The translations under genes were made by a program, and so were the position numbers. The notes under the pieces were generated by a model, which made no database searches, was not told the origin of the DNA, and worked only from the letters and a program-made list of their open reading frames with translations. From positions 155,393 through 219,392 of the IMG/VR virus record IMGVR_UViG_3300033984_000473: a stretch of DNA of 64,000 nucleotides, one strand, 5' to 3'. How positions within the stretch are numbered: position 1 is the first letter of the stretch; the number at the start of each line of letters is the position of its first letter. This DNA is from a virus. Positions 1 to 64,000 of this stretch are shown one piece after another.

Positions 1-981
1 CTTACGTTTCTTAACACCATCAAAGAATGATAAGAACTGACCCAACAATCTAGTGTAACTTCCATTATCTCTTGAACCTAAGTACAAGTCAATATCATCC
101 ATAACGATAACTGCGTTCTCAAAAATCTCACATGCTTCCATGATACTAGTTAAATCTTCCGAGTTACCGAAGTCTGGAATAACGAAAGTAACATTAGGTA
201 TTAACTTTCTAGCAATCTCACGTATGCTTTCAGTTTTACCTGTTCCTGGTTCTCCATTCAATAAGTACCTAGCGTTTCCACCTCTGGCTACACGAGAAAT
301 AAAGTGTTGAATATATTTCATTTGAACATCATTAAGGATAAGCTCATTGCTAGCTTCTTTGATGTTGATTATTTCGATTCCTTTGAAACGACCTTCTCTC
401 AATTTAACCTTGATACATTTACCTTTGTATTCAGAGTTATTAAATGAAAGGTTTTTGATTTTCTTAACCAACTCACCAAAAGCTTTATGGTCAATACCTT
501 TTTTAGCTGTAAGGTGGAATTGGTTAACCAATTCATTACGACCATCTAAGAACATTTTGGTTTGGAAAATGTAATCATTTTCATCATTTTCAATTGTAGT
601 ACTAAACCAGTACGAACCAGTTACTTCAAAACCACCACCAAAATCAATTCTACCGATATTATCGCTAGTACCATAGGCTCTTACATTCAATTCTTTTTGT
701 TTACCTTTGAAAGCATCATGCAAGTAAGAATTTATAATAGCAAATTCAATGAAGCTAATTTCTTCAGTATAAGAATTTACCATGTAATCTTCTTCTTCAT
801 CATCATCTTCTTCAGTCCCAGTGAAACCAACATTTACTTCGTCATCTTCACCTATGTAAATCTCTTCACCATCTAAATCACTAAAGTTGATTCTTTTAAT
901 CCCAAAGTTGCTATGGAATTCTTTAACAATTTTCTCAATCTCGTTAGGTGTTGCTCTAACTGCTTTTTTTCTACCACTCAT
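1..981 (-). CDS. AAA+ ATPase, partial at window edge
   Basis: Reads from ATG at 979-981 to the window edge, where the frame is still open, so the C-terminus is missing. The last third has a Walker A motif (NGEPGTGKTE) and a Walker B motif (AVIVMDDIDL), as in AAA+ unfoldase/remodelling ATPases. The N-terminal part is acidic (EEDDDEEED) and matches no domain I know. Phage AAA+ proteins act in replication, packaging or as chaperones; nothing here decides between these. It is the last visible gene of a minus-strand run. Confidence 0.85.
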   Translation of the reverse strand, partial: MSGRKKAVRATPNEIEKIVKEFHSNFGIKRINFSDLDGEEIYIGEDDEVNVGFTGTEEDDDEEEDYMVNSYTEEISFIEFAIINSYLHDAFKGKQKELNVRAYGTSDNIGRIDFGGGFEVTGSYWFSTTIENDENDYIFQTKMFLDGRNELVNQFHLTAKKGIDHKAFGELVKKIKNLSFNNSEYKGKCIKVKLREGRFKGIEIINIKEASNELILNDVQMKYIQHFISRVARGGNARYLLNGEPGTGKTESIREIARKLIPNVTFVIPDFGNSEDLTSIMEACEIFENAVIVMDDIDLYLGSRDNGSYTRLLGQFLSFFDGVKKRK

Positions 982-1000
982 ATTTGTTTGTTTTCGTTAA

Positions 1001-1594
1001 TTATACATGATGGTCTACATTACCAATTCCTTTGGTCGCCATTATTGTTTTTATTTCATCGTAATGAACTGGAGCATAGTCCCAACCATTACAACCCATA
1101 TCCAATACTTTTCTTTCGTAGTATTCTGGGTTTTGAATCACCAAGCTTTGGTGACAATGACCATGCAAATGCCAGTCTCCGTGATGTGCTTTGTCCCATG
1201 ATAAAATAGGATAGTGCATCATCATAATCCCTTGTTTTTTTCTAGGGGTGTCGCTATCATTGATACTAAGGTTAACATAATCGCTAATTGTTTCAAATCG
1301 ATTCAATTTACGAATATCTCTCTCGTCATCATGATTTCCAAGAATAAAGTGTATCTTACCCTTCAATTCCTTTAAGATACGTTGTGTATCATTACCATTT
1401 CTATCAAAGGATAAATCCCCTAAATAGAATACGACATCATTGTCGCTAACTTTTGAATTCCAGTTGTTAATCAACGTTTCATTCATTTCTTCGACACTCT
1501 CAAAAGGTCGTTTGTCGTATTTAATCACATTTGTATGACAAAAGTGAAAATCCGATGCAAAAAAAACCTTTTGATGGTCTAATTTAATTCTCAT
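1001..1594 (-). CDS. Calcineurin-like metallophosphoesterase
   Basis: A 197-residue protein with the full metallophosphoesterase motif set in order: SDFHFCH, GDLSFD, GNHDDE, MHYP and HGHCH. These bind two metal ions in phosphodiesterases and protein phosphatases of this superfamily. Its start overlaps the stop of the upstream gene by 4 bases (ATGA), so the two are probably co-translated. The substrate is unknown; cyclic-nucleotide or RNA-end phosphates would suit the RNA-repair content of the window, but that is inference. Confidence 0.9.
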   Translation of the reverse strand: MRIKLDHQKVFFASDFHFCHTNVIKYDKRPFESVEEMNETLINNWNSKVSDNDVVFYLGDLSFDRNGNDTQRILKELKGKIHFILGNHDDERDIRKLNRFETISDYVNLSINDSDTPRKKQGIMMMHYPILSWDKAHHGDWHLHGHCHQSLVIQNPEYYERKVLDMGCNGWDYAPVHYDEIKTIMATKGIGNVDHHV

Positions 1595-2187
1595 TTTTCT
1601 TCTTTTTCTAATTGTTCTTTCAATTTCAATAGAGCAGAGTTTGAATCACCTAATGTGAAAGTTGCTGTTCTATCTTTAACTGAATTAATTTTATTTATTT
1701 TTTGCTGCACATCAACATCATCGATGCTTTCAGCTCGTTTGATAAACGATTCTCTCCTAATTGACCCTAGCAACCAGTTGATATGTTTATCACCTTTAAG
1801 GGCTTTTGTAATCAACCAATCATAAAAGATTTGGAATGATTGGTATGACATGAATGTATTGGTATCTTTACCAGTAACACCCATTTTTCTATCACCAATA
1901 AGCTTAGCAATCGGTGATTCTACTTTAGCATTCTCACTGAACATATTCTTTAGATTGCTCATGAATTGACTTTTGAATTCTTCAGTGTGAATACCCTCAA
2001 GGATATCTTCTGAAGAAAATAATGGTTCTCTGGTCAATACACATTTGAAATCACCTTTTGGTGTTTCCCAAACCTTCTCAACACTGGTTATTGGCATGTA
2101 AGACCTAACTAGGTGATTAAGGAAATTTTTAGATTTCGGATTGTCAAGCATTTTATCTAAGCTTGCGTGAATTTGTTCTTCGTTCAT
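1591..2187 (-). CDS. Hypothetical protein
   Basis: A 198-residue soluble, charged protein with a predicted helical C-terminus (LLKLKEQLEKEEK). I recognise no domain. It overlaps the metallophosphoesterase downstream and lies 6 bases from the DUF3307-like gene upstream, so it belongs to the same operon. Confidence 0.75.
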   Translation of the reverse strand: MNEEQIHASLDKMLDNPKSKNFLNHLVRSYMPITSVEKVWETPKGDFKCVLTREPLFSSEDILEGIHTEEFKSQFMSNLKNMFSENAKVESPIAKLIGDRKMGVTGKDTNTFMSYQSFQIFYDWLITKALKGDKHINWLLGSIRRESFIKRAESIDDVDVQQKINKINSVKDRTATFTLGDSNSALLKLKEQLEKEEK

Positions 2188-2193
2188 AGTGTT

Positions 2194-2568
2194 TTATGTA
2201 TGTAAAATAATGTAATTGTAAACTAAAAATAACTGCACATAGTGTAATACTTGGTCGAAACCAACAACATTAAAGAATTGGTAGTACTTCTCTAATTTGT
2301 AATACTTGCTCGTTTGTCGGCTTGTAAAATAATCTGTCATCCAATGTGACATAAAAATAACACTAAACGCAATCAAACCTGTTTGTAATGTAATCGGAAC
2401 CACAACAGCAAACAATAAACTCCAAAATAACATAGTAGCACATGAATATACACCAACATGCATTGTTAAGTAATAGTTGCTGGTACTTTTTCTCGTAGCC
2501 ATGTGTCTGGTTTGTAAAACAAAATCAGAAACCCAATGAGCTAATATGATATATAAAAATGCCCACAT
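2194..2568 (-). CDS. DUF3307-like membrane protein
   Basis: A 124-residue protein with three to four hydrophobic segments and the pattern HWVSDFVLQT...HWMTDYF, which resembles the DUF3307 family of small inner-membrane proteins found in phages and bacteria. The function of that family is not established. Its start overlaps the stop of the YqeY-like gene by one base (TAATG). Confidence 0.75.
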   Translation of the reverse strand: MWAFLYIILAHWVSDFVLQTRHMATRKSTSNYYLTMHVGVYSCATMLFWSLLFAVVVPITLQTGLIAFSVIFMSHWMTDYFTSRQTSKYYKLEKYYQFFNVVGFDQVLHYVQLFLVYNYIILHT

Positions 2569-2957
2569 TATGCTTCAGAGATTATTGATGAAACCAATTT
2601 GTTATCAGCCAACCCTTTGTAATCTCTACTAAATAACCCCATCATTTGACCAGCGTTAGTTAAACCAGCATCTTTGTAAGATTTAACAATAGTTCTGATT
2701 TGTTCTTCAGTCATAAGACTTGGTAAATAAGGTTCCATGTATGATAACTCGACCAAAGATTCTGGGTTGTTAGTTAGTTTAAGGGATTTTTCCATCTTAC
2801 GTAAGATAATCAAAACTGTTCCATCAGTTGTTACAGTTCCCCTACCTTCTTCGTTTTGGATTTCACTTTTCAATAGACCTAGAAAGTTTTTTCTTTCCAT
2901 TTCTTTTGCTTTGAATGCTGTCAAGAAGTCAGCATTGATTTTTTCTTTTAAAGACAT
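2568..2957 (-). CDS. YqeY/GatB-like protein
   Basis: A 129-residue protein resembling the YqeY family (related to the tail domain of GatB amidotransferase): N-terminal LKEKINADFLTAFKAKE, then LPSLMTEEQI and a C-terminal NKLVSSII helix. GatB-tail domains contact tRNA, which would suit a phage with so many tRNA genes, but free-standing YqeY proteins have no firmly assigned role. It sits between small hypothetical genes in the same operon. Confidence 0.75.
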   Translation of the reverse strand: MSLKEKINADFLTAFKAKEMERKNFLGLLKSEIQNEEGRGTVTTDGTVLIILRKMEKSLKLTNNPESLVELSYMEPYLPSLMTEEQIRTIVKSYKDAGLTNAGQMMGLFSRDYKGLADNKLVSSIISEA

Positions 2958-2964
2958 TTTGCTT

Positions 2965-3396
2965 TTAATTTTTGATTAATATATAATAGTGGTAAAAATC
3001 ATCACCATCTATTGCGAAATAAGCGAACTTAATTTCATTTTTTTGTACTCTTTCTGATATAACCTTAAAGTTATCCTTGTATTCACTACATGCGAATCTA
3101 ATGTATTTATCATCACTTGGCTTTGCCCTAACCCTTTTTGATTCCATAACCAACTCTGGGTTGACTGGCTCATCTTCAGTTATCTTTTTAATAGTCGGAA
3201 TTGCTGGAACCTTAACAACTGGTTTTGGTTCTACCCTTTTTTTAGACTCAACCTTTGGAACAGGTTTTGGTGTTACCTTAGCTTTTACTGGTTCAACAAC
3301 CTTAACCTCTGGTTTAACTTCGATTGGTCGTTCTCTCTTTTTAGGTTCTATAGCGACCACTGGCTTTCTTTCAGCTTTTTTACGTTCTATTGCCAT
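2965..3396 (-). CDS. Low-complexity Lys/Pro-rich protein
   Basis: The first about 95 residues are a repetitive Lys/Pro/Val/Glu stretch (KPEVKVVEPVKAKV and similar), followed by a compact C-terminal part of about 45 residues ending in DDFYHYYILIKN. Looks like a flexible, highly charged linker plus a small domain. A TACTTTTG -7 box about 18 bases upstream supports the start. No function can be assigned. Confidence 0.7.
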   Translation of the reverse strand: MAIERKKAERKPVVAIEPKKRERPIEVKPEVKVVEPVKAKVTPKPVPKVESKKRVEPKPVVKVPAIPTIKKITEDEPVNPELVMESKRVRAKPSDDKYIRFACSEYKDNFKVISERVQKNEIKFAYFAIDGDDFYHYYILIKN

Positions 3397-3447
3397 GACT
3401 TATTTTCATATTACAAAAGTACTACAATTTTTCCTTGAATGCAACTT

Positions 3448-3942
3448 TTATTTGGTTAATTTTCTGTAAACTTCAAATCTAAACTTTAAACCATTCTCTT
3501 CCAGTATCTTATCACTGTCAATCAAATCCCATTCTTCAATCTTCAAACCTTCTAAAAAAGTATCACCCTCAATTGTGGAATAAATTTGAGTAAAGAATAA
3601 CTTATCAGCATAAACAAAGGCTTCTTTGTATAAATCAGCTCCACCGATAACGAAAAGTTCTTTATCACTCTCTTTATATGACTCTAATAGTTTGGTGTAA
3701 TCAGTGTGAACTTCAGCACCTTCTGCTTTATAGTCTTTATTTCTAGTAACTACCAAGTTATCTCTATTTGGAAGTGGTCGATATTTTTCTGGGATACTTT
3801 CCCAACACTTTCTTCCCATAACAACTACGTGTCCTTTGGTGATATCTTTAAAGTGTTTCATATCTGTTGGCAAATGCCAAGGTAAATCATTATCTTTACC
3901 GATAACCATATTGGTTGATGCTGCTACTATAATATTAATCAT
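3448..3942 (-). CDS. folA: Dihydrofolate reductase
   Basis: A 164-residue protein of normal DHFR length. It has the N-terminal IIVAASTNMVIGKDNDLPWHLP segment (Met20-loop Trp and active-site acid in the LPTDMKHFK helix), the NADPH-binding VVVMGRKCWESIP, and FVIGGADLY. It makes tetrahydrofolate and would feed phage dTMP synthesis; no thymidylate synthase is in the window. It lies 4 bases after a 57-codon gene, so it is part of the run that starts at 5148. Confidence 0.96.
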   Translation of the reverse strand: MINIIVAASTNMVIGKDNDLPWHLPTDMKHFKDITKGHVVVMGRKCWESIPEKYRPLPNRDNLVVTRNKDYKAEGAEVHTDYTKLLESYKESDKELFVIGGADLYKEAFVYADKLFFTQIYSTIEGDTFLEGLKIEEWDLIDSDKILEENGLKFRFEVYRKLTK

Positions 3943-3946
3943 GTTT

Positions 3947-4120
3947 TTATTTTTTTAAACTTTCTTCTGTTATGGACACTAGTGTTGCTTTGTCATAAGT
4001 CATTACGTCAAATACGACTGACCTTTTTTGGTCTAACCATCTTTTGAAGATTAGCTCACCTTTACCATTGAATAGATAAAGTTCTTTACCATGTATTTCT
4101 TTTCTAAATGTTCCGTTCAT
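3947..4120 (-). CDS. Small hypothetical protein (57 aa)
   Basis: ATG at 4118-4120 overlaps the previous stop (TAATG) and the frame runs 57 codons to TAA, 4 bases before folA. The product starts MNGTFRKEIHGKELYLF and looks like a small beta-rich protein. The tight operon spacing is the main support. Confidence 0.7.
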   Translation of the reverse strand: MNGTFRKEIHGKELYLFNGKGELIFKRWLDQKRSVVFDVMTYDKATLVSITEESLKK

Positions 4121-4404
4121 TATTTCTCAAAAATTTTACTAATCTGTGTAAGTGTAAACTTGTGTAAGTTCTCTAAAATTATTTTTATCTTAATCTCGTC
4201 ATTTATCGTTGAATACGATGTGACCAGTGTATAGATTTCATTTTCTTTTAATATATCATCTACTAGGTTTTCTTCACCGTCTTTGATTACGTTTCTTAAT
4301 CGTTTTATTTGTTTCATATCCAAATGATGAGCATATGATTCCAAATGTTCAATCATTTCATCTTCAGTGAAATCATCTAAGTCAAATTCTACTTCTCTAA
4401 TCAT
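4120..4404 (-). CDS. Hypothetical acidic protein (94 aa)
   Basis: A small protein, acidic at the N-terminus (EVEFDLDDFTEDEMIEHLES) and basic at the end. It overlaps its neighbours by 4 and 1 bases. No recognisable domain. Confidence 0.7.
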   Translation of the reverse strand: MIREVEFDLDDFTEDEMIEHLESYAHHLDMKQIKRLRNVIKDGEENLVDDILKENEIYTLVTSYSTINDEIKIKIILENLHKFTLTQISKIFEK

Positions 4405-4730
4405 TTTTCAATTTCTTTACGTTTTTCAGTTAATAAACCAACCATTTCGTTGTATCTATCATTATTATCATATTCATTAAGATAAGCATATAAGAATTTT
4501 ACAGCACCTTCTAAGTGTTCTGGTGTAACACATGATTTGATGGTTGCTATTACTTTTTTAGAAGCCATCAAATCAGCACACTTATTACAATACAATTTTG
4601 GTTCAGACCCATCAAATGTAATATAAGCAGTTCTGTCTTCGTTTAACTTAACGTAGTTTGTAATTGTTCTACATTTTTTGCATAAGTAGACTGGATTACC
4701 ACCATTAAATTTTATAACTGGATTACTCAT
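4401..4730 (-). CDS. Zinc-ribbon protein
   Basis: A 109-residue protein with two Cys pairs, CKKC near residue 17 and CNKC near residue 49, consistent with one zinc ribbon, followed by a helical C-terminus. It overlaps the thioesterase gene by 8 bases. It may bind nucleic acid or a protein partner; no specific role is visible. Confidence 0.75.
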   Translation of the reverse strand: MSNPVIKFNGGNPVYLCKKCRTITNYVKLNEDRTAYITFDGSEPKLYCNKCADLMASKKVIATIKSCVTPEHLEGAVKFLYAYLNEYDNNDRYNEMVGLLTEKRKEIEK

Positions 4731-5148
4731 TATTTGATTCTAATAGTTCAAAACTTAAACCATGTGGAAATGATTTCTTATCTTTCATAGCAACAAATGT
4801 AAAGTTAGCTGCACATATATCCTCGATTACACCCATAGTGGTTTCTCTACTAACACTAATCTTTGTTTGTATTGAAGATTTACCTAGCGTTTTAATTTCA
4901 GCAATCATTGTAATTAAATCACCTAAGAAAGCGGGTTTCTTAAAATCAATTCTATCAACACACGCTGTAACTGCACCATCAGCACCTGTACCATATAAAG
5001 CACGTCTTACGACCTTAACACCAGCTATATCCATCTCGGCCATAACCTTACCACCGAATAATGTATCGGCATAGTTTAAATCTTGTGGGAACACTGTAAA
5101 CGAATGTACAGCAGTTAATCTGTTCTTTTGAGTTTTGTCAACAATCAT
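4723..5148 (-). CDS. Hotdog-fold acyl-CoA thioesterase
   Basis: A 141-residue protein of the YciA/BACH acyl-CoA hydrolase family: HSFTVFPQDLNYADTLFGGKVM with the catalytic-helix Asp and GG, then IDFKKPAFLGDLI. It should hydrolyse acyl-CoA thioesters. This is an unusual phage gene and hints at remodelling of host lipid or CoA metabolism. A TACCTTTG promoter box at about 5164 precedes it, making it the first gene of the transcript that contains folA. Confidence 0.85.
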   Translation of the reverse strand: MIVDKTQKNRLTAVHSFTVFPQDLNYADTLFGGKVMAEMDIAGVKVVRRALYGTGADGAVTACVDRIDFKKPAFLGDLITMIAEIKTLGKSSIQTKISVSRETTMGVIEDICAANFTFVAMKDKKSFPHGLSFELLESNNE

Positions 5149-5177
5149 AATATCTATTTTGATACAAAGGTACTAAA

Positions 5178-5687
5178 TTATTTTGTTTCTTCCAAGTCTT
5201 TTTTGACTTTATTTTCCAATTCACCAATATTCAAACAATAACAATCACCTTTGAATGTCCATGTACCATTTGGAATGTTATCGTCTAGTTCACCTTTCTT
5301 TCGAAACTTAGCTTCTTTGAAGAATTTCTCTTTATCTTTCCACCCGACTATCCATGCTCTGGTTAAATCATTATGAACAACAACAAAACAATAGTAATCA
5401 CATTTCTGTTTGGTATTGAAAGCAAAGATGTTATAGGTGTGATGTGGTGCTGGTGGATAATTTTGTGCTTTGGTTTTAACATCAACCTTTATACCTTTGA
5501 TTATCATATCATAATCATAAGACCCTACGTATTTGGTTTTGTTTTTGTATTTATCCCAAACAATGATTTCACCCAAAGCACCTACTTCGTTTCCTTTTCC
5601 TTCAGTTACAGACCCGTTTAATACATTAAACTCATAAAGCTCTTTGGCTCTTTTTCTTTGGTCATCAGTTATTAATATTTCTTCCAC
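5178..5687 (-). CDS. PD-(D/E)XK nuclease-like protein
   Basis: A 169-residue protein with an arrangement typical of restriction-endonuclease-like folds: a Glu in GALGEIIVWDKY, an Asp in DYDMIIKG, then VDVKTKAQ (D-x-K). That is consistent with a Mg-dependent nuclease. No specificity domain is visible, and a phage endonuclease of unknown target is the most I can say. It is a separate unit just upstream of the thioesterase gene. Confidence 0.6.
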   Translation of the reverse strand: MEEILITDDQRKRAKELYEFNVLNGSVTEGKGNEVGALGEIIVWDKYKNKTKYVGSYDYDMIIKGIKVDVKTKAQNYPPAPHHTYNIFAFNTKQKCDYYCFVVVHNDLTRAWIVGWKDKEKFFKEAKFRKKGELDDNIPNGTWTFKGDCYCLNIGELENKVKKDLEETK

Positions 5688-5696
5688 ACATAACGA

Positions 5697-5984
5697 TTAA
5701 GCTTTTTCGTTATTGTCGGTAGATTCTTCAGTTGTAGTTGAAGGGATTAATAAAAGTCCTAACTGCTCAATGGCTTTATTTACCATATCTTCTTTGTGTG
5801 CGTACTCATTTTGGTCTGCTACGTGAATCAAAGTTATCAACGCCTCACACATACAAGATATGTCAGTTAGTATCATTTCTTTCGCCTCTTCTCTAGTAGT
5901 TGGCGGTTCATTTTCTTGACCTTTTCCAATAAGTATTGGTTGGTCTCTTTCCGTATCGATATCGATTAAGATTGAATTTTTCAT
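5697..5984 (-). CDS. Hypothetical protein (95 aa)
   Basis: An upstream in-frame ATG exists, but a TATATTTG promoter box at about 6001-6008 lies inside that extension. I therefore start at 5984 (MKNSILIDIDTERD). Acidic, helical, with two Cys in DISCMCEAL. Function unknown. Confidence 0.65.
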   Translation of the reverse strand: MKNSILIDIDTERDQPILIGKGQENEPPTTREEAKEMILTDISCMCEALITLIHVADQNEYAHKEDMVNKAIEQLGLLLIPSTTTEESTDNNEKA

Positions 5985-6056
5985 ATATGTTAATTTTTTT
6001 ACAAATATACTAATTTTTTTATTAGAAAACAAGTATTTATTAGAAAAATATTTAAC

Positions 6057-6197
6057 ATGGCAAAAGCAACATCAACAACAACTTCTGGCAGACTTGAAAA
6101 GACTCACAAGAAGAGACCTGGAATTCATTCGAAATCGAAATCATCAAAAATGAAAAATTCTAAGAACTACTTAAAAAAATCGGTAGGTCAAGGTTAA
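6057..6197 (+). CDS. Small basic protein (46 aa)
   Basis: A plus-strand ORF of 46 codons, very rich in Lys, Ser and Thr (MAKATSTTTSGRLEKTHKKRP). It is preceded by a TATTTATT late-type box at 6034 and followed at once by an intrinsic terminator, so it is a complete one-gene unit. Likely nucleic-acid binding or structural; unproven. Confidence 0.7.
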   Translation: MAKATSTTTSGRLEKTHKKRPGIHSKSKSSKMKNSKNYLKKSVGQG

Positions 6198-6206
6198 AAC
6201 AAAAAT

Positions 6207-6227
6207 GGGCCCATTGGGCCCTTTTTT
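6207..6227. terminator. Bidirectional intrinsic terminator
   Basis: GGGCCC-ATT-GGGCCC hairpin followed by six T on the plus strand and flanked by A on the other side. It can end both the plus-strand gene at 6057 and the minus-strand gene whose stop is at 6226. Confidence 0.85.
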
Positions 6228-6789
6228 AATTTAATTCGTATGTCTTTTTTTCACCATTTGGTTTTGAATAAACCAAGTTATCAACTTTGATTGGCATGTC
6301 TTCCATACCTTTCATTTTTTTTATGTATTTGTCAGCCGTTTTAGGTTTCAAATAAGCAATTGTTACGTGTGGGTGATAATCTGGAAAGTTATTTGTATTT
6401 GGAAATTTCTTAAACTTTGTATTCATTTTATGCATGTCATCACTATCAACGTCAAACTTTAAAACATCAAACTTTTCGTTGCTAAATGCTGATATCCCTT
6501 TGAACCCTATCTTAGGTACTTTTACCTTATCAATTTCTTGTTCTATGTCTTCATCTGGTACGTCTGCATGCAAACCAAATAATATTGTCGCATGCGGCTC
6601 AGTTTCTCTACCATAGCTTGGGTCTTCTTTATCAATGTATAAATCTTCGTCATCAATTATGTCTTGTAACTTATCCCAATCTTCATTGGCTACATCCAAG
6701 AAAACCATAAGACACCCATATTCGTTTTTATGGGTTTTGTGTTTACCTTCTTTTAATAAAGCCGCCCTTAATTCTTTTTTAATATTCAT
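6226..6789 (-). CDS. 2H phosphoesterase (LigT-like)
   Basis: A 187-residue protein with two H-x-T motifs, EPHATILFGL and YHPHVTIAYL, about 85 residues apart. This is the signature of 2H phosphoesterases, which act on 2',3'-cyclic phosphates or 2'-5'/3'-5' oligonucleotides. T4 Acb1, which degrades CBASS cyclic nucleotides, is of this superfamily, so an anti-defence role is possible. An RNA-end-healing role is equally possible given the RNA ligases here. The N-terminus (NIKKELRAALLKEG) resembles the short tag shared by several other proteins in the window. Confidence 0.85.
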   Translation of the reverse strand: MNIKKELRAALLKEGKHKTHKNEYGCLMVFLDVANEDWDKLQDIIDDEDLYIDKEDPSYGRETEPHATILFGLHADVPDEDIEQEIDKVKVPKIGFKGISAFSNEKFDVLKFDVDSDDMHKMNTKFKKFPNTNNFPDYHPHVTIAYLKPKTADKYIKKMKGMEDMPIKVDNLVYSKPNGEKKTYELN

Positions 6790-6798
6790 ATAAAACTT

Positions 6799-7812
6799 TT
6801 ATTTGTTTTTAAGTAAATCTTGTCGATTTCCTTTATTAGCTTTATGTAAGTCTTTTAACTTATCATAATTTCCAGCTTTTTTATTTGCCATATAAGCTTT
6901 TGAAGCGTCAGTACCAGCTGGCTGACCACCATGCAATAACAAGGCAAAATTAGTATCACTACAACACGCTAATGAATCATCATAATCGATTGGTAACCTT
7001 AATTTCTTAGCATCTTCAATACTATAAACTACAGTTGAATATCTTAGATTATTTTGTAAGATTGTTTCTTCGTTATTTTTATCCATTGATGCTATTAAAT
7101 TCATATTTTTAGGTACAGAACCTCTATTTGATATCCAAAATTTTAATGATGTTGTATGTGTGTAAAATTTGATATTTGGGAAAGCATTTGCAACTTCAAT
7201 CCAAGCCTTGAAATAAGCGTCAGAAAAGAAATCTCCACCCTCGTGTATTCTAAAGATATTGCTACGGTCTAAACCAGCATACGTAATTGACTCAATAATC
7301 AAATCTGCCATACCTTTAACTCCACCATCTTTTTGTGCTGTCATCAATAATGATAGGTTACTAAAAGCTTTCTTGTTTGTTTCTGGATATTGTGCTTGAG
7401 CTCTAGCGGCATAACACATGTGTTCTGTTTTATCACTAGCTTGTTTTAAAGATTTGTTGTCTTTAAACTTTTGTCCAGGTTTAGATGCAAAATTCTTACA
7501 TACAGTGGCAAATGGACATGTATAACCAGCTGGTAAAGAAAAATAAGGCCAATCTAATTTAGCGTTTGCATTTGAAAATGTTAATAAACAAATATTTTTA
7601 TCTACTTTTTCGGTAGGTGCTGCTTGACCATGTGCAAATGGGTCAAAATCATCTTCTTCTCTTAAATAAACATAAAGCTCATTCAAATTATGTATGTCTT
7701 CATCTAAATCACCCGAAAATTGAAAATAGTCTTTAACGGTTTCAAATAATTTAACTGGTCCTTCATTTAAACTAGTTTTTATAATACCTTCTCTTAATAA
7801 TTTTTTAATCAT
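6799..7812 (-). CDS. GP88-like phage protein
   Basis: A 337-residue protein resembling the phage GP88 family: a Cys-containing CPFATVCKNFAS segment, a second Cys in MCYAARAQ, and the FRIHEGGDFFSDAYFKAWIEVA...FYTHTTS block. The biochemical role of the family is unknown to me. The N-terminus (MIKKLLREG) carries the shared tag. A late-type ATATTTATA box lies about 20 bases upstream. Confidence 0.7.
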   Translation of the reverse strand: MIKKLLREGIIKTSLNEGPVKLFETVKDYFQFSGDLDEDIHNLNELYVYLREEDDFDPFAHGQAAPTEKVDKNICLLTFSNANAKLDWPYFSLPAGYTCPFATVCKNFASKPGQKFKDNKSLKQASDKTEHMCYAARAQAQYPETNKKAFSNLSLLMTAQKDGGVKGMADLIIESITYAGLDRSNIFRIHEGGDFFSDAYFKAWIEVANAFPNIKFYTHTTSLKFWISNRGSVPKNMNLIASMDKNNEETILQNNLRYSTVVYSIEDAKKLRLPIDYDDSLACCSDTNFALLLHGGQPAGTDASKAYMANKKAGNYDKLKDLHKANKGNRQDLLKNK

Positions 7813-7845
7813 TTGTTTCTTTTAATATAAATATACCAAAAGAAA

Positions 7846-7872
7846 CAAAAAAATCCATACTAGGTATGGATT
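7846..7872 (-). terminator. Intrinsic terminator
   Basis: AATCCATAC-TAG-GTATGGATT hairpin followed on the minus strand by a T run, right at the stop of the 7871-8524 gene. The next gene downstream has its own late-type promoter. Confidence 0.8.
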
Positions 7873-8524
7873 ATTCTTCGTTTAATTGTTGTCTTACTTC
7901 TTTCTTAGCAACGTTTTTCTCTTTCTTTAACTCTTGTCTATGCCAGAACTTTTGACCGCTTCTCCAACCACCCCATGGAAACCCTTTGGCCGCCTTGTAA
8001 AGCATCTTCTCATTCTCAGCATCCATTTGATAAAGAACGTTATCATGTTCTCTACGGTGTGTGATATATGATTGAGTGATTTTAACAACCAACTCATAAG
8101 ATAAGGTGCAACGATAGTGAACATCACTAAAACCACTTTTCCAATACTTTTTACGCCAGTCATCATAAACAACAAAAAACTTTTTAGCCGTTGGTGACAA
8201 CGCTTCATACTTTTCCTTGTTAATCTCGTTTAATTTAGGATACTGGATATACCATTTTTTTGTTTTGTAATCTCTGAACTTGAAGTCTTTCTTTTTTGAC
8301 CAGATTTTTTGTTTGCACGCATCCAAAGCTTCTTTAAACGCATCGGCATCGGCACGTCTAAGAATATCTTCTCTAAGAACCCATTCAGCATCAAACCCAT
8401 GTGGAATGGGTTTCTCCAACTCAATATACCCTTGATTGCGAATGGCATCTGAAATCTCTTTGTCTTTAAGCTTAAGACGTATAATCTCTTTTTCCCTTAA
8501 ATAATGTTTGTTTCGTTTTTTCAT
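7871..8524 (-). CDS. Hypothetical basic protein (217 aa)
   Basis: Very rich in Lys, Arg, Trp and Tyr (KKWYIQYPKLNEIN, GFPWGGWRSGQKFW). No known domain. It abuts the upstream gene with no spacing and ends at a terminator, so these two form one operon. Confidence 0.75.
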   Translation of the reverse strand: MKKRNKHYLREKEIIRLKLKDKEISDAIRNQGYIELEKPIPHGFDAEWVLREDILRRADADAFKEALDACKQKIWSKKKDFKFRDYKTKKWYIQYPKLNEINKEKYEALSPTAKKFFVVYDDWRKKYWKSGFSDVHYRCTLSYELVVKITQSYITHRREHDNVLYQMDAENEKMLYKAAKGFPWGGWRSGQKFWHRQELKKEKNVAKKEVRQQLNEE

Positions 8525-8848
8525 TTACTCATAAATTTTTTTAATTTCATATGTTGAGCTAAAATTCATCTCAATGAAAAACCCTAACTCGTTTGTAAAT
8601 AAATTTTCATTAATAACGAACCCATCTGTATCATAATTAATATCTAAGTCATCTAAATAAATTAGTTGTTTTATATCATCTAAATGATATAAAGTTTTAA
8701 CATAATGTATTGATAACGAACCTCTATTAATTCTAATAAATAAATTAAATTCAGAAATTGGCGAAAATTCGTCACCTTCAATAATCGTTATTGGTAATAG
8801 TAAATAAATTCGTTTTAATAAATCTTCTAAGGTCTCAAATTTTGTCAT
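8525..8848 (-). CDS. Hypothetical protein (107 aa)
   Basis: A small acidic, beta-rich-looking protein. Its stop touches the start of the next gene. A TATATTTG box with an upstream TTG-containing region at about 8868-8900 fits a housekeeping-type promoter. Confidence 0.7.
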   Translation of the reverse strand: MTKFETLEDLLKRIYLLLPITIIEGDEFSPISEFNLFIRINRGSLSIHYVKTLYHLDDIKQLIYLDDLDINYDTDGFVINENLFTNELGFFIEMNFSSTYEIKKIYE

Positions 8849-8903
8849 AATTTTATTTTTTCTACAAATATACGAATTAATTCGACTGATTGCAAGTTTT
8901 TGA

Positions 8904-8997
8904 GCAGAAAAGAGGAATCGAACCTCTGAATCTTCACGTAGTCATACGATTTTTTCTCCCTTGGAATTGGGTGTTTTACCAACTAAACTATTTCTGC
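8904..8997 (-). tRNA. Atypical tRNA, Gly(UCC)-like
   Basis: Acceptor (GCAGAAA/TTTCTGC), D arm and T arm (AGAGG/CCTCT) are intact. The anticodon hairpin has only CCC/GGG with an 8-base loop containing TTCC, and about 30 bases with a CGTA-TGAC-TACG hairpin lie before the T arm. The 5' half resembles the tRNA-Gly(UCC) at 10906. It may be degenerate or interrupted. Confidence 0.6.
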
Positions 8998-9049
8998 ATG
9001 TAACAAAGTGAGCGTAGCCACGTTCCTGTTTTATTTCATCATTTATCTT

Positions 9050-9664
9050 TTATAGAGTATTTTTGTTTTTGTTTTTAATAATATTGGTTCTAATTGCTGC
9101 TTCTCTCATTTTTTCTCTAGCTTCTTCAGATAATACTCTTTTACCACCAACTAGTTTGCTTTTAACTAAATTTGATAGTTTAATTTTTTGTTCTTTACCA
9201 TCTTCAGAATCCCAATAATTTGTGATTTGTTTAGACATAAATTCTTTATATTCATCACCTCTTTCGAATAAACCACCATTAGGTATAAATCGACCATCTG
9301 AAATTGCTTTTTTTATCGAAGAACTTAAATTTTGCTTGTGTTCTTCAGTCCACAAATAATTAATAACACCTTCACCACCATCAGTTAAATTTAATAATGG
9401 TCCAGTTTTAATATCACGTCTTCCAATTTTCTTAATCATCAGTTTTTCAAATTCTAACGCTTCTAATTCATTTTCAGTTGTTAATATTTTTTCATAAAAT
9501 ATTTCAGAATCTTTATTAATCATCTGTCTAATTTTAGATAAAACTGGTGATTTTAATTTGGTTCTTTTAGCTCGTCTGTAATGTTCATACATTCGTAATT
9601 TAGAACCCTTTCCAACATAAAATGGTGTTTCACCATCTTTTAAAACATAAACATAATACTCCAT
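9050..9664 (-). CDS. GIY-YIG homing endonuclease
   Basis: A 204-residue protein with an N-terminal GIY-YIG domain (EYYVYVLKDGETPFYVGKGS, then Arg in LRMYEHYRRAKR and Glu in EKILTTENELEAL). The C-terminal part carries basic DNA-binding repeats (LSEEAREKMREAAI, NUMOD3-like). It lies between tRNA genes and has a late-type ATATTTATA box about 45 bases upstream. Probably a free-standing mobile endonuclease. Confidence 0.9.
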   Translation of the reverse strand: MEYYVYVLKDGETPFYVGKGSKLRMYEHYRRAKRTKLKSPVLSKIRQMINKDSEIFYEKILTTENELEALEFEKLMIKKIGRRDIKTGPLLNLTDGGEGVINYLWTEEHKQNLSSSIKKAISDGRFIPNGGLFERGDEYKEFMSKQITNYWDSEDGKEQKIKLSNLVKSKLVGGKRVLSEEAREKMREAAIRTNIIKNKNKNTL

Positions 9665-9912
9665 AATTTTCTACTTTATCTTAACTTATACCCGTTAGAT
9701 ATAAATATCTTGATATTTTGAAAAAGCCACTACCCGTCTATCATCGCAATCCAAGTTCCCTTGCTAAGACTGTATGTGTTGCACCCCGTGTTGCGGTAGT
9801 AATAACGATACTTCGTTGACAGTCCCACTTTTAGGCCTTCGTAGGTATCTCCTACCTCTTGGAGAGATGTCGTGAACTTCCTCTGTTGCCAGCGATGAAT
9901 CCTCTTTCTTTG
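9665..9912 (-). other. Non-coding stretch with RNA-like structure
   Basis: About 250 bases, less AT-rich than the surroundings, with several small inverted repeats: GTAGG/CCTAC, ACGA/TCGT and a longer-range GACTGT/ACAGTC pair. No convincing ORF with a start. The ATATTTATA box for the GIY-YIG gene lies at its left end. It could be a structured RNA, but I do not recognise the family. Confidence 0.4.
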
Positions 9913-10284
9913 TTATTCTATTTCTATTTTTTTAATCATTTCAAATGGTAAAAAACCATCCAACCTTGTTTCAGCTACATCAGCAAAATATGGCAAGTCT
10001 TCCAAATAGAACTCACCCATTGTAAAGTTGATACATAGGAACTTCCCTTTGGTAGCATCCCATTTAGCCACATGACCAGCTCTCCATCTATGACCGTTGT
10101 AATAAGCACCATCAATAAGGTTTTCTTTAGGTATCATAACAGCAACCATTCTAATCAAACGATTAGCTTCCTTGATATCTTCATCTTTTCTTCTTAATTC
10201 AGCTTCAATCATAGCATCGTTAATCTTATCAGCTTTTTCTTTACCGACAACTTCTACCAACTTATTATAATGTTCTGTTTTCAT
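9913..10284 (-). CDS. Hypothetical protein (123 aa)
   Basis: Helical N-terminus, then a compact domain (YYNGHRWRAGHVAKWD...FTMGEFYLEDLPYFADV). No known family. A TACCTTTG box ends only 4 bases before the ATG, so the mRNA is probably leaderless. Confidence 0.75.
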   Translation of the reverse strand: MKTEHYNKLVEVVGKEKADKINDAMIEAELRRKDEDIKEANRLIRMVAVMIPKENLIDGAYYNGHRWRAGHVAKWDATKGKFLCINFTMGEFYLEDLPYFADVAETRLDGFLPFEMIKKIEIE

Positions 10285-10288
10285 AATA

Positions 10289-10296
10289 CAAAGGTA
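10289..10296 (-). promoter_or_regulatory. -7 box giving a likely leaderless mRNA
   Basis: TACCTTTG, then TATT, then ATG. With the Bacteroidota -7 geometry the transcript should begin at or within a base or two of the start codon. Confidence 0.65.
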
Positions 10297-10338
10297 TTAA
10301 ATTAATTTGATATAAACAACTAATATCGTAATAAAGCT

Positions 10339-10381
10339 AAAAAATGTATAATAAACCAATAAGCTTTATTATACATTTTTT
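10339..10381. terminator. Strong bidirectional terminator of the first tRNA array
   Basis: A 17-bp stem (AAAAAATGTATAATAAA with its complement) and a 9-base loop, with A/T runs on both sides. It lies right after the last tRNA of the array. Confidence 0.85.
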
Positions 10382-10410
10382 ACTTTATCGTTCTAGTAAT
10401 CAAGTACTTG

Positions 10411-10485
10411 TGCATCCACTGGGGCTCGAACCCAGACAGCCCATATTAAAAGTATGGTGCCTTATTCCATTTTGGCTATAGATGC
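10411..10485 (-). tRNA. tRNA-Lys(UUU)
   Basis: Cloverleaf with anticodon stem CCATA/TATGG and loop CTTTTAA; discriminator A; CCA not encoded. Confidence 0.93.
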
Positions 10486-10498
10486 TTTGTTAATCTAG

Positions 10499-10570
10499 TA
10501 GCCCCAACGGGAATCGAACCCATTTCCCCCCGTTAAAAGCGGGGTGCATCGCCATCAATGCTTTGAAGCC
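10499..10570 (-). tRNA. tRNA-Lys(UUU), second copy
   Basis: Anticodon stem CCCCG/CGGGG, loop CTTTTAA. The acceptor stem uses several G-U pairs. Body sequence differs from the first Lys gene. Confidence 0.85.
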
Positions 10571-10674
10571 ATAGTTGTAACTATCCCTTCAACGCATTGA
10601 AAGGCAGTTACTGTTTACTCTTTATGTTCTTTATTGTTTTCATATCTTTATTTTAAATCAATTTTTTTTATTTG

Positions 10675-10750
10675 GCCTCCCAGAAGGATTCGAACCTTCC
10701 ATCCATAAGCCCCCACTGGGCTCCGCTTTTCCTACTAAGCTATGGGACGC
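10675..10750 (-). tRNA. tRNA-like, possible His(GUG)
   Basis: T arm GAAGG/CCTTC and D arm are good. Anticodon stem GAGCC/GGCTT with loop CAGTGGG would put GUG in place but with A instead of U at position 33. An extra G(-1):C73 pair, as in tRNA-His, is present, with one mismatch in the acceptor. Two better His genes exist at 54761 and 55548. Confidence 0.6.
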
Positions 10751-10758
10751 ATATTTTG

Positions 10759-10830
10759 AGCGGGAGATGGGGTTCGAACCCACGACCCTCTGGTTGGTAA
10801 CCAAATGCTCTACCACTGAGCTACTCCCGC
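10759..10830 (-). tRNA. tRNA-Gly(ACC)
   Basis: Acceptor GCGGGAG/CTCCCGC with discriminator U, typical of Gly. Stem TTTGG/CCAGA and loop TTACCAA give anticodon ACC, a rare A34 form for glycine. Confidence 0.85.
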
Positions 10831-10905
10831 AATTTTACCCAGAATCGTTTAACTGGGTGATAGTTAGCATGACTATCTTCGCTACATGCAACGATTTTTA
10901 CTTTG

Positions 10906-10978
10906 AGCAGAAGACGGGGCTCGAACCCGCAACATCCAGCTTGGAAGGCTAGCACTCTACCAATTGAGCTACTTCTGC
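10906..10978 (-). tRNA. tRNA-Gly(UCC)
   Basis: Acceptor GCAGAAG/CTTCTGC, loop CTTCCAA, discriminator U. Confidence 0.93.
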
Positions 10979-11094
10979 ATTAATAACGTCAGTAGGACTT
11001 AAAGGGAACCACTCATCTTTATCCCTTCATCAATGGGTCATTATCCCATATTTGGCGTAATCCATACATTGCTGCACGTCTATCCTACTTTTTG

Positions 11095-11167
11095 AGCCTC
11101 AAGTCGGATTCGAACCAACGACATCTTGTTTACAAAACAAGTGCTCTACCAACTGAGCTATTGAGGC
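11095..11167 (-). tRNA. tRNA-Thr(UGU)
   Basis: Anticodon stem CTTGT/ACAAG, loop TTTGTAA; complete cloverleaf. Confidence 0.93.
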
Positions 11168-11179
11168 ATTTTAAATTAG

Positions 11180-11253
11180 AGCTCTGTGACGGTATCGAAC
11201 CGACTCTATTCTGGGTTACAAATCCAGTGCACCACCTCTTGTGCGTACAGAGC
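11180..11253 (-). tRNA. tRNA-Thr(UGU), second copy
   Basis: Acceptor GCTCTGT/ACAGAGC, loop TTTGTAA. The last anticodon-stem pair is an A-C mismatch. Different body from the neighbouring Thr gene. Confidence 0.82.
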
Positions 11254-11321
11254 ATTGTAATTTTTATTGTCCACTTGAAAAGCCAAGTTCTGGTCAAAAA
11301 TTTAAAATCTACCCTAACGAG

Positions 11322-11403
11322 TGGGGCCGATAGGATTCGAACCTACTCAGCTTACGCAACGGTGTTACAGACCGCCCCAACTCTCCAACTTTGGCGAGAC
11401 CCC
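11322..11403 (-). tRNA. tRNA-Tyr(GUA)
   Basis: Class II tRNA with extended variable arm; anticodon stem GCGGT/ACCGT, loop CTGTAAC; discriminator A. Confidence 0.88.
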
Positions 11404-11459
11404 ATTTTTGATTTTTTGTCTAGCATTTTCCAGAAATCAATAAAACTACATACTCGCCA

Positions 11460-11542
11460 GTGGGCCTAGAGGGACTCGAACCCCCACGTCTTTCAAACTT
11501 GGGCTACAACCAAGCGAGCCAGCCAATTGCTCAATAGACCCA
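11460..11542 (-). tRNA. tRNA-Tyr(GUA)-like, second copy
   Basis: Acceptor TGGGTCT/AGGCCCA, anticodon stem CTTGG/CCAAG, loop TTGTAGC giving GUA; 12-base variable region. Isotype rests on the anticodon only. Confidence 0.78.
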
Positions 11543-11617
11543 TTAAGAACAGAGTGATATTTTGGTTCAAATTAAAAGTTTGTTTTTGTTTACTTGCTGA
11601 AATCACTCTTTATCTCT

Positions 11618-11691
11618 GTTGTCCTACTAGGATTCGAACCTAGACGGACTGGCTCAAAACCAGTAATGCTAACCGTTACATTATAGGACAA
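11618..11691 (-). tRNA. tRNA-Gln(UUG)
   Basis: Acceptor TTGTCCT/AGGACAA, stem ACTGG/CCAGT, loop TTTTGAG. Confidence 0.9.
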
Positions 11692-11758
11692 TAATTCTAA
11701 TTCTACGCAGACACTTACATCGTATGGGCCCCTATGAATCAGTAACAGTCTCTTCTCG

Positions 11759-11846
11759 TCTAGATAACGGGACTCGAACCCGCATAATGCTTTTAAACAA
11801 TTCTCGATTCCAAATCGAGTCGGCTTCCAATTGCCTTCATATCTAG
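11759..11846 (-). tRNA. tRNA with UGG in the loop and long variable arm
   Basis: Acceptor CTAGATA/TATCTAG, stem CTCGA/TCGAG, loop TTTGGAA (UGG, Pro). A variable region of about 19 bases is unusual for Pro and would suit a Ser-type tRNA. Isotype uncertain. Confidence 0.65.
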
Positions 11847-11857
11847 TTAATTATCAG

Positions 11858-11930
11858 TCTAAATGGCAAGATTCGAACTTGCGGTCTCTACGGTCCAAGT
11901 GTAGCGGATTTCCAACTTTCCCACATCTAG
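11858..11930 (-). tRNA. tRNA-Pro(UGG)
   Basis: Acceptor CTAGATG/CATTTAG, loop CTTGGAC, normal 5-base variable region. One mismatch at the end of the anticodon stem. Confidence 0.82.
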
Positions 11931-11944
11931 TTAATTTTTGAACA

Positions 11945-11979
11945 TAAAAAAACCCAGTCTAGATTTCTCTAACTGGGTT
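11945..11979 (-). terminator. Leader terminator before the first tRNA array
   Basis: AACCCAGT...ACTGGGTT stem followed by a T run on the minus strand. It lies between the 34-codon leader ORF and the first tRNA, as in an attenuator. Confidence 0.8.
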
Positions 11980-12005
11980 GTATAAATTAATACTTGCGTA
12001 CTTTT

Positions 12006-12110
12006 CTATCCTACAATCACATCCTTCAACATGACATACCCAGTCGTCCCGTTAGGCGTTCCGCCTTTAGGTTGATACTGTTTCGTTTGATATGTTGCTG
12101 TTGTTTTCAT
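12006..12110 (-). CDS. Short leader ORF (34 aa)
   Basis: ATG at 12110, 34 codons, TAG stop; product starts MKTTATYQTKQYQPKGGTP. It sits between the tRNA-array promoter and an intrinsic terminator, the same position as the short ORFs at 26568, 28781 and 55975. It could be a leader peptide or a tiny functional protein. Confidence 0.6.
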   Translation of the reverse strand: MKTTATYQTKQYQPKGGTPNGTTGYVMLKDVIVG

Positions 12111-12143
12111 AATTTTTTGTTTGTTGAGTTTTACCTCGTTGTT

Positions 12144-12205
12144 TATAAATATACTCTTATTCTTAAAAGTTACACAAAGGTACTACATTTATTTTGATTT
12201 GTCAA
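12144..12205 (-). promoter_or_regulatory. Dual promoter of tRNA array 1
   Basis: TTGAC (12201-12205), 18-base spacer, TACCTTTG (12175-12182), then the conserved leader AACTTTTAAGAATAAGAG and a late-type TATTTATA (12144-12151). The same block precedes the arrays at 26.7, 28.9 and 56.2 kb. Confidence 0.8.
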
Positions 12206-12210
12206 GTTTT

Positions 12211-12645
12211 TTATGACTTTTTTTTAATTTTTTTTTGTTTTTTAATCTCATCCCTTATGTTTGCTGCTATTTCGTAGTCTTCATTCTCTACAGCTTCAGC
12301 TAATTTTTCATCTAATGTTTTTTCTAAGACAGGTTTTTCTGGTTTTATCGTTGTATATGGAATGTCAACCATCACCACTTTTACCAATTCACCACCAAAA
12401 GCATACCATACTCTTTTCTCAAAATGGAAACCATCTTCTTCAAATGTCTCTATCTTGTCTGGCTCACCTAATTGCTCATCAATACTATCGATGTGTTCGA
12501 TGTTATCAAGCATGTTGATAAGTCCTTTGATTTGTTCTTCTTTTTCAGCATCGAATTCTTTATTCTTAGCATCTTTTCTTAAAATCTTTTTTTTATTGTT
12601 CTTCCCTAAGAAGTCATTAAAAAGGTCGTCAAATTTATCTGTCAT
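12211..12645 (-). CDS. UVR-domain protein
   Basis: A 144-residue charged protein. Its C-terminus holds a UVR motif (LDEKLAEAVENEDYEIAANI plus RDEIKK), the UvrB-UvrC interaction helix pair also found in Clp/McsA-type partners. I start at 12645 (MTDKFDDLF) because the longer frame runs back through the upstream membrane-protein gene. The start overlaps that gene by 11 bases. May tether to a host repair or protease complex. Confidence 0.75.
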   Translation of the reverse strand: MTDKFDDLFNDFLGKNNKKKILRKDAKNKEFDAEKEEQIKGLINMLDNIEHIDSIDEQLGEPDKIETFEEDGFHFEKRVWYAFGGELVKVVMVDIPYTTIKPEKPVLEKTLDEKLAEAVENEDYEIAANIRDEIKKQKKIKKKS

Positions 12646-13084
12646 TTTTTTTGATTTTATTTGTAATTTTTGTGTGCGTTTCTTTCGCATGATACTTAAA
12701 CAATTCAACTACGTTTATTCTATATAGATACATAAAAATACCAAAGAATGTTCCAGCCAAAGCATACATGATGCTCATTGTCATCCAGTAATCATTTGTT
12801 AATTGCATGATACCATATACTACGATATCATAACCCAATGGGTTTAAAAATAACGCTAACGTTATCAATAAGTTTCCTATTGCTTGTTTTCCTATTTTAA
12901 AGAAGACATAAGACAATAAAAATGATAGGAATGCCAACCCATAAAGAACGTGCATTGTACTCCAATAGTCGTTTGTTAACTGTGTCAGTTTGTAAACTAA
13001 AATGTCGAACCCAAACGGGTTTAGAAAAGTCGCTATCATCAGACATGCTGTCCCTATCGCTTTTCTCGTTACTATTCTCTTCAC
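12635..13084 (-). CDS. Membrane protein with internal duplication
   Basis: A 149-residue protein with about four transmembrane segments in two homologous halves: FLNPFGFDILVYKLTQLTND and FLNPLGYDIVVYGIMQLTND, each followed by a YW-TM helix. The tandem duplication is obvious at the protein level. The C-terminal tail is basic. Function unknown. Confidence 0.8.
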   Translation of the reverse strand: MKRIVTRKAIGTACLMIATFLNPFGFDILVYKLTQLTNDYWSTMHVLYGLAFLSFLLSYVFFKIGKQAIGNLLITLALFLNPLGYDIVVYGIMQLTNDYWMTMSIMYALAGTFFGIFMYLYRINVVELFKYHAKETHTKITNKIKKNDR

Positions 13085-13190
13085 TATCCATTTTGTTTTA
13101 TTTTAGGACATATCCCACACTCTCAATTAAATGTACGACATCTTATTTTCTAGAACAAGGTAATGCGAATCAACTCATTACCAGTTTAAA

Positions 13191-13376
13191 TTACTTTACA
13201 GAATCTTTTGCTACCTTAGCGGTATCAACAGAAGTAGCTGTAGTGTCAACCTTAACTGAATCAGTAGCAACAGCTGTAGAATCAGTAGCAGTTGCATCAG
13301 TAGCTGTTGCATCGTTTTTACATGAAGTAAAAGATACTGCTACTAATAAAGCTAATGCGAAAATCATTTTTTTCAT
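13191..13376 (-). CDS. Small lipoprotein (61 aa)
   Basis: Signal peptide with lipobox (LLVAVSFTSC), then a short Ala/Thr/Asp/Val repeat region (TDATATDSTAVATDSVKVD). Exported and lipidated. A late-type TATTTATA box lies about 20 bases upstream, suggesting late expression; possible role at the outer membrane. Confidence 0.75.
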   Translation of the reverse strand: MKKMIFALALLVAVSFTSCKNDATATDATATDSTAVATDSVKVDTTATSVDTAKVAKDSVK

Positions 13377-13434
13377 CTTGTCTTTGTTTTTGTTTATAAA
13401 TATGTTATTTTTTGGTTTTATTGGTACCCCACCA

Positions 13435-13755
13435 TTACTTTAAATACTTTCTAAATGCAAAGATACTCCTGGATTTAAGATAAGTCAAGTTATTTTCGTT
13501 GGCATAAGCCTCTTTTTCAAAAGAAATATTCACATATCCAACTCGATACAACGCTATCAAATACCACACATAAAATGGTAAGATTCCCAGCTCCAATTGC
13601 TGCATTAAATGAATCTTTTCGTGATTTATTAGCTCTGGATATATATCACTTGCATCACCTATAAATATGAAGGGAAAGAAAGCTAACCCTCTTATCCCCT
13701 CACTATTCAATACCCATTCAAAGAATCGAATGGCTCTTCTACTTACTACTATCAT
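13435..13755 (-). CDS. Membrane-associated HExxH-type protein
   Basis: A 106-residue protein with an NHEKIHLMQQLELG segment, an HExxH zinc-binding pattern, flanked by hydrophobic stretches. Too short for a classical metalloprotease, though small membrane minigluzincin-like proteins have this layout. Its start overlaps the stop of the ABC ATPase gene by one base, so it is the last gene of the transporter operon. Confidence 0.65.
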   Translation of the reverse strand: MIVVSRRAIRFFEWVLNSEGIRGLAFFPFIFIGDASDIYPELINHEKIHLMQQLELGILPFYVWYLIALYRVGYVNISFEKEAYANENNLTYLKSRSIFAFRKYLK

Positions 13756-14576
13756 TATGATTTAAGTAGCAATTCTTTCATGTCTTTTACCAACTCTCTA
13801 TGTCCACTACCATATGGTTCCCACGCCAACCCCATTGCTTTAAGGTCGTAGTGTTTAACTATCGTTGAATACGATGTTTCACCTTCTGGAAACCCAACAA
13901 TATAAATACTATCAGCCAATTCAGCAGCAAGTCTTAAATCGTGTGTCGAAAAAATAATCGTATTGTATTCATTGCTTTTACCAATTCTAACAAATGATTC
14001 TTTCACTTTTTCGATGTTACCAACATCCAACCCAGAGAACGGTTCATCCAAAATCATAAAGTGTTTAGATGAAAGCATTTGCTCAATGATTGCAGTTCTT
14101 TGTCTTTGACCACCAGATAATTCACAAGAATATTTGTCTTTGTGTTCCAACAATCCCCAATCAGTTAGATACTCTTTAATCTGAGCCTCTTTTTCAGCCT
14201 TTGTAAGCGTTGATTTTCTCAAAGCATACTCACAAATCTGTGTGATGGTTTTGTGTCTAAAAAGGGTGTATTTTTGGTCTACAAACCCTATGTCGCCCTC
14301 TGACAAGTTCTTTGCATCGTCAGCAACATCGGTAGTTAAGTCACTAATAAGCATTTGACCACTTAATGGCTTCAATAAACCAGTTAGTGTTTTGAATAAG
14401 GTAGATTTACCTCTACCAGAACGACCAATAAAAGCAATTACTTGCCCAGTTGATTCATGTCCTTGTCTTATGATGTCTTTTTCTTCAAAAGAAACATCTT
14501 TAAGGATTGTTTTTCCATCGTAACCAGCACTTAGGTCTTTAACGTATAATAACGTTTGTTCAGCTTTATAACTCAT
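13755..14576 (-). CDS. ABC transporter ATP-binding protein
   Basis: A 273-residue ATPase with Walker A (GRSGRGKST), Q-loop, signature LSGGQRQRT, Walker B (FMILDEPFSGLD) and switch His (STHDLR). Closest in style to the SsuB/TauB/NrtD importers for nitrate, sulfonate or taurine. It lies 3 bases after the permease gene. A full importer on a phage is unusual. Confidence 0.93.
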   Translation of the reverse strand: MSYKAEQTLLYVKDLSAGYDGKTILKDVSFEEKDIIRQGHESTGQVIAFIGRSGRGKSTLFKTLTGLLKPLSGQMLISDLTTDVADDAKNLSEGDIGFVDQKYTLFRHKTITQICEYALRKSTLTKAEKEAQIKEYLTDWGLLEHKDKYSCELSGGQRQRTAIIEQMLSSKHFMILDEPFSGLDVGNIEKVKESFVRIGKSNEYNTIIFSTHDLRLAAELADSIYIVGFPEGETSYSTIVKHYDLKAMGLAWEPYGSGHRELVKDMKELLLKS

Positions 14577-14579
14577 AGT

Positions 14580-15350
14580 TTAGTAATTTGAATATCTAAA
14601 GATTAATTTTCTTAATTTTGTGATAATGAAGTCTAAGGTTAAACCTACAACTACGATTATGATTTGCAATGCGATTACTTTACCAGCATCACCTAACTTA
14701 TCATTGTTCTTGATAAGGAATCCAAGTCCACCAGCGGCCACAAGGATAGATTCAACGGTTACAAGCATCATCCATACGATTGCCAAGTTTTGTCTAACCA
14801 ACTCAAATACGTAGTCAATACGACCTTTGATTACAACTTCCCATAAACATTCCCATCTGCTGCAACCTAATGTCCTAGCGTGGTCGAATTCTTCTTCTGG
14901 AATATCTTTAATCATTTGCATAAGACTTGTGGTTAAGAATGTTGTCATAAAAACAACAAGAACCCAGACTTGAAGTGTTCTAGCATCATTGATAAGAATT
15001 GCAATGTAAAATGCGATACCAGTCAAAGGTAGATATCTAAGCTTAGATATGAATGTACCAACTGGTTTAAAGAAAGGAATTGCAGATGAATAAGCAAACA
15101 TAAGTGAAATCACGATGGAAATCATTACAGCTTGACTACATAACCAAATTGAACTTGCAATGTGAACGACCAACCCATCGGCCCAAAGGTCTTTTAACCC
15201 ATGCAATACTTGTAGTGGTGTTGGGAAAAGGTGAGTATCACCAAAACTGTTAAGTCCCCAAAACGTTAATAGAATTACTAACCATGATGTCAGTATTGTC
15301 GTTTTACTAGAACCTTTAAGATTCTCAAACGGTTTAAATAATCTTTTCAT
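14580..15350 (-). CDS. ABC transporter permease
   Basis: A 256-residue inner-membrane protein with about six transmembrane segments and the EAA loop that docks the ATPase (EEEFDHARTLGCSRWECLWE). Belongs to the SsuC/TauC-like binding-protein-dependent permeases. It directly follows the gene at 15351 and precedes the ATPase. Confidence 0.9.
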   Translation of the reverse strand: MKRLFKPFENLKGSSKTTILTSWLVILLTFWGLNSFGDTHLFPTPLQVLHGLKDLWADGLVVHIASSIWLCSQAVMISIVISLMFAYSSAIPFFKPVGTFISKLRYLPLTGIAFYIAILINDARTLQVWVLVVFMTTFLTTSLMQMIKDIPEEEFDHARTLGCSRWECLWEVVIKGRIDYVFELVRQNLAIVWMMLVTVESILVAAGGLGFLIKNNDKLGDAGKVIALQIIIVVVGLTLDFIITKLRKLIFRYSNY

Positions 15351-15677
15351 TTAATCTTTTTTAAGTGTTAATTTATATGCTTCTCGGTCTTTAATCATTT
15401 TTTGTCTAAGTGCTTCCAAATCCACTTCTTTCTTTTTGGCTCTTGTAGAACCTTTAAAAGGTGTTCTTTCGATGATTGTGATTTGACGTTCAACTTTTAC
15501 AATTGTTCTCATGCCATTCTTATCACCACATCTTTCTAAGATATCGGTAACACCATCAATAGTTTTGTAAGCTTTTGCTTTTAACTCATTATGAGTATAA
15601 GAAAATTCATAGTTTGGTTGCTCATCAGCATAAAAACCTTTATTTTCTACATGTCCTAAAAATCTAGTTTCTTTCAT
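15351..15677 (-). CDS. Hypothetical protein (108 aa)
   Basis: A soluble, basic protein with no known domain, placed directly before the permease with no spacing. A TACCTTTG box at about 15704-15711 makes it the first gene of the permease/ATPase transcript, after the terminator at 15747. Confidence 0.7.
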   Translation of the reverse strand: MKETRFLGHVENKGFYADEQPNYEFSYTHNELKAKAYKTIDGVTDILERCGDKNGMRTIVKVERQITIIERTPFKGSTRAKKKEVDLEALRQKMIKDREAYKLTLKKD

Positions 15678-15746
15678 TTTTAAGTGTTTTATAATTTCTA
15701 CCTAACAAAGGTACAACTAATATTTTATATAACCAAATATTTTACA

Positions 15747-15779
15747 TAAAAAAAATCCCTAACTATGTGTTAAGGATTT
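15747..15779 (-). terminator. Intrinsic terminator
   Basis: AAATCC...GGATTT with inner TAAC/GTTA pairs and a T run on the minus strand, just after the binding-protein/OmpA gene. It separates that gene from the permease operon. Confidence 0.8.
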
Positions 15780-15798
15780 TTGTAAGTTTATGTTTCTG

Positions 15799-17613
15799 TT
15801 AGTTTAACAAAGTGATTTCCACTCGTCTGTTTTTAGCTTTACCACTAGCAGTGTTGTTATTAGCTACTGGGTTAGTATCACCTTTACCATCAACCAATTG
15901 GAAACGGTCTTTAGAAATACCTCTACCAGTTAAGTAATTTACTACTGAATTAGCACGACCTTTAGATAATGATAAGTTAGAATCAGAGTTACCAACGTTA
16001 TCTGTGTGACCAACAATTCTCAATTTGGTTTGTTCAGCTTGTACTAGTAAGTTGTAGATTGCTTCTAAATCTTTTTCAGAACCAGCGATTTCTGAACTAC
16101 CTGTTGCAAAGCTAATGTTCCATTGACCATCAGCCAATACTTTAGTTTTAGTGTCAGTATAAGTTATTTTATCAGCTTTACCAGAAGCAACATCAGTTAC
16201 CGATTTCAAGAAGTATAAATTAACCGCATCTTCGTAAGGTACAACACCATCTTTACATGTTTCATTAAAACCACATGGGTTCAAGTCAGTCAAGTAAACC
16301 GATACTTGGTTATAAACCGCTTTGTATCTGTTGTTACCATCTGTGATTCCGTAGTATTGCATTGCATCAGCATAGTTAAACACTTTTGAACCACCGATAT
16401 TGTAATCTAAACCATCTTTGGTACCTTTTTGACCTTTGAATAAATCATACCAGTATTTAGGTGTTTCAAAGTCATATGTTTTAGCAACACATTCAGATGC
16501 TTTAACAGCCCACTCATCATATTGTTTGATTTGATTAGAAGCAGTATATGTTTGTTTCAATATATTAACAACTTCTTTCTCATGTTGCAATGCCCATTCT
16601 TTAATAACAACTAGTGTTGTTGCCATTTGGTTAACAAATTCTTTAGTTGAAACTACATCGGTGAAACCACTCAAAGCATCGAAAGCCATTTTATCACCAG
16701 GAGTCCATGTAGTTGCCCCATCAATTTTGTGGTTAACTGTTTTACCAGTTAATTTACCATTCTCAACCACTTTTAAAGGAACAGTATAACCTGTTTTTTG
16801 TGACTTGATAAGTTCTTTCACAGAGTTGATGTAGTCATCGTCTTGTGATGGTACGAAGTTAATCGCATTAGCATCATAAGTACTTGGGTCTGGATTCACT
16901 GGAATCTTATTAGCAAAAGCATAGTTGATTGCAACAACCCAGTCACCATCACCGATTACAGAAGATATTACAGCACCTTTCATTGATTGTGGATTATCTT
17001 TCCAGATTTTTGGTCCGATTAATTTATCTTCACCATATGAAAGACCGTAAGCACCAATTACTTGTACGTGGTATTTACCTTTACCAAATTTTTCATCCAA
17101 AGCTTTTTGTGTAGTCGTAATATAGAACGGCACACCGTCACCCATAATACTTACACCAAACGCTGATTTATCTGATACTGGATATTGAGCACCCTTAGAG
17201 AATTCCTCAACGAATTTTAATTGCATATCACGTAACCCACCGACCATGTCTTGTCTTACGATTTCTAAGTTAACACCAGAAGCTTCCATAAGAGAACCTT
17301 GAGTTGTACGTGGACCACCGTTAGCCACAATCATACCAGCGTTACCATTCCATGCATATTCTGCAATACGGATAAGACCTTTGTTTGCTACAGCTGTTGA
17401 TGGCTGATTAGACGGAGTTGGTAGCTTGGCACCACTCGTTACGTTGTTCAATTCATCAGTATTGATACTTAATGAAGTTAATTGCTTTGAAACAGCAACT
17501 CGTAATCCAGGTGATACGAAATAAACGATTCCTAATACGATTGCTAGACCTAATGCTAAGATTGTCCCCTCAGCTAAGGTAGTTAATTTTGGTTGTTTGA
17601 AGATTGCTCCCAT
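15799..17613 (-). CDS. Periplasmic binding protein-OmpA fusion
   Basis: 604 residues. An N-terminal membrane anchor (about residues 15-36) is followed by a domain like the NMT1/SsuA-type ABC substrate-binding proteins. An OmpA peptidoglycan-binding domain ends the protein (RIVGHTDNVGNSDSNLSLSK, then GRANSVVNYL). Such a fusion would fix the binding protein to the cell wall. With the permease and ATPase downstream it forms a complete importer; the ligand is unknown. Confidence 0.85.
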   Translation of the reverse strand: MGAIFKQPKLTTLAEGTILALGLAIVLGIVYFVSPGLRVAVSKQLTSLSINTDELNNVTSGAKLPTPSNQPSTAVANKGLIRIAEYAWNGNAGMIVANGGPRTTQGSLMEASGVNLEIVRQDMVGGLRDMQLKFVEEFSKGAQYPVSDKSAFGVSIMGDGVPFYITTTQKALDEKFGKGKYHVQVIGAYGLSYGEDKLIGPKIWKDNPQSMKGAVISSVIGDGDWVVAINYAFANKIPVNPDPSTYDANAINFVPSQDDDYINSVKELIKSQKTGYTVPLKVVENGKLTGKTVNHKIDGATTWTPGDKMAFDALSGFTDVVSTKEFVNQMATTLVVIKEWALQHEKEVVNILKQTYTASNQIKQYDEWAVKASECVAKTYDFETPKYWYDLFKGQKGTKDGLDYNIGGSKVFNYADAMQYYGITDGNNRYKAVYNQVSVYLTDLNPCGFNETCKDGVVPYEDAVNLYFLKSVTDVASGKADKITYTDTKTKVLADGQWNISFATGSSEIAGSEKDLEAIYNLLVQAEQTKLRIVGHTDNVGNSDSNLSLSKGRANSVVNYLTGRGISKDRFQLVDGKGDTNPVANNNTASGKAKNRRVEITLLN

Positions 17614-17873
17614 TTTTAATTTTTGTTTTTAGTTTATACTATTTAATTTTAACTCTACAAAGGTAGTTATAATTTTCGACACTACCAAATTTATTATGAA
17701 TTATTTTTATTTTTTTTTTCGCTATCGGAGAAACTATCCTCATCGACCTAAAACTCTTTTAGCTACCATCTTACTTGTTTAGGCTCGGCCATCCCACTAA
17801 TATAATTGTCCACTACTTCCAAATCAGATAATGAGTCATGATTCTTACTCGAACAGTTTTTTTTAAATTTTTC
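17614..17873 (-). other. Intergenic region with promoter
   Basis: About 260 bases. A TACCTTTG box at about 17660-17667 serves the gene at 15799. The rest shows no start-stop frame of note and no tRNA. Confidence 0.5.
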
Positions 17874-19007
17874 TTAGAACATATCTCCGAACCCACCAGA
17901 TTTCAATTTGTCACTTGATGACAAGTTGTATTCTGGGTTAGAGTATTGTTTAGCATCTGGAATGATGTCAGCACCAACTTTAATCTTGTCAGCAACAGCG
18001 TTCAAGTTTGCGTACAATTCATCAGAATCCAAGGTATAGTTGCTTGTGATACTTTCGATATCTTTCAAGTTACCAGCGGTAATTGCGATATCAGCAGCAA
18101 TCGTAGATGTAACAACATCCAAAGCGTAATCAAATTCCCAACCTTTAGCGAAGCCCATTGCTGATTTAGCGGCAGACGTAGCAGCGTTTGATTTTTGACC
18201 AAAGTCATAGTCTTTTTTAAGCATGATGATAGTCGCATCAAAGTCTTGGATTTTAATATCCATTGCAGTTTCAACTAGCGTAAGCTTTTGTCCCATTTTC
18301 TTCATAATGTTAGCACGAGAACCATATTTTTGAACGAAATCTTTTGATTGGTTCAATTGGTTTGCTACACGTTGTGATTCAGCCAACAACTTTTGTAAGC
18401 TAGAAGCATAATCAACATAAGCATCTTCACCTTTAGCCGCAACACCTTTTTCTTTAACCATTTCATCCATGGCTTGTTTAATAGTTCCAGCTTTACCTTG
18501 CAAGGATAGTATTTTGTTTTGACCTTGTTCAGCTTCTTTTTCTGACCTGTCAGCTTCAATTTCCATTTCTTGTTTCAATGACACAATGTTTTGTTTTGCT
18601 ACTCTAAATGTTTGTTGGTTTACAAGCATTTTTTGTCTTTCAATTTCTAACTGAGCAAATGGGTCATACTTGATAAGTGCTTTGTGAATTGCTCTTGTGA
18701 ATACACGAATACCCTTAACAATTACTGGTGCCATAATAACTCCAGCAACAATAAATACACCCGTAGCGAATACTGCTAATAATTGACCAATCGCTTGGAA
18801 TACTGGTGGTAACACGTATGTCCATGTTAAATAACCAACACCGATAAGTGCCGCTAATTTAAAGAACCAGAACATGTTTTTCTCTCCTTTTCTAAAGGTA
18901 TCAACCTTTGTTGAAATTTCATTCTCACTATAATTCTTCATCATAGGTAAGTTCATCAAATTTGCATTAAATGCAGTTTGTGTCGATGTTTGTGTTTGTG
19001 TTTGCAT
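17874..19007 (-). CDS. Membrane-anchored coiled-coil protein
   Basis: 377 residues. Two adjacent transmembrane segments at about 47-95 are followed by a long coiled coil (about 125-260; KQEMEIEADRSEKEAEQGQN). In layout it recalls PspA or TelA-type stress proteins, but I cannot claim homology. Forms a two-gene operon with 19017 and lies upstream of the transporter genes, so it may help organise that membrane system. Confidence 0.75.
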   Translation of the reverse strand: MQTQTQTSTQTAFNANLMNLPMMKNYSENEISTKVDTFRKGEKNMFWFFKLAALIGVGYLTWTYVLPPVFQAIGQLLAVFATGVFIVAGVIMAPVIVKGIRVFTRAIHKALIKYDPFAQLEIERQKMLVNQQTFRVAKQNIVSLKQEMEIEADRSEKEAEQGQNKILSLQGKAGTIKQAMDEMVKEKGVAAKGEDAYVDYASSLQKLLAESQRVANQLNQSKDFVQKYGSRANIMKKMGQKLTLVETAMDIKIQDFDATIIMLKKDYDFGQKSNAATSAAKSAMGFAKGWEFDYALDVVTSTIAADIAITAGNLKDIESITSNYTLDSDELYANLNAVADKIKVGADIIPDAKQYSNPEYNLSSSDKLKSGGFGDMF

Positions 19008-19016
19008 AATCTTTTT

Positions 19017-19754
19017 TTATTTTAAATTGTTATTAATTCCTTGTTTTACTAATTCGATAGAATTAACTATCTTATCTTTAGCCATGTTGTTGGCTGTTAA
19101 TTTGTTATCAACTTCACTAATCATTGGACCATATTTGCTATCGATTACGGATAGTTTGTTTTGACGGTCAGCGATTTGAATTTGTAATTGCTCCAATTGT
19201 TGTTTCATCAAATCCAATTCACCCATAAGTGATTGATTTTCATGGTTTTTTTGGTCAACAATCTCTTGTCTTTTAGAATTCCCTTTTACTACGAAATCAT
19301 TGTAAACCTTATTGATTTCATTTAGATAAAAATCTGATTGTGAAATCAATTTGCTTTTGTTTATGGTTTTATCCATACCAGAACCCATCGCAAATGCCAT
19401 AGTGTATATCTGAGGATTGTCAACCCCAGCACCGATAACTGCTTGATAGAATTCATAGAAATCATATCCAGGTTGATTCAAAGAATCAAACCCATTGGTA
19501 TATGTCGCTAAAGCTTTTGCTAATTGTTCTTCGCTAACACCTTGAGTTGATGGTGTTGAAGTAAATGTTGGTGTAACAACTGCTGGTTCTGATTTTGGAA
19601 AACCAAAGCTGCTGAATACACTAGTTTCCTCTGGTTGAGGCGTTGAACTTGGAAACTTAGTTACAGACGTTGCTGCTGGACTAGGAGTAGTTTGTTCTAC
19701 TGGTTTATCGTTAGGTGTTTCTTCACTAACAATAAATAAATCTTTTAATCCCAT
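19017..19754 (-). CDS. Hypothetical coiled-coil protein
   Basis: 245 residues. A Pro/Thr/Ser-rich N-terminal half (TTPSPAATSVTKFPSSTPQP), a short globular part, then a coiled coil (about 170-215). Located 9 bases before the membrane coiled-coil gene and preceded by a TTGAC...TACCTTTG promoter at about 19785-19815. The two coiled coils may pair. Confidence 0.75.
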   Translation of the reverse strand: MGLKDLFIVSEETPNDKPVEQTTPSPAATSVTKFPSSTPQPEETSVFSSFGFPKSEPAVVTPTFTSTPSTQGVSEEQLAKALATYTNGFDSLNQPGYDFYEFYQAVIGAGVDNPQIYTMAFAMGSGMDKTINKSKLISQSDFYLNEINKVYNDFVVKGNSKRQEIVDQKNHENQSLMGELDLMKQQLEQLQIQIADRQNKLSVIDSKYGPMISEVDNKLTANNMAKDKIVNSIELVKQGINNNLK

Positions 19755-19810
19755 GTTTTATTTTTTAGTTTTTTAACTTGTTGAGTACAAAGGTATGAAT
19801 AATATTTGAC

Positions 19811-20281
19811 TTATGCAAATTTTTCTGGTATTTTTTCTATGTGTCTTGTCAAAATAATTCTAGAACACCATGCAAAGCTTTCTGTTTGCTGGAAATACCC
19901 TTCTAAAATTTTATAGTGTGACCTATCACAATCCCATAACGCATCTTCGATTCCTTGAGTGAATTGTTTCATGTTGGTAGGTACAACTCTAGGTACTAGA
20001 ACTTCTATAGTTTCTTTAAGATATTTTTCTTCTAGCTTATGATACCATTTACGGTTTTCATAGAAACGTTTAGTTCTGGCTTCTTCTTTAGCTTCTCTGT
20101 CTGGGTCTTTGCTACTAATGTATATTTGTTGTGGTTTTTCTAATATTTCCCATTCAGCGGTTTCTTCTGGAGAAACTTCAATGATAACTCTAGTTTTTAT
20201 CATATCAGTACTTAACGTTGGTAAGTGCAACGCTATGATATATTCACCTACATATTGACCTAATTGGTAATTTAAACCCAT
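19811..20281 (-). CDS. Conserved phage hypothetical protein
   Basis: 156 residues with ENRKWYHKLEEKYL and EDALWDCDRSHYKI segments that look like a conserved phage hypothetical family, function unknown. A TACCTTTG box at about 20300 and an upstream hairpin make it a separate unit. Confidence 0.75.
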   Translation of the reverse strand: MGLNYQLGQYVGEYIIALHLPTLSTDMIKTRVIIEVSPEETAEWEILEKPQQIYISSKDPDREAKEEARTKRFYENRKWYHKLEEKYLKETIEVLVPRVVPTNMKQFTQGIEDALWDCDRSHYKILEGYFQQTESFAWCSRIILTRHIEKIPEKFA

Positions 20282-20317
20282 AACTTATTTTTTTTTTACA
20301 TTACAAAGGTACATAAA

Positions 20318-20351
20318 AAAAATGACACTACCAAAGATAATGTCATTTTTT
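20318..20351. terminator. Hairpin terminator
   Basis: AATGACA...TGTCATT stem with A run and T run on its sides; ends transcription from the tRNA region at 20.6-20.9 kb before the promoter at about 20300. Confidence 0.7.
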
Positions 20352-20601
20352 TTTAAGAACAGTGACTTACGGGAATCTCACCTTGATTCTAGAAATCGTT
20401 CCTTTAACTTCGCCCCCTGTATCATTGGAGATTTAACCCAATTAGATGCCCATGGTCAGCCACAGCTCTTTTTCTCATATCCCAAATGTGGGAAAGGGAG
20501 CCACCTTTAAAGTACGTAAGTATGTTCTTATTAATTGATTTGATTCTGCTTTACATAGACCATCGAAGGACGATATACATACATTGGACCAAACCTATTT
20601 G
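20352..20601. other. Non-coding spacer
   Basis: About 250 bases between the hairpin and the tRNA at 20602. Higher GC than the neighbours with short inverted repeats, no convincing ORF. Confidence 0.35.
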
Positions 20602-20718
20602 TACAAAGAGTAGGATTCGAACCTACGTAACTCCCTACGTCATGCTTCCAAACTGAAAAGGAATCGAACCTTACACACGAATTCAAGGGGGAGTGCTTTA
20701 CCACTAAGCTATCTCCGT
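20602..20718 (-). tRNA. tRNA with a large anticodon-loop insertion
   Basis: Acceptor ACGGAGA pairs with TCTTTGT. The D arm, anticodon stem CTCCC/GGGAG, 4-base variable region and T arm GTAGG/CCTAC are all present. Between the two strands of the anticodon stem are 53 bases instead of 7, and the insert contains a second T-arm-like hairpin (AAGG-TTCGATT-CCTT). Anticodon cannot be assigned. Confidence 0.6.
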
Positions 20719-20835
20719 ATTTGAGGCTGAGGCCTCTGCGTTGTGTAGACTATTCATCATCTATTACAATTCTAGCTTTCCTTTCTCAAGGGAACAACAC
20801 AATAAGTTAGACAACAAGATTAACTTTTTTCTTTT

Positions 20836-20915
20836 TCGTGCTCTAACCATTAAGCTAACCGCCCAGTGTCTTAGGACAGTATGGGACTCGAACCCATATC
20901 ACGAGCTTAACAGGC
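20836..20915 (-). tRNA. Circularly permuted tRNA-Asn(GUU)
   Basis: On the minus strand the 3' half comes first (20915-20873: anticodon loop CTGTTAA, GCTCG, T arm ATGGG/CCCAT, acceptor ACTGTCC). After 8 bases (AAGACACT) follows the 5' half (20864-20836: GGGCGGT, D arm, A, CGA). Joining position 29 to 30 gives a perfect anticodon stem CGAGC/GCTCG, and the acceptor pairs 7 of 7 with two G-U. The flanks match the intron of the tRNA-Asp at 25009. Confidence 0.72.
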
Positions 20916-20998
20916 TATAGATTTTTTGTTGCTGAAATAATCTTTCAATGTCTAGTTACAAACTAAGCAATTTCTCACTTAGCTTATATTTTTGGGTA

Positions 20999-21634
20999 TT
21001 ATTTTCCTTGTCCAGAAACGTTAATTGACCCTACTGAACCAGCTTTAGCTCTTTCGATACCAGCAGCTCTTTCAGCATCTAATTGTAAATACAATTTAGT
21101 TACTTGTTCACTTAAGAACTCGTTTTGGTTAGCCAACGTACCAATCTTAGCAGCGTTTTCAGCAGCAATAGCTTTATTCTCTGAGTGAATCAATTTGATT
21201 TCATTCTCGTATTGAGATTTAAGGCTAGAAACTACCGTAGCAACTTCTTTTTTGATTAATCCATCAGTGTTAGACTTAACCTCGTCTAACTCTTTACGCA
21301 ATGAACTCAATTCACTAGCTGGAATTACTGTTTTCCCAACGCTTGTTAAGTATTCATTAACAACACGGTCTGTGTTAGCTCTGAAACTTAAATCTAAATC
21401 AACTTTCAATTGACGCTCTTTTTCAGCAAAAGCTACATCTAATGATATAATCGCTTCTTCTTTGTTAGCAACTTGTAAAGTTAATTCTTCAGCTTGCTCA
21501 ACCATTTTATTGATTGTGTTAGTGGCAGAAGCTAATTCGCTTACTGCTTTCGTAATTTGTTGTGCAGCTTGTCCTAAGACAATCTCTGTGCTAGCACTTG
21601 CTTTCTTTGCGGGTGTTGTTTTTGTTACAGCCAT
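20999..21634 (-). CDS. Coiled-coil protein
   Basis: 211 residues, almost entirely predicted coiled coil (EEAIISLDVAFAEKERQLKV; LKSQYENEIKLIHSENKAIA), with a basic Ala/Lys N-terminus. Likely structural or scaffolding. A strong TTGAC-18-TATCTTTG promoter lies about 80 bases upstream. Confidence 0.75.
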   Translation of the reverse strand: MAVTKTTPAKKASASTEIVLGQAAQQITKAVSELASATNTINKMVEQAEELTLQVANKEEAIISLDVAFAEKERQLKVDLDLSFRANTDRVVNEYLTSVGKTVIPASELSSLRKELDEVKSNTDGLIKKEVATVVSSLKSQYENEIKLIHSENKAIAAENAAKIGTLANQNEFLSEQVTKLYLQLDAERAAGIERAKAGSVGSINVSGQGK

Positions 21635-21711
21635 TTTTTTTTTCTTTGTTTTTTTGTTTATTATGTTATTATGTTATTATGTTATTGTATTATTCTCTAC
21701 TTATTATACTA

Positions 21712-21742
21712 CAAAGATACTACATTTTTCATTAAAAGTCAA
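21712..21742 (-). promoter_or_regulatory. Housekeeping-type promoter
   Basis: TTGAC (21738-21742), 18 bases, TATCTTTG (21712-21719). One of the clearest matches to the Bacteroidota consensus in the window; drives 20999-21634. Confidence 0.8.
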
Positions 21743-21801
21743 GTAAAAATGAATATTTTTTTAATCTTTTTTACACTTTTAATAAGCTGTAAATCAAGCT
21801 G

Positions 21802-22164
21802 TTACCCAGCCAAATACATACTATTTGACATCAACGCATGTCTTGCAAAATCGGTCTCATCTTGGACGTATTCATTGAACTCAGATTGCTCTAATTCAAC
21901 TATGTCTTCGACTTCCCAATTGAACATATCAATGATTTTGTCATAGTTATTGCTGTTGTCAACTGGTGTTGTTAAATCTAATCTAACTTTCATATCTCCA
22001 GCTTCAACTTTTTTGGTAATGTCTGCTAATTGTTTAAGTGCTTCTTTCTTGTAAGCAACAACGGCTTTGGTATAAGCTTCAATGTGTTGTGCTTTATTTT
22101 CTTGAATCTTAGCAATTAAATCTGCTTTGTTAACCTTGATGGTTCTGTTTCCGTTTCTTCTCAT
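21802..22164 (-). CDS. Hypothetical protein (120 aa)
   Basis: Basic, helical N-terminus (KADLIAKIQENKAQHIEAYT) and acidic C-terminus. No known domain. Follows the lipoprotein gene by about 20 bases. Confidence 0.7.
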   Translation of the reverse strand: MRRNGNRTIKVNKADLIAKIQENKAQHIEAYTKAVVAYKKEALKQLADITKKVEAGDMKVRLDLTTPVDNSNNYDKIIDMFNWEVEDIVELEQSEFNEYVQDETDFARHALMSNSMYLAG

Positions 22165-22185
22165 TGGAATTTATTTTTACGTATG

Positions 22186-22563
22186 TTATTGTATGATATC
22201 TCCGACTTCAACATTTAAGAACAAATCCTCATCAATGTCTTTTTTAATCGTTAACGTTTCGTTAGGCCTTTTGATTGTAATGTAGTTGTCTTTTAAATCT
22301 GCTTTTTCGTTTTCTGAACGACAATTAGCACAATCTTTATTTACAACAATACCGACTGGTAATTTAGTTTCAGAACTTGACCAATAACGCTTATCAGCTA
22401 CCTTAACGTCACTTTCTGTAGGTTCGTCTTGATTGCGATAATCAGAAGAATCTGAAAGGATTACAGCATCATAAGTTTCAACGTTTTCTGTTGGTTGTTC
22501 AGTTTTAGGTTTACATGAAACAGTTAAACCTAAAACCAAAGCTACTAAAAACATTTTTTTCAT
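22186..22563 (-). CDS. Lipoprotein (125 aa)
   Basis: Signal peptide with lipobox (LVLGLTVSC), then an acidic linker and a small domain with a CANC motif. Probably anchored to a membrane from the periplasmic side. Its start overlaps the stop of the 57-codon gene upstream (TAATG). Confidence 0.78.
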   Translation of the reverse strand: MKKMFLVALVLGLTVSCKPKTEQPTENVETYDAVILSDSSDYRNQDEPTESDVKVADKRYWSSSETKLPVGIVVNKDCANCRSENEKADLKDNYITIKRPNETLTIKKDIDEDLFLNVEVGDIIQ

Positions 22564-22736
22564 TATGTTCTACTTTTTAGAACTTCAATTTCTTTGTTGA
22601 TTCTTTTGATATCAGAATCATTCAAAGGAACTTTAACGTCAGTTGTTTTCTTTTGTGTTTTCACACCACTTTTTAATTGCTTCTCAAGCATTTCGATTAC
22701 TCTAGACTGTCTAGAACGTTTTGCAGCTGTTGCCAT
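22563..22736 (-). CDS. Small basic helical protein (57 aa)
   Basis: ATG at 22736 to TAA at 22563. Starts MATAAKRSRQSRVIEMLEKQ and continues as a Lys-rich helix. Translationally coupled to the lipoprotein gene. Confidence 0.7.
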   Translation of the reverse strand: MATAAKRSRQSRVIEMLEKQLKSGVKTQKKTTDVKVPLNDSDIKRINKEIEVLKSRT

Positions 22737-22755
22737 AGTTAAATTTATTTATTTG

Positions 22756-22860
22756 TAGATGGTACAGGATTCGAACCTGTGAATCTCTTTGTATAGGTAT
22801 CATACATACCACATCAAGACTTTATGTATGCTCAACCTTAAGCCACTCGGTCAACCGTCT
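22756..22860 (-). tRNA. Class II tRNA, Ser-like, with enlarged anticodon loop
   Basis: Acceptor AGACGGT/ACCATCT (one mismatch), Ser-type D arm (ACCGAGTGGC), T arm ACAGG/CCTGT and a variable-arm hairpin GTAT/ATAC. The anticodon hairpin is CATAC/GTATG with a 16-base loop that contains CTTGA (UGA, Ser). At 105 bases it is longer than normal. Confidence 0.6.
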
Positions 22861-22987
22861 ATTTAATGAGAATTTGGGCCATCGGTATCTCATAATTGTT
22901 AGTCCTTCCTTAGCTAACACCCTTACCCAAGCCGTTCCTATGGGCTGGTAAATTTCACTATACTATAGGAGTCAAGTGAATACTTGG

Positions 22988-23060
22988 TGGTACCGAGTGG
23001 ATTCGAACCACTGACACCCGCATCTTCAGTGCGGTGCTCTACCAACTGAGCTACGGTACC
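22988..23060 (-). tRNA. tRNA-Phe(GAA)
   Basis: Acceptor GGTACCG/CGGTACC, stem CCGCA/TGCGG, loop CTGAAGA, discriminator A. Confidence 0.95.
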
Positions 23061-23154
23061 TTTTTATCTCGTAGTTTTTAAGGCTCAAGTGATTACATTG
23101 CTGCTCACTCTAAGTAACCGTGATATAGTACAAACCTATGATATTTCTATACTA

Positions 23155-23190
23155 CAAAGATACTAATCTTTTTTTAAAGTTGCAACCTTT
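23155..23190 (-). promoter_or_regulatory. Promoter for the Phe/Ser tRNA pair
   Basis: TTGCAAC followed by TATCTTTG (at about 23155) on the minus strand, about 95 bases before the tRNA-Phe. Confidence 0.65.
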
Positions 23191-23204
23191 GTATCGTTTT
23201 TTTT

Positions 23205-23690
23205 TTAACTTTTTCTAGCTAAAATATACTCATATTGTGAGTCAGTATTTGTATTGCCATATACATAGTTTGGAATTCTAGTTAAACACATGTCTTCTAG
23301 AACTTTATCCAATGGACAACCTTCACCATATTCAAAATAGATAGCACCATATTCAACATAGCTCTCATCAGAATCAAAAGCTTCAACTTCGTTGATATCT
23401 CTAACATTTATGTTTTCATCACTGATAACACAAATTGATTCATAACCTTTTCTATATTTAAAAGCACCTATTTGCTCAAATAACCCTTTACCAATTATGT
23501 ATTCATCTTCTTTTGATAAATCTGGAACTACAACCATGTATTCACATTCCAATAAGTCTTTGTGACTATATAGACCACCTTTGAATTCAACTGTTTGTAT
23601 ATTAAATTGGTTAAGGATTTGGCGAACTCTAGTAACCACATCTGGGTTAGCTCTATTAGACTTCGCCAAATAAACCTTTGGTATGTTCAT
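23205..23690 (-). CDS. Rossmann-like protein, possibly nucleoside deoxyribosyltransferase fold
   Basis: 161 residues. KVYLAKSNRANPDVVTRVRQ, then YMVVVPD and GKGLFEQIGAF recall the nucleoside 2-deoxyribosyltransferase/TIR-like fold, but catalytic residues are not clear. Its start overlaps the stop of the next gene upstream. The family call is tentative. Confidence 0.6.
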   Translation of the reverse strand: MNIPKVYLAKSNRANPDVVTRVRQILNQFNIQTVEFKGGLYSHKDLLECEYMVVVPDLSKEDEYIIGKGLFEQIGAFKYRKGYESICVISDENINVRDINEVEAFDSDESYVEYGAIYFEYGEGCPLDKVLEDMCLTRIPNYVYGNTNTDSQYEYILARKS

Positions 23691-24037
23691 TATTTCTTAC
23701 CTTTGGTAGCTGGAGCCTCGTCAGCAAACCATTCATCATAGATTGATTGTGCTTCCACAAGTTGAACTTCTTTCAAAGCTAAATCCATTTTTGTTCTGTG
23801 TAATTCAGCCACCCATTTAGCAGCGTTGAAATCAGCACCACCTGGACGTAGAGAGTAAGTGTTCTCTGGAGCCAAGTCAGTCAAGTCATTTAACTTGCTA
23901 TTCAATTGCAATTTCTCTTTTCTTAGGTTTGCGATGAAAGACTCAACTTCCAATACGGCAGCATCTGCTAAATTTTTCGCTCTGTTTCCTAATGTTGCTG
24001 AACTATCCGCTGATAGCATTTGTGCAAATTTACTCAT
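23690..24037 (-). CDS. Hypothetical coiled-coil protein (115 aa)
   Basis: Two helical stretches (AAVLEVESFIANLRKEKLQL; VAELHRTKMDLALKEVQL). Preceded by a TTG...TACCTTTG promoter (about 24085-24115). Function unknown. Confidence 0.72.
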   Translation of the reverse strand: MSKFAQMLSADSSATLGNRAKNLADAAVLEVESFIANLRKEKLQLNSKLNDLTDLAPENTYSLRPGGADFNAAKWVAELHRTKMDLALKEVQLVEAQSIYDEWFADEAPATKGKK

Positions 24038-24134
24038 AATTTTCTAGTTTTAAATTAAATTGTTTTTGTTTATTTTTTAGATTACAAAGGTATGAAATGT
24101 TTTTGACCTGTGCAAGTTTTTTTTAAAGTTTTTT

Positions 24135-24290
24135 TTAGTCGAGGTAAATATCAAACCATTCAACAGCGTAGAAGTCTAACCACATTCCCATTTCTAAATA
24201 GAATTGGAAAATTCTCTCGTCTCCACCGATTTCCATACGTAGTTTCTCTATGATGTAATCGGCCATGTATTGTAATATCTTTCTTTTCAT
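24135..24290 (-). CDS. Small acidic protein (51 aa), likely leaderless
   Basis: ATG at 24290, stop at 24135; MKRKILQYMADYIIEKLRME, with an aromatic C-terminus. The TACCTTTG box ends 4 bases before the ATG. Confidence 0.7.
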   Translation of the reverse strand: MKRKILQYMADYIIEKLRMEIGGDERIFQFYLEMGMWLDFYAVEWFDIYLD

Positions 24291-24294
24291 AATA

Positions 24295-24302
24295 CAAAGG
24301 TA
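24295..24302 (-). promoter_or_regulatory. -7 box giving a likely leaderless mRNA
   Basis: TACCTTTG-TATT-ATG, the same spacing as at 10289. Confidence 0.65.
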
Positions 24303-24317
24303 CTAATTAGTTTTTTA

Positions 24318-24695
24318 TTATCCAAACAATGTGTTGTGTTTTTTTGAAAATTTTTTAGCAATTCTTTTATAAAACTCTGTTAGTAGCGAACTAGGAATCT
24401 TAATCCCTTCATCTTCAAATATATCCAAGATTTCTTTAGGTGTAAACGTTCCTTCAACAATACCATCTGACCATTGGTCACTCCAAAGTCCCCAAGACTT
24501 TTTACCTACAATAACAGCTTTTACTATATTAGGGTGTCTTGATACTATTGGGACTCCATTTCTAAAATCTCCATTGTCAAATTTTCTGAATGTGAATTTT
24601 CCTTCTGTTTCGTTGACATCAAATTCAACCTTTACGATAGCACCACAAAAAGATAGGATGCCTTTCCTATTTGATTTAAGGAAGAAGTTGAACAT
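24318..24695 (-). CDS. Hypothetical protein, possibly frameshifted at its N-terminus
   Basis: 125 residues from the ATG at 24695. In-frame coding-like sequence (LTRQERIELRKKETGSRHQK) continues upstream to about 24790 without a start, while an ATG at 24829 opens another frame (MKNTQNGGDRLG) that stops just where the first begins. A -1 shift near TTGGGAGCC would fuse them. Either a real frameshift, a decayed 5' end or a sequencing error. No known domain. Confidence 0.65.
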   Translation of the reverse strand: MFNFFLKSNRKGILSFCGAIVKVEFDVNETEGKFTFRKFDNGDFRNGVPIVSRHPNIVKAVIVGKKSWGLWSDQWSDGIVEGTFTPKEILDIFEDEGIKIPSSLLTEFYKRIAKKFSKKHNTLFG

Positions 24696-24846
24696 TTCAT
24701 TGAAATTATCGGAATACTTGGTTAGCTTTTTTTGATGTCTGCTACCAGTTTCCTTTTTACGTAACTCTATACGTTCTTGTCTTGTTAACGGGCTCCCAAG
24801 CGGTCACCCCCATTTTGTGTGTTTTTCATAACATTTATATTTGTTG

Positions 24847-24919
24847 TTGAGGAAGAGGGACTTGAACCCTACTCTACCACCCGTCTAGGTGGTCTTCTAA
24901 CCAGTTAAAGTATTCCCCA
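24847..24919 (-). tRNA. tRNA, anticodon unclear
   Basis: Acceptor TGGGGAA/TTCCTCA, T-loop TTCAAGT. The anticodon hairpin ACCACC/GGTGGT leaves a 6- or 8-base loop (CTAGACGG), so the anticodon cannot be fixed. Confidence 0.65.
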
Positions 24920-25005
24920 AAATTACCAGAGGTTGCCAGATAGAATTTATAATACCTGTGTTTTCAACCTTTCTCCGTAAATAAAATTACCAGAAGTTAC
25001 CAGAT
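24919..25005. repeat. Pair of 23-base near-identical direct repeats
   Basis: AAAATTACCAGAGGTTGCCA(GAT) at 24919-24941 and AAAATTACCAGAAGTTACCA(GAT) at 24983-25005, two differences. They sit in the spacer between two tRNA genes. Possibly tRNA-processing spacer or remnant of a duplication. Confidence 0.7.
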
Positions 25006-25008
25006 TTG

Positions 25009-25127
25009 CAGCGGCACCAGGAATCGAACCTAGAACAATGGCGTGACAGGCTATATTGAATGCTGAACGTAATCTTCTTAATCAGATTAACTTTTTTAAC
25101 ATTGTTATACCATTTAACTATACCGCT
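25009..25127 (-). tRNA. tRNA-Asp(GUC) with a 48-base intron
   Basis: 5' exon 25127-25100 (AGCGGTA, D arm GTTA/TAAC, A, ATG = positions 27-29). Intron 25099-25052. 3' exon 25051-25009 (GC, loop CTGTCAC, GCCAT, T arm, TGCCGCT, discriminator G as expected for Asp). Joined, the anticodon stem ATGGC/GCCAT is perfect. The intron folds TAATCT/AGATTA. Splice point lies between positions 29 and 30. Confidence 0.8.
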
Positions 25128-25129
25128 AG

Positions 25130-25202
25130 TGGAGCCACGGAGATTCGAACTCCGTTCTGCTGGGTGCAAGCCAACTATTTTCGCCCAGTAAACTATGACC
25201 CC
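25130..25202 (-). tRNA. tRNA-Ala(UGC)
   Basis: Acceptor GGGGTCA/TGGCTCC, stem GTTGG/CCAGC, loop CTTGCAC, discriminator A. Confidence 0.9.
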
Positions 25203-25267
25203 AATTTTCTAATTCTACGCTTACAATATGTAGTTCTATGAATTAGTAACAGTCTCATCTGTAACTA

Positions 25268-25906
25268 TTATTCTCTACCTTGAAACCATCCTTGTAATAG
25301 GTAATTTTCAAGTTCTTCTTTTTTAATCTTTTTGTTAATACTATCTTTGGTTATCCAACATGTACCATATTGGCTATTTGTCTTACCAGTTCCAGTACCC
25401 TTTTTCTTTTCAGACATCAATTTTTTAGTTTCTTCTGAATGATTTCTATCATTCCAATCGAACCTTTTTATTTTACCAGTTAACAACATATTTGTCATAT
25501 GTGTTGAAGCTTTATCTCTATGTATTTTAGCAAATTCTTCATCATTTTTTAATTTGTCAGCAAAAGCTTTTCCAGCACAAACTGAACGATGTTTTTGTTG
25601 TTCATCGCTGATAAAACCACCACTTCCACCACCCATTAAATTCATACAGTTTTTATCTGTTATCATTTCTGGTGTGATAGTTTTTATCTCAGCTTCAACC
25701 AACAATTCTCTTGTTTCAAAGAACTCTAAAATTTCTTTATTGAAATTCTCAATCCCATACTTACGCATTGAAGCTCTTAATCTTCTACCGCTACCTAAGT
25801 AACCATCATTTATGTCATTCGTACTATGCATCCCTACATAATATCTTCCTGTTACATTACATGTTGTTTTATACAAATAATGTATTGTTTTTTCTTTTCT
25901 TGTCAT
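25268..25906 (-). CDS. GIY-YIG homing endonuclease
   Basis: 212 residues. GIY-YIG domain (IHYLYKTTCNVTGRYYVGMH; Arg and Glu in RRLRASMRKYG and KEILEF), then a C-terminal DNA-binding region. A paralogue of the gene at 54856, to which it is clearly similar over the whole length. I start at 25906 because the ATATTTATA box at about 25926 overlaps the longer frame. Lies inside a tRNA array. Confidence 0.92.
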   Translation of the reverse strand: MTRKEKTIHYLYKTTCNVTGRYYVGMHSTNDINDGYLGSGRRLRASMRKYGIENFNKEILEFFETRELLVEAEIKTITPEMITDKNCMNLMGGGSGGFISDEQQKHRSVCAGKAFADKLKNDEEFAKIHRDKASTHMTNMLLTGKIKRFDWNDRNHSEETKKLMSEKKKGTGTGKTNSQYGTCWITKDSINKKIKKEELENYLLQGWFQGRE

Positions 25907-25958
25907 TGTCGTATATCTTTTATTATAAATATACGACAAAGTACAAAAAAGTCAAGGG

Positions 25959-26030
25959 CGGTCTATGAGAGAATCGAACTCTCATCTCTACCGTGACAGG
26001 GTAGCATCCTAGCCGTTGAACGAATAGACC
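25959..26030 (-). tRNA. tRNA-Asp(GUC), intron-free
   Basis: Acceptor GGTCTAT/ATAGACC, stem CTACC/GGTAG, loop CTGTCAC, discriminator G. Confidence 0.94.
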
Positions 26031-26039
26031 TTATATTTG

Positions 26040-26111
26040 TAGCCCGTAGGGGAGTTGAACCCCTCTTTCTAGGTTGAAAACCGAGCGTCCTTACCGATAG
26101 ACGAACGGGCC
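26040..26111 (-). tRNA. tRNA-Glu(UUC)
   Basis: Acceptor GGCCCGT/ACGGGCT, loop TTTTCAA; one C-T mismatch in the anticodon stem. Confidence 0.88.
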
Positions 26112-26119
26112 ATTTTTTG

Positions 26120-26192
26120 CGGAACACACGGGAGTCGAACCCGCAATCTCTTAAGTGACAGTCAAGGATGTTACCATCAACACCTCTGTTCC
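26120..26192 (-). tRNA. tRNA-Asp(GUC), further copy
   Basis: Acceptor GGAACAG/GTGTTCC, stem CTTGA/TTAAG, loop CTGTCAC, discriminator G. Third Asp gene of the window. Confidence 0.88.
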
Positions 26193-26286
26193 AATTTAGA
26201 GTTTCTTTCCACTCTCAAGTCAACGATGTCTATTATTTCCCCTAGTTACTGTGCCGACCATCGCATTTGCACACGTTCTTTAATTG

Positions 26287-26359
26287 TACTACCAACGGGA
26301 TTCGAACCCGTGTTTTACCCGTGAAAGGGGCACGTCCTTACCGACTAGACGATGGTAGC
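26287..26359 (-). tRNA. tRNA-Glu(UUC), second copy
   Basis: Acceptor GCTACCA/TGGTAGT, stem TGCCC/GGGTA, loop CTTTCAC. Confidence 0.9.
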
Positions 26360-26423
26360 ATAGGTGTCCCGTCACTCGTGCACGAGCCATGGCATTACGG
26401 GACCGATGTTTTTCCATATTCTG

Positions 26424-26496
26424 TGGTTCCAGTGGGGCTCGAACCCACGACACCTAGAGCTTCAATCTAGTGCTCTACCAACTGAGCTACAGAACC
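26424..26496 (-). tRNA. tRNA-Phe(GAA), second copy
   Basis: Acceptor GGTTCTG/TGGAACC, stem CTAGA/TCTAG, loop TTGAAGC. Confidence 0.93.
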
Positions 26497-26512
26497 AATT
26501 ATTTTATTGCAT

Positions 26513-26542
26513 AAAAAAAGTCTGACTTATTAGGTCAGACTT
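26513..26542 (-). terminator. Leader terminator of tRNA array at 26.5 kb
   Basis: AAGTCTGAC...GTCAGACTT stem and T run on the minus strand, between the 29-codon leader ORF and the first tRNA. Confidence 0.85.
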
Positions 26543-26567
26543 ATCATTTTGTTAGATTAACTACTCG

Positions 26568-26657
26568 TTAACTTATGACAGTGTTTGACCTTCCGAAAGA
26601 GTAATCCTCTTCGGCTGCGAAAAATGCGATATCAAATATGTTAGTTAATGTTCTCAT
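26568..26657 (-). CDS. Short leader ORF (29 aa)
   Basis: ATG at 26657 to TAA; begins MRTLTNIFDIAFFAAEEDYS. Same position and a similar start (MRT-, hydrophobic) as the ORF at 55975. Candidate leader peptide of an attenuator. Confidence 0.6.
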   Translation of the reverse strand: MRTLTNIFDIAFFAAEEDYSFGRSNTVIS

Positions 26658-26695
26658 AGTTTTTTATTTTTGTGGGTTTCCCCTTTTTGTTTGTT

Positions 26696-26757
26696 TATAA
26701 ATATACTCTTATTCTTAAAAGTTATACAAAGGTACTACTTTTTTTAATACAAGTCAA
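26696..26757 (-). promoter_or_regulatory. Dual promoter of tRNA array 2
   Basis: TTGAC (26753-26757), 18 bases, TACCTTTG (26727-26734), the conserved leader, then TATTTATA (26696-26703). Confidence 0.8.
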
Positions 26758-26764
26758 GTTTTTT

Positions 26765-27082
26765 TTAATCTTTTTTTAATATTTTTTGTAACTTCCTAAG
26801 TGTCAGCAGTTCTAATAATACGTCACCATGACATTTTTCTGGCTTACAGAAGCAACCTAGTGTCTTACCTTCTAATTCATCTAGGGATTCCATCAACTCT
26901 GGGCTAGCCAATACATATTCTTTGTACTTAGATAATGCTTCTTCTTTTGAATCCACTATTTCTTTTGCCAGTGTTGGTCTATCTTTGATTATCGTATAAG
27001 GACAACCCCATTTGGAACCTCTACCTATATAAACATCGAAAGCTTCATCTTTCATGTTAACAATCTTGGTTATATTACTCAT
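26765..27082 (-). CDS. DUF4326-family protein
   Basis: 105 residues with the family pattern AFDVYIGRGSKWGCPY and GCFCKPEKCHGDVLLELL; the Cys/His cluster may bind a metal. Biochemical role unknown. It overlaps the upstream gene by 8 bases. Confidence 0.85.
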   Translation of the reverse strand: MSNITKIVNMKDEAFDVYIGRGSKWGCPYTIIKDRPTLAKEIVDSKEEALSKYKEYVLASPELMESLDELEGKTLGCFCKPEKCHGDVLLELLTLRKLQKILKKD

Positions 27083-27362
27083 CTTTAAAAATTTTATCTT
27101 TAAATCTCCAGTACCAACCTTTTAAGCCACTAGATACTCTATCATCTTCTTCAGCACAGAAACTTTCAAAAGGTCTTACTTTTAAGTCTAACCATAATTT
27201 GCTAGTTGCTACATTCAAACTAGGATATTTTTTAAATGAATCATCGTAACGCTCTTCATATTCTTTATAATTAGTAAAAATATGAAAATCATTTCGTAAC
27301 GCTACTTGTGTTACCATATAATGAATCCAAATCTTATATTTATCATCTTCGCTAAACTCCAT
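27075..27362 (-). CDS. Hypothetical protein (95 aa)
   Basis: Charged and aromatic, no known domain. A TACCTTTG box about 15 bases upstream starts the two-gene operon with the DUF4326 gene. Confidence 0.72.
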   Translation of the reverse strand: MEFSEDDKYKIWIHYMVTQVALRNDFHIFTNYKEYEERYDDSFKKYPSLNVATSKLWLDLKVRPFESFCAEEDDRVSSGLKGWYWRFKDKIFKDE

Positions 27363-27417
27363 TGTTTATTTTTTTTACAAAGGTACAATTAAAAAATGAC
27401 AATAGCAAATATATTTG

Positions 27418-27501
27418 TGACCAAGGTGAGACTCGAACTCACACTCCCTAATGGGAACCAGCTTCTTAGACTGGCGGGTCTACCAATTCCCCCACTCGGC
27501 C
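27418..27501 (-). tRNA. tRNA-Leu(AAG)
   Basis: Class II; acceptor GGCCGAG/CTTGGTC, stem CCAGT/GCTGG, loop CTAAGAA; long variable arm. Confidence 0.9.
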
Positions 27502-27591
27502 AAATACAAGATAGTTTTGTGGGATTGAACCACTTAGTTTTGTGTATGAGACAAAATTTTAACCGTTTTGTTTGCAGTAACTATCTTTTAG

Positions 27592-27666
27592 TACATCTTG
27601 TAGGATTCGAACCTACGACTTCCACCTTGTAAGGATGGCACTCTGAACCAACTGAGTTAAAGATGC
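27592..27666 (-). tRNA. tRNA-Val(UAC)
   Basis: Acceptor GCATCTT/AAGATGT, stem CCATC/GGTGG, loop CTTACAA. Confidence 0.92.
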
Positions 27667-27672
27667 ATATTG

Positions 27673-27753
27673 TACCCATGGCGAGAGTCGAACTCGCACC
27701 CCTTTCGAGCCTAGTTTCTAAGACTAGTGTGTCTACCATTCCACCACACGGGC
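27673..27753 (-). tRNA. tRNA-Leu(UAG)
   Basis: Class II; acceptor GCCCGTG/CATGGGT, stem CTAGT/ACTAG, loop CTTAGAA. Confidence 0.92.
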
Positions 27754-27812
27754 AAATTTCGGTCTATAAGGTCAGACCGACAACCAGAGCCTTCTCCCTA
27801 GGGAGATGCCAG

Positions 27813-27897
27813 TAGCCGAAGTGGGACTCGAACCCACACGCCCATTACTGAGCACTGGATTTTAAGTCCAGCGTGTCTACCATTCCACCATTCGGCC
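27813..27897 (-). tRNA. tRNA-Leu(UAA)
   Basis: Class II; acceptor GGCCGAA/TTCGGCT, stem CTGGA/TCCAG, loop CTTAAAA. Confidence 0.93.
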
Positions 27898-27907
27898 AAA
27901 TTATCTT

Positions 27908-28132
27908 CTATTCAGAAGATATCATTTGTTTAGCTTTCCCTTCATATAAGTCAGCAAGGTTTATTTTTCCTTCAGTGTTGGTCAATCCTTCCAAAAGACC
28001 ACTAGCTTCCCATTTTTCAATGATTTTAGCTTTTTGATATTCACCAACACATCTATGATGCATAAACTTTCTATCATGAATAGCCGCAACTCCTTGGCTA
28101 TGTTCTCCGCAATGTGCACATGTAAATGTCAT
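27908..28132 (-). CDS. Zinc-finger-like protein (74 aa)
   Basis: N-terminal CAHCGEHSQG and later HHRC could form one zinc site; the rest is helical. Lies within a tRNA array. Function unknown. Confidence 0.72.
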   Translation of the reverse strand: MTFTCAHCGEHSQGVAAIHDRKFMHHRCVGEYQKAKIIEKWEASGLLEGLTNTEGKINLADLYEGKAKQMISSE

Positions 28133-28161
28133 AATTTTTAGTTTTAATTTTTGTTATTTTG

Positions 28162-28233
28162 TAGGAATAGGGAATTTTGAAATCCCGACCTATTGTATGT
28201 AACACAATCGCTCTCCCTCTGAGCTACACTCCT
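28162..28233 (-). tRNA. tRNA-Val(UAC), second copy
   Basis: Acceptor AGGAGTG/TATTCCT, stem ATTGT/ACAAT, loop GTTACAT. T loop TTCAAAA is slightly unusual. Confidence 0.82.
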
Positions 28234-28243
28234 AATTGATAGC

Positions 28244-28627
28244 TTATACTACCTTTATAAATTCTCCTTTGTCAATGGCTTTTGAAATCCATCTATTTAA
28301 GTCTGAACCTTTCATTTCAGCTTCAAAGGTTGTTGTACCTAAATCTTCTGATAATTGAATTCCAGGAACAGAATCAAATATTGGTTCTCTATCTTCAACC
28401 GTTGCAATTGGAAACTGATATGTTCCAACACTCAATTCTACTTTGTAATATAAATTACCACTTACATAATGACTAAATTTAGCCATATTTTTTGACTTAT
28501 ACAAGTCTTTCTTTACTTCGTTTTTATCAAACGCTTTTGCTTCCATATACATTGTTGTTTTTATTTGTCCAGATGAAGCATAAGTAACAAAAGAACCTAT
28601 TTCAACTATTTCTTCATTATTTTCCAT
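28244..28627 (-). CDS. Hypothetical protein (127 aa)
   Basis: Predicted beta-rich, no known domain. Lies between tRNA-Cys and tRNA-Val, hence co-transcribed with them. Confidence 0.7.
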   Translation of the reverse strand: MENNEEIVEIGSFVTYASSGQIKTTMYMEAKAFDKNEVKKDLYKSKNMAKFSHYVSGNLYYKVELSVGTYQFPIATVEDREPIFDSVPGIQLSEDLGTTTFEAEMKGSDLNRWISKAIDKGEFIKVV

Positions 28628-28644
28628 CTTTTCTTTTTTTTTAG

Positions 28645-28716
28645 AGGCACCGACTGGATTCGAACCAGTGTACGAGGTTTTGCAAACCCCTACCTAAACC
28701 ACTCGGCCACGGTGCC
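28645..28716 (-). tRNA. tRNA-Cys(GCA)
   Basis: Acceptor GGCACCG/CGGTGCC, loop TTGCAAA, discriminator U as expected for Cys. Confidence 0.92.
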
Positions 28717-28722
28717 ATTAAA

Positions 28723-28753
28723 TAAAAAACCCACCTAATTTCTTAGATGGGTT
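28723..28753 (-). terminator. Leader terminator of tRNA array at 28.7 kb
   Basis: AACCCACCTAA...TTAGATGGGTT stem (one G-U) and a T run on the minus strand, between the short ORF and tRNA-Cys. Confidence 0.82.
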
Positions 28754-28780
28754 CCATTGTTATAGTATTTAATTACTTAC

Positions 28781-28858
28781 TTAACAAGCATAACCCATCC
28801 TGTCTGCTACTAGCAAACATAAGACTAAAAGGACTACTACGTTGTTAAAATTTTTCAT
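28781..28858 (-). CDS. Short hydrophobic leader ORF (25 aa)
   Basis: ATG at 28858 to TAA; MKNFNNVVVLLVLCLLVADR, a single hydrophobic helix. Between promoter and terminator like the other leader ORFs. Could be a small membrane peptide or leader peptide. Confidence 0.6.
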   Translation of the reverse strand: MKNFNNVVVLLVLCLLVADRMGYAC

Positions 28859-28878
28859 TGTTATATTTTTTGTTTGTT

Positions 28879-28941
28879 TATAAATATACTCTTATCTCTA
28901 AAAGTTATACAAAGGTACGAAACATTTTTGTAATAGTCAAG
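28879..28941 (-). promoter_or_regulatory. Dual promoter of tRNA array 3
   Basis: TTGAC (28937-28941), 19 bases, TACCTTTG (28910-28917), conserved leader, TATTTATA (28879-28886). Confidence 0.8.
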
Positions 28942-28963
28942 CTTTTTTATGTTTTTTTTTGAT

Positions 28964-28971
28964 ATTTATAG
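28964..28971 (+). promoter_or_regulatory. Late-type promoter box
   Basis: TATTTATA about 11 bases before the ATG of the ADP-ribosyltransferase gene. Confidence 0.55.
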
Positions 28972-28982
28972 TAAAAAAGATT

Positions 28983-29726
28983 ATGAAACTTTATAAACTA
29001 TACGAAACACTAATGTCCGAGGTTGAAAACCCTTCTTGTGTTTCTAAATTTGGTCAAGAATTATTTGGTGATGAATTAGGTGGTAAAGAACGCAATACAC
29101 CGATTGAAAACAATTACTTAGAATTGATTAAAGATTTCACTGATAATATGTATGGTGAAGAAACTACAAATCAATTCATCAACGCTCTTACCAATCTTAA
29201 AAATTGTATGAGCCAATATCCAGATGTTCTAGTTCCAGAATCATCAACAGTTTATAGAGGAACGATGATACCATTGACTTACTTCATCAATAACAAACAA
29301 CCCATAGATATTCAAGGCCCTAACAATTATACTTACAAAGCCAATAGTCCAGTTCAAAGTTGGTCAATAAGCTACGAAACAGCTTCTAATTTTGGTTCAC
29401 ATGAAACTCTTAATGAAATTGCTAATCATATTGGTCACGTAGAAACTTCTAGTAGAGAAGACTTGGCTAGATTATTACAAACACTGGTAAACGAGGATAT
29501 GCGACTTTCTTTTGTATTTGCTTACAAAACATCACCAGATGAATTTATCTTTAAATCAGAAGCTTTTAGCAAACTATCTAAAATGGAACATGAAGTTGAA
29601 CTTATTAGATTTACCAACAAACCAATCCACGTAACCGCATATTTCAACGATAATGAGGACAATCATTTATCCGAAGATTCAATCAATTTAATAAAAGCAA
29701 TTAATGAAGCTATTTCGTTAAGATAA
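28983..29726 (+). CDS. Mono-ADP-ribosyltransferase-like protein
   Basis: 247 residues from the ATG at 28983. R-S-E pattern of arginine-specific ADP-ribosyltransferases: VYRG (Arg), QSWSISYETASNFGS (S-x-S) and EHEVELIRF (Glu). T4 Alt, ModA and ModB use this fold to modify host proteins, and Alt is packaged and injected. The start (KLYKLYETLMSE) may be a packaging tag, and the promoter is late-type, so injection with the DNA is plausible. The target is unknown. Confidence 0.78.
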   Translation: MKLYKLYETLMSEVENPSCVSKFGQELFGDELGGKERNTPIENNYLELIKDFTDNMYGEETTNQFINALTNLKNCMSQYPDVLVPESSTVYRGTMIPLTYFINNKQPIDIQGPNNYTYKANSPVQSWSISYETASNFGSHETLNEIANHIGHVETSSREDLARLLQTLVNEDMRLSFVFAYKTSPDEFIFKSEAFSKLSKMEHEVELIRFTNKPIHVTAYFNDNEDNHLSEDSINLIKAINEAISLR

Positions 29727-29727
29727 C

Positions 29728-29758
29728 TTGACTATTTAAAAAAAATTGTCTATAATTG
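29728..29758 (+). promoter_or_regulatory. Housekeeping-type promoter
   Basis: TTGAC, 18 bases, TATAATTG, 5 bases before the ATG at 29764; a -7 variant also seen at 35300. Confidence 0.6.
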
Positions 29759-29763
29759 TATCT

Positions 29764-30093
29764 ATGATTGGATATGTTTACCTTTTATTACAAATTGATA
29801 CCGATGGCCACGAGAGCCACAAGATTGGTATTACCAAAAATGACCCACAACTTAGGGTTAAGCAGCTGCAAACGGGTAACCCAAACAAAATAAGTCTTTT
29901 AAGAAAGTATCAATCCAAGAACTACTTGAAGGTGGAACGTTGGTTACACCGTAAACACTCTGGCTCCAAAACTGAAGCCAAGAATGAATGGCGTGTGCTT
30001 GCCGATGAATTCGTTTTCTCATTCATAAGCGATTGCCAAGAAGCTGATGAAACTATCAATTTCCTATTGGAAAATAACTCGCTGTACGATTAA
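29764..30093 (+). CDS. GIY-YIG/T5orf172-type protein
   Basis: 109 residues from the ATG at 29764. IGYVYLLLQ...HKIGITKNDPQLRVKQLQTG, then EVERWLHRKH-like and EWRVL segments match the compact GIY-YIG relatives (T5orf172/MUG113). Likely a small nuclease or DNA-binding protein. Its promoter gives a very short leader. Confidence 0.8.
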   Translation: MIGYVYLLLQIDTDGHESHKIGITKNDPQLRVKQLQTGNPNKISLLRKYQSKNYLKVERWLHRKHSGSKTEAKNEWRVLADEFVFSFISDCQEADETINFLLENNSLYD

Positions 30094-30094
30094 A

Positions 30095-30598
30095 TTAAGT
30101 ATTAAAGATTTCTTTAAACGCATCTAAGAAAGCTTGTTTAGCTTCAGCATGTGTCATACAAACAAATTCTTCATTGTCAACCAAAACCATGTTTTCCCAC
30201 TCAATGTGTAACATGTCAGCATCAGCTTTTTTAACTTCTACATTCAATGGATAATCAAAACCATATTTAGCTCCAATCAATAACATCAAGTTATTCTCAT
30301 ACAACTTATAGTCTGGAAGTCTAGATTTGATTGGTGTTGGCATGTCAAGCATATAAGCTTCACTAGCATCGTGCATAAGAGCCGCTTTTTTGTTTTCTTG
30401 CGATACTCTAGCAGCACAATTAACGCTGTGTTGAGCAACAGAATAATGACGGTTCAAATGACCACCAAACCTTGGCATTGAAGCCAAGGCATGTGCGATA
30501 TCTTCAATACAAATCATATCCATCTCTGGTTCAAAAATGTTAACGAAAAGCCCAGAGTTTGTTCTTATCGTATCTTTTGGGGCATCAAATATATTCAT
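30095..30598 (-). CDS. YfbR-like HD phosphohydrolase
   Basis: 167 residues with H...HD...D metal ligands (RHYSVAQHSVNCAARV; ALMHDASEAYMLDMPTPIK), as in YfbR 5'-deoxynucleotidases and phage relatives. Probably tunes the dNMP pool. It lies 3 bases after the nucleotidyltransferase gene, in the same operon. Confidence 0.9.
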   Translation of the reverse strand: MNIFDAPKDTIRTNSGLFVNIFEPEMDMICIEDIAHALASMPRFGGHLNRHYSVAQHSVNCAARVSQENKKAALMHDASEAYMLDMPTPIKSRLPDYKLYENNLMLLIGAKYGFDYPLNVEVKKADADMLHIEWENMVLVDNEEFVCMTHAEAKQAFLDAFKEIFNT

Positions 30599-30601
30599 AG
30601 T

Positions 30602-31813
30602 TTAAATGTTAGTTGCCGAGATTGGCAAGTTATAGAAATCTCTTCTTATTGTTACTAAAAGTGCATCTACTAATCCTGGGTTTACCTTGTTTGGTAAATC
30701 AGATTTATCAAATACCTCGTCCATATTTGCTATGGCTTCATCGGCCATGACAATCAACCCATCTAAATCAACTTCACCACGTCTAATCTTAAGAAGTTCT
30801 TCAGCATCTGGTCGTCTAACGATGATACCTTTACCTTCTCCGATTTCTGTAGCCATATTGATAAGTCGCATACAATGCATCATGTTCTTACCATCAATCT
30901 TTTGACCATGACCTTGAACTTCAACGTATCTGGTTACATTTCTTTTATCTAACCATTCTTGGTATTCTTTAAAGTCTTTACAGTGCTCTGAATAACCATC
31001 TTTGTTATAAACGATTGTACTGATTGTTTTTTCACCTTTAGGAATACTAGAAAGACGTAGTTGATTTGAGATACCATAGTTAATGACCCCATCTTCATCT
31101 TCATGACCAGTGTTTACAAGTCCTTTATATCCAAGACCCATTGGCTTACCAGCATCTTTTAGAACAGCCTTTCTTTGGTTGCGTTCTACTTCTGAAAATT
31201 TATCAGAGTGACACATTTCACCAACACTGTCATAAAATAAAGCATACGTATCCCTAGCGTTAGGTATGTTTACAGCACCTATGAATTTTTCATCGTACTT
31301 CCCAGAGTTCCATATTTTCCATGGAATTGATTTCTCACCTTCAAGTACATAACAGAAATCCAATAGGTCTTTACGAACTACTTTGTCCTGTTCCCAGTTT
31401 TGTTTCTTGTTAAGTCCTTTGGCTTTTTTGATTTGCTGTCTAGCGTAACCACCGAAAGAATCTTTACACGCTTTGGTGATGAAATCTTCCTTGTGAGCAA
31501 TGATAATGTCAAACAAAGGGTTCTTTGTGACGATACAATCTTCTGGACTGTTAAGGAGCTCAAGAACAGTTGGGTTGTTTGTACTCATAAGTTCTAAGAA
31601 CCTTTTAAGTTCCCAACCCGTCCAATCTTTATTGATATTCAACTGTTCAACATATCCAGTACCCAAGATATTATCAATAGGCAAGATGTAAACGAATTTT
31701 TTATCCACATCAGACGTTGGTGTCTGCGTACCATAGGCTTGACTACCAATAATGCATTCAAAAAGAATCAATCCATTCTCTTTAAGGTAATCGTATGTAA
31801 TTTTCTGTGTCAT
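30602..31813 (-). CDS. Pol beta-superfamily nucleotidyltransferase
   Basis: 403 residues from the ATG at 31813. Catalytic GSQAYGTQTPTSDVD (GS...DxD-like) near the N-terminus marks the COG3541/YcgL-type nucleotidyltransferases. Substrate unknown; RNA 3' ends or proteins are known targets of the superfamily. The N-terminal part and promoter are duplicated at 33745-33967. TACCTTTG lies about 15 bases upstream. Confidence 0.85.
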   Translation of the reverse strand: MTQKITYDYLKENGLILFECIIGSQAYGTQTPTSDVDKKFVYILPIDNILGTGYVEQLNINKDWTGWELKRFLELMSTNNPTVLELLNSPEDCIVTKNPLFDIIIAHKEDFITKACKDSFGGYARQQIKKAKGLNKKQNWEQDKVVRKDLLDFCYVLEGEKSIPWKIWNSGKYDEKFIGAVNIPNARDTYALFYDSVGEMCHSDKFSEVERNQRKAVLKDAGKPMGLGYKGLVNTGHEDEDGVINYGISNQLRLSSIPKGEKTISTIVYNKDGYSEHCKDFKEYQEWLDKRNVTRYVEVQGHGQKIDGKNMMHCMRLINMATEIGEGKGIIVRRPDAEELLKIRRGEVDLDGLIVMADEAIANMDEVFDKSDLPNKVNPGLVDALLVTIRRDFYNLPISATNI

Positions 31814-31896
31814 ATTCTTAATTTTTAACAAAGGTATGTATAATTTATTAAACTACCAAACATTTTTACATTTTAATTCCAGTAAGATAGATAAAT

Positions 31897-32655
31897 TTAC
31901 TTAAATTTACGTTCTACTTCCATCCTCTTTAAACATTCGAAAGGTGTTTCGTTGGGGTTAAGTGTATAATTACATCCAATAACACCACCCTTCCAACTAC
32001 CAGTTCTTTCACCAACTTCTTCATTAAAGTTTATCTCAATAACATGTCTAGTTTTAATTTGTAAACCAAACCATCTCTTCCAATATCTTTTAACTTGATG
32101 AATCGTTGCTTTTATATTTTGAATGTCGCCAGAATTTAATTGATAAGCATAATCATGCACTTCATATAATATTTTATCGGACCATTTATCTGAATCCCAA
32201 AAATCATCACCTTTTTCTTCTTTTTTCCAACCATCTTTAAGTAAGTATTCAGTTTTTAAATGGTTATACGCCCATGGAAAATCAAATGATAGTTTATGGA
32301 AACCTCTAACCCAAAATTGGTTTGGAAATCCACTGTCAATATGGTAAAACATAAGACCATATGTTTTTGATTCAGAAGTATTACCTCTACCAGTATCATA
32401 CGGTAAATGAATATATAAATTACCCCAAGAATAAAAACATAATATCAACGATATCGGTATTAACCATAAACTAATGAATGGTAACACTAATAAAAGTAAC
32501 GTTGTTAAATTAGTGTTAATTTGTGGTCTAGGGTCGAAATAACCATTATTTTCATATGTTAAATAGAAACCATTACCTTTACTACTTTTAGGATAAAAAG
32601 ACACCCATTTTTGGTAATCTTCAGTATCTGCATTTGTGAACTTAAATTTTATCAT
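31897..32655 (-). CDS. Membrane-associated phage protein
   Basis: 252 residues with two hydrophobic segments (about 50-72; LTTLLLLVLPFISLWLIPIS) and aromatic-rich surroundings (WGNLYIHLPYDTGRG; FDFPWAYNHLKTEYLLKDGW). Similar long hypotheticals occur in large phages; no function known. Own TACCTTTG promoter. Confidence 0.75.
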   Translation of the reverse strand: MIKFKFTNADTEDYQKWVSFYPKSSKGNGFYLTYENNGYFDPRPQINTNLTTLLLLVLPFISLWLIPISLILCFYSWGNLYIHLPYDTGRGNTSESKTYGLMFYHIDSGFPNQFWVRGFHKLSFDFPWAYNHLKTEYLLKDGWKKEEKGDDFWDSDKWSDKILYEVHDYAYQLNSGDIQNIKATIHQVKRYWKRWFGLQIKTRHVIEINFNEEVGERTGSWKGGVIGCNYTLNPNETPFECLKRMEVERKFK

Positions 32656-32756
32656 ATTTTATATTTTTTAACAAAGGTACTAAATTTATTTGTTCTTATC
32701 AACATACAACCTATTTATTTTTTAAAATATTTTCGCTATATTTAAAATAAAACATT

Positions 32757-32900
32757 ATGACTGATATTAAAAAAATTAGTGTGGCTTTGTCACCAGAGAT
32801 TCTTAAACAATTAGAAGAAGGTAATTATAATAAATCCAAATTAATCGATTCACTTTTAACTGAACACTTTAAGAAAGAAAACGAAAAAAAGAGTAAATAA
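32757..32900 (+). CDS. Ribbon-helix-helix-like protein (47 aa)
   Basis: ISVALSPEILKQLEEGNYNK followed by SKLIDSLLTEHF has the strand-helix-helix pattern of CopG/Arc repressors. Preceded by TATATTTAAAATAAAA. First gene of a plus-strand cassette with 32964 and the HNH gene. Confidence 0.7.
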   Translation: MTDIKKISVALSPEILKQLEEGNYNKSKLIDSLLTEHFKKENEKKSK

Positions 32901-32963
32901 AATTCGCCTTAGTACGACTTTTTTAATATTTCTAGATATTTATAGATATAAACAATAAATATT

Positions 32964-33125
32964 ATGGGAAGAAAAGCAAAAACAACAGAAGAAAAGAAAG
33001 GTAAATTATCTATTACCATATCATCAGAAAACTATGACCAACTTGTTAAAGATGGGATGAATAAGTCACAACTAATCAATTGGTTGTTAGAACAGCATTT
33101 TAACAGTCTTAACAATGGAAAGTAA
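32964..33125 (+). CDS. Ribbon-helix-helix-like protein (53 aa)
   Basis: LSITISSENYDQLVKDGMNK followed by SQLINWLLEQHF, a second RHH-type protein similar to the one before. Overlaps the HNH gene by 11 bases. A GATATTTATA box at about 32952 precedes it. May repress the cassette. Confidence 0.72.
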   Translation: MGRKAKTTEEKKGKLSITISSENYDQLVKDGMNKSQLINWLLEQHFNSLNNGK

Positions 33126-33756
33126 GGTTTGCACCAAGTGTGGTGAAGAAAAAGCATTGTGTGACTTCTATAAGCGTTTAGATAGTACTACTGCACAATG
33201 TAAAGTTTGTCTAAAAGAATTTAATAAGAAAAGATATCATGATGACGCTGAGAAGAATCGGGAATACAGTAGAAACTACCGAAAAGCTAACCCATTAAAA
33301 GGTCGTGAAGATGTTAAGAAATGGCGTGAAGCTAATCCAGATAAACATAAAGAAGCTCAAGCTAAATGGTTAGCTAAGAATCCAGATTACGAGAAAGAAA
33401 GAAGTAAACGTAGACGTAAAGAAACACCACACATATTTGCATGGCGTGATATGTTAAAAGACTCATTAAAAAGGTTAGGAAAGAAAAAAGAAGGTCATAC
33501 AATAGACCTTCTTGGATATTCTGCTCTGGAATTAAAAGAACACATAGAATCATTATTCACCGAAGGTATGACTTGGGATAACCATGGTGAATGGCACATA
33601 GACCATATAATCCCAGTAATTACTTTTGACCCAGCAACACCTTCTAGTGTTGTAAATGCTTTGAGTAACCTACAACCATTATGGTCTACTACAAGAGAGG
33701 TAAATGGTGTTATACACATTGGAAATTTAAACAAAGGAAAACAATTAATTCATTAA
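33115..33756 (+). CDS. HNH homing endonuclease
   Basis: 213 residues: N-terminal zinc finger (CTKCGEEKALCDFYKR...CKVC), basic middle, C-terminal HNH (EWHIDHIIPVITFD ... NALSNLQPLWSTTREVN). It ends inside the truncated copy of the nucleotidyltransferase gene at 33745, so it probably inserted with or caused that duplication. Confidence 0.92.
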   Translation: MESKVCTKCGEEKALCDFYKRLDSTTAQCKVCLKEFNKKRYHDDAEKNREYSRNYRKANPLKGREDVKKWREANPDKHKEAQAKWLAKNPDYEKERSKRRRKETPHIFAWRDMLKDSLKRLGKKKEGHTIDLLGYSALELKEHIESLFTEGMTWDNHGEWHIDHIIPVITFDPATPSSVVNALSNLQPLWSTTREVNGVIHIGNLNKGKQLIH

Positions 33757-33951
33757 ACCAGTATAATCCTTGTTTACGTTTAATTGTTCAACGTAGCCAG
33801 TCCCTAAGATGTAATCTTGTGGTAGTATATATACAAACTTCTTATCAACATCAGATGTTGGAGTTTGTGTTCCGTATGCTTGTGACCCAATGATACATTC
33901 AAATAGGATAAGCCCGTTTTGTTCTAAGTATTCGTGTGTTATTTGTGTCAT
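33745..33951 (-). pseudogene. Truncated duplicate of the nucleotidyltransferase gene
   Basis: The first about 65 codons match the 30602-31813 gene almost exactly (ECIIGSQAYGTQTPTSDVDK), and the match extends into the promoter (caaaggta). It stops right after DYTGLMN where the HNH gene begins on the other strand. It retains the catalytic loop but cannot fold as a full enzyme. Confidence 0.88.
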
Positions 33952-33998
33952 ATTCTTTATTTTTAACAAAGGTAAGTATAATATTTTGATTTTCCTAA

Positions 33999-34250
33999 TT
34001 ATTCAATTATTTTTATTGAATTAATCGAAGAATAAGTTTTAACGTACCCATTTACAAACTCCACTAGGTAAGTTATGGTAGTATGTGATTCACTTTGACC
34101 CCACCAATCATTTTCTGGTGTGTCTGGTGTTATCTGTATGTATGTTGTGTTCCTATTTTCAGTAACAGATTTGATTTCTAACACCACAGCTACCTTAGCA
34201 TCAGTCATTATCTCTACCTTTTTTCCTTTTAATAAGTCTAATACGTCCAT
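33999..34250 (-). CDS. Hypothetical protein (83 aa)
   Basis: Beta-rich looking, MDVLDLLKGKKVEIMTDAKV. Directly follows the 2H-like gene. Function unknown. Confidence 0.7.
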   Translation of the reverse strand: MDVLDLLKGKKVEIMTDAKVAVVLEIKSVTENRNTTYIQITPDTPENDWWGQSESHTTITYLVEFVNGYVKTYSSINSIKIIE

Positions 34251-34260
34251 AATAATGTTT

Positions 34261-34800
34261 TTAATTTGTAATGAATCCTTTTTTTATACAATCATGTATA
34301 TAAGTTGAGTGATGAATGTTCTTTTCGTTAGCATACCCTAGTGACATATGCAGTCCAAAGTGTGGTCTCCCCAAATTTATCTCTGCTCTTATTTCATGCA
34401 GCAGCTCTCTTTCATCATTTGGTATGTTTAACCACCATGAACGGTCATCTGTTCTAGGGTTTAGGTCCAATACTATCTCTATTTGTTTACCATCCCATTT
34501 TTTCTTGCATTCTTCCCAAGATTTTAACGCAGCTTCTTCAGATATAGTTCCGTTTTGTGTTAAATCTCTCATACTATCATTGATGAAAGAAATGTGAGCA
34601 CCCCTTAGTGGTTTGTTTAGTGTGATACTATACCTACGTTGTAAAAACCAAGCATAGTACTCACATATATCACCATCAATAAACACCATAGCAATCTTCT
34701 TCCAACTAGCTTGGTTAGAATGTTTTTTAGTTTTATCCTCTGGCTCGAAGCCAATAGTTCCATATAACGTTATTCTTTCTTGCATTTTCTCTTCGCTCAT
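34261..34800 (-). CDS. 2H phosphoesterase-like protein
   Basis: 179 residues with two H-x-S motifs (LRGAHISFIND and GLHMSLGYAN) about 75 residues apart, and an N-terminal ITLYGTIGFEPED strand. This fits a 2H phosphoesterase with Ser in place of Thr. Third 2H protein of the window. It overlaps the preceding gene by about 68 bases in another frame. Confidence 0.72.
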   Translation of the reverse strand: MSEEKMQERITLYGTIGFEPEDKTKKHSNQASWKKIAMVFIDGDICEYYAWFLQRRYSITLNKPLRGAHISFINDSMRDLTQNGTISEEAALKSWEECKKKWDGKQIEIVLDLNPRTDDRSWWLNIPNDERELLHEIRAEINLGRPHFGLHMSLGYANEKNIHHSTYIHDCIKKGFITN

Positions 34801-35296
34801 AACTTGTGGTTATAAATCCTTTTTGTGGTGAAAAATTCATTGCGTTATATATTGTTGGAGTTGTTTCTACCCCAACACATTCTAATAACTCAAAAAAATC
34901 TTCTTTCTGTTTAATTTGACCTTTTAAGTCTTTTAATATTTGTGCATCAATCTCTTTGGCTAGTTCATCACTTAATAGTTTGATGAGCTCAGCTTCGGCA
35001 TCCATAACACCATATCTCTGTAAATCAGTTATTCTTTCTTCTGACCATATAGCATTTAATTTTTTACTACCAAATGAAAGGTTATATGCGTTTTCATCAT
35101 AACCTTTTGAATAATACCATTTTTTGATTACTTCTTGAGTTAAATCAACTTCATGGCAAAATATTTTAACTAGGTATTCTAATAAGTTCATACCCCATTC
35201 TTGGGTATCGTCTTTGGTTAAAAAAGCACCTTCTTTTACATGATAATATCTATCTAAATACCTTACAATTTCTTCTTGTCTTTGAAAATCTTCCAT
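34733..35296 (-). CDS. Hypothetical protein (187 aa)
   Basis: Start at ATG 35296 (MEDFQRQEEIVRYLDRYYHV). Mostly helical with a segment VMDAEAELIKLLSDELAKEI. No known family. TATAATTG box 2-10 bases before the start. Its C-terminus overlaps the 2H-like gene by an unusually long stretch. Confidence 0.72.
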   Translation of the reverse strand: MEDFQRQEEIVRYLDRYYHVKEGAFLTKDDTQEWGMNLLEYLVKIFCHEVDLTQEVIKKWYYSKGYDENAYNLSFGSKKLNAIWSEERITDLQRYGVMDAEAELIKLLSDELAKEIDAQILKDLKGQIKQKEDFFELLECVGVETTPTIYNAMNFSPQKGFITTSYERRENARKNNVIWNYWLRARG

Positions 35297-35332
35297 ATAC
35301 AATTATACGAAAGATTTTCAAAAAATCAAGAG

Positions 35333-36307
35333 TTATGCTAGTCTAAGATTCTTTAAATAACCTTTTAAGAATGAGTTGGTTGGTCCACCAATTTTTTCAA
35401 CCCACTTTTGATAGTTGGTTTCGTTTCTTTCTTCCAACTCAGTTTCAACTTTCTTAGATGGTTTACGTGTTCCATAAGGTAATTTTTCTTCTTGGAATTC
35501 TGGGTATAGTTCTCTGTTGAAAACTCTTTCATCAACCAAGAAAACAAATGCTGTTAATTGGTCACCCAAATCTGGTTCAAAAAAAACACCAGCTTTAACA
35601 CCAATTTTAGTTATTTCTAAAAGATGTTTATTTAAAGTACCAAAACTTTCTTTATTTCTATTAGTCGTACCACCATTAAGTATGATAAAAGTTTTATCTT
35701 TTGTTGCCCATTTATTGTATAATTTTTGCATTGGCTCAAGACCTAATGTATTTTGTTGGTATTCAACAACTGCATGTCCAAATTGAATTCCTTGTTGAAT
35801 TGGACTAAGATTGTAAGGTACTAGACCATACATTCTATATTCCAAATACATGTCGGTTTTTCTTTGCAAAGAATTGTATTTTACCTTGCATTGGATTAAC
35901 GCATCCAAAAATTCATTCTTAGGCATAGTCGGAAATTCAAAGAAATGTTTTTCTTTTGAACCATACCATTCTAAAGGCCATTCGTTTATATCTAACACTC
36001 TTAGGTTAGCTTCAACACACCATTCGTAAGGTGTTTTTAATTCTATTTCTTTTTGTACCATTTCTTTTTTATATTCTTTAAATTCTTCAAATGTCAACGC
36101 AGTTGTACCATTTCTTTTAATCCATTCTTTTTTATTCCGAAGCCAATCTCTATTGCTAAAAGGAGACCCTTCAATATGTCCACCCAAACCTAGAAATTCA
36201 TTCCTTATTGATACCAGTTCTAAAAGACAATTAATACTATTATATGTTTCATCTGGACTGATATCATAGGTTTTCTTTAACCAAACTATGTACTCTACGT
36301 ATTCCAT
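35333..36307 (-). CDS. Protein with C-terminal PTH2-like domain
   Basis: 324 residues. The second half follows the PTH2 peptidyl-tRNA hydrolase pattern: YNLSPIQQGIQFGHAVVEY, FIILNGG, a Leu-rich helix, then GVFFEPDLGDQLTAFVFL. The first half is unrecognised. Would act on peptidyl-tRNA or a similar ester. Start overlaps the HNH gene upstream by 13 bases. Confidence 0.7.
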   Translation of the reverse strand: MEYVEYIVWLKKTYDISPDETYNSINCLLELVSIRNEFLGLGGHIEGSPFSNRDWLRNKKEWIKRNGTTALTFEEFKEYKKEMVQKEIELKTPYEWCVEANLRVLDINEWPLEWYGSKEKHFFEFPTMPKNEFLDALIQCKVKYNSLQRKTDMYLEYRMYGLVPYNLSPIQQGIQFGHAVVEYQQNTLGLEPMQKLYNKWATKDKTFIILNGGTTNRNKESFGTLNKHLLEITKIGVKAGVFFEPDLGDQLTAFVFLVDERVFNRELYPEFQEEKLPYGTRKPSKKVETELEERNETNYQKWVEKIGGPTNSFLKGYLKNLRLA

Positions 36308-36858
36308 TCTGGTTTGTTTTGTTTAATCACAAAATGTCTAACCCTTAAATTGTTGTACTCTTTTTCCGTCAATAAATTTTTAGCTCTTTTGTTTATCAAA
36401 GTTCGTAGTGTTTCACGACTTAGATTATATCTAATCGCAATAACATCTAACATGAAATCATTATCCATATAGAAATCGACAATTTCCAATACTTCAATAT
36501 CTGTAATATCTCTAGACCTTCTATGTACCGTTAAACCAGCACCATGTAAACAATTTTCTTTTCTGGTAACCCATTCTAAGTTCTTAACTCGATTATTTAG
36601 TCTATTACCATCCTTATGATTAATAACTAACCCTTTTTTATAATCTAAAAATGTCAACCCTATTAATTTATGTACTGTTGTTGTACATCTAGAACCATCA
36701 ACACAACGAATTGTTATTTGAGGGTAGCCTCTGGAGTTCACGCTAACCTTGTAGTTTACAATCCCACTATCCGTATGTCTTCTAACATTTCCTTCATTAC
36801 TAACTTCAATTAGTTCTTTAAATTCTCTATTAGAAACAGCTTTTTTCCACTCTACCAT
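36295..36858 (-). CDS. HNH homing endonuclease (NUMOD4-like)
   Basis: 187 residues: VSNEGNVRRHTDSGIVNYKV (NUMOD4-like), HKLIGLTFLDYKKGLVINHK then DGNRLNNRVKNLEWVT (HNH). Free-standing mobile endonuclease between the PARP gene and the PTH2-like gene. Confidence 0.92.
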   Translation of the reverse strand: MVEWKKAVSNREFKELIEVSNEGNVRRHTDSGIVNYKVSVNSRGYPQITIRCVDGSRCTTTVHKLIGLTFLDYKKGLVINHKDGNRLNNRVKNLEWVTRKENCLHGAGLTVHRRSRDITDIEVLEIVDFYMDNDFMLDVIAIRYNLSRETLRTLINKRAKNLLTEKEYNNLRVRHFVIKQNKPEWNT

Positions 36859-36869
36859 AATATTTGTTT

Positions 36870-38162
36870 TTAATTTCCTATCTCAACCAAATGAGATACA
36901 GTACATTGTGAAGAATTATACACGATGTATTCGTTATTTTTTAAATCAGCACCACCTTTGGCAAATACAGAATCATAATCATCTTTTTTCAAGGCTGTGT
37001 GTGATAATGAATAACAACTAGAAGTATGATGAAGGATTTCCTTTTGATTACCCAAATGTACATCAAACAATGCTAAGAAAGCTTTATCATCACCACCTTT
37101 GGTCCAATAAGAACCTCTCAATGATGAATAACCGATTGATTTCTGAGCTTTATCGGCAAAATAGATTCCATCTCCAAACATAGAACCAGTATGAACTGCA
37201 CCAGAAGGTCTGATAAGTAACCCAGTTTGTAAAATGTTAAACCAGTTCTCATTTCTAGAACCATGCCAGTAAAGTCTTCTTTTCTTAACCTTAGCAGTTT
37301 CATAGTTCTTATCAAATATTTTTTGGGTTTTATTATTAACCACCTTGAATACTCTTTTGACTTGATGTGCGTTAGGTCCCATAAGTTTCGTAACCAAAGC
37401 AAGTGTTTCTTTATCTTCCTCAACTTCAACACTAAGACCCATTTGGTCAAGTATAGTAACTTGGTCAACATGTTCTTCTTCTGGAGCTTCAGCTATTGCT
37501 TTTTGTTGTTTAAGTAGTTGTACTTGTCCAGCCATTGTATCTAGTGTAGATTGTTCTTGACCAATGAATTTCTGAGCATTTTCAAGTGCTTTGGCATCAT
37601 TAATTTCGTTTACAAGGTAATCACGTACATTATCCATTCTTCTAGGGATAATTGTATATAATTTAAGTAACATATCATTAACCAATTTCTTATCCACATC
37701 TAGAACCATGATAGCACTAATTCTATCTATGATTTCTTGGGCGGCAAGTACTTGTTGCTCAGATACAGCATCTTGCGTTACTTTATAATTTCTTTGAATA
37801 GATTTGTTTGCAAATGACATTAATTCATCGATAAGCTTTTTAACAGCTGAGTTTTTGATTTCTTCAGTTTTTTGTGCAGTCGCTGCTTTGGTTGCATCGT
37901 CAATAACTGGTTCTGCTAGGAATTCAGTTACATCAGTATAACCTTTTTTATCAGAAGTTTTCTCTCTAAGGATTTTATCCCATTCATGTCTAGATTTGAA
38001 TACTGTAGTCATATTTTTACCTACTCTACCATATTCACATTGTATTCTACCATCGGAAAGTTCTTCCATGATATAAACCTTGTTACTATTGTCGGTCATT
38101 CCGTTATCAATAGAAACATGTACTAATTTAGCGTATCTTAAACCGTTTTCTTTTGTTATCAT
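36870..38162 (-). CDS. WGR-PARP ADP-ribosyltransferase
   Basis: 430 residues: N-terminal WGR-type domain (VYIMEELSDGRIQCEYGRVG, with GRVG in place of WGR), a helical regulatory-like domain (about 100-225), then a PARP catalytic domain with the H-Y-E triad (LYWHGSRNENWFNIL; GDGIYFADKAQKSIGYSS; NNEYIVY, Glu near 411). This is the architecture of DNA-damage PARPs. It could poly- or mono-ADP-ribosylate host or phage DNA ends or proteins. TACCTTTG box 10 bases upstream. Confidence 0.93.
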   Translation of the reverse strand: MITKENGLRYAKLVHVSIDNGMTDNSNKVYIMEELSDGRIQCEYGRVGKNMTTVFKSRHEWDKILREKTSDKKGYTDVTEFLAEPVIDDATKAATAQKTEEIKNSAVKKLIDELMSFANKSIQRNYKVTQDAVSEQQVLAAQEIIDRISAIMVLDVDKKLVNDMLLKLYTIIPRRMDNVRDYLVNEINDAKALENAQKFIGQEQSTLDTMAGQVQLLKQQKAIAEAPEEEHVDQVTILDQMGLSVEVEEDKETLALVTKLMGPNAHQVKRVFKVVNNKTQKIFDKNYETAKVKKRRLYWHGSRNENWFNILQTGLLIRPSGAVHTGSMFGDGIYFADKAQKSIGYSSLRGSYWTKGGDDKAFLALFDVHLGNQKEILHHTSSCYSLSHTALKKDDYDSVFAKGGADLKNNEYIVYNSSQCTVSHLVEIGN

Positions 38163-38213
38163 TTTAATTTATTTTTACAAAGGTAATAATTTTATTTGGA
38201 TTATACAAATATT

Positions 38214-38291
38214 TTAATAAGAATCTGGACCATCACTACAAATGTGGCGTTCCCACCATGCTTTAAAAACTATTTTGAATCTTGCCCACAT
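38214..38291 (-). CDS. Tiny ORF (25 aa)
   Basis: ATG at 38291, 3 bases after the stop of the 67-codon gene; MWARFKIVFKAWWERHICSD. Tryptophan-rich and basic. Position and spacing support translation. Confidence 0.5.
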   Translation of the reverse strand: MWARFKIVFKAWWERHICSDGPDSY

Positions 38292-38294
38292 AAT

Positions 38295-38498
38295 TTACCA
38301 CTTTTTAGTAACATCGTCAAACAACGTTGCGTTATTAGTTATCCAATCATAAAATAATCGTTGCATGTTTGGTGGAACCATATGTCCATTAACATAAACA
38401 ACATCAATTACAATTTCAATTTCTTGACCCGCTGGAAGCGGCATGTCTTTAGCAACTTCGGCTGCTTTCTTAAGTCTATATACTTTATTTTGTATCAT
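38295..38498 (-). CDS. Hypothetical protein (67 aa)
   Basis: VYRLKKAAEVAKDMPLPAGQ ... MQRLFYDWITNNATLFDDV. No known domain. Follows the terminator of the RNA-ligase gene. Confidence 0.7.
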   Translation of the reverse strand: MIQNKVYRLKKAAEVAKDMPLPAGQEIEIVIDVVYVNGHMVPPNMQRLFYDWITNNATLFDDVTKKW

Positions 38499-38527
38499 AG
38501 TTTTTTTATTAAAAATACGTTATTTGT

Positions 38528-38560
38528 AGAAAAAATAAAGGGTTTTACCCCTTTATTTCT
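38528..38560 (-). terminator. Intrinsic terminator of the RNA ligase gene
   Basis: AAATAAAGGG...CCCTTTATTT stem with A/T flanks, just past the stop at 38566. Confidence 0.85.
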
Positions 38561-38565
38561 TGGTT

Positions 38566-39621
38566 TTAAGCTAACTTAAAGAACATTTCTCTTACCTTTG
38601 ATGAAACGTATTTGTTTACATCTTTAGGTTCAATATTATTGGCTACCATAGTATCCATTTCTTCTTTGGTAATGTCAGTTACAACCCATCTAATAACATC
38701 ACCCATCTTTTTAACATCGATTGGTTCGTCATTTGGGAATACATTTTCAAGTGATTGATTGAAACGACTTTCAGTAACTGCATACTCAACAAATTTTTGG
38801 ATAGAACCCAATTTCTCAACATCAACACTCGCTAGAGTTTTAACCTTAGAGCTAGAGTGCTTTTCACCCTTAACCTTAAATCTATGAACGATACCGTTTA
38901 CATTGGTTGACCAAACAATACCCTCACCGATTCCAGAGAACCCAAAAGCTTTCGCTACAGGACATTCTTCTTCAACTGCGATAGTTAACTCGGATAATTG
39001 GTTTTGAATCAATTGAGGCATGTTAAAATCGATATCGATAGAGAACGTTGGGAAATCATCAATATTGTAGATGTTATCATCTGGAGACTTTAAATAATGG
39101 TAAGGAATCCAGAACGCTGGTTTTAATCTAGCTTCTTCTTCACTATAGGTGATAGGTGAAACCTTAACACCAAATATAAAGAATGATTTAGGTAAATTAC
39201 AAATACCAACACCTTTTTGAATGTTACCACCACACCATTCACCATAAATCGTAACGATGTTATTTCTAGCATCAAATAAATTAAACGAATTTATCTGGTT
39301 AGCAAATTTTTTAAACGCTTCTTTATGTGATTCAACAAAGAAAGCAAACCCAGCATTGTCTTTTTCTATTGTAATGATGTTCTCACGTGATTGTGCCCAG
39401 TATTCACTTTGTGATTGGTCATAACCATAGTTAAAAGATACAGCAGCATTGGTTCCGTGTAATTTCACAGTACCTTTAAACGTAAGCACTGGCTTAGGAA
39501 GATTTGGGTCATAAATAGCATCACCATTCTCATCTAACCCGATGTAGTTGTAATGTCTATTTATGTTCGTCACGACAGTTCTAAACTGTTCAATTGACGG
39601 GAATTTAATCATTTTTTTCAT
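38566..39621 (-). CDS. Rnl2-like RNA ligase
   Basis: 351 residues. Nucleotidyl-lysine motif TVKLHGTNAAVSF (motif I K-x-H-G-T-N), then IYGEWCGGNIQKGVG (motif III region), GEGIVWSTN (IV) and RFKVKGEKHS (V), as in the Rnl2/Rnl5 RNA ligase group. Seals 3'-OH/5'-P RNA ends, typically nicks in duplex RNA. First in an operon-like run with small membrane genes upstream. Confidence 0.9.
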   Translation of the reverse strand: MKKMIKFPSIEQFRTVVTNINRHYNYIGLDENGDAIYDPNLPKPVLTFKGTVKLHGTNAAVSFNYGYDQSQSEYWAQSRENIITIEKDNAGFAFFVESHKEAFKKFANQINSFNLFDARNNIVTIYGEWCGGNIQKGVGICNLPKSFFIFGVKVSPITYSEEEARLKPAFWIPYHYLKSPDDNIYNIDDFPTFSIDIDFNMPQLIQNQLSELTIAVEEECPVAKAFGFSGIGEGIVWSTNVNGIVHRFKVKGEKHSSSKVKTLASVDVEKLGSIQKFVEYAVTESRFNQSLENVFPNDEPIDVKKMGDVIRWVVTDITKEEMDTMVANNIEPKDVNKYVSSKVREMFFKLA

Positions 39622-39633
39622 AATAAATATTTT

Positions 39634-39888
39634 TTAACGTGTTAAGTATAACATACAAACGTAAACACCGACTGCGTATCCAGTTCCAGAAAAACAAGCC
39701 ATTTTGACTCTATCTCTCATGGTTTTAGCTTCGATGATAAAAACAACGAATGGTAAAGATATAAAAGGACTGATAAATGCAAAAAATAAAGTTTGCATTA
39801 AATTCTTATCCGCAACTCCGTTTATATAAAAAGTCGTAACTATTTCTAAACAGAATGCGGATAAAAAGATTATAAGGTATTTCTTCAA
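39634..39888 (-). CDS. Small membrane protein (84 aa)
   Basis: Three hydrophobic segments (YLIIFLSAFCLEIVTTFYI; FFAFISPFISLPFVVFII; GYAVGVYVCMLYL). No family known. Starts 2 bases after the OMP gene. Confidence 0.75.
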   Translation of the reverse strand: MKKYLIIFLSAFCLEIVTTFYINGVADKNLMQTLFFAFISPFISLPFVVFIIEAKTMRDRVKMACFSGTGYAVGVYVCMLYLTR

Positions 39889-39890
39889 GG

Positions 39891-40361
39891 TTAGAAGCTA
39901 TACGATAAACTAGGTGTTACATAGTCAACCTTATCCCAGTTGCTATAAGTTAAACCATAAGTTATTTTACCAATAGTTCTAGTCAACCCAAATCCGTATT
40001 CAACGAATACTGCATTGTCTGTGATGAAATAACTACCTAAACCTAAAACTACATTACCACTAACTTCTTTGGTGAATGGAAATGCTTGTGTTACTTTACC
40101 CTCGTAGTAATACTGAGCTAAATTATCACCAGTTTGTGCAATCCCACGTGTTGCTCCACGACCCACTACTAAACCTAATGATAAGTTGTTACGTGTTACA
40201 CCATACTCTAAGCTTGGATAAGAAGTTTCATCTAAAGATTTACCATCTACATGGTTTCCGATTGAATAGCCAACAGCTAAATACTTAGTTGTTTCTGATT
40301 TTGTTTGTGCAAATGCACTTAAGCTTACTAAAGCTAATACTAAAAATGTTAATTTTTTCAT
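39891..40361 (-). CDS. Outer-membrane beta-barrel-like protein
   Basis: 156 residues. Signal peptide (LTFLVLALVSLSAFAQ), alternating polar/hydrophobic strands, C-terminal SLSYSF ending in Phe as in outer-membrane barrels. A phage-made surface protein could mask receptors (superinfection exclusion) or alter permeability. Confidence 0.8.
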   Translation of the reverse strand: MKKLTFLVLALVSLSAFAQTKSETTKYLAVGYSIGNHVDGKSLDETSYPSLEYGVTRNNLSLGLVVGRGATRGIAQTGDNLAQYYYEGKVTQAFPFTKEVSGNVVLGLGSYFITDNAVFVEYGFGLTRTIGKITYGLTYSNWDKVDYVTPSLSYSF

Positions 40362-40416
40362 CTTTTTTTTGTTTTTGTTTTTTGTTATTGTTATTTTTGG
40401 TTAATCCTGTTAGTGA

Positions 40417-41913
40417 TTATTTTGCTTTTAGCGTTTTAGCCATATTTTCAATTTCAATACATGATTCAAGTGTATCACATGTATCTTTGTCAGTTCTTAA
40501 CTCAACAATCGATGGATGTTGTGTTGACCAACCCTTGTCAGTTTCTGAAAGACCACAACATCTAATTTGCACAACAGTACCCATTAGTTCGTCTTGTCTA
40601 GCAGTAACATCAGCCATCATAGCTTCAGTCATTCCACCAGGAGCAGTCTTCAATTTACCACACTCACTTTCCAATTGCAATACTGATATTACGTTCTCAT
40701 TCTTGGTACCTTTGGCACCATAATTGAATCCGATGATTCTTAAATCCATATCCATCTCAAGTTTCATCTTGATTTGGTATGTTGGTTTACCATCCTTCCA
40801 ACCAGCAGAAGCTTGTTTGATTATAGTTCCTTCTAGACCTCTATTTTGAGTATCCATGAAGTGTTCCATCGCTTCCTCATAAGTTCTAATGAATCTTGTT
40901 TCGATAAGGTCAACTTGGTCATGACTTTGCCCTTCAAGTCTTTTTCTAAGTGTGTTGTATCTTTCGTGGTATTCAGTGTCAGATTTAAAAGCGAAATACT
41001 CATCAACGCTAATCATATCCCAAACTGTAAATCTTAACTTATCCAAAGCATCAGCCATCGGCCCATGTTTATCTTCAAATGCTGCAACTTTCTTCGCAGT
41101 TTCAACTTCACCTCTTTCGTCAGCTTTCTCAACGATATCCATGATAGAGTTTACCATACCATTGGCAATTGTTCTTTTAACACCATCAATCGTTAACTCG
41201 CCATTAAGCACACAATCTTCCAATTGAGATAGTTCTTCTAAAAATTTGGCACCAGTAAGTGTAGATACTTCACCTTGTCTAGAAATCAATTCAACTTCAC
41301 CACTTCTTATGATGGCGTTACGATATGTTCCATCAGCTTTCACTTGTGACATAACCGCTTTACCTTTCTCGAATAACTTAATAGCACCTTTCTCAGAGAA
41401 TGACTTAGCACCTTGATATGGAGTTTCTTCAATCAATTTGGGTATAACTTTGTTGATTCCAGAATCCATTCCGATTTTAAGGTTCTTATCTATGATACGC
41501 TCAATAACATAAGCATCGTCAGCATCTAAATAAGATAAGATATTTAATAAGAAATCGGTAGCTGAAGCACCAGTATAAGTTCTATCAGAAAGACGAGTCA
41601 ATTCTTCTATCGATTCTGCTAATGTTAGTGTTGTTTCAACATTAGAGTATTGTGGAATCTGTTTGATATAGAATTTGATTCTAGGTGAATGAGCCAAATA
41701 GATTACTCTTTTTAACAACTCATTATCTTTGTATTTTGATAAGACTTTTATCTTATCATTTTTACCACCAACAGCAGCAATTTCATCAAGGATGTTTTTG
41801 ATTGTCATTTTTGGGTGTTTTTTTTGGTACTCAGCTTTAGCTTTTTCCATGTTTTTCATTTCGAATTCGTGTATAGAAGCTTCTGCTCTATCGTTTTTCC
41901 AATCTTCACTCAT
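40417..41913 (-). CDS. ATP-dependent DNA ligase
   Basis: 498 residues from ATG 41913 (MSEDWKND). Motif I MSQVKADGTYRNA, then LNGELTIDG (III), GLEGTIIKQ (IV) and YQIKMKLEMDMDLRI (V): the T4-gp30-like DNA ligases. Joins nicks in replicating or repaired phage DNA. The longer frame would run through the 41919 gene, so I reject it. Confidence 0.95.
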   Translation of the reverse strand: MSEDWKNDRAEASIHEFEMKNMEKAKAEYQKKHPKMTIKNILDEIAAVGGKNDKIKVLSKYKDNELLKRVIYLAHSPRIKFYIKQIPQYSNVETTLTLAESIEELTRLSDRTYTGASATDFLLNILSYLDADDAYVIERIIDKNLKIGMDSGINKVIPKLIEETPYQGAKSFSEKGAIKLFEKGKAVMSQVKADGTYRNAIIRSGEVELISRQGEVSTLTGAKFLEELSQLEDCVLNGELTIDGVKRTIANGMVNSIMDIVEKADERGEVETAKKVAAFEDKHGPMADALDKLRFTVWDMISVDEYFAFKSDTEYHERYNTLRKRLEGQSHDQVDLIETRFIRTYEEAMEHFMDTQNRGLEGTIIKQASAGWKDGKPTYQIKMKLEMDMDLRIIGFNYGAKGTKNENVISVLQLESECGKLKTAPGGMTEAMMADVTARQDELMGTVVQIRCCGLSETDKGWSTQHPSIVELRTDKDTCDTLESCIEIENMAKTLKAK

Positions 41914-41918
41914 AATTT

Positions 41919-42083
41919 TTATTTTGTTGTTAAATAATAAAACCCAACTACTATAATTCCTAGTATGATTACAGTTGCAATAAGGCAACCACAACCACGT
42001 TTGTCATTTTTAGATTCTGAAGCGGTTTCAACCCCAGCTTCAATCACACCTACTATTAGTTCTCCGATTATTTCGTGTGGCAT
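41919..42083 (-). CDS. Small membrane protein (54 aa)
   Basis: MPHEIIGELIVGVIEAGVET, then a basic CGC segment and one transmembrane helix (ATVIILGIIVVGFYYL). Five bases before the ligase start. TACCTTTG box at about 42113. Confidence 0.7.
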   Translation of the reverse strand: MPHEIIGELIVGVIEAGVETASESKNDKRGCGCLIATVIILGIIVVGFYYLTTK

Positions 42084-42125
42084 AAGTTATATTTTATTTG
42101 ATTTCTAGATTACAAAGGTACAAAA

Positions 42126-42638
42126 TTAATTTGACTCTACCAAATTAATTTTCAATAAAATATCTAATAAATCCCACATTGCTTTACCACTAGATGGTGT
42201 ATTCAAAAACAACGCACCCTTAAACTCTTGATACTCTTTGGCATACATATCAATCTTACCACCATGTTCAATGTTGGCAATTCTATCCGCTAACTTAAGA
42301 ATAATCGCATCTTTGTTGCTCGCAGTCTTAGGAAGAGTCTTTTCTTTTTTCTCTTTTCTATTACGACCCAATTCGTCAGTAACACAATAAACCATTTCAG
42401 CAACTTCTTTACCAAAGTGTTTGTTGATGTCGTTATAACTAATACCATCATCTTCTATCGCATCGTGTAGTGCAGCTCCAATTAACATTTTATTACTTTT
42501 AAAATCAAATCGTTTTAAAACATCAATTACATCATAAATGTGTTTCATATACGGAAAAATTTCATCGTATCTTTGATTTTTATGTGCGTTTTCAGCAACA
42601 AATAAGGCATCTCTTAGTAATTTATCAGTGTATTCCAT
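42126..42638 (-). CDS. HD hydrolase of RelA/SpoT (MESH1) type
   Basis: 170 residues with HKNQ, YMKHIYDV, AALHDAIEDDGISY and a later KLADRIANIEH: the metal-binding HD pattern of (p)ppGpp hydrolases such as MESH1. May remove alarmones during infection. Single gene with a TATCTTTG box at about 42661. Confidence 0.88.
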   Translation of the reverse strand: MEYTDKLLRDALFVAENAHKNQRYDEIFPYMKHIYDVIDVLKRFDFKSNKMLIGAALHDAIEDDGISYNDINKHFGKEVAEMVYCVTDELGRNRKEKKEKTLPKTASNKDAIILKLADRIANIEHGGKIDMYAKEYQEFKGALFLNTPSSGKAMWDLLDILLKINLVESN

Positions 42639-42748
42639 ATTAAATATATTTTATTTTACACAAAGATACAAAATAATTTTAACTTTTACAAGTTTTCACA
42701 TATTTATTATTAAATAACATCTTCAATAGATTCATAAACAATTTTAAA

Positions 42749-43378
42749 ATGATAATTTATAAAACAACAAATTTAATTAACGGTAAAATATACGTAGGTC
42801 AAGACTCAAAAAATAACCAAAAATATTTAGGTTCTGGAATTGTATTAAACCATGCAATAAAAAAATACGGTAAAGATAACTTCAAAAAAGAAATACTTGA
42901 ACATTGTATCGATAAAAATGATATGGATGAAAAAGAAAAATATTGGATTTCAGAATTAAATTCTAGAAATAGAAATATTGGTTATAATATAACAAAAGGT
43001 GGTGATGGTTGTTTAGGTTGTAAATTCCCAGATAGAGTTTTTACTAAAGAACATAAAGATAATATTAGTAAAAACCATGCTGATGTATCTGGCGAAAAAA
43101 ACCCTATGTTTGGAAAAACACATACTAATCTAGTTAAACAAAAAAGTAGATTACGTAATTTAGGTAAAAAAGCTAGTGATAACACAAAAAGTAAAATGTC
43201 TGAACAAAGAAAAGGAGAAGGTAATAGTAAGTCTAAATTAACCGAACAACAAGTATTGATTATTCGAGATTTATATTTTATCGATGGAGAATCACAAAAA
43301 ATTTTAGCAATAAAATTCCAAGTTCAAGACGCATGTATTTTTAAAATAGTCACATATCGAACTTGGAAACATATATAA
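42749..43378 (+). CDS. GIY-YIG homing endonuclease
   Basis: 209 residues: IIYKTTNLINGKIYVGQDSK, GSGIVLNHAIKKYGKDNFKK, Glu in EILEHC, NUMOD3-like GEKNPMFGKTH, and a C-terminal helix-turn-helix-like region. On the plus strand with an ATATTTATT box about 45 bases upstream, against the direction of its neighbours, so inserted. Confidence 0.93.
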   Translation: MIIYKTTNLINGKIYVGQDSKNNQKYLGSGIVLNHAIKKYGKDNFKKEILEHCIDKNDMDEKEKYWISELNSRNRNIGYNITKGGDGCLGCKFPDRVFTKEHKDNISKNHADVSGEKNPMFGKTHTNLVKQKSRLRNLGKKASDNTKSKMSEQRKGEGNSKSKLTEQQVLIIRDLYFIDGESQKILAIKFQVQDACIFKIVTYRTWKHI

Positions 43379-43384
43379 GTCGTA

Positions 43385-43696
43385 TTATCTATTTTTTTTA
43401 AGTCCTAGTGCGTTTTTTCTAACTTGCCATTCTTTAAACTTTGTACTCAAAATATTTCGAGTAAATGTATTAAGCGGTTCTTCAAATGATTCACATTTCT
43501 CAAAGGATTCTTTATAAACCAAACGCATAACATGAATAGCTGTTGTTATATCAACATGATTCAAATCTACCACTATTTTATTAAATTTTTGCAATAATCT
43601 TGCTGGTTTTCTATGATTTAAACCTTTTTCATTTATTATCCTAGCCATATCAATAGCTGCTGGTGAATCACCAAATGTTCTATCATCTATTCTCAT
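43385..43696 (-). CDS. Hypothetical protein (103 aa)
   Basis: I prefer the ATG at 43696 (MRIDDRTFGDSPAAIDMARI), overlapping the previous stop; an ATG at 43711 is also possible. Helical, no known domain. Confidence 0.68.
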   Translation of the reverse strand: MRIDDRTFGDSPAAIDMARIINEKGLNHRKPARLLQKFNKIVVDLNHVDITTAIHVMRLVYKESFEKCESFEEPLNTFTRNILSTKFKEWQVRKNALGLKKNR

Positions 43697-44063
43697 CTTC
43701 TTTTTCTTCATGATGTTCATCACATAGTGTGAATAACCAACTTCCTTTTCTTAATTCTCCTGGGTTACCACATGTTTCACATAAAGTATATGACATCTTC
43801 TCATACTTACTAATAATCTCAGCAGCACCTTCTGGGTAAGTTTCCAAATAGAATCTAAGACCACCAAACTTCTCTTTTACTTGAGTTGTTCGTTTGTCCC
43901 AACCTATTTCAATAAGTTCCTCAATCATAGATTTGATGATAGGGAACCAACCTTTACCGACACCGAAGTATCTAGCATCTACGATTGGTCCTCTATCCTC
44001 TCTATATATCCTTTCTAACCCACCTATGGAGATTAAAAATTCATTCATTTCTTCTATACTCAT
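43683..44063 (-). CDS. Conserved zinc-binding phage protein
   Basis: 126 residues. GWFPIIKSMIEELIEIGWD, TTQVKEKFGGLRFYLE and a CETCG...CDEHHE zinc site form a pattern I associate with a conserved phage/bacterial hypothetical family. Overlaps both neighbours. Confidence 0.78.
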   Translation of the reverse strand: MSIEEMNEFLISIGGLERIYREDRGPIVDARYFGVGKGWFPIIKSMIEELIEIGWDKRTTQVKEKFGGLRFYLETYPEGAAEIISKYEKMSYTLCETCGNPGELRKGSWLFTLCDEHHEEKEDENR

Positions 44064-44422
44064 TATCTTCGTATTAAAAGGTATTCGTAATTTTCTTTCA
44101 CATCTTTCGGTAAATCAATTTCAGCACATGGGTTGGTTGATTGATTAAAATCGTTCCAACCATAGGTTGGAAAATTATCTGGTGCATATTGAGCATTATC
44201 TTTTCTCCATTTAGACTCTGTAACCGACCTTAAATGACACCCAGATAATCCAGGTATATGACTAGCACTAATTAGACTTCCATCTTTTAACTTTTCAAAA
44301 TCGACTTCCCATGCACCACCATCTCGATAGTATGAAAAATGTCCATTCCCATAAATTAACCTTAAACACGTTTGTCCGTTAAGCGTTACAAATTGTGGGA
44401 AATACCCTATCGTTCCTCTCAT
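44063..44422 (-). CDS. Hypothetical protein (119 aa)
   Basis: No known domain; ends ...ENYEYLLIRR, similar to the end of the next gene (NDYQYILIAR) and of the 23205 gene (SQYEYILARKS). The shared tail may be a small module. Confidence 0.7.
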   Translation of the reverse strand: MRGTIGYFPQFVTLNGQTCLRLIYGNGHFSYYRDGGAWEVDFEKLKDGSLISASHIPGLSGCHLRSVTESKWRKDNAQYAPDNFPTYGWNDFNQSTNPCAEIDLPKDVKENYEYLLIRR

Positions 44423-44423
44423 T

Positions 44424-44615
44424 TTATCTAGCTATTAGAATGTATTGATAATCATTTGTTATTTCTTCTTTTATTTCGTTTGGTTTATTCTTAGGTATAG
44501 TATTTCCCCAATCAATTAGTGAATCTATTTCTTTATCTGTTAACGCAAAATTACTACGTTGAATCGATTTCATCCACCCATTCTCCCACCCATGATATTT
44601 ATTTTCTTCTTTCAT
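44424..44615 (-). CDS. Hypothetical protein (63 aa)
   Basis: From ATG 44615 (MKEENKYHGWENGWMKSIQR), overlapping the previous stop by one base. Tail resembles 44063. Function unknown. Confidence 0.68.
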   Translation of the reverse strand: MKEENKYHGWENGWMKSIQRSNFALTDKEIDSLIDWGNTIPKNKPNEIKEEITNDYQYILIAR

Positions 44616-44860
44616 TACCAACTAATGTTTAAATAACTACCCTCTCTTTGGTCGTCATGTTGTTTAACACTAAACCCTCGTTTGTTTAATTCTTTAACAA
44701 CCAATGCGTCAGCATAGATACCAACACTACACCCCATTTGATTTCCTTTAACTGCACGTTCAATTGCATCTAAACACACTTCAAGTTGTTTATTAACTTT
44801 TTCACCTAAAACAGATTCTGCTGTTTTTTTAGCCCATTCGGCTGTAATTTCTTCTTTCAT
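44615..44860 (-). CDS. Hypothetical protein (81 aa)
   Basis: MKEEITAEWAKKTAESVLGE ... LDAIERAVKGNQMGCSVGIY. Two bases after the RNA ligase operon boundary. No known family. Confidence 0.7.
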   Translation of the reverse strand: MKEEITAEWAKKTAESVLGEKVNKQLEVCLDAIERAVKGNQMGCSVGIYADALVVKELNKRGFSVKQHDDQREGSYLNISW

Positions 44861-44862
44861 AA

Positions 44863-45987
44863 TTAAAGCATTTTATATAATAATTTATCATCGTATTTAA
44901 ACATAAATGTTTCAACCGATTCTACTTTTCCTTCAGCCAATCCAAAATACAATCCTGTGAATTGTTTTAAGTCTTGTTTACCACATACTTCAAACACAGC
45001 TTCGGCATATTTCTTTTTTTCAGATGCCATTATGTTTTTTGGTTTACGTAGTTTCAACTCATCCCACAATACATTCAATTTTACAACCAAAGCATCGTAA
45101 GATTCTTTTAACTTATAAAGTTCCTCTTTTCTTTCTGGAAAGGTTGAGGCGAATTCTTCTATCTCATTGGTTTTAACGATTGTAAGTATGTTGTGTTCAG
45201 CAGTTTTACCTTTTAAGTGGTGAACTGCCAAGTAAGCTGGGTTTTTTATCTTAACACGGTTAAAATTAGCATCCACAACAACGTAACCTTCTTCCGACCA
45301 TGGCATACCTTCAAATGTACGTAACAAAGCACCCACATCTTTGGCATTCAAATCAAACTTTTTAACCAATGGCAGTCCCAATGATATAGCAGCCATTTCT
45401 AAGTCTTTTCCAGATAATTCTTCTAGAGTTTCTCTGTTTCTGATTGTAAGGATAGTAGCTGATGATTCACCGTGTGGTTTAACCACTATATTGTATGGAG
45501 TAGTTAACTCGAATACGTATATATGGTTTTTATCTAGTAAACAATCGTTGAAACCGTACTTGTTATTCACAGTATCCCAGAATAGGTCATTAAATGTAGT
45601 ACCCATCTTGTTATTTACCTCTCCTTCACCCTCTGCTGTACCAGTAGTACCAGCAAACCATGTTTTTTTGTTCCAATCCCAGTATGCTTGTATAAGAGTA
45701 CCATCTAATTTCTCTAGAACACTAGCAGTATTCCAGTCAATCTTAGCAGCGTTACCCTCTTGTGAGTTAAAAAACTTTCTAAAAGCCAATGACATTACCT
45801 TCCATGTATCCATTTCAAGTATAAGACCACGAGAATCTTGCATTTCTGGCAACGCCATAAGTGTTGGCGACACTAATTGGTCATATTTTAAAAGTATTTT
45901 ACCGTCATACTCTCTAAATTTCAATTTAAAGTCTGATATTGTTTTTGATATCCCGTTTTTTCTGATATATTCTTGTATTGCTAACAT
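44863..45987 (-). CDS. Rnl1-like RNA ligase
   Basis: 374 residues. RGLILEMDTWKVMSLAFRKFFN, then motif I ASVLEKLDGTLIQAYWD (EK-x-DGT), WFAGTTGT, YVFELTTPYN and EEGYVVVDAN...VKIKNPAYLAVH (IV, V): the T4 Rnl1 family, which repairs cleaved tRNA anticodon loops. With the kinase-2H protein at 50926 it could form a complete repair pair. TACTTTTG promoter at about 46004. Confidence 0.95.
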   Translation of the reverse strand: MLAIQEYIRKNGISKTISDFKLKFREYDGKILLKYDQLVSPTLMALPEMQDSRGLILEMDTWKVMSLAFRKFFNSQEGNAAKIDWNTASVLEKLDGTLIQAYWDWNKKTWFAGTTGTAEGEGEVNNKMGTTFNDLFWDTVNNKYGFNDCLLDKNHIYVFELTTPYNIVVKPHGESSATILTIRNRETLEELSGKDLEMAAISLGLPLVKKFDLNAKDVGALLRTFEGMPWSEEGYVVVDANFNRVKIKNPAYLAVHHLKGKTAEHNILTIVKTNEIEEFASTFPERKEELYKLKESYDALVVKLNVLWDELKLRKPKNIMASEKKKYAEAVFEVCGKQDLKQFTGLYFGLAEGKVESVETFMFKYDDKLLYKML

Positions 45988-46040
45988 AATAATTTGTTTT
46001 AGACTACAAAAGTAATAAAAATAATTGGGTTTACCAAATA

Positions 46041-46394
46041 TTATTCGTCTTTTTTATCGTCTTTGTTATTTTTTTTGTTTATTTTTCTTAATCTTTCAAT
46101 TTTTTCAATCAAACCTTCATAAGTTTCATTGTCTGCGGCATCTTTTACATCCATTAAAGCAGCATCATGGTTAGCTTCCATGTTATCTAGTATCTTTTTT
46201 GCTGAATACATGGATACCAGCTCACTAAATTTGTTTATATCATCATTATCAAATATAATACCCGATAAAAAGATTAGTATAGTACCTATTTGGGATACAC
46301 TAATATCACGAGTTTCTTTACCCTCTTCCATTAGGGCTTGACCCATTTGCATAAATTTACTACTTAAATCTAAACGTCTGTCTATGTTTTTCAT
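46041..46394 (-). CDS. Hypothetical helical protein (117 aa)
   Basis: From ATG 46394 (MKNIDRRLDLSSKFMQMGQA). Ends with a very Lys/Asp-rich tail (KINKKNNKDDKKDE). TACCTTTG box about 10 bases upstream decides the start. Function unknown. Confidence 0.7.
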   Translation of the reverse strand: MKNIDRRLDLSSKFMQMGQALMEEGKETRDISVSQIGTILIFLSGIIFDNDDINKFSELVSMYSAKKILDNMEANHDAALMDVKDAADNETYEGLIEKIERLRKINKKNNKDDKKDE

Positions 46395-46445
46395 ATGTTT
46401 TTTATACAAAGGTACTATAATTTTTTGTAATATGCAAATAAAATA

Positions 46446-47078
46446 TTATTTACCGTAGTACCCAGATTCTAAACCTATACGAGTACCGTATTTATTACCT
46501 AAAGCTTCAAGTTTTTTATCTAATTTAGAGTCACCACCAAATGTTTCTTCTAATTCACCACCAAATGCTTCTTCAAAATAGATATCATAACGACTACCCG
46601 ACCAATTACTTTTTCTAACACAGTCAAATTTTAAGAAACCATTATAGTGTTCAGTAACCAATATATCTAATTCTTCTGATAAAGCTTCAACATCGATACC
46701 AAATTGATAATTTATACCCATATCTGTTAATGATTCTGAAACCATTTGATTATACCTACCGAAACTTCCGTTGATAAGGACTTCCATCGGTTTCCACGCA
46801 ACAACATGTGGCTCATTATGGTTAATTTCACCAGAATAATCAGCCAAATATGTATATCCCATATTACCATTTTTATGGGTTGCAAATACCAAACGTAAAT
46901 TAGAAATATCTAACCCAGTTTCTTCTTTACACTCTCTGATTGCGGTAACCATAGGGTCTCCATTATCTTCTGGGTCCATCTTACCACCTGGTAATCCGAA
47001 ATCTTTATGATTATCTTTTCTAGAAACCCCTAATACTAATCCTTCTTCGTTAATTAAAACCACTTGTGCTGTTATCAT
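46446..47078 (-). CDS. Nudix hydrolase
   Basis: 210 residues. Nudix box GGKMDPEDNGDPMVTAIREC followed by KEETGL; three residues longer than consensus between the first Glu and RE, with all catalytic acids kept. Candidate substrates include NAD, ADP-ribose or RNA caps, attractive beside two ADP-ribosyltransferases, but specificity is not visible. Confidence 0.9.
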   Translation of the reverse strand: MITAQVVLINEEGLVLGVSRKDNHKDFGLPGGKMDPEDNGDPMVTAIRECKEETGLDISNLRLVFATHKNGNMGYTYLADYSGEINHNEPHVVAWKPMEVLINGSFGRYNQMVSESLTDMGINYQFGIDVEALSEELDILVTEHYNGFLKFDCVRKSNWSGSRYDIYFEEAFGGELEETFGGDSKLDKKLEALGNKYGTRIGLESGYYGK

Positions 47079-47174
47079 TTTTTATTTTTTTATGTGTTTA
47101 TCCTTTACTTTTTACTATTTTAAGCAAAGGTACGATTTATTTTAAATTTTACCTAATTTTTAGCTATATTTTTA

Positions 47175-47182
47175 TATTTATA
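47175..47182 (+). promoter_or_regulatory. Late-type promoter of the fibre operon
   Basis: TATTTATA followed by ATAAAACAAAAACC and the ATG at 47197. Confidence 0.65.
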
Positions 47183-47196
47183 ATAAAACAAAAACC

Positions 47197-47433
47197 ATGT
47201 TCAAAAAACTATTAAGTCCACAAGTTTATACTTTTGAAACTGATTTAAGCTCTCAAAAGTCAATTTTTTCAGCTCCTAGACCAGCTTTGGGTGGTGGAAC
47301 ATTACCAACTGGTAGTAGCAGTGGTAGTGGGAATAACAATAATAACAATAACAATAACAATAACCTAAATTACATTCTTTTGGAAAATGGTTTCTACCTT
47401 TTACAAGAAAATGGTTCAAAAATCTATCTTTAA
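47197..47433 (+). CDS. Small structural-like protein with Asn repeat
   Basis: 78 residues with a Gly/Ser-rich hinge and a run of 11 Asn encoded by AAT/AAC repeats. C-terminus LLENGFYLLQENGSKIYL. Two bases before the fibre gene; probably its adaptor or a virion protein. Confidence 0.75.
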   Translation: MFKKLLSPQVYTFETDLSSQKSIFSAPRPALGGGTLPTGSSSGSGNNNNNNNNNNNLNYILLENGFYLLQENGSKIYL

Positions 47434-47435
47434 TC

Positions 47436-50400
47436 ATGGCAGACCAAAAAATTAGTCAGTTACCTTCGGGTACATTATACCCACAAACAATATTTCCTAT
47501 TGTCACTTTGGGTACAACATCACAAACAACATTTGCTAATTTAGCAAATGCTTTATCATTAGTTATTACTGGTGGTACTGGTACTAGTACTGGTACAACA
47601 ATTACAGCAATGACATTTAATCAAGGTACTTACGATTTAACTGTAGACCAAAATGATGGAACTAGCTTTACTCAAAACTTTGGTATTTTAGCTACAGATA
47701 TGACTGTAACTGGTGGTACTTATGACATGATGACTGGTATTGTTCAATTCACCAACAATAGTGGTGGAACATTTAGTGTAACTGGTTTTGCTGTTGGTGC
47801 TACTGATACTGTAATTACCAACGTGTCTTTTGACCCAACAACTAAATTTTTAACTATTGATGATTCTGCTGGTAACAGTTTTAACACATCGATTAATGAT
47901 TTTAACGGATTAAATGTTATCGGTAGCTTGTCTGCTACAACATTCTATGGTGATGGTTCACATCTTACTGGAATTCCAGTTGGAACAGGTGGTACGGTTA
48001 CTGGTGCTTATTTACCATTATCTGGTGGTACAATGGAATCTAATGCGGATATTATTTTTGCTAATGGTTCAATACTTAGTGAAGGAACAATAGATGCTGG
48101 TACTGGTGGTGCTAAGGGTTTAGCTCAAATTTGTAGTATTGGTTATGAATTGAAATGGGAAGCTGGAAGGTTATACATCATGAACCAAGGTGGTACACAA
48201 ATTAGAGAAGTTAAGTATCAATTATTTTATAACCCAAGTAACACTGATGACGATACGAAAGGGTTTTATGTTGGTAGTAGATGGGTATTAGATAACGGAA
48301 ATGTTTATGTTTGTACTGATGCTACAACTGGAAACGCTATTTGGGAATTAAAATTCACTGAAGCTAATGTTAGTGCAATGACATTTAATCAAGGCACTTA
48401 TGACCTTACAATCAATCAAACTGATGGAACTAGCTTTACTCAAAGTTTAGGTGTCTTGGCTACAGATATGACTGTAACTGGTGGTACATATGATTTTAAC
48501 ACTGGTATTGTTGAATTTGTCAATAATAGTGGTGGTACATTTAACGTTACTGGTTTTGCTAGTGGTTTAACAGATTCAACAATCGCTAACTTTACATACA
48601 ACAATGCAAATACTTTTACAATTACAGACACAACAGGTGGTACTTTCAACGCTTTATTTAATACCGTTACTGGATTAACTGTTAGTGGTAGCTTATCAGC
48701 AACAACTTTCTATGGTGATGGTAGCAATCTTACTGGTATTGCTGGTGGTGCTAGTGTATTTACTGTTGGTTCTAGTGGGACTTTATCAATCAAAGCTAAC
48801 AACCCAACAACTAACGCTGTTGGTAACTATTCATTCGCTAATAACTTTACTACAACTGCTAGAGGTAACTATTCTGTTGCTCAAAATGAAAGTAGTTATG
48901 CATTGGGTCAAGGTTCTCATGCTGAAGGTAGACAAACAAATGCTATTGGTGTTGCAAGTCATGCTGAAGGTTTTAGAACATATGCTGGTGATAAATATTT
49001 CCCAGTAATTACTGCAACTGGTAAAACACTTATAGTCGGACCAACCAACGTTGATTTTAGTGCAGATTTTACACCTACTGGATATCTAATTTCAGATGCT
49101 TATTATACTTACCAATATACTGGATATACTTATTCAGCACCTAACTTTACATTCGGATTAACTGTAACTGGTTTTAGTGGTACTAGAGTAGTTGATAGTC
49201 AATTTAGAACTAGTCTTTTAACACCTTTTTCTAGTGGTCAAAATTCACACGCTGAAGGTAATAGTTCTAAGGCAATTGGCTCTGCCAGTCATGCTGAAGG
49301 TGCTGGAAGTATAGCTTACGGTAATAATTCACACGCTGAAGGTAATGGTACTGTTGCTAGTGGTTTAACATCACATGCTGAAGGTTATGGTGGATTTGCT
49401 ATTGGTAATTATTCACATGCTGAAGGTTATTATACTCAAGCTAAAGGTAGTTATTCACACGCTGAAGGTATTTCATCATACGCTAACGGTACTGCCAGTC
49501 ACGCTGAGGGTAGTAATAATTTAGCTAGTGGTGAATATTCACACGCTGAAGGTAATATGACAAAAGCTACTATGTATAACGCTCACGCTGAAGGTCAGCA
49601 AACAACAGCTTCTGGTTGGTCATCTCACGCTGAAGGTTATTATAGTATTGCTGGTGGTGATTATTCACACGCTGAAGGTTATAATACAAGAGCTAATAGA
49701 ACTTCAACACATGCTGAAGGTTATGGAGCACAAGCCCTTGGGAATGCCACTCACGCTGAAGGTTATGGGTCATTAGCCATTGCTGATAATTCACATGCTG
49801 AAGGTGAAGTAACTAAATCTGGTAATTATTATTTAGGTATTGATTCTACTGTTGGTAATGCTATTTATATTTCTGACGATGTTGATTATTCAACTACATT
49901 TTCACCATTTGGTGGTACTGCTATAATTGATGGTAAACGTTATAATTATTCGGCATCTTCATTTAGTTCACCAAACTTTATTGTTTATTTAGATGATACT
50001 GTTTTAAGTTCACCAGCTTTGATTTCAGACCTAAGTAATTTAGTACCGTATGATTGGGGTAATGTGGCTATATTTGGTCAAAGTTCACATGCTGAAGGTA
50101 ATTCTACAATAGCTATTGGTGACTCGAGTCATGCTGAAGGTACTTTAACAATAGCTGGTGGTAATTATAGTCACGCTGAAGGTAATGGGACACAATCTGT
50201 TGGTACATATTCACATGCTGAAGGTTATCAAACTGAAGCTTTTGGTATGTATTCACACGCTGAAGGTAATTATTCAGTAGCTCGTGGTGATGGAAGTCAT
50301 GCTGAGGGTAACGGTACACTTGCTAGTGGTACTGGTAGTCATGCTGAAAATAACTACACTAAAGCTTATGGTGCTGCTAGTCACGCTGGTGGTGTTCTAT

Positions 50401-50663
50401 CTATTGCAAATGGTTACATGTCTTTTGTACATGGTAATAAATCAGAAGCTAATAGTACAACTACTGTTGTGTTGGGTGACAACATAACTGGTAATACAGC
50501 TAATACAATTTATGTTTCAGATTTAGTAATCAAAAAAGCGGCAGCGGTTCCTACAAGTTCAGCTGATGCTATTGGTGAAATCGGTTCTGTAACATGGGAC
50601 GCTACTAACTTCTACTGGAAAACAGCTGGTGGTTGGTTAAAAGTATCTGGTTCAACTTTCTAA
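47436..50663 (+). CDS. Trimeric-adhesin-like tail fibre with HAEG repeats
   Basis: 1075 residues. Two near-identical beta modules (AMTFNQGTYDLTVDQNDGTS at about 52 and again at about 308) lead into a head made of about 22 copies of a 14-residue SHAEG-x-x-T-x-A-x-G-x-x motif, interrupted twice by YSFANNF-like and YYTYQYTGYTY-like inserts. The motif matches YadA/Hep_Hag trimeric adhesin heads. Likely a receptor-binding fibre. Late-type promoter; terminator follows. Confidence 0.9.
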   Translation: MADQKISQLPSGTLYPQTIFPIVTLGTTSQTTFANLANALSLVITGGTGTSTGTTITAMTFNQGTYDLTVDQNDGTSFTQNFGILATDMTVTGGTYDMMTGIVQFTNNSGGTFSVTGFAVGATDTVITNVSFDPTTKFLTIDDSAGNSFNTSINDFNGLNVIGSLSATTFYGDGSHLTGIPVGTGGTVTGAYLPLSGGTMESNADIIFANGSILSEGTIDAGTGGAKGLAQICSIGYELKWEAGRLYIMNQGGTQIREVKYQLFYNPSNTDDDTKGFYVGSRWVLDNGNVYVCTDATTGNAIWELKFTEANVSAMTFNQGTYDLTINQTDGTSFTQSLGVLATDMTVTGGTYDFNTGIVEFVNNSGGTFNVTGFASGLTDSTIANFTYNNANTFTITDTTGGTFNALFNTVTGLTVSGSLSATTFYGDGSNLTGIAGGASVFTVGSSGTLSIKANNPTTNAVGNYSFANNFTTTARGNYSVAQNESSYALGQGSHAEGRQTNAIGVASHAEGFRTYAGDKYFPVITATGKTLIVGPTNVDFSADFTPTGYLISDAYYTYQYTGYTYSAPNFTFGLTVTGFSGTRVVDSQFRTSLLTPFSSGQNSHAEGNSSKAIGSASHAEGAGSIAYGNNSHAEGNGTVASGLTSHAEGYGGFAIGNYSHAEGYYTQAKGSYSHAEGISSYANGTASHAEGSNNLASGEYSHAEGNMTKATMYNAHAEGQQTTASGWSSHAEGYYSIAGGDYSHAEGYNTRANRTSTHAEGYGAQALGNATHAEGYGSLAIADNSHAEGEVTKSGNYYLGIDSTVGNAIYISDDVDYSTTFSPFGGTAIIDGKRYNYSASSFSSPNFIVYLDDTVLSSPALISDLSNLVPYDWGNVAIFGQSSHAEGNSTIAIGDSSHAEGTLTIAGGNYSHAEGNGTQSVGTYSHAEGYQTEAFGMYSHAEGNYSVARGDGSHAEGNGTLASGTGSHAENNYTKAYGAASHAGGVLSIANGYMSFVHGNKSEANSTTTVVLGDNITGNTANTIYVSDLVIKKAAAVPTSSADAIGEIGSVTWDATNFYWKTAGGWLKVSGSTF

Positions 50664-50683
50664 ACCAAAACTTTATATAAATT

Positions 50684-50713
50684 AAAAAGGTGTGATTATG
50701 TCACACCTTTTTT
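50684..50713. terminator. Bidirectional terminator
   Basis: AAAGGTGTGA-TTATG-TCACACCTTT with A and T runs on both sides, between the converging fibre gene and the 50717 gene. Confidence 0.9.
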
Positions 50714-50716
50714 GTT

Positions 50717-50926
50717 TTATAAACTATCCATTCTTACTTGTCGAACAATCTCACCTAATCTACAATCACCTTGCCCAATTATTTGAGTACATAGACATCT
50801 TCTAAGAAATGGAATTGTAGGTTGTTTATTTTGTCCCACTAGCATGGTGAGTTTCCCAGCTGGAATTCCATTCTTCATTAATTTGTCCAACATAGCTAAG
50901 CCAGTTGGTAAATAAGTATTTTCCAT
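50717..50926 (-). CDS. Hypothetical protein (69 aa), RecA/KaiC-like start
   Basis: LPTGLAMLDKLMKNGIPAGK, then LTMLVGQNKQ recalls the entry strand of RecA/DnaB/KaiC ATPases (TG-x-x-x-LD-...-GIP-x-G-x-LT), but no Walker A Lys/Ser follows and the protein ends at 69 residues. Perhaps a remnant or a partner protein. Coupled (TAATG) to the kinase-2H gene. Confidence 0.65.
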   Translation of the reverse strand: MENTYLPTGLAMLDKLMKNGIPAGKLTMLVGQNKQPTIPFLRRCLCTQIIGQGDCRLGEIVRQVRMDSL

Positions 50927-51864
50927 TATGCTGTTTTTTTGATTTCGGTTACTATTCCTTTAACTGCGAAGCTTTTAATCTTTTGCCATTTTGTAATATC
51001 ATTAGACATCACTGGCTTACCACCTTCTGGATTTATCGCAATCGTTATGTGTGGTATTACGTTGGCCGATGGATAACCTTCTACCTTAACAGCCATGGCC
51101 ATATCACTAAGTCCTATCGCTTCAACATATAATGTTACTTCTTTACCCAAGTCTTCTTTGTTTGGAACACCCTTACCAAAAACGATTGTCATGTGGTGTG
51201 CGAATACTTTCCAACCTTCTGGGATATATTCACCAACTCTAGACAACAACGCCCCTATAGAGCCATTATCCAAAACAACAGCAGAATACAATACATTTGA
51301 TTCTTTGTACATATCCTTAGACTCTAAAACACTTTTAAGTGTTAATGAACCTTGACCTTTGTGACTTGCTATCATTTTTTCTATTTTATCTAATGGAACT
51401 CCGTGTGTGTTTCTTTCAGCTAAACCTTTGGCATCTAACCCACCAGTACCAACATCAATAAACTTGATATTTCTATCAGCTAATCCCATTTCCAACGCAG
51501 CTTTAACCAACGCTTTGGATTCGTTTTGTTTGATGTTTGTATTATCTAAGATAACTGGAGATATACCTTCTCTGATTGATTTGATTGCGTTTTTAAGGTT
51601 TGTTGAGTGAGCTCTCGATAATGGTGTGAAATCTTTAGATTCTTTCATCATTTCGAAAAAAGCATCATAATCACCATTAGCTTCAATAACATCATCAGTT
51701 GAATGGATTCTTCCTTCAGCTACTAGTTCTTTTGCTTTTGTTGATTTACCAGAACCTGGGATTCCACGCATAACGATAAGTTCTTGTGTTGGTCTAGAAA
51801 CCAATACACCTAATGTGTTTTTGTCGATACCTTCCCCAAGTATTTGTTTTATATTATCTTTCAT
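50926..51864 (-). CDS. Polynucleotide-kinase-like/2H phosphoesterase fusion
   Basis: 312 residues from ATG 51864. After the tag (MKDNIKQILGEG) comes a P-loop kinase (VMRGIPGSGKSTKAKEL; HSTDDVI; VILDNTNIK), of the PNK/NEDD4BP2 type. The C-terminal third has two H-x-T motifs (FAHHMTIVFGKG; VIPHITIAIN). Kinase plus cyclic-phosphodiesterase is the end-healing half of yeast tRNA ligase Trl1. Should prepare cleaved RNA for the RNA ligases. TACCTTTG ends 4 bases before the ATG. Confidence 0.88.
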   Translation of the reverse strand: MKDNIKQILGEGIDKNTLGVLVSRPTQELIVMRGIPGSGKSTKAKELVAEGRIHSTDDVIEANGDYDAFFEMMKESKDFTPLSRAHSTNLKNAIKSIREGISPVILDNTNIKQNESKALVKAALEMGLADRNIKFIDVGTGGLDAKGLAERNTHGVPLDKIEKMIASHKGQGSLTLKSVLESKDMYKESNVLYSAVVLDNGSIGALLSRVGEYIPEGWKVFAHHMTIVFGKGVPNKEDLGKEVTLYVEAIGLSDMAMAVKVEGYPSANVIPHITIAINPEGGKPVMSNDITKWQKIKSFAVKGIVTEIKKTA

Positions 51865-51868
51865 TTGA

Positions 51869-51876
51869 CAAAGGTA
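51869..51876 (-). promoter_or_regulatory. -7 box giving a likely leaderless mRNA
   Basis: TACCTTTG-TCAA-ATG before the kinase-2H gene. It also decides the start codon. Confidence 0.65.
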
Positions 51877-51904
51877 CAACTTTAATTTCTAATTACCAAA
51901 TAAT

Positions 51905-52573
51905 TTAAGAATAATATGTTTGATAAACATCGTTGGTTAAACCAAAGTCAATAAGTACAATGTCATCTTGACCATTTCTTTGTACAAGACCATAGCTATT
52001 AAGTCTACCAAAGTCACCAGCTAGTGCATCAATATTCTCCATGAATTCAGCAATAGAACCAATAAACTCATTTTCATCAAGTCTAGCTTTTACTTCTGGG
52101 TCCATAGTAAATATAGGTCTTTTACCTCGATTGATTTCTTTGAAGTTTCTTAGATATGCATTCAATTCATCAATAGTGCAACCATTAATTCTAACAAAGT
52201 CTTTTTTACTAACTTTTCTAGCCAACTCCATTTCAACCCATAAATCATCTGGGTGATACATAAAAGTGTGTGCTAGTATTGGTCCAAAATAAGAATCTTG
52301 ACCCCATTGTATTTCAACTTCATTTTGTGCAATTCCTTTTTGGTTTTTAGCTAACTTTAAAACCTTGGTATCATCAATCATATAAACGATTCTAGCTGAA
52401 CCAGATGAAATTCTTTTAAGATTTTCTTCACAGTATCTAACTCTTTCAGCAAATTTTGTAAGTGTTTTGAAATGGTCCATATCGAAAGCTGTTGGGTATT
52501 CCTCTTCCAAAAACGATTCAATAAGGTTATGTGTTAAACTTTCTGTAACTCTTTTTTTGATTAAATTTTTCAT
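51905..52573 (-). CDS. Protein-kinase-fold protein
   Basis: 222 residues. ISSGSARIVYMIDD (glycine loop), TKVLKLAKN (Lys), a Glu in QNEVEIQWG, GDFGRLNSYG (catalytic Asp/Asn) and IVLIDFGLT (DFG) line up as a small protein kinase fold. N-terminus (MKNLIKKRVTESL) resembles the shared tag. Could phosphorylate host proteins. Confidence 0.8.
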   Translation of the reverse strand: MKNLIKKRVTESLTHNLIESFLEEEYPTAFDMDHFKTLTKFAERVRYCEENLKRISSGSARIVYMIDDTKVLKLAKNQKGIAQNEVEIQWGQDSYFGPILAHTFMYHPDDLWVEMELARKVSKKDFVRINGCTIDELNAYLRNFKEINRGKRPIFTMDPEVKARLDENEFIGSIAEFMENIDALAGDFGRLNSYGLVQRNGQDDIVLIDFGLTNDVYQTYYS

Positions 52574-53340
52574 TCTGTTTCTTTATCTTTTTCTTTTCTT
52601 TTATTGTATAACCAAACACCAAATGGTATTATCAACGTGCTTAATATCCATTGCCAATATTTACCTAAGAATAATGGGATTGTTTTAGCTGGATTTGATT
52701 TGATTTGTATATTATCAATATACACTGTTTCTTTCCTATTACCATTTTTTATAATCGCAATAACAATTTTTAACTTAGCACTACCACTTTTTAATGGTGT
52801 TACATTCCAACTCCATTTTGTAATCTCATCACCGTCTTCAATCAATTGTACAGCATCATTATCTGGAACAATTGAGAATGCTTTATCATCTATTGGTGAT
52901 GGGTCGACTAACTTAACATCCATAGTTTCAGTTATGGGAATGGTAGTTGTTTTTACAACACCATCTAAATCTTCATAAATATTTACTGTAGTTTTAGATA
53001 TTACCAAGGATACTTGATAGGTATCTCTAACGTTCATGATTGTTGGAACATGATACGCTACGTGACCTTTATTTGTTGTAGTTTTTGTGTGATTATTTTT
53101 AATCTCGATTATTTGTATTTTTGAGTTTTTAATAATCGGTTTTGATGATTCTGAAGGAGTTGTTTTAGGTGTGATTACATCTGCACTAGTTCTTTTAATT
53201 TCTAGCATTTCAACATCAGACACGTTCATAATACTGTCAGTGTTAGATACTTCCATTGGTAATGGTTCAACCGATTTGGTTGGTTTTGAAGTCTTACACG
53301 ACACCATTAAAACTAATATTAATAATACTAAATATTTCAT
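52570..53340 (-). CDS. Lipoprotein with C-terminal membrane anchor, u-spanin candidate
   Basis: 256 residues. Lipobox (LVLLILVLMVSC), a beta-rich periplasmic region, then a C-terminal transmembrane helix (WQWILSTLIIPFGVWLY) and a charged tail. An outer-membrane lipid at one end and an inner-membrane helix at the other is the layout of unimolecular spanins that fuse the membranes at lysis. Longer than T1 gp11. Late-type box ATATTTATA just upstream. Confidence 0.72.
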   Translation of the reverse strand: MKYLVLLILVLMVSCKTSKPTKSVEPLPMEVSNTDSIMNVSDVEMLEIKRTSADVITPKTTPSESSKPIIKNSKIQIIEIKNNHTKTTTNKGHVAYHVPTIMNVRDTYQVSLVISKTTVNIYEDLDGVVKTTTIPITETMDVKLVDPSPIDDKAFSIVPDNDAVQLIEDGDEITKWSWNVTPLKSGSAKLKIVIAIIKNGNRKETVYIDNIQIKSNPAKTIPLFLGKYWQWILSTLIIPFGVWLYNKRKEKDKETE

Positions 53341-53371
53341 ATCTATAAATATGTAGTTTTATATAAAAGTG

Positions 53372-53458
53372 CGGAGAGAATGGGGTTCGAACCCATGCGG
53401 CCCTTACGAACCCTACTTGTTTAGCAAACAAGCCCCTTAACCACTTGGGTACCTCTCC
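53372..53458 (-). tRNA. tRNA-Ser(GCU)
   Basis: Class II; acceptor GGAGAGG/TCTCTCC, stem CTTGT/ACAAG, loop TTGCTAA, discriminator G. Confidence 0.93.
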
Positions 53459-53463
53459 AATTG

Positions 53464-53535
53464 TACCCCTACAGGGACTCGAACCCCGATACTGGCCTTA
53501 GAAGGGCCATGTCCTATCCATTGAACGATAGAGGC
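53464..53535 (-). tRNA. tRNA-Arg(UCU)
   Basis: Acceptor GCCTCTA/TAGGGGT, stem TGGCC/GGCCA, loop CTTCTAA. Confidence 0.92.
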
Positions 53536-53545
53536 ATATATTTAG

Positions 53546-53619
53546 TGACCACGATAGGATTCGAACCTATACTCTCACGGGTCGTAACCGTGTGCTTTAT
53601 CCAGTTAAGCTACGTGGCC
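53546..53619 (-). tRNA. tRNA-Arg(ACG)
   Basis: Acceptor GGCCACG/CGTGGTC, stem CACGG/CCGTG, loop TTACGAC; A34 probably becomes inosine. Confidence 0.93.
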
Positions 53620-53626
53620 AATTTGG

Positions 53627-53700
53627 TAGGGATAACAGGACTCGAACCTGTGTCTATGCCTTATGAGAGCACCGTAAGAAACCAACTCTACCATATCCCC
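53627..53700 (-). tRNA. tRNA with CAU anticodon (Met or Ile2)
   Basis: Acceptor GGGGATA/TATCCCT, stem GTGCT/GGCAT, loop CTCATAA. No initiator features. Lysidine-type Ile cannot be excluded. Confidence 0.85.
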
Positions 53701-53840
53701 AATTGTTTATTCTTTTCAATCGCTTTTTTAATTCTTGCAATTTCTTCTGGACTTGGATTTCTATTTACGGTATATGTTATACCATTTTTATCCATGTAAC
53801 CATAAAGACGTTGCATATCAGCTTCACTTGTCTTTTCCAT
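53688..53840 (-). CDS. Small ORF overlapping a tRNA gene (50 aa)
   Basis: MEKTSEADMQRLYGYMDKNG; the frame runs 13 bases into the tRNA at 53627 and uses a TAG inside its D arm as stop. Coding-like composition; the overlap is unusual. Confidence 0.55.
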   Translation of the reverse strand: MEKTSEADMQRLYGYMDKNGITYTVNRNPSPEEIARIKKAIEKNKQLGIW

Positions 53841-53856
53841 TTTGTTTTATTTTTAG

Positions 53857-53928
53857 AGGGCTGGGAGAATATTGAAATCTCGACCCGCTGCCTAACAAAC
53901 AGCCGCTCTGCCTCTGAGCTACCAACCC
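53857..53928 (-). tRNA. tRNA-Asn(GUU)
   Basis: Acceptor GGGTTGG/CCAGCCC, stem GCTGT/GCAGC, loop TTGTTAG; T loop TTCAATA. Confidence 0.82.
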
Positions 53929-53936
53929 TTATTTTG

Positions 53937-54010
53937 CTCCCCAGCTAGGACTCGAACCTAGGACCCTCGCATTAACAGTGCGATGCTCTAACCAACTGAG
54001 CTACTGAGGA
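53937..54010 (-). tRNA. tRNA-Asn(GUU), second copy
   Basis: Acceptor TCCTCAG/CTGGGGA, stem TCGCA/TGCGA, loop CTGTTAA, discriminator G. Confidence 0.93.
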
Positions 54011-54020
54011 ATTTATTTAG

Positions 54021-54094
54021 CTCTTCTGGCTGGATTCGAACCAGCAACCCTCACCTTAACAGGGTGTCGCTCTAACCATTGGAGCTACAGAAAA
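54021..54094 (-). tRNA. tRNA-Asn(GUU), third copy
   Basis: Acceptor TTTTCTG/CAGAAGA, loop CTGTTAA, discriminator G. With the permuted gene this makes four Asn genes. Confidence 0.88.
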
Positions 54095-54148
54095 ATTTAT
54101 TACCAGCCAAATCTATATCTAAAACACATCATTTGGCTGATGTTATTG

Positions 54149-54222
54149 TGGTCCAGCTAGGACTCGAACCTAGGACCTTCACATTATGAGTGTGCCGCTC
54201 TAACCAACTGAGCTACAAGACC
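54149..54222 (-). tRNA. tRNA-Met(CAU), elongator-like
   Basis: Acceptor GGTCTTG/CTGGACC, loop CTCATAA, discriminator A. Confidence 0.9.
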
Positions 54223-54232
54223 ATTATTTTAG

Positions 54233-54306
54233 TAGGCAACACGAGAGTCGAACTCGTAACCTCTTCGGTATCAGCGAAGTGCTCTAACCAGTTGAGCTAG
54301 CTGCCT
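54233..54306 (-). tRNA. tRNA-Ile(GAU)
   Basis: Acceptor AGGCAGC/GTTGCCT, stem CTTCG/CGAAG, loop CTGATAC. Confidence 0.93.
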
Positions 54307-54317
54307 ATGTTGGAAGT

Positions 54318-54512
54318 CTATGACTTCCATTGTGTTTTTCTAGTGTGTTTCCACGTTCTAAATTCTCTCCATTTGTGGTTTTCAATGTTTCCATGATTCC
54401 ACGTCCACCCTTCTTCATAATACGGTGGATACAACTCCAATAAGAGAATTCTTCTGTAATCTTTTGAGCAAGTTGCTTTTTTAAACTTTGCTCTGCTTAC
54501 GTTTACACTCAT
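54318..54512 (-). CDS. Small basic Trp-rich protein (64 aa)
   Basis: MSVNVSRAKFKKATCSKDYR, then YPPYYEEGWTWNHGNIENHK. Between tRNA genes, TAG stop. Composition looks coding; no known family. Confidence 0.55.
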   Translation of the reverse strand: MSVNVSRAKFKKATCSKDYRRILLLELYPPYYEEGWTWNHGNIENHKWREFRTWKHTRKTQWKS

Positions 54513-54581
54513 AACTTTTCAGTCTATTGTTTAGTAGACCTCAAAGCATATCAAATTCTTTTTTCATTTCCAATATTTTAG

Positions 54582-54652
54582 CACGCCCAAAAGGATTCGA
54601 ACCTTTATCAACGGTTTTGGAGACCGTCATGCTACCGTTGCACCATGGACGT
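54582..54652 (-). tRNA. tRNA-Trp(CCA)
   Basis: Acceptor ACGTCCA/TGGGCGT, stem ACGGT/ACCGT, loop CTCCAAA, discriminator G. Confidence 0.93.
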
Positions 54653-54659
54653 ATATTAT

Positions 54660-54754
54660 TTGTTACGAAGGGATTCGAACCCTTACACTCTCCTTGAGTT
54701 ACCGTTTTCTCTACAGCAGTCAGTACCCAGTTTACTCTTTTGACTCACATAACA
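54660..54754 (-). tRNA. Class II tRNA-like, enlarged anticodon loop
   Basis: Acceptor TGTTATG/CGTAACA, T arm AAGGG/CCCTT, variable-arm hairpin ACTC/GAGT. The best anticodon stem TACTG/CGGTA leaves a 16-base loop containing GCU (Ser). D loop lacks GG. Possibly interrupted or degenerate. Confidence 0.55.
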
Positions 54755-54760
54755 AATTTG

Positions 54761-54846
54761 GGTGAAAGACGGGGCTCGAACCCGCAAGGACATTCCTGTC
54801 ATCTGGCTCACAACCAGACTCGCTACCATTACGTACTACAGTCACC
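54761..54846 (-). tRNA. tRNA-His(GUG)-like
   Basis: Anticodon stem TCTGG/CCAGA, loop TTGTGAG, good T arm, G(-1):C73 pair. Two mismatches in the acceptor and a long variable region, so somewhat irregular. Confidence 0.72.
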
Positions 54847-54855
54847 ATGTATTTC

Positions 54856-55488
54856 TTATACTCGACCTAATCTCCAATTATCTGGGATTAAATAATCTTT
54901 TTTAATCTTTTTATTTTCACTACCATTTGTTACCCATCGACTACCAAATTGTGAATTTGTTTCACCAGTTCCAGTACCTTTTTTTACTTTAGACATTATT
55001 TGTTTAGATTCTTCACTGTGTGTTTCACCTTCCCAATTTTTAATCCAATTTTTATCTCTAGTACCATCTAAATATTCTAATGTTCTCGCTGTTGATAATT
55101 TATTACTTTTTTTTTCTACCCATTCTGGGTCTTGTCTTAAAAACTTTTGTTTTTCGTTTGATTTAATCGCATTCAATTTTTGTTGTTCCGAGCTAAACCC
55201 ACCAGTACCACCTTCTCTAAGGTTCATACATAAATCTTCTGAAATCAACTCTTTAGTAACAATCTCAATCTCTCTAAGAACTAACTCTTCCCTTGTTGGT
55301 AAAAACTCAAGTATTTCTTTTGTATGGTTTTCAATACCATGTTTTCTTATTGAATATCTTAATCTTTTACCGCTTCCCATATAACCATCTTCCAGATTAT
55401 ACGCACTATGCATCCCTACATAATACCTTCCCGTTACATTACATGTTGTTTTATATATGTAATGTATGTTTCTTTGTTTTCTTGCCAT
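54856..55488 (-). CDS. GIY-YIG homing endonuclease
   Basis: 210 residues, full-length paralogue of the gene at 25268: IHYIYKTTCNVTGRYYVGMH, GSGKRLRYSIRKHGIENHTK, and a C-terminal NSQFGSRWVTNGSENKKIKK region. Inside a tRNA array with its own AGATATTTATTTAG late-type box. Confidence 0.93.
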   Translation of the reverse strand: MARKQRNIHYIYKTTCNVTGRYYVGMHSAYNLEDGYMGSGKRLRYSIRKHGIENHTKEILEFLPTREELVLREIEIVTKELISEDLCMNLREGGTGGFSSEQQKLNAIKSNEKQKFLRQDPEWVEKKSNKLSTARTLEYLDGTRDKNWIKNWEGETHSEESKQIMSKVKKGTGTGETNSQFGSRWVTNGSENKKIKKDYLIPDNWRLGRV

Positions 55489-55547
55489 TTCTCTTTCTTT
55501 CTAAATAAATATCTTAAGAAAGAGAAAAGTACAAAAAAGTTTAAGAG

Positions 55548-55622
55548 GGTGGTATATCGGGTTCGAACCGATGACCCTCGGCACCACAAGCCGATGCTCT
55601 AACCAACTGAGCTAATACCACC
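55548..55622 (-). tRNA. tRNA-His(GUG)
   Basis: 8-bp acceptor GGTGGTAT/ATACCACC with G(-1):C73, stem TCGGC/GCCGA, loop TTGTGGT. Confidence 0.95.
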
Positions 55623-55629
55623 ATATTTG

Positions 55630-55719
55630 CGGAGAGAGTGGGACTCGAACCCACACATCCTTTTACAAACCCTCGGTTTTCAAGACCGCTGCCGCTAGGC
55701 CAACTCGGCTTACCTCTCC
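55630..55719 (-). tRNA. tRNA-Ser(UGA)
   Basis: Class II; acceptor GGAGAGG/TCTCTCC, loop CTTGAAA, discriminator G. Confidence 0.92.
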
Positions 55720-55727
55720 GTATTATT

Positions 55728-55907
55728 TTATTCTTCTTTTTTAATCTCTACAAAGACTACTGTAAATCCACCTTCTTTTTGGAATCTTAATTCTCCATGA
55801 TATCCGCTGGCATCTGCTATCTTTCTATACTTGTCAACTATTAGGTCGAAATCTTTCATCAAGTTAACAGTTTTTTCTTTTCCTAAATTTCTTACTAATT
55901 CTCTCAT
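55728..55907 (-). CDS. Small protein (59 aa)
   Basis: MRELVRNLGKEKTVNLMKDF ... ELRFQKEGGFTVVFVEIKKE, a helix-strand protein. First gene after the leader terminator of the fourth tRNA unit. Unknown function. Confidence 0.68.
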   Translation of the reverse strand: MRELVRNLGKEKTVNLMKDFDLIVDKYRKIADASGYHGELRFQKEGGFTVVFVEIKKEE

Positions 55908-55916
55908 AGCTGTAAA

Positions 55917-55953
55917 ATAAAAAACCCGACTTAGCTTTTGACTAGTCGGGTTT
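55917..55953 (-). terminator. Leader terminator of tRNA array at 55.9 kb
   Basis: AAACCCGACT...AGTCGGGTTT stem with T run on the minus strand. Confidence 0.85.
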
Positions 55954-55974
55954 GTTCGTTATATGTGATTACGG

Positions 55975-56076
55975 TTATACTTCCGTACCACCTTCACAAT
56001 TAAACATACCCGACACTTGGTGACTATTGCGTCTCCAATTCGAAATCGATATCATATGTATGTTAATTGTTCTCAT
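55975..56076 (-). CDS. Short leader ORF (33 aa)
   Basis: MRTINIHMISISNWRRNSHQ to TAA. Same place relative to promoter and terminator as the ORF at 26568, with a similar MRT- start. Confidence 0.58.
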   Translation of the reverse strand: MRTINIHMISISNWRRNSHQVSGMFNCEGGTEV

Positions 56077-56094
56077 TTTTGTTTTTTTATTTGT

Positions 56095-56205
56095 TTATTT
56101 TCTTTTTACTGTTGTTCTTTTTACTTGAACTGTTTTTCTACTATTTGTGTTACCTTTTCTTGTTTCGATAACTCTAGTATGTGCTACTCTCTTATGTGTC
56201 GCCAT
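56095..56205 (-). CDS. Small basic protein (36 aa)
   Basis: MATHKRVAHTRVIETRKGNT, Lys/Arg/Thr-rich. Directly after the dual promoter. Could be a nucleic-acid-binding peptide. Confidence 0.6.
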   Translation of the reverse strand: MATHKRVAHTRVIETRKGNTNSRKTVQVKRTTVKRK

Positions 56206-56217
56206 TTACTATTTGAT

Positions 56218-56279
56218 TATAAATATGTCGTTATCTTTAAAAGTTATACAAAGGTACTACATTTATTTTGATTTGTCAA
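56218..56279 (-). promoter_or_regulatory. Dual promoter of tRNA array 4
   Basis: TTGAC (56275-56279), 18 bases, TACCTTTG (56249-56256), conserved leader, TATTTATA (56218-56225). Confidence 0.8.
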
Positions 56280-56328
56280 GCTTTTTTTTAATTATTTTTA
56301 AAATAATTTATAAATCTTTGATAATCAG

Positions 56329-57552
56329 TTATCTACAATTTACACCTCTAAGACCAAACATTGTACTTCCTAATGGTGAATATGTCTTTAATTGAATAGG
56401 ATTCTTAACATCAGCTTCAACTGTAGCTATTGATGGTGGTTTAATTGTATAGAATAAGTAATCAGTTTGACCGCCAGCCCATAGTTTTTTTAGTTTATCT
56501 AAACCTTCTTTAACTTCTCTTCTAGTGTCTTTTTCTACCTTAAGATTTTTATCATGTAATATAAAGTCAATCAATTCTTCGTAGCTACCAAAGTGTTTAA
56601 CATCTTGGTCTACATTTTCAAAAGCTTTTGAATTTTTGTTTGCAACGTATAATTCACTTAAGTTAGCAATATATAATGGTGTATAGTTCCATTCTTTAGC
56701 GTAAAGGTTTTTATCAGCATAGTACCTTGTATCAAAAATAACGTTACCGTCTTTGATTAGCTCTAATCTATCTGGAATAGAACCAGGAGTCATCTCAAAT
56801 GAACCGTTTCCAGTTACTGTAACATTATTGCTAATAAAATCATTAGCCTGTGTTGCTATTCTACCTTTATTTTTGATTGAACCTAACGCACATGGTGTTG
56901 TTCCAGCATCAAACACTTCTACTGTTACATATTGGTGTTCAGTATATTTTGAATCATCTCTATTATCTTCACCCCATTCTGGACCACCAACAACAGCATC
57001 AACCTTAACTTCAACATTATCCATGGGTACATTTGTTAAAATTAAATCTTTTAGTATATCAGCACGTTTTTGTGCTAATTCTCCTTCTCCAAATCCTTGT
57101 TGATTTGGGACCTTAGATTCTGAAGCTGTAATATAGATTACATAATTGGTATCTGGGTTGCTAGCTATATAGTTTTTAATCTTATTGATATTCTCTTTTT
57201 GATAATTACTTTTTAGATGGAATCTACCACTTTCAAAGGAATTGCTGAAGTTTACAGTTAATAAAGACTTGGATTTGGTTGATGAACCCATGTTGAACGG
57301 ATTTACAGCTTTGGCCGCTGGTTTAGGTGTTGGAGCTTGTTGTGTTGTCGGAGCTGTTTGAGTTGGAGCTGTTTGTTGAGCATTGGCACCGATTCCACCA
57401 CCTAAAGAAGCCAAACCAGCAGCTAAATTGGTTTTCCAATCTTCTTCTAGTTCAGATGTGTTTTCGTTCACCATATCCTTTGAATTCAAATATCTTTGTT
57501 CGGATAATAAGTTAACCTTATTGATATTTAATTTCTTATCAAATCTTCTCAT
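56329..57552 (-). CDS. OmpA-like domain protein
   Basis: 407 residues. N-terminal segment with KVNLLSEQ (possible tag cleavage site), Pro/Thr/Gln-rich linker (about 60-90), an OmpA-like fold (NINKIKNYIASNPDTNYVIY...GELAQKRADILKDLI) and a long C-terminal region. No signal peptide, so perhaps a virion protein that binds cell wall. Late-type ATATTTATA box about 15 bases upstream. Confidence 0.75.
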   Translation of the reverse strand: MRRFDKKLNINKVNLLSEQRYLNSKDMVNENTSELEEDWKTNLAAGLASLGGGIGANAQQTAPTQTAPTTQQAPTPKPAAKAVNPFNMGSSTKSKSLLTVNFSNSFESGRFHLKSNYQKENINKIKNYIASNPDTNYVIYITASESKVPNQQGFGEGELAQKRADILKDLILTNVPMDNVEVKVDAVVGGPEWGEDNRDDSKYTEHQYVTVEVFDAGTTPCALGSIKNKGRIATQANDFISNNVTVTGNGSFEMTPGSIPDRLELIKDGNVIFDTRYYADKNLYAKEWNYTPLYIANLSELYVANKNSKAFENVDQDVKHFGSYEELIDFILHDKNLKVEKDTRREVKEGLDKLKKLWAGGQTDYLFYTIKPPSIATVEADVKNPIQLKTYSPLGSTMFGLRGVNCR

Positions 57553-57582
57553 ATTCTTTTTAATATAAATATCAATTTTATA

Positions 57583-58029
57583 TTAAAAATCATATTTTTC
57601 TACTGTTACGTAAACTTGGTCAGTTGTCGCAACTAGCGTTCTTCTTTTTAGCCAATCATCTAAGTTATTCAACCCTTTAAACTGTTGTCCCCAGATATAA
57701 TCAACACCAAGAGTTTTAGGTATGTTTTTTAATTTGTTCCCCCAACCCTGTCCTCTGATTGATTCATCTATTGCTAATAATACACCTTCAACACCTACTA
57801 AATTTTCAAATTGTGGGTCGTTGGTAAATTCGGTTACTTGATGATTACCTAACACATAAACTCCAATGATTTTATCTTCATAGTCTATCATAAATGATTG
57901 TTCCCAATCACTTACATGTCGCATATAAGAATAAAAATCTTCTTCAGCCATCAAATGACTAAAAAATGGGTATGAAAACGATAAAGCTTCTTTGATTCTT
58001 TCTTGTGGTATTCCTTGTCTAATATTCAT
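57583..58029 (-). CDS. GNAT acetyltransferase
   Basis: 148 residues. VLLAIDESIRGQGWGNKL is the acetyl-CoA-binding motif A, preceded by a GVYVLG strand. Substrate unknown. Overlaps the peptidase-like gene by 11 bases. Confidence 0.8.
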   Translation of the reverse strand: MNIRQGIPQERIKEALSFSYPFFSHLMAEEDFYSYMRHVSDWEQSFMIDYEDKIIGVYVLGNHQVTEFTNDPQFENLVGVEGVLLAIDESIRGQGWGNKLKNIPKTLGVDYIWGQQFKGLNNLDDWLKRRTLVATTDQVYVTVEKYDF

Positions 58030-58495
58030 TTACTATTACTTCAAAAAATTGATAATCTCTAGGCATCCAAATATGATTTAGTTGTTCTATATCATATTTT
58101 ATTATACCTAACCATGGGTCAAGTATATCGAAAACATCACCGTTATAACCATTGGCTATTATCCAGTGAGGCATTCCTTTTGTGATTGTTCTAATTATTG
58201 GAATATTACCAGAATCAATCACTTTTTTTAACAAATCAAATGGTCGTTTGGAATGAATGTATTCGATATACTCCATTCTCAAAGCTTTCATGCCTTTTTC
58301 CATTCTATCTGGTGGTGTTCCAACAATCCAATCGGTTCCACACGCTTCTGCGATACCTTCTACAGTATCCGAAATCTCCACATCAAATGGTAAATCATTT
58401 GGGTGATTTAACATATAATTTAGAGCCATGTATAAACATGTTGGTCCGCAAGTGTTTCCTGTTGGTTGTGGGAAATGATTAATCGTAATCTTCAT
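58019..58495 (-). CDS. C39-like cysteine peptidase-fold protein
   Basis: 158 residues from ATG 58495. QPTGNTCGPTCLYMALNYML (Gln/Cys), GMPHWIIANGY (His) and FDILDPWLG (Asp) follow the papain-like C39 family. The longer frame is rejected because its extra 27 codons are antisense-like to the acidic tail of the previous gene. Overlaps that gene by 17 bases. Confidence 0.8.
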   Translation of the reverse strand: MKITINHFPQPTGNTCGPTCLYMALNYMLNHPNDLPFDVEISDTVEGIAEACGTDWIVGTPPDRMEKGMKALRMEYIEYIHSKRPFDLLKKVIDSGNIPIIRTITKGMPHWIIANGYNGDVFDILDPWLGIIKYDIEQLNHIWMPRDYQFFEVIVNEY

Positions 58496-58859
58496 CTTCG
58501 TTGTTATCGGTATAATATCCTTCGTCCTCGTCTTCTTCATCATCATCGTATTCATCTTCTTCTCCGATAACTTCACCTAAATAATCTTCTGTAATAAAAA
58601 ACCCAAATTCACTATCAAATAGTTTCTTGAATGTTTTTACTTCGTCTGCTGTTATTTCAGTAAAATCAACTCTAGATAAAAGGTCTTCACCACTGGTAAA
58701 GTTTAATTCAGAACCGTCACTAAATTCATAGGTGAACGGCCATGTGATGCTAGATGCTAATTGTTCGTAATTTAATACTTCTCTGTCGTTCATGATTACG
58801 AAACCGTTGAGTTCGATGTCATCTGACCAATCGTTAAATGTTGCTAAAAATTTTGCCAT
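58479..58859 (-). CDS. Hypothetical protein with acidic tail
   Basis: 126 residues; a folded N-terminal part (MAKFLATFNDWSDDIELNGF) and an Asp/Glu-only tail of about 30 residues. Acidic tails occur on DNA mimics and on proteins that bind basic partners. Late-type TATTTATT box about 15 bases upstream. Confidence 0.72.
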   Translation of the reverse strand: MAKFLATFNDWSDDIELNGFVIMNDREVLNYEQLASSITWPFTYEFSDGSELNFTSGEDLLSRVDFTEITADEVKTFKKLFDSEFGFFITEDYLGEVIGEEDEYDDDEEDEDEGYYTDNNEDEDYD

Positions 58860-58907
58860 AGTTAATATTTTTAAATAAATATACCCATGGCAAAATAAAA
58901 ATAAAGT

Positions 58908-60068
58908 TTATTTGTTTAATAATTGTTTAAAGTTTTCAGTTTCCATTTGTTGAATCCTTTGACCCAACTCTGGTCCAGGTTTTAAGTCTGTATCCATCAT
59001 TACTTCTGGTCCCGTAACTGTTAACTGAAACTTTAAGAATGCGTCTAATAACTTAGAGTCAATTCCACGCAATTTGCCAAACATTTTAATCTGCTCTGGA
59101 GTTACACCAGCGTGCTTCTCAGCTTTTTTAAGTGTTACAGCTGTATCTACTGATAATTGTAACAAAGCAATTAAAAATGTTATTGCTTTTACTTCTTCTG
59201 CTGAGTATTTCAAGTTGTTTAGTTGTTTTCTCAAAGAATCTAAGTTGTTTCTTTTCAATATCGTAGCAATTACGATTATTGGGTCGTTATTCTCAACAAA
59301 ATCCTTATCAACTGCCAATCCATTGAAAACCCAGTCGAACAATTTGTAACCATCAATCATTTGTAAGAATTTCTTAACCGATTTTGCCGAAGCAATACCT
59401 TTAAGGAATTCATCACGAATTCTCTCACCAGAAATACCCTCAAGACTAGCATCTTTAACCAACGCAGCGTGTGTATCTGGGTCTAAGTCACTTCCGAACC
59501 TTCCAGCAAATCTAATCGCTCTAAGGATACGCAAACGGTCTTCACCAAATCTATCTTCAGCAGCACCTACAGTTCTTACTATACCTTTTTTAAGGTCATC
59601 TACACCACCAACTAGGTCAACTATTTCATGTGTATCAATATCGTAAAACAAAGCGTTAATTGTAAGGTCACGTCTTTTAACATCACCAGCGATATCCGTA
59701 AAGCTAACAGCATCTGGTCGTCTACCACCAGACAAATCTTCACGGAATGTTGCCACTTCGTATTCGCCTTGGTCTGTAAACACATTGATTACACCAAAAG
59801 ACTTACCTGTTGGTAAAGTTTTCAATCCAGCGTGTTTCATCATTTCTTCTACTTTGTCTGGGACAGCATCGGTTGCTAAGTCGTAATCTTTAGGAGTTTT
59901 ACCTAACAAAGCATCACGCACAGCACCACCTACAACATACAACTTAAAACCGTTCGTTTTAAAAACGTCTTTGATTCCTTGTATATCTTCTGGGATTGGA
60001 ATATCGAATTTGATTCGCTGTTCCATTATCTGCCCTTCTCTTAGTATTTGTCTAATCTCATTTTTCAT
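58908..60068 (-). CDS. cca: CCA-adding tRNA nucleotidyltransferase
   Basis: 386 residues. After a tag-like start (MKNEIRQILREG) comes the class II CCA-enzyme head: LYVVGGAVRDALLGKTPKDY-DL, ATFRED...GRRPDAVSFTD, KRRDLTINALFYD, EDRLRILRAIRFAGRFG. It adds CCA to tRNA 3' ends, which fits the CCA-less tRNA genes here. TACCTTTG ends 4 bases before the ATG. Confidence 0.96.
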   Translation of the reverse strand: MKNEIRQILREGQIMEQRIKFDIPIPEDIQGIKDVFKTNGFKLYVVGGAVRDALLGKTPKDYDLATDAVPDKVEEMMKHAGLKTLPTGKSFGVINVFTDQGEYEVATFREDLSGGRRPDAVSFTDIAGDVKRRDLTINALFYDIDTHEIVDLVGGVDDLKKGIVRTVGAAEDRFGEDRLRILRAIRFAGRFGSDLDPDTHAALVKDASLEGISGERIRDEFLKGIASAKSVKKFLQMIDGYKLFDWVFNGLAVDKDFVENNDPIIVIATILKRNNLDSLRKQLNNLKYSAEEVKAITFLIALLQLSVDTAVTLKKAEKHAGVTPEQIKMFGKLRGIDSKLLDAFLKFQLTVTGPEVMMDTDLKPGPELGQRIQQMETENFKQLLNK

Positions 60069-60072
60069 AATG

Positions 60073-60080
60073 CAAAGGTA
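60073..60080 (-). promoter_or_regulatory. -7 box giving a likely leaderless mRNA
   Basis: TACCTTTG-CATT-ATG before cca. Confidence 0.65.
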
Positions 60081-60104
60081 ATGAATTTATTTTTAATACG
60101 CAAA

Positions 60105-61397
60105 TTATTTACGTCTTTTTAATCTTTCGAATAATTGTCCTTGATGTAAAAGGTTTAAAAGGGTTTCTAAATTAACGTTGCCTCTTTTACCATCCATAGT
60201 CACATTATATTCGTTTGGGGTTTCAGCCCCAAAATTTATCTTATTAACCGTAAGTTTTCTACCTTTATCAGTTTTGTATTCTTTATCCAGTTCTATCTTA
60301 TGCTTAGCCAAAGCCTGTTTAGCGTTGTTGAACTTGGAAACGTTTTCATCACCAATTTGGTCAAAATCATACCCTATTTCTGTTAAGTGTCTGAATATTG
60401 CTTCAATATCTTCTTCATCAGCATAATCAAAAGCATCAGCATCAAATAAACGTAAAACTTCATCTTCATCAATCTTATCTGGGTCTTTTTCATATACAAA
60501 TCCTAAATAAACAGAACGTACATCAGAACCATTTCTTAATGTGTTCAATGCGTTTTCTAATACTTGTGGTGTTGCATCGCTAGTTAACGCTTCTTCAAAT
60601 ATTTCACTATACCCACCAGCAGCTATATCTTCAGCACTGTTTATCAATATGAAATCCCAAAAATTATCATAAGCTCCTTGTAAAAAATCTGAAGCGTCAC
60701 TATCTTCTAACACATTGTCAAAAAAGTAAGAAGCTTCAACGGCTCTATCATTTTCATCCATAAGTTGGTTGCTTTCAAAATGTAATTGATATTTCTTGTT
60801 GTCGTCTTTGTTAACCAACACATACAAAGGACCATCACTATTATAATGGTCAAACATGTTATTAGACTGTTCGGCAGCTGTACACCATTGAGTTCCTTTA
60901 CCAATAAGACATGAAGCCCTTTCAGTTTTAGGTATCATTATTAACCAATTATCATTCTCAAAAACCTTATCAATTTCATTTTGTTTTATTTGACGTATCT
61001 CATCATTTTTACTAGTAGGCATTGTTTCATCGCCACCTTCAAATTCTTTAACAACATCATATAAATCATTTAGATTTTTGAATCTGTTAATATCTCTAGA
61101 TTCACTAGGTATTCTATTGATGAATTTATCGAAAAGTCTTAAGTATTCTTTAGCTTTATAGAAATCTTCCTCTTTTAATTGATTGGTTCTAATCAAGTTA
61201 TATAACCATGTGAAATAACCCTTGTTAAAATTATCACCTTTTCTAGGGTATATGTCATTTAGTTTTTGGAATAAAGATTCATCACCTTTAAGTACTGGAA
61301 ATTTGTTTACGTCAGAGTAAAACTTTGTCCACGCATCTTTAACTGTAATCTCATTGATTAGACCTTCTCTAAGTATTTGTTTGATTGTTAAGTTCAT
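60105..61397 (-). CDS. Phage protein with GTQWCTA motif
   Basis: 430 residues. Tag-like start (MNLTIKQILREG). The middle holds ASCLIGKGTQWCTAAEQSNN followed by a Tyr and GPLYVLVN, a pattern I recall from phage and PcfJ-like proteins of unknown function. The C-terminal part is acidic, then basic at the very end. Late-type ATATTTATA box upstream. Confidence 0.72.
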   Translation of the reverse strand: MNLTIKQILREGLINEITVKDAWTKFYSDVNKFPVLKGDESLFQKLNDIYPRKGDNFNKGYFTWLYNLIRTNQLKEEDFYKAKEYLRLFDKFINRIPSESRDINRFKNLNDLYDVVKEFEGGDETMPTSKNDEIRQIKQNEIDKVFENDNWLIMIPKTERASCLIGKGTQWCTAAEQSNNMFDHYNSDGPLYVLVNKDDNKKYQLHFESNQLMDENDRAVEASYFFDNVLEDSDASDFLQGAYDNFWDFILINSAEDIAAGGYSEIFEEALTSDATPQVLENALNTLRNGSDVRSVYLGFVYEKDPDKIDEDEVLRLFDADAFDYADEEDIEAIFRHLTEIGYDFDQIGDENVSKFNNAKQALAKHKIELDKEYKTDKGRKLTVNKINFGAETPNEYNVTMDGKRGNVNLETLLNLLHQGQLFERLKRRK

Positions 61398-61430
61398 TGA
61401 TTGTTAATTTATTATAAATATCTGTTAAAC

Positions 61431-61457
61431 GAAAAGAAGGCCATTACGGCCCTCTTT
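61431..61457 (-). terminator. Intrinsic terminator
   Basis: AGAAGGCC...GGCCCTCT stem with T run on the minus strand, right after the stop at 61458. Confidence 0.8.
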
Positions 61458-61832
61458 TTATTCTTTTACTAACTCAACTTCTTTAAGTTGTTCTTTGATT
61501 TTCTCAATCAACGCTTTGTTATCCACAGCGTTTATTTCTGTTTCAATCATCGCAACCAATTCTCTCATTTTTTTAAAATATGGGATTGATTTTGTTTTGA
61601 CGTATTTTGGGAAAAGATAATCTTGTAAGTCCCATTTCATCGCACTCATAAGTGAGCGAGTCATAAGTTCTACGTGGTTACCGTTTATCATTAACCTTCC
61701 CACAAATTTATAACCATCTTGTTCAAATGGTATAACCTTTAAAATGGTTTTATCGTTTACAACAAATAAGTGTTGAGCTGATTTTGAAATATAATTTTTT
61801 GAATCCTGTAATTTTTGTTCTTGTGTTTTCAT
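61458..61832 (-). CDS. Hypothetical protein (124 aa)
   Basis: Mixed, with a helical Lys/Glu-rich C-terminus (LIEKIKEQLKEVELVKE). No known domain. Single-gene unit ending at the terminator. Confidence 0.72.
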   Translation of the reverse strand: MKTQEQKLQDSKNYISKSAQHLFVVNDKTILKVIPFEQDGYKFVGRLMINGNHVELMTRSLMSAMKWDLQDYLFPKYVKTKSIPYFKKMRELVAMIETEINAVDNKALIEKIKEQLKEVELVKE

Positions 61833-61989
61833 TTTTGTTTTTTTTTAAGTTTATTTTATTTTTTATAGTTGGACATGTTGTCCAAGTACATAGACATCGT
61901 GTCTATGTTCATGTCTATGTTATAATAAACTTAAGGCGGTGCTCTGAGAATCTACATCATGATTTCTTTGTTTTAGTTATTGTTATTAG

Positions 61990-62059
61990 AGGTGCGGGAA
62001 GGATTCGAACCTACATACCCATTCTTGCGGAATGGTACCTACCATTTGGTTACCGCACC
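61990..62059 (-). tRNA. tRNA-Cys(GCA), second copy
   Basis: Acceptor GGTGCGG/CCGCACC, stem CCATT/AATGG, loop CCGCAAG (C at position 33), discriminator U. Confidence 0.8.
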
Positions 62060-62064
62060 TTGTG

Positions 62065-62310
62065 TTAAGGATAAATCCTTGCTATCTTATCTATAATTTG
62101 TAATTTACCTTTGAACTTCAACGAACCTTTGGTGTGTGGATTGTCTGGTGTTTCTTTTGTTGAAAAGCTTATTCCAGTTTCCATATCAACGTGGTCTACA
62201 TAATGGGTTTCACCCTTGGCTTTGATTACCCACATTGGAATTGTAGGGTCTTGCAAGTGCATCTTATTAAAATGTAAAATGATTTCGGTTCTTTTATCGA
62301 TATTAAGCAT
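62065..62310 (-). CDS. Hypothetical protein (81 aa)
   Basis: MLNIDKRTEIILHFNKMHLQ ... SLKFKGKLQIIDKIARIYP. No known domain. Overlaps the PTH2-like gene by 8 bases. Confidence 0.7.
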   Translation of the reverse strand: MLNIDKRTEIILHFNKMHLQDPTIPMWVIKAKGETHYVDHVDMETGISFSTKETPDNPHTKGSLKFKGKLQIIDKIARIYP

Positions 62311-62653
62311 ATTCTAACTCCTTTCCTAATAATGGACATGAACTGGTCAATTTACGAGCAGCGTCAGTTGCTTCAAAAGCAATTGCTGTAATTTGATTGT
62401 TAATATCTGGTTCACGGAATACTGTGTGCTTGATACCTAGCAAAATAGCTTTAGATGCTAGTTTGATTAATTCTTGCTCATTGGCAACAGTAAGAAATGC
62501 TAAATAATTGGATTTTGTTTGCCATTCTTTTGCTTCAACAGCGTGTTCGTGTTGGAAGTCTATGGCAGCATGTCCAGATTGGACTGCTTGGTAAGCGATT
62601 GGTAAGTCACGTCTTGTGACAACTCTTAATTTTTGATTGTTAATCTAATTCAT
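62303..62653 (-). CDS. PTH2-like protein with in-frame TAG at codon 3
   Basis: 116 codons from ATG 62653; codon 3 is TAG, then the frame is open to TAA at 62303. The product after the TAG follows the PTH2 pattern: KLRVVTRRDLPIAYQAVQSG, HAAIDFQHEH, a Leu-rich helix, then HTVFREPDINNQITAIAF. The ATG is correctly placed behind a late-type promoter (62668-62675). Either the amber is read through, or translation starts at AUU 62644, or the gene is damaged. Confidence 0.72.
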
Positions 62654-62667
62654 CTTGTTTGTTTTTA

Positions 62668-62675
62668 TATAAATA
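62668..62675 (-). promoter_or_regulatory. Late-type promoter
   Basis: TATTTATA followed by TAAAAACAAACAAG and the ATG of the PTH2-like gene. Confidence 0.6.
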
Positions 62676-62707
62676 TATTAATGTTTATTAAAAAGTAAAT
62701 CTTTTTG

Positions 62708-62780
62708 TAGTTCTAGTCGGACTCGAACCGACATTTCTCCGTTTTAGAGGCGGGCGTATTCACGTTAATACTATAGAACC
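62708..62780 (-). tRNA. tRNA with apparent CUA anticodon (amber suppressor?)
   Basis: Acceptor GGTTCTA/TAGAACT, D arm GTAT/ATAC, T arm GTCGG/CCGAC. By position counting the loop is CTCTAAA with anticodon CUA. The anticodon stem CCCGC/ACGGA has only three pairs, so Arg(UCU) with a shifted loop is the alternative. Lies 55 bases upstream of the gene with the in-frame TAG. Confidence 0.55.
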
Positions 62781-62830
62781 TTATTGTTATACAAAGGTAT
62801 GACAATTTTTTTACCTGTGCAAGTTTTTAT

Positions 62831-63334
62831 CTAATTTTTTTTCAAAAATTTTCCTAAACGCATAACTTTCTCTTTGAATTCCTCAAATGTACCATTGTTT
62901 TCAATGATTACGTCAGCACAGCTTTTATCAATGTTAAATGATGTTGCTGGTTCTTGTGGAAGTCTTTCACTTGCATCTACCCAGATTATAAGGTCAAATA
63001 ATCCTTGTTTGATACATTCTAGGATTTCACCTCTATCACGCATCCCAACATAACAATCTGCCATTTCAAGAATACCTTTGGCTAGTTTAGCTCTATCGTC
63101 TTTGTTATAATCACAAATTGATTCATACCATTCTTGTCTATGGTTAACCCTATCTTCAAAACATTCGACTGAAGTTTTATAACCATATTGGTCTTTTAAT
63201 TTATCATAAAGAAAGATATCAGCAGCAGCTTGCGATGATGATACAAATGACATCCCATATTCTTCATTGATGATTTCAGCTAAGCTATCTTTCCCATGAC
63301 GCATGTGTCCGATAATAAGTAATTTTTTAAACAT
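62831..63334 (-). CDS. Deoxynucleoside monophosphate kinase-like
   Basis: 167 residues. P-loop KLLIIGHMRHGKDSLAEII, a DLIIWVDAS strand and a C-terminal ADVIIENNGTFEEFKEKV segment, as in T4 gp1-like dNMP kinases. Supplies dNDPs for phage DNA. TACCTTTG promoter at about 62793 belongs to the tRNA/PTH2 side; this gene follows 63339 closely. Confidence 0.85.
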   Translation of the reverse strand: MFKKLLIIGHMRHGKDSLAEIINEEYGMSFVSSSQAAADIFLYDKLKDQYGYKTSVECFEDRVNHRQEWYESICDYNKDDRAKLAKGILEMADCYVGMRDRGEILECIKQGLFDLIIWVDASERLPQEPATSFNIDKSCADVIIENNGTFEEFKEKVMRLGKFLKKN

Positions 63335-63338
63335 ACTA

Positions 63339-63896
63339 TTAATTTTCTAATTTTACATAAACGTCAAACCCTTTTCCAAACGAATCTCCCCCGATATTGT
63401 CTAATTCAACACCATCGTAACTTACAGAGTCAACAACATCATCATGCTCATATAAATCTGTACGTATTTCAGAATACATAACGATTTTAAGTTTATTAAT
63501 ATCAAATCCATCCGCTTCAAATTCAGCTTCAAATAAAGTACCTTTTTCAGTTGTAACACAACAAACCGCTAAATCTTCATCAGTGTTTCCATCATCAAAA
63601 TACTTATAATCAATAACTTCTGGGTATTCATCATCTAAATCTTCATGAGCGATATCTAACACGTCATTAGAATTTTCATCAAGAACTGTAAGTTGGAATC
63701 CAGCAAATGGTCCAGTTAAATGTATAACATCATCAATTTCGTTCCATGGTGCAATGCCATAGTCTTCCGAATTGTTCATGATTTCTTCTAAGGATAAATC
63801 TTCAACCAACCCTTGAATTATTTCTTTTTCTTCTTGGTCTAAATGACCAATGGTTAACTCAGAACCTAAACCATGAAATGTAATAGTATATTTCAT
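63339..63896 (-). CDS. Hypothetical acidic protein (185 aa)
   Basis: Acidic, beta-rich looking (TITFHGLGSELTIGHLDQEE). No known domain. Start overlaps the previous stop by one base. Confidence 0.72.
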   Translation of the reverse strand: MKYTITFHGLGSELTIGHLDQEEKEIIQGLVEDLSLEEIMNNSEDYGIAPWNEIDDVIHLTGPFAGFQLTVLDENSNDVLDIAHEDLDDEYPEVIDYKYFDDGNTDEDLAVCCVTTEKGTLFEAEFEADGFDINKLKIVMYSEIRTDLYEHDDVVDSVSYDGVELDNIGGDSFGKGFDVYVKLEN

Positions 63897-64000
63897 TATT
63901 CAGCGTTTATTTCTTGAGATTCATTTGTTATTTTATCTCTACGGATATCCATATCCATAAGTTCTTCACCCAATGATTCATACATTTCTTCATTGGTTGA
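63896..64000 (-). CDS. C-terminus of a gene cut by the window edge
   Basis: An open frame from the edge to TAA at 63896 (YESLGEELMDMDIRRDKITN), overlapping the next start (TAATG). Too short to identify. Confidence 0.6.
   Translation of the reverse strand, partial: STNEEMYESLGEELMDMDIRRDKITNESQEINAE

Follow-up and report, generated by a model that had tools for sequence, protein, structure and literature searches.

Does a locus in which the 3′ half of a tRNA-Asn lies upstream of its 5′ half represent a tRNA gene, and, if so, how could a tRNA be made from it? Such a locus occurs in the 64,000-nt stretch of viral DNA analysed here (the window), which belongs to a record of 232,931 bases with more than 50 tRNA matches. 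The locus lies on the minus strand, the orientation of all the tRNAs around it, and its two halves are separated there by 8 bases, as a preliminary description had claimed (Table 1). On that strand, the 3′ part reads TAGACA-TTGA-AAGATTA-T-TTCAGCA-ACAAAAAATCTAT / AGCCTGTTAAGCTCG...ATGGGTTCGAGTCCCAT-ACTGTCC-T and is followed by the spacer AAGACACT and then by GGGCGGT-TA-GCTTAATGGTTAGAGC-A-CG / AAAAAGAAAAAAGT-TAATCTT-GT-TGTCTA. The acceptor strands GGGCGGT/ACTGTCC form 7 of 7 pairs, two of them G-U, and joining the halves gives an anticodon stem CGAGC/GCTCG with 5 of 5 pairs and the loop CTGTTAA, in agreement with the pairing described earlier. ARAGORN and the Rfam tRNA model, both at default settings, missed the permuted gene, while the joined gene was called tRNA-Asn(gtt) by ARAGORN. 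The window also contains three ordinary tRNA-Asn genes and two for tRNA-Asp; with three ordinary tRNA-Asn genes in the phage, the permuted one is not obviously required for decoding.

Table 1. Features of the permuted tRNA-Asn locus and related genes (window positions, except for KVP40)
Feature	Position	Strand	Basis or remark
Outer stem P3, 5′ strand TAGACA	20949-20954	(-)	pairs with 20808-20813; covaries among permuted loci
P3, 3′ strand UGUCUA	20808-20813	(-)	fold; flank-pairing permutation test
Intron hairpin stem P2, 5′ strand AAGATTA (3′ intron part)	20938-20944	(-)	pairs with 20816-20822
P2, 3′ strand UAAUCUU	20816-20822	(-)	pairing with 20938-20944; covariation in cis copies
Conserved UUCAGCA motif	20930-20936	(-)	shared with cis intron cores
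3′ intron linker ACAAAAAATCUAU, reaching the 3′ splice site	20917-20929	(-)	junction from comparing relatives
tRNA-Asn 3′ half AGCCTGTTAAGCTCGTGATATGGGTTCGAGTCCCATACTGTCCT	20873-20916	(-)	positions 29-31, loop CUGUUAA, T arm, acceptor 3′ strand, discriminator U
Spacer AAGACACT = AAGACACU, 8 bases	20865-20872	(-)	closes acceptor stem
tRNA-Asn 5′ half GGGCGGTTAGCTTAATGGTTAGAGCACG	20837-20864	(-)	acceptor 5′ strand, D arm, positions 26-28
A-rich linker, 5′ intron part	20823-20836	(-)	
tRNA-Asp(GUC) with cis intron	25009-25127	(-)	exons 25127-25100 and 25051-25009
tRNA-Asp intron, 48 nt, at 29/30	25099-25052	(-)	ends same as permuted tRNA-Asn
T4 RNA-ligase-1-like gene, candidate sealing enzyme	44863-45987	(-)	PF09511 E 7e-14; PDB T4 Rnl1 E ~1e-9
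Second RNA-ligase-like gene	38566-39621	(-)	PF09414 E 1.6e-10; no PDB sequence match
KVP40 (L621) intron-bearing genes	6001-6126, 6632-6744, 6755-6878, 8429-8544		

Several further elements were seen around the locus and in related contigs. Upstream of the permuted gene, a hairpin at 20963-20982 (-), also present in L011 and L022, has a conserved loop UGAGAAAUUG and a stem that varies but remains complementary; this hairpin is absent in L013. A tRNA-like gene with two T arms is conserved downstream of the permuted gene (20602-20718 (-) in the window; also in L011 and L022 1673-1790), and consists of an outer tRNA with about 50 nt in its anticodon loop, including a second T-arm-like hairpin, an insert of a different type from the intron described below. 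Another tRNA-like match, at G000:C1:122630-122723 (-), has a T arm nested inside. The sequence GGTGGCTCCCTTTCCCACATTTGGGATAT...AAAAGAGC recurs by tRNA clusters (window ~20465-20510 (-), L361/L418, and L354) and is a putative structured RNA. In L010, L331, and L724 (~431), copies of tRNA-Asn have an AUU anticodon, which is unusual for bacteria.

To assess the conservation of the permuted layout, we used a pattern of the 3′ intron end, which matched five viral contigs, all five with a permuted gene; looser patterns gave many more matches. A script identified 17 loci of this kind in viral contigs, with 10 different acceptor stems among them; it required an intron core, a T arm followed downstream by a complementary acceptor strand, the start of a D arm, and a 5′ intron end. 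Acceptor strands paired with those of their own half at 65 of 70 positions (an absolute figure inflated by the preselection of candidates for at least 6 acceptor pairs) compared to a mean of 41 with foreign halves, and 65 was reached in none of 20,000 reshufflings. The outer flanks are complementary within each permuted locus although their sequences differ, and own-flank pairing was reached in 64 of 20,000 permutations. Covariation of P3 is seen in the pairs TAGACA/TGTCTA, GATA/TATC, GGGAA/TTCCC, TAGGTAA/TTACCTA, and AAAGAGATTC/GAATCTCTTT, and P2 has compensatory changes in L022, G007, and S13/Ci1. Spacers in relatives are 4-28 nt long, counting the discriminator, and the anticodons of permuted genes include those for Asn, Lys, Arg, Ile, and Pro.

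The same layout is present in cultured phages. Cronobacter phage S13 carries a permuted tRNA gene directly after two tandem intron copies, and Citrobacter phage Ci1 keeps this gene with 80% identity. Reading the alignment by eye revealed that from S13 to Ci1 the acceptor changes from CGGGGAG/CTCCCCG to GAGGGTA/TGCCCTC, the anticodon stem from ACTGA/TCAGT to GCCGA/TCGGC, and P2 from GCATCC/GGATGC to TCATCC/GGATGA. Also by eye, we found three permuted genes in a row in Klebsiella phage KP13-16 and one each in Sinorhizobium phage phiN3 and Rhizobium phage RHph_Y65. The earlier suggestion that related phages be searched for this arrangement was productive, with the 17 loci and the cultured Cronobacter, Citrobacter, and Klebsiella phages. 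A blast search of INPHARED with the window locus returned only matches to tRNA halves at low identity, and in a scan of genome contigs the filtered matches, among the matches listed, resembled chance or ordinary tRNAs. Matches with ATTAGTTCAGCA were rejected as members of the family since they are ordinary D arms.

The intron of the permuted gene has counterparts in cis. As claimed in the preliminary description, its ends are shared with the intron of the window's tRNA-Asp gene, whose core scores 47.3 bits with covariance model R2, a model whose training set includes that core. Many phages have the same core, AAUCU-GNNA-AGAUUA-N(1-2)-UUCAGCA, in cis in their tRNA genes, where it is found at several places within the anticodon arm; two tandem cores in phage S13, outside the training set, scored 45.7 and 41.0 bits with R2. 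In an alignment of 21 cis cores, the P2 helix was paired in 96.8% of cells, all 6 of its pairs changed on both sides, and none of 500 shuffles reached the covariation score, a signal that was destroyed when the register was slid. UUCAGCA is invariant in these 21 cores, partly by selection because most of them came from a search requiring TTCAGCA, and variants such as UCCAGCA and UACAGCA are found in KVP40, S13, KP13-16, and phiN3. These Y-like introns are about 40-55 nt long, are located in the anticodon stem or loop, and have a core that combines an A-rich linker, the short P2 hairpin, and UUCAGCA. A short loop connects the two P2 strands in cis copies; permuted copies have both ends of the chain in this loop and a short spacer capping the acceptor stem, so that the intron is indeed opened at its hairpin loop, as had been proposed. 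Vibrio schizotequatroviruses have several cis introns. In Vibrio phage KVP40, the intron-bearing tRNAs are the annotated tRNA pseudogenes 3, 4, and 5 and one gene without a tRNA annotation; they are kept in K566, D482, and F86 and are therefore probably not pseudogenes.

The products obtained by joining the halves resemble normal tRNAs. Among 32 joined anticodon arms, a stem with 5 of 5 pairs was obtained in 24, U33 was present in every best solution for 26, and a purine at position 37 in 29, neither U33 nor R37 being part of the scoring. ARAGORN accepted all of the 21 joined products compared to 152 of 421 chimeras, and the accepted products correspond to Asn, Lys, Ile, Arg, Pro, Asp, Glu, Gly, Thr, and His. 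In S13, phiN3, and the second KP13-16 gene, the spacer encodes CCA directly behind the discriminator, suggestive of a mature 3′ end. The sequences at the splice sites show only weak conservation, and for several introns in the loop more than one junction is compatible. The junction 29/30 originally assigned to the window gene is possible there, as is 28/29, given that an A can be assigned to either side; however, L011 and L236 permit the full stem only at 28/29. The tRNA-Asp intron fits at 29/30 only. Comparison of these sequences suggests that the junction of the permuted gene is most likely at 28/29. With an intron at 28/29 or 29/30, the anticodon arm can also fold without splicing.

The closest known system is YrlA (Y RNA-like A, RF02553), a group of tRNA-mimicking Y RNAs from bacteria and phages whose protein partner is Ro60/Rsr. 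YrlA consists of a basal stem and a module resembling the D, T, and acceptor arms, and tethers Rsr to PNPase (review, PMC8394870). Both systems have the order basal stem, T arm, loop-closed acceptor stem, D arm, basal stem, and both are reported in phages; they may also share a link to Ro-family proteins. In the RF02553 alignment the arms of the window sequence follow the same order, with an insertion at the anticodon loop, and the alignment and the fold both show the two ends pairing into a basal stem that carries a permuted tRNA-like module. The window matched RF02553 with 24.7 bits (E 0.0022 in a 221-base search) and the best relative, KP13-16, with 39.7 bits; none of the matches of the window or its relatives reached the gathering score of 69. 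Compared to RF02553, which has no anticodon loop, the phage family keeps anticodons for many amino acids and also has cis members inside tRNA genes. YrlA leaves unexplained both why an anticodon arm recurs and why the same core is present in cis in tRNA genes. YrlA has already been mentioned in phages (PMC7765460), and since phage YrlA Y RNAs share the permuted order, this order has a precedent there, which the preliminary description overlooked when it stated that permuted tRNA genes were not known in phages. Our searches, which covered open-access literature, returned nothing that describes introns of this kind or permuted tRNA genes in phages.

We then considered which proteins accompany these genes. 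A Ro-like protein is encoded in 13 of the 14 intron-bearing or permuted records checked. The DUF2828/DUF7788 protein, which annotators of related phages have named "Ro-like", was found in 8 of 9 IMG/VR intron-bearing records searched and in S13, Ci1, KP13-16, and phiN3, while RHph_Y65 has a TROVE gene in its place. In S13 and Ci1, the Ro-like gene is closely followed by the permuted gene, and in RHph_Y65 the permuted gene lies just upstream of the TROVE gene, at ~100 nt, a position that points to YrlA; in the window genome the Ro-like DUF2828 gene is present but not adjacent. Jumbo-phage TROVE proteins have been grouped with RNA repair and a tRNA-like partner (PMC7824862). The DUF2828 protein had no sequence match in the PDB. 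It is also encoded by Felix-like phages, A511, CPX, Aeh1, CBB, and others in which the tRNA clusters yielded no match to the intron core below E 0.01; DUF2828 was rejected as a sufficient marker of the intron, and may be necessary but not sufficient. Beside the tRNA cluster of Listeria phage A511 (L743, 197-748 (-)) there is a ROOL RNA match of 87.5 bits (cut-off 99.1).

An Rnl1-like ligase was found in 7 of 10 records, 6 of them over the cut-off, and RtcB in none of the 10. The T4 Pnkp/Rnl1 pair is known for tRNA repair after anticodon nuclease attack, not for intron removal. The phage system resembles it in having an Rnl1-like ligase in most records and a substrate in the anticodon arm, but differs in that a T4-type PNKP phosphatase is clear only in KVP40. 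A search of shared proteins for a splicing nuclease returned only general phage genes and DUF2828.

Together, these results suggest, with a probability of roughly 0.52, that the locus is a circularly permuted tRNA-Asn gene belonging to a family of phage tRNA genes with a Y-RNA-like intron, and that it is spliced. This reading is based on the layout, its conservation and covariation, the canonical arm obtained after joining, and the presence of Ro-like and ligase genes in the same genomes; the steps of processing and the nuclease responsible for cutting are all inferred. The varied intron positions in the arm and the CCA encoded in permuted spacers also favour splicing, while the ordinary isoacceptors, the weakly defined splice sites, and the ability of the arm to fold unspliced count against it. 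The transcript would fold into a cloverleaf whose anticodon arm bears the projecting Y-like stem; the acceptor spacer would be opened by RNase P and 3′ processing, and the Y-like stem would be bound by the Ro-like protein. A nuclease of the host or the phage would then cut at the intron borders, and the phage Rnl1-like RNA ligase would join 28 to 29 to give a normal tRNA.

The main alternative, possible although well short of even odds, is that the transcript is never spliced and acts as a YrlA-type Y RNA that mimics tRNA and binds the Ro-like protein of the phage; it could serve as a decoy for anticodon nucleases or as a tether to RNA-degrading or repair enzymes. An intact anticodon arm would make a better decoy, and YrlA has been proposed as a competitive inhibitor of anticodon nuclease (PMC7790460). 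The permuted order of the RF02553 consensus, the frequent Ro-like gene, close to the permuted gene in RHph_Y65, S13, and Ci1, and the normal isoacceptors that make the permuted tRNA-Asn redundant also agree with such a role. However, RF02553 scores stay below the cut-off throughout, and Y RNAs have no need of an anticodon, yet canonical anticodons are found repeatedly here, together with U33 and R37; the split in KP13-16 falls within the Pro loop itself, the core exists in cis in tRNAs with ordinary ends, and CCA is encoded in the spacer. We consider splicing only slightly likelier than a role purely as a Y RNA or decoy.

A very small self-splicing ribozyme that needs no protein nuclease is unlikely. 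A conserved core with little splice-site sequence would suit it, as would our failure to find a dedicated nuclease in these phages, but the terminal bases are unlike those of group I or II introns and no Rfam intron family matched. Group I introns of bacterial and phage tRNA genes share the anticodon-region location; the Y-like introns differ in their size and in having no RF00028 match, either at the gathering score or in an E-value scan of the locus. To our knowledge, the Y-like element is far below the size of any self-splicing intron. Decay of two tandem tRNA genes that lost their outer halves, or an assembly artefact, is highly improbable: tandem duplication with such losses could plausibly be the origin of permuted genes, but the many independent loci, including those of cultured phages, and their compensatory changes argue against mere remnants. 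Covariation likewise led us to reject two independent degenerate tRNAs, which had been named as a potentially better fit. Least probable of all is archaeal-type bulge-helix-bulge splicing by an EndA-like endonuclease, the established route for permuted tRNA genes in algae and archaea (PMC4390854). The permuted genes of Cyanidioschyzon merolae, other algae, and archaea also have the 3′ half upstream, a short spacer, and a junction at a former intron, but the phage locus belongs to a bacterial virus, probably has a 28/29 junction, and showed no 4-bp helix flanked by two 3-nt bulges at the intron borders; EndA (PF01974) was found in 0 of 10 phage records, while archaeal controls gave matches.

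As a broader proposal, tentative and somewhat short of even odds, phages may possess a class of very small tRNA introns of their own, based on a Y-RNA-like element that binds Ro, with a Ro-like protein and a phage RNA ligase assisting in their excision; permuted genes would yield circular pre-tRNAs in the same way, and YrlA RNAs would be relatives of permuted genes that lack the anticodon loop. Since cultured phages carry permuted and intron-bearing tRNA genes, the proposal is testable. If the cell cuts and rejoins these RNAs, they represent a new route to tRNA; otherwise, they are Y-RNA-like tRNA mimics with a complete anticodon. If true, this would be, as far as we could find, the first case in bacterial viruses of tRNA splicing that does not involve group I introns, would provide a substrate for phage RNA ligases and phage Ro-like proteins, and would account for the resemblance of YrlA Y RNAs to permuted tRNAs. 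The "pseudogene" tRNAs of KVP40, and unrecognised ones elsewhere, would then seem to be working genes.
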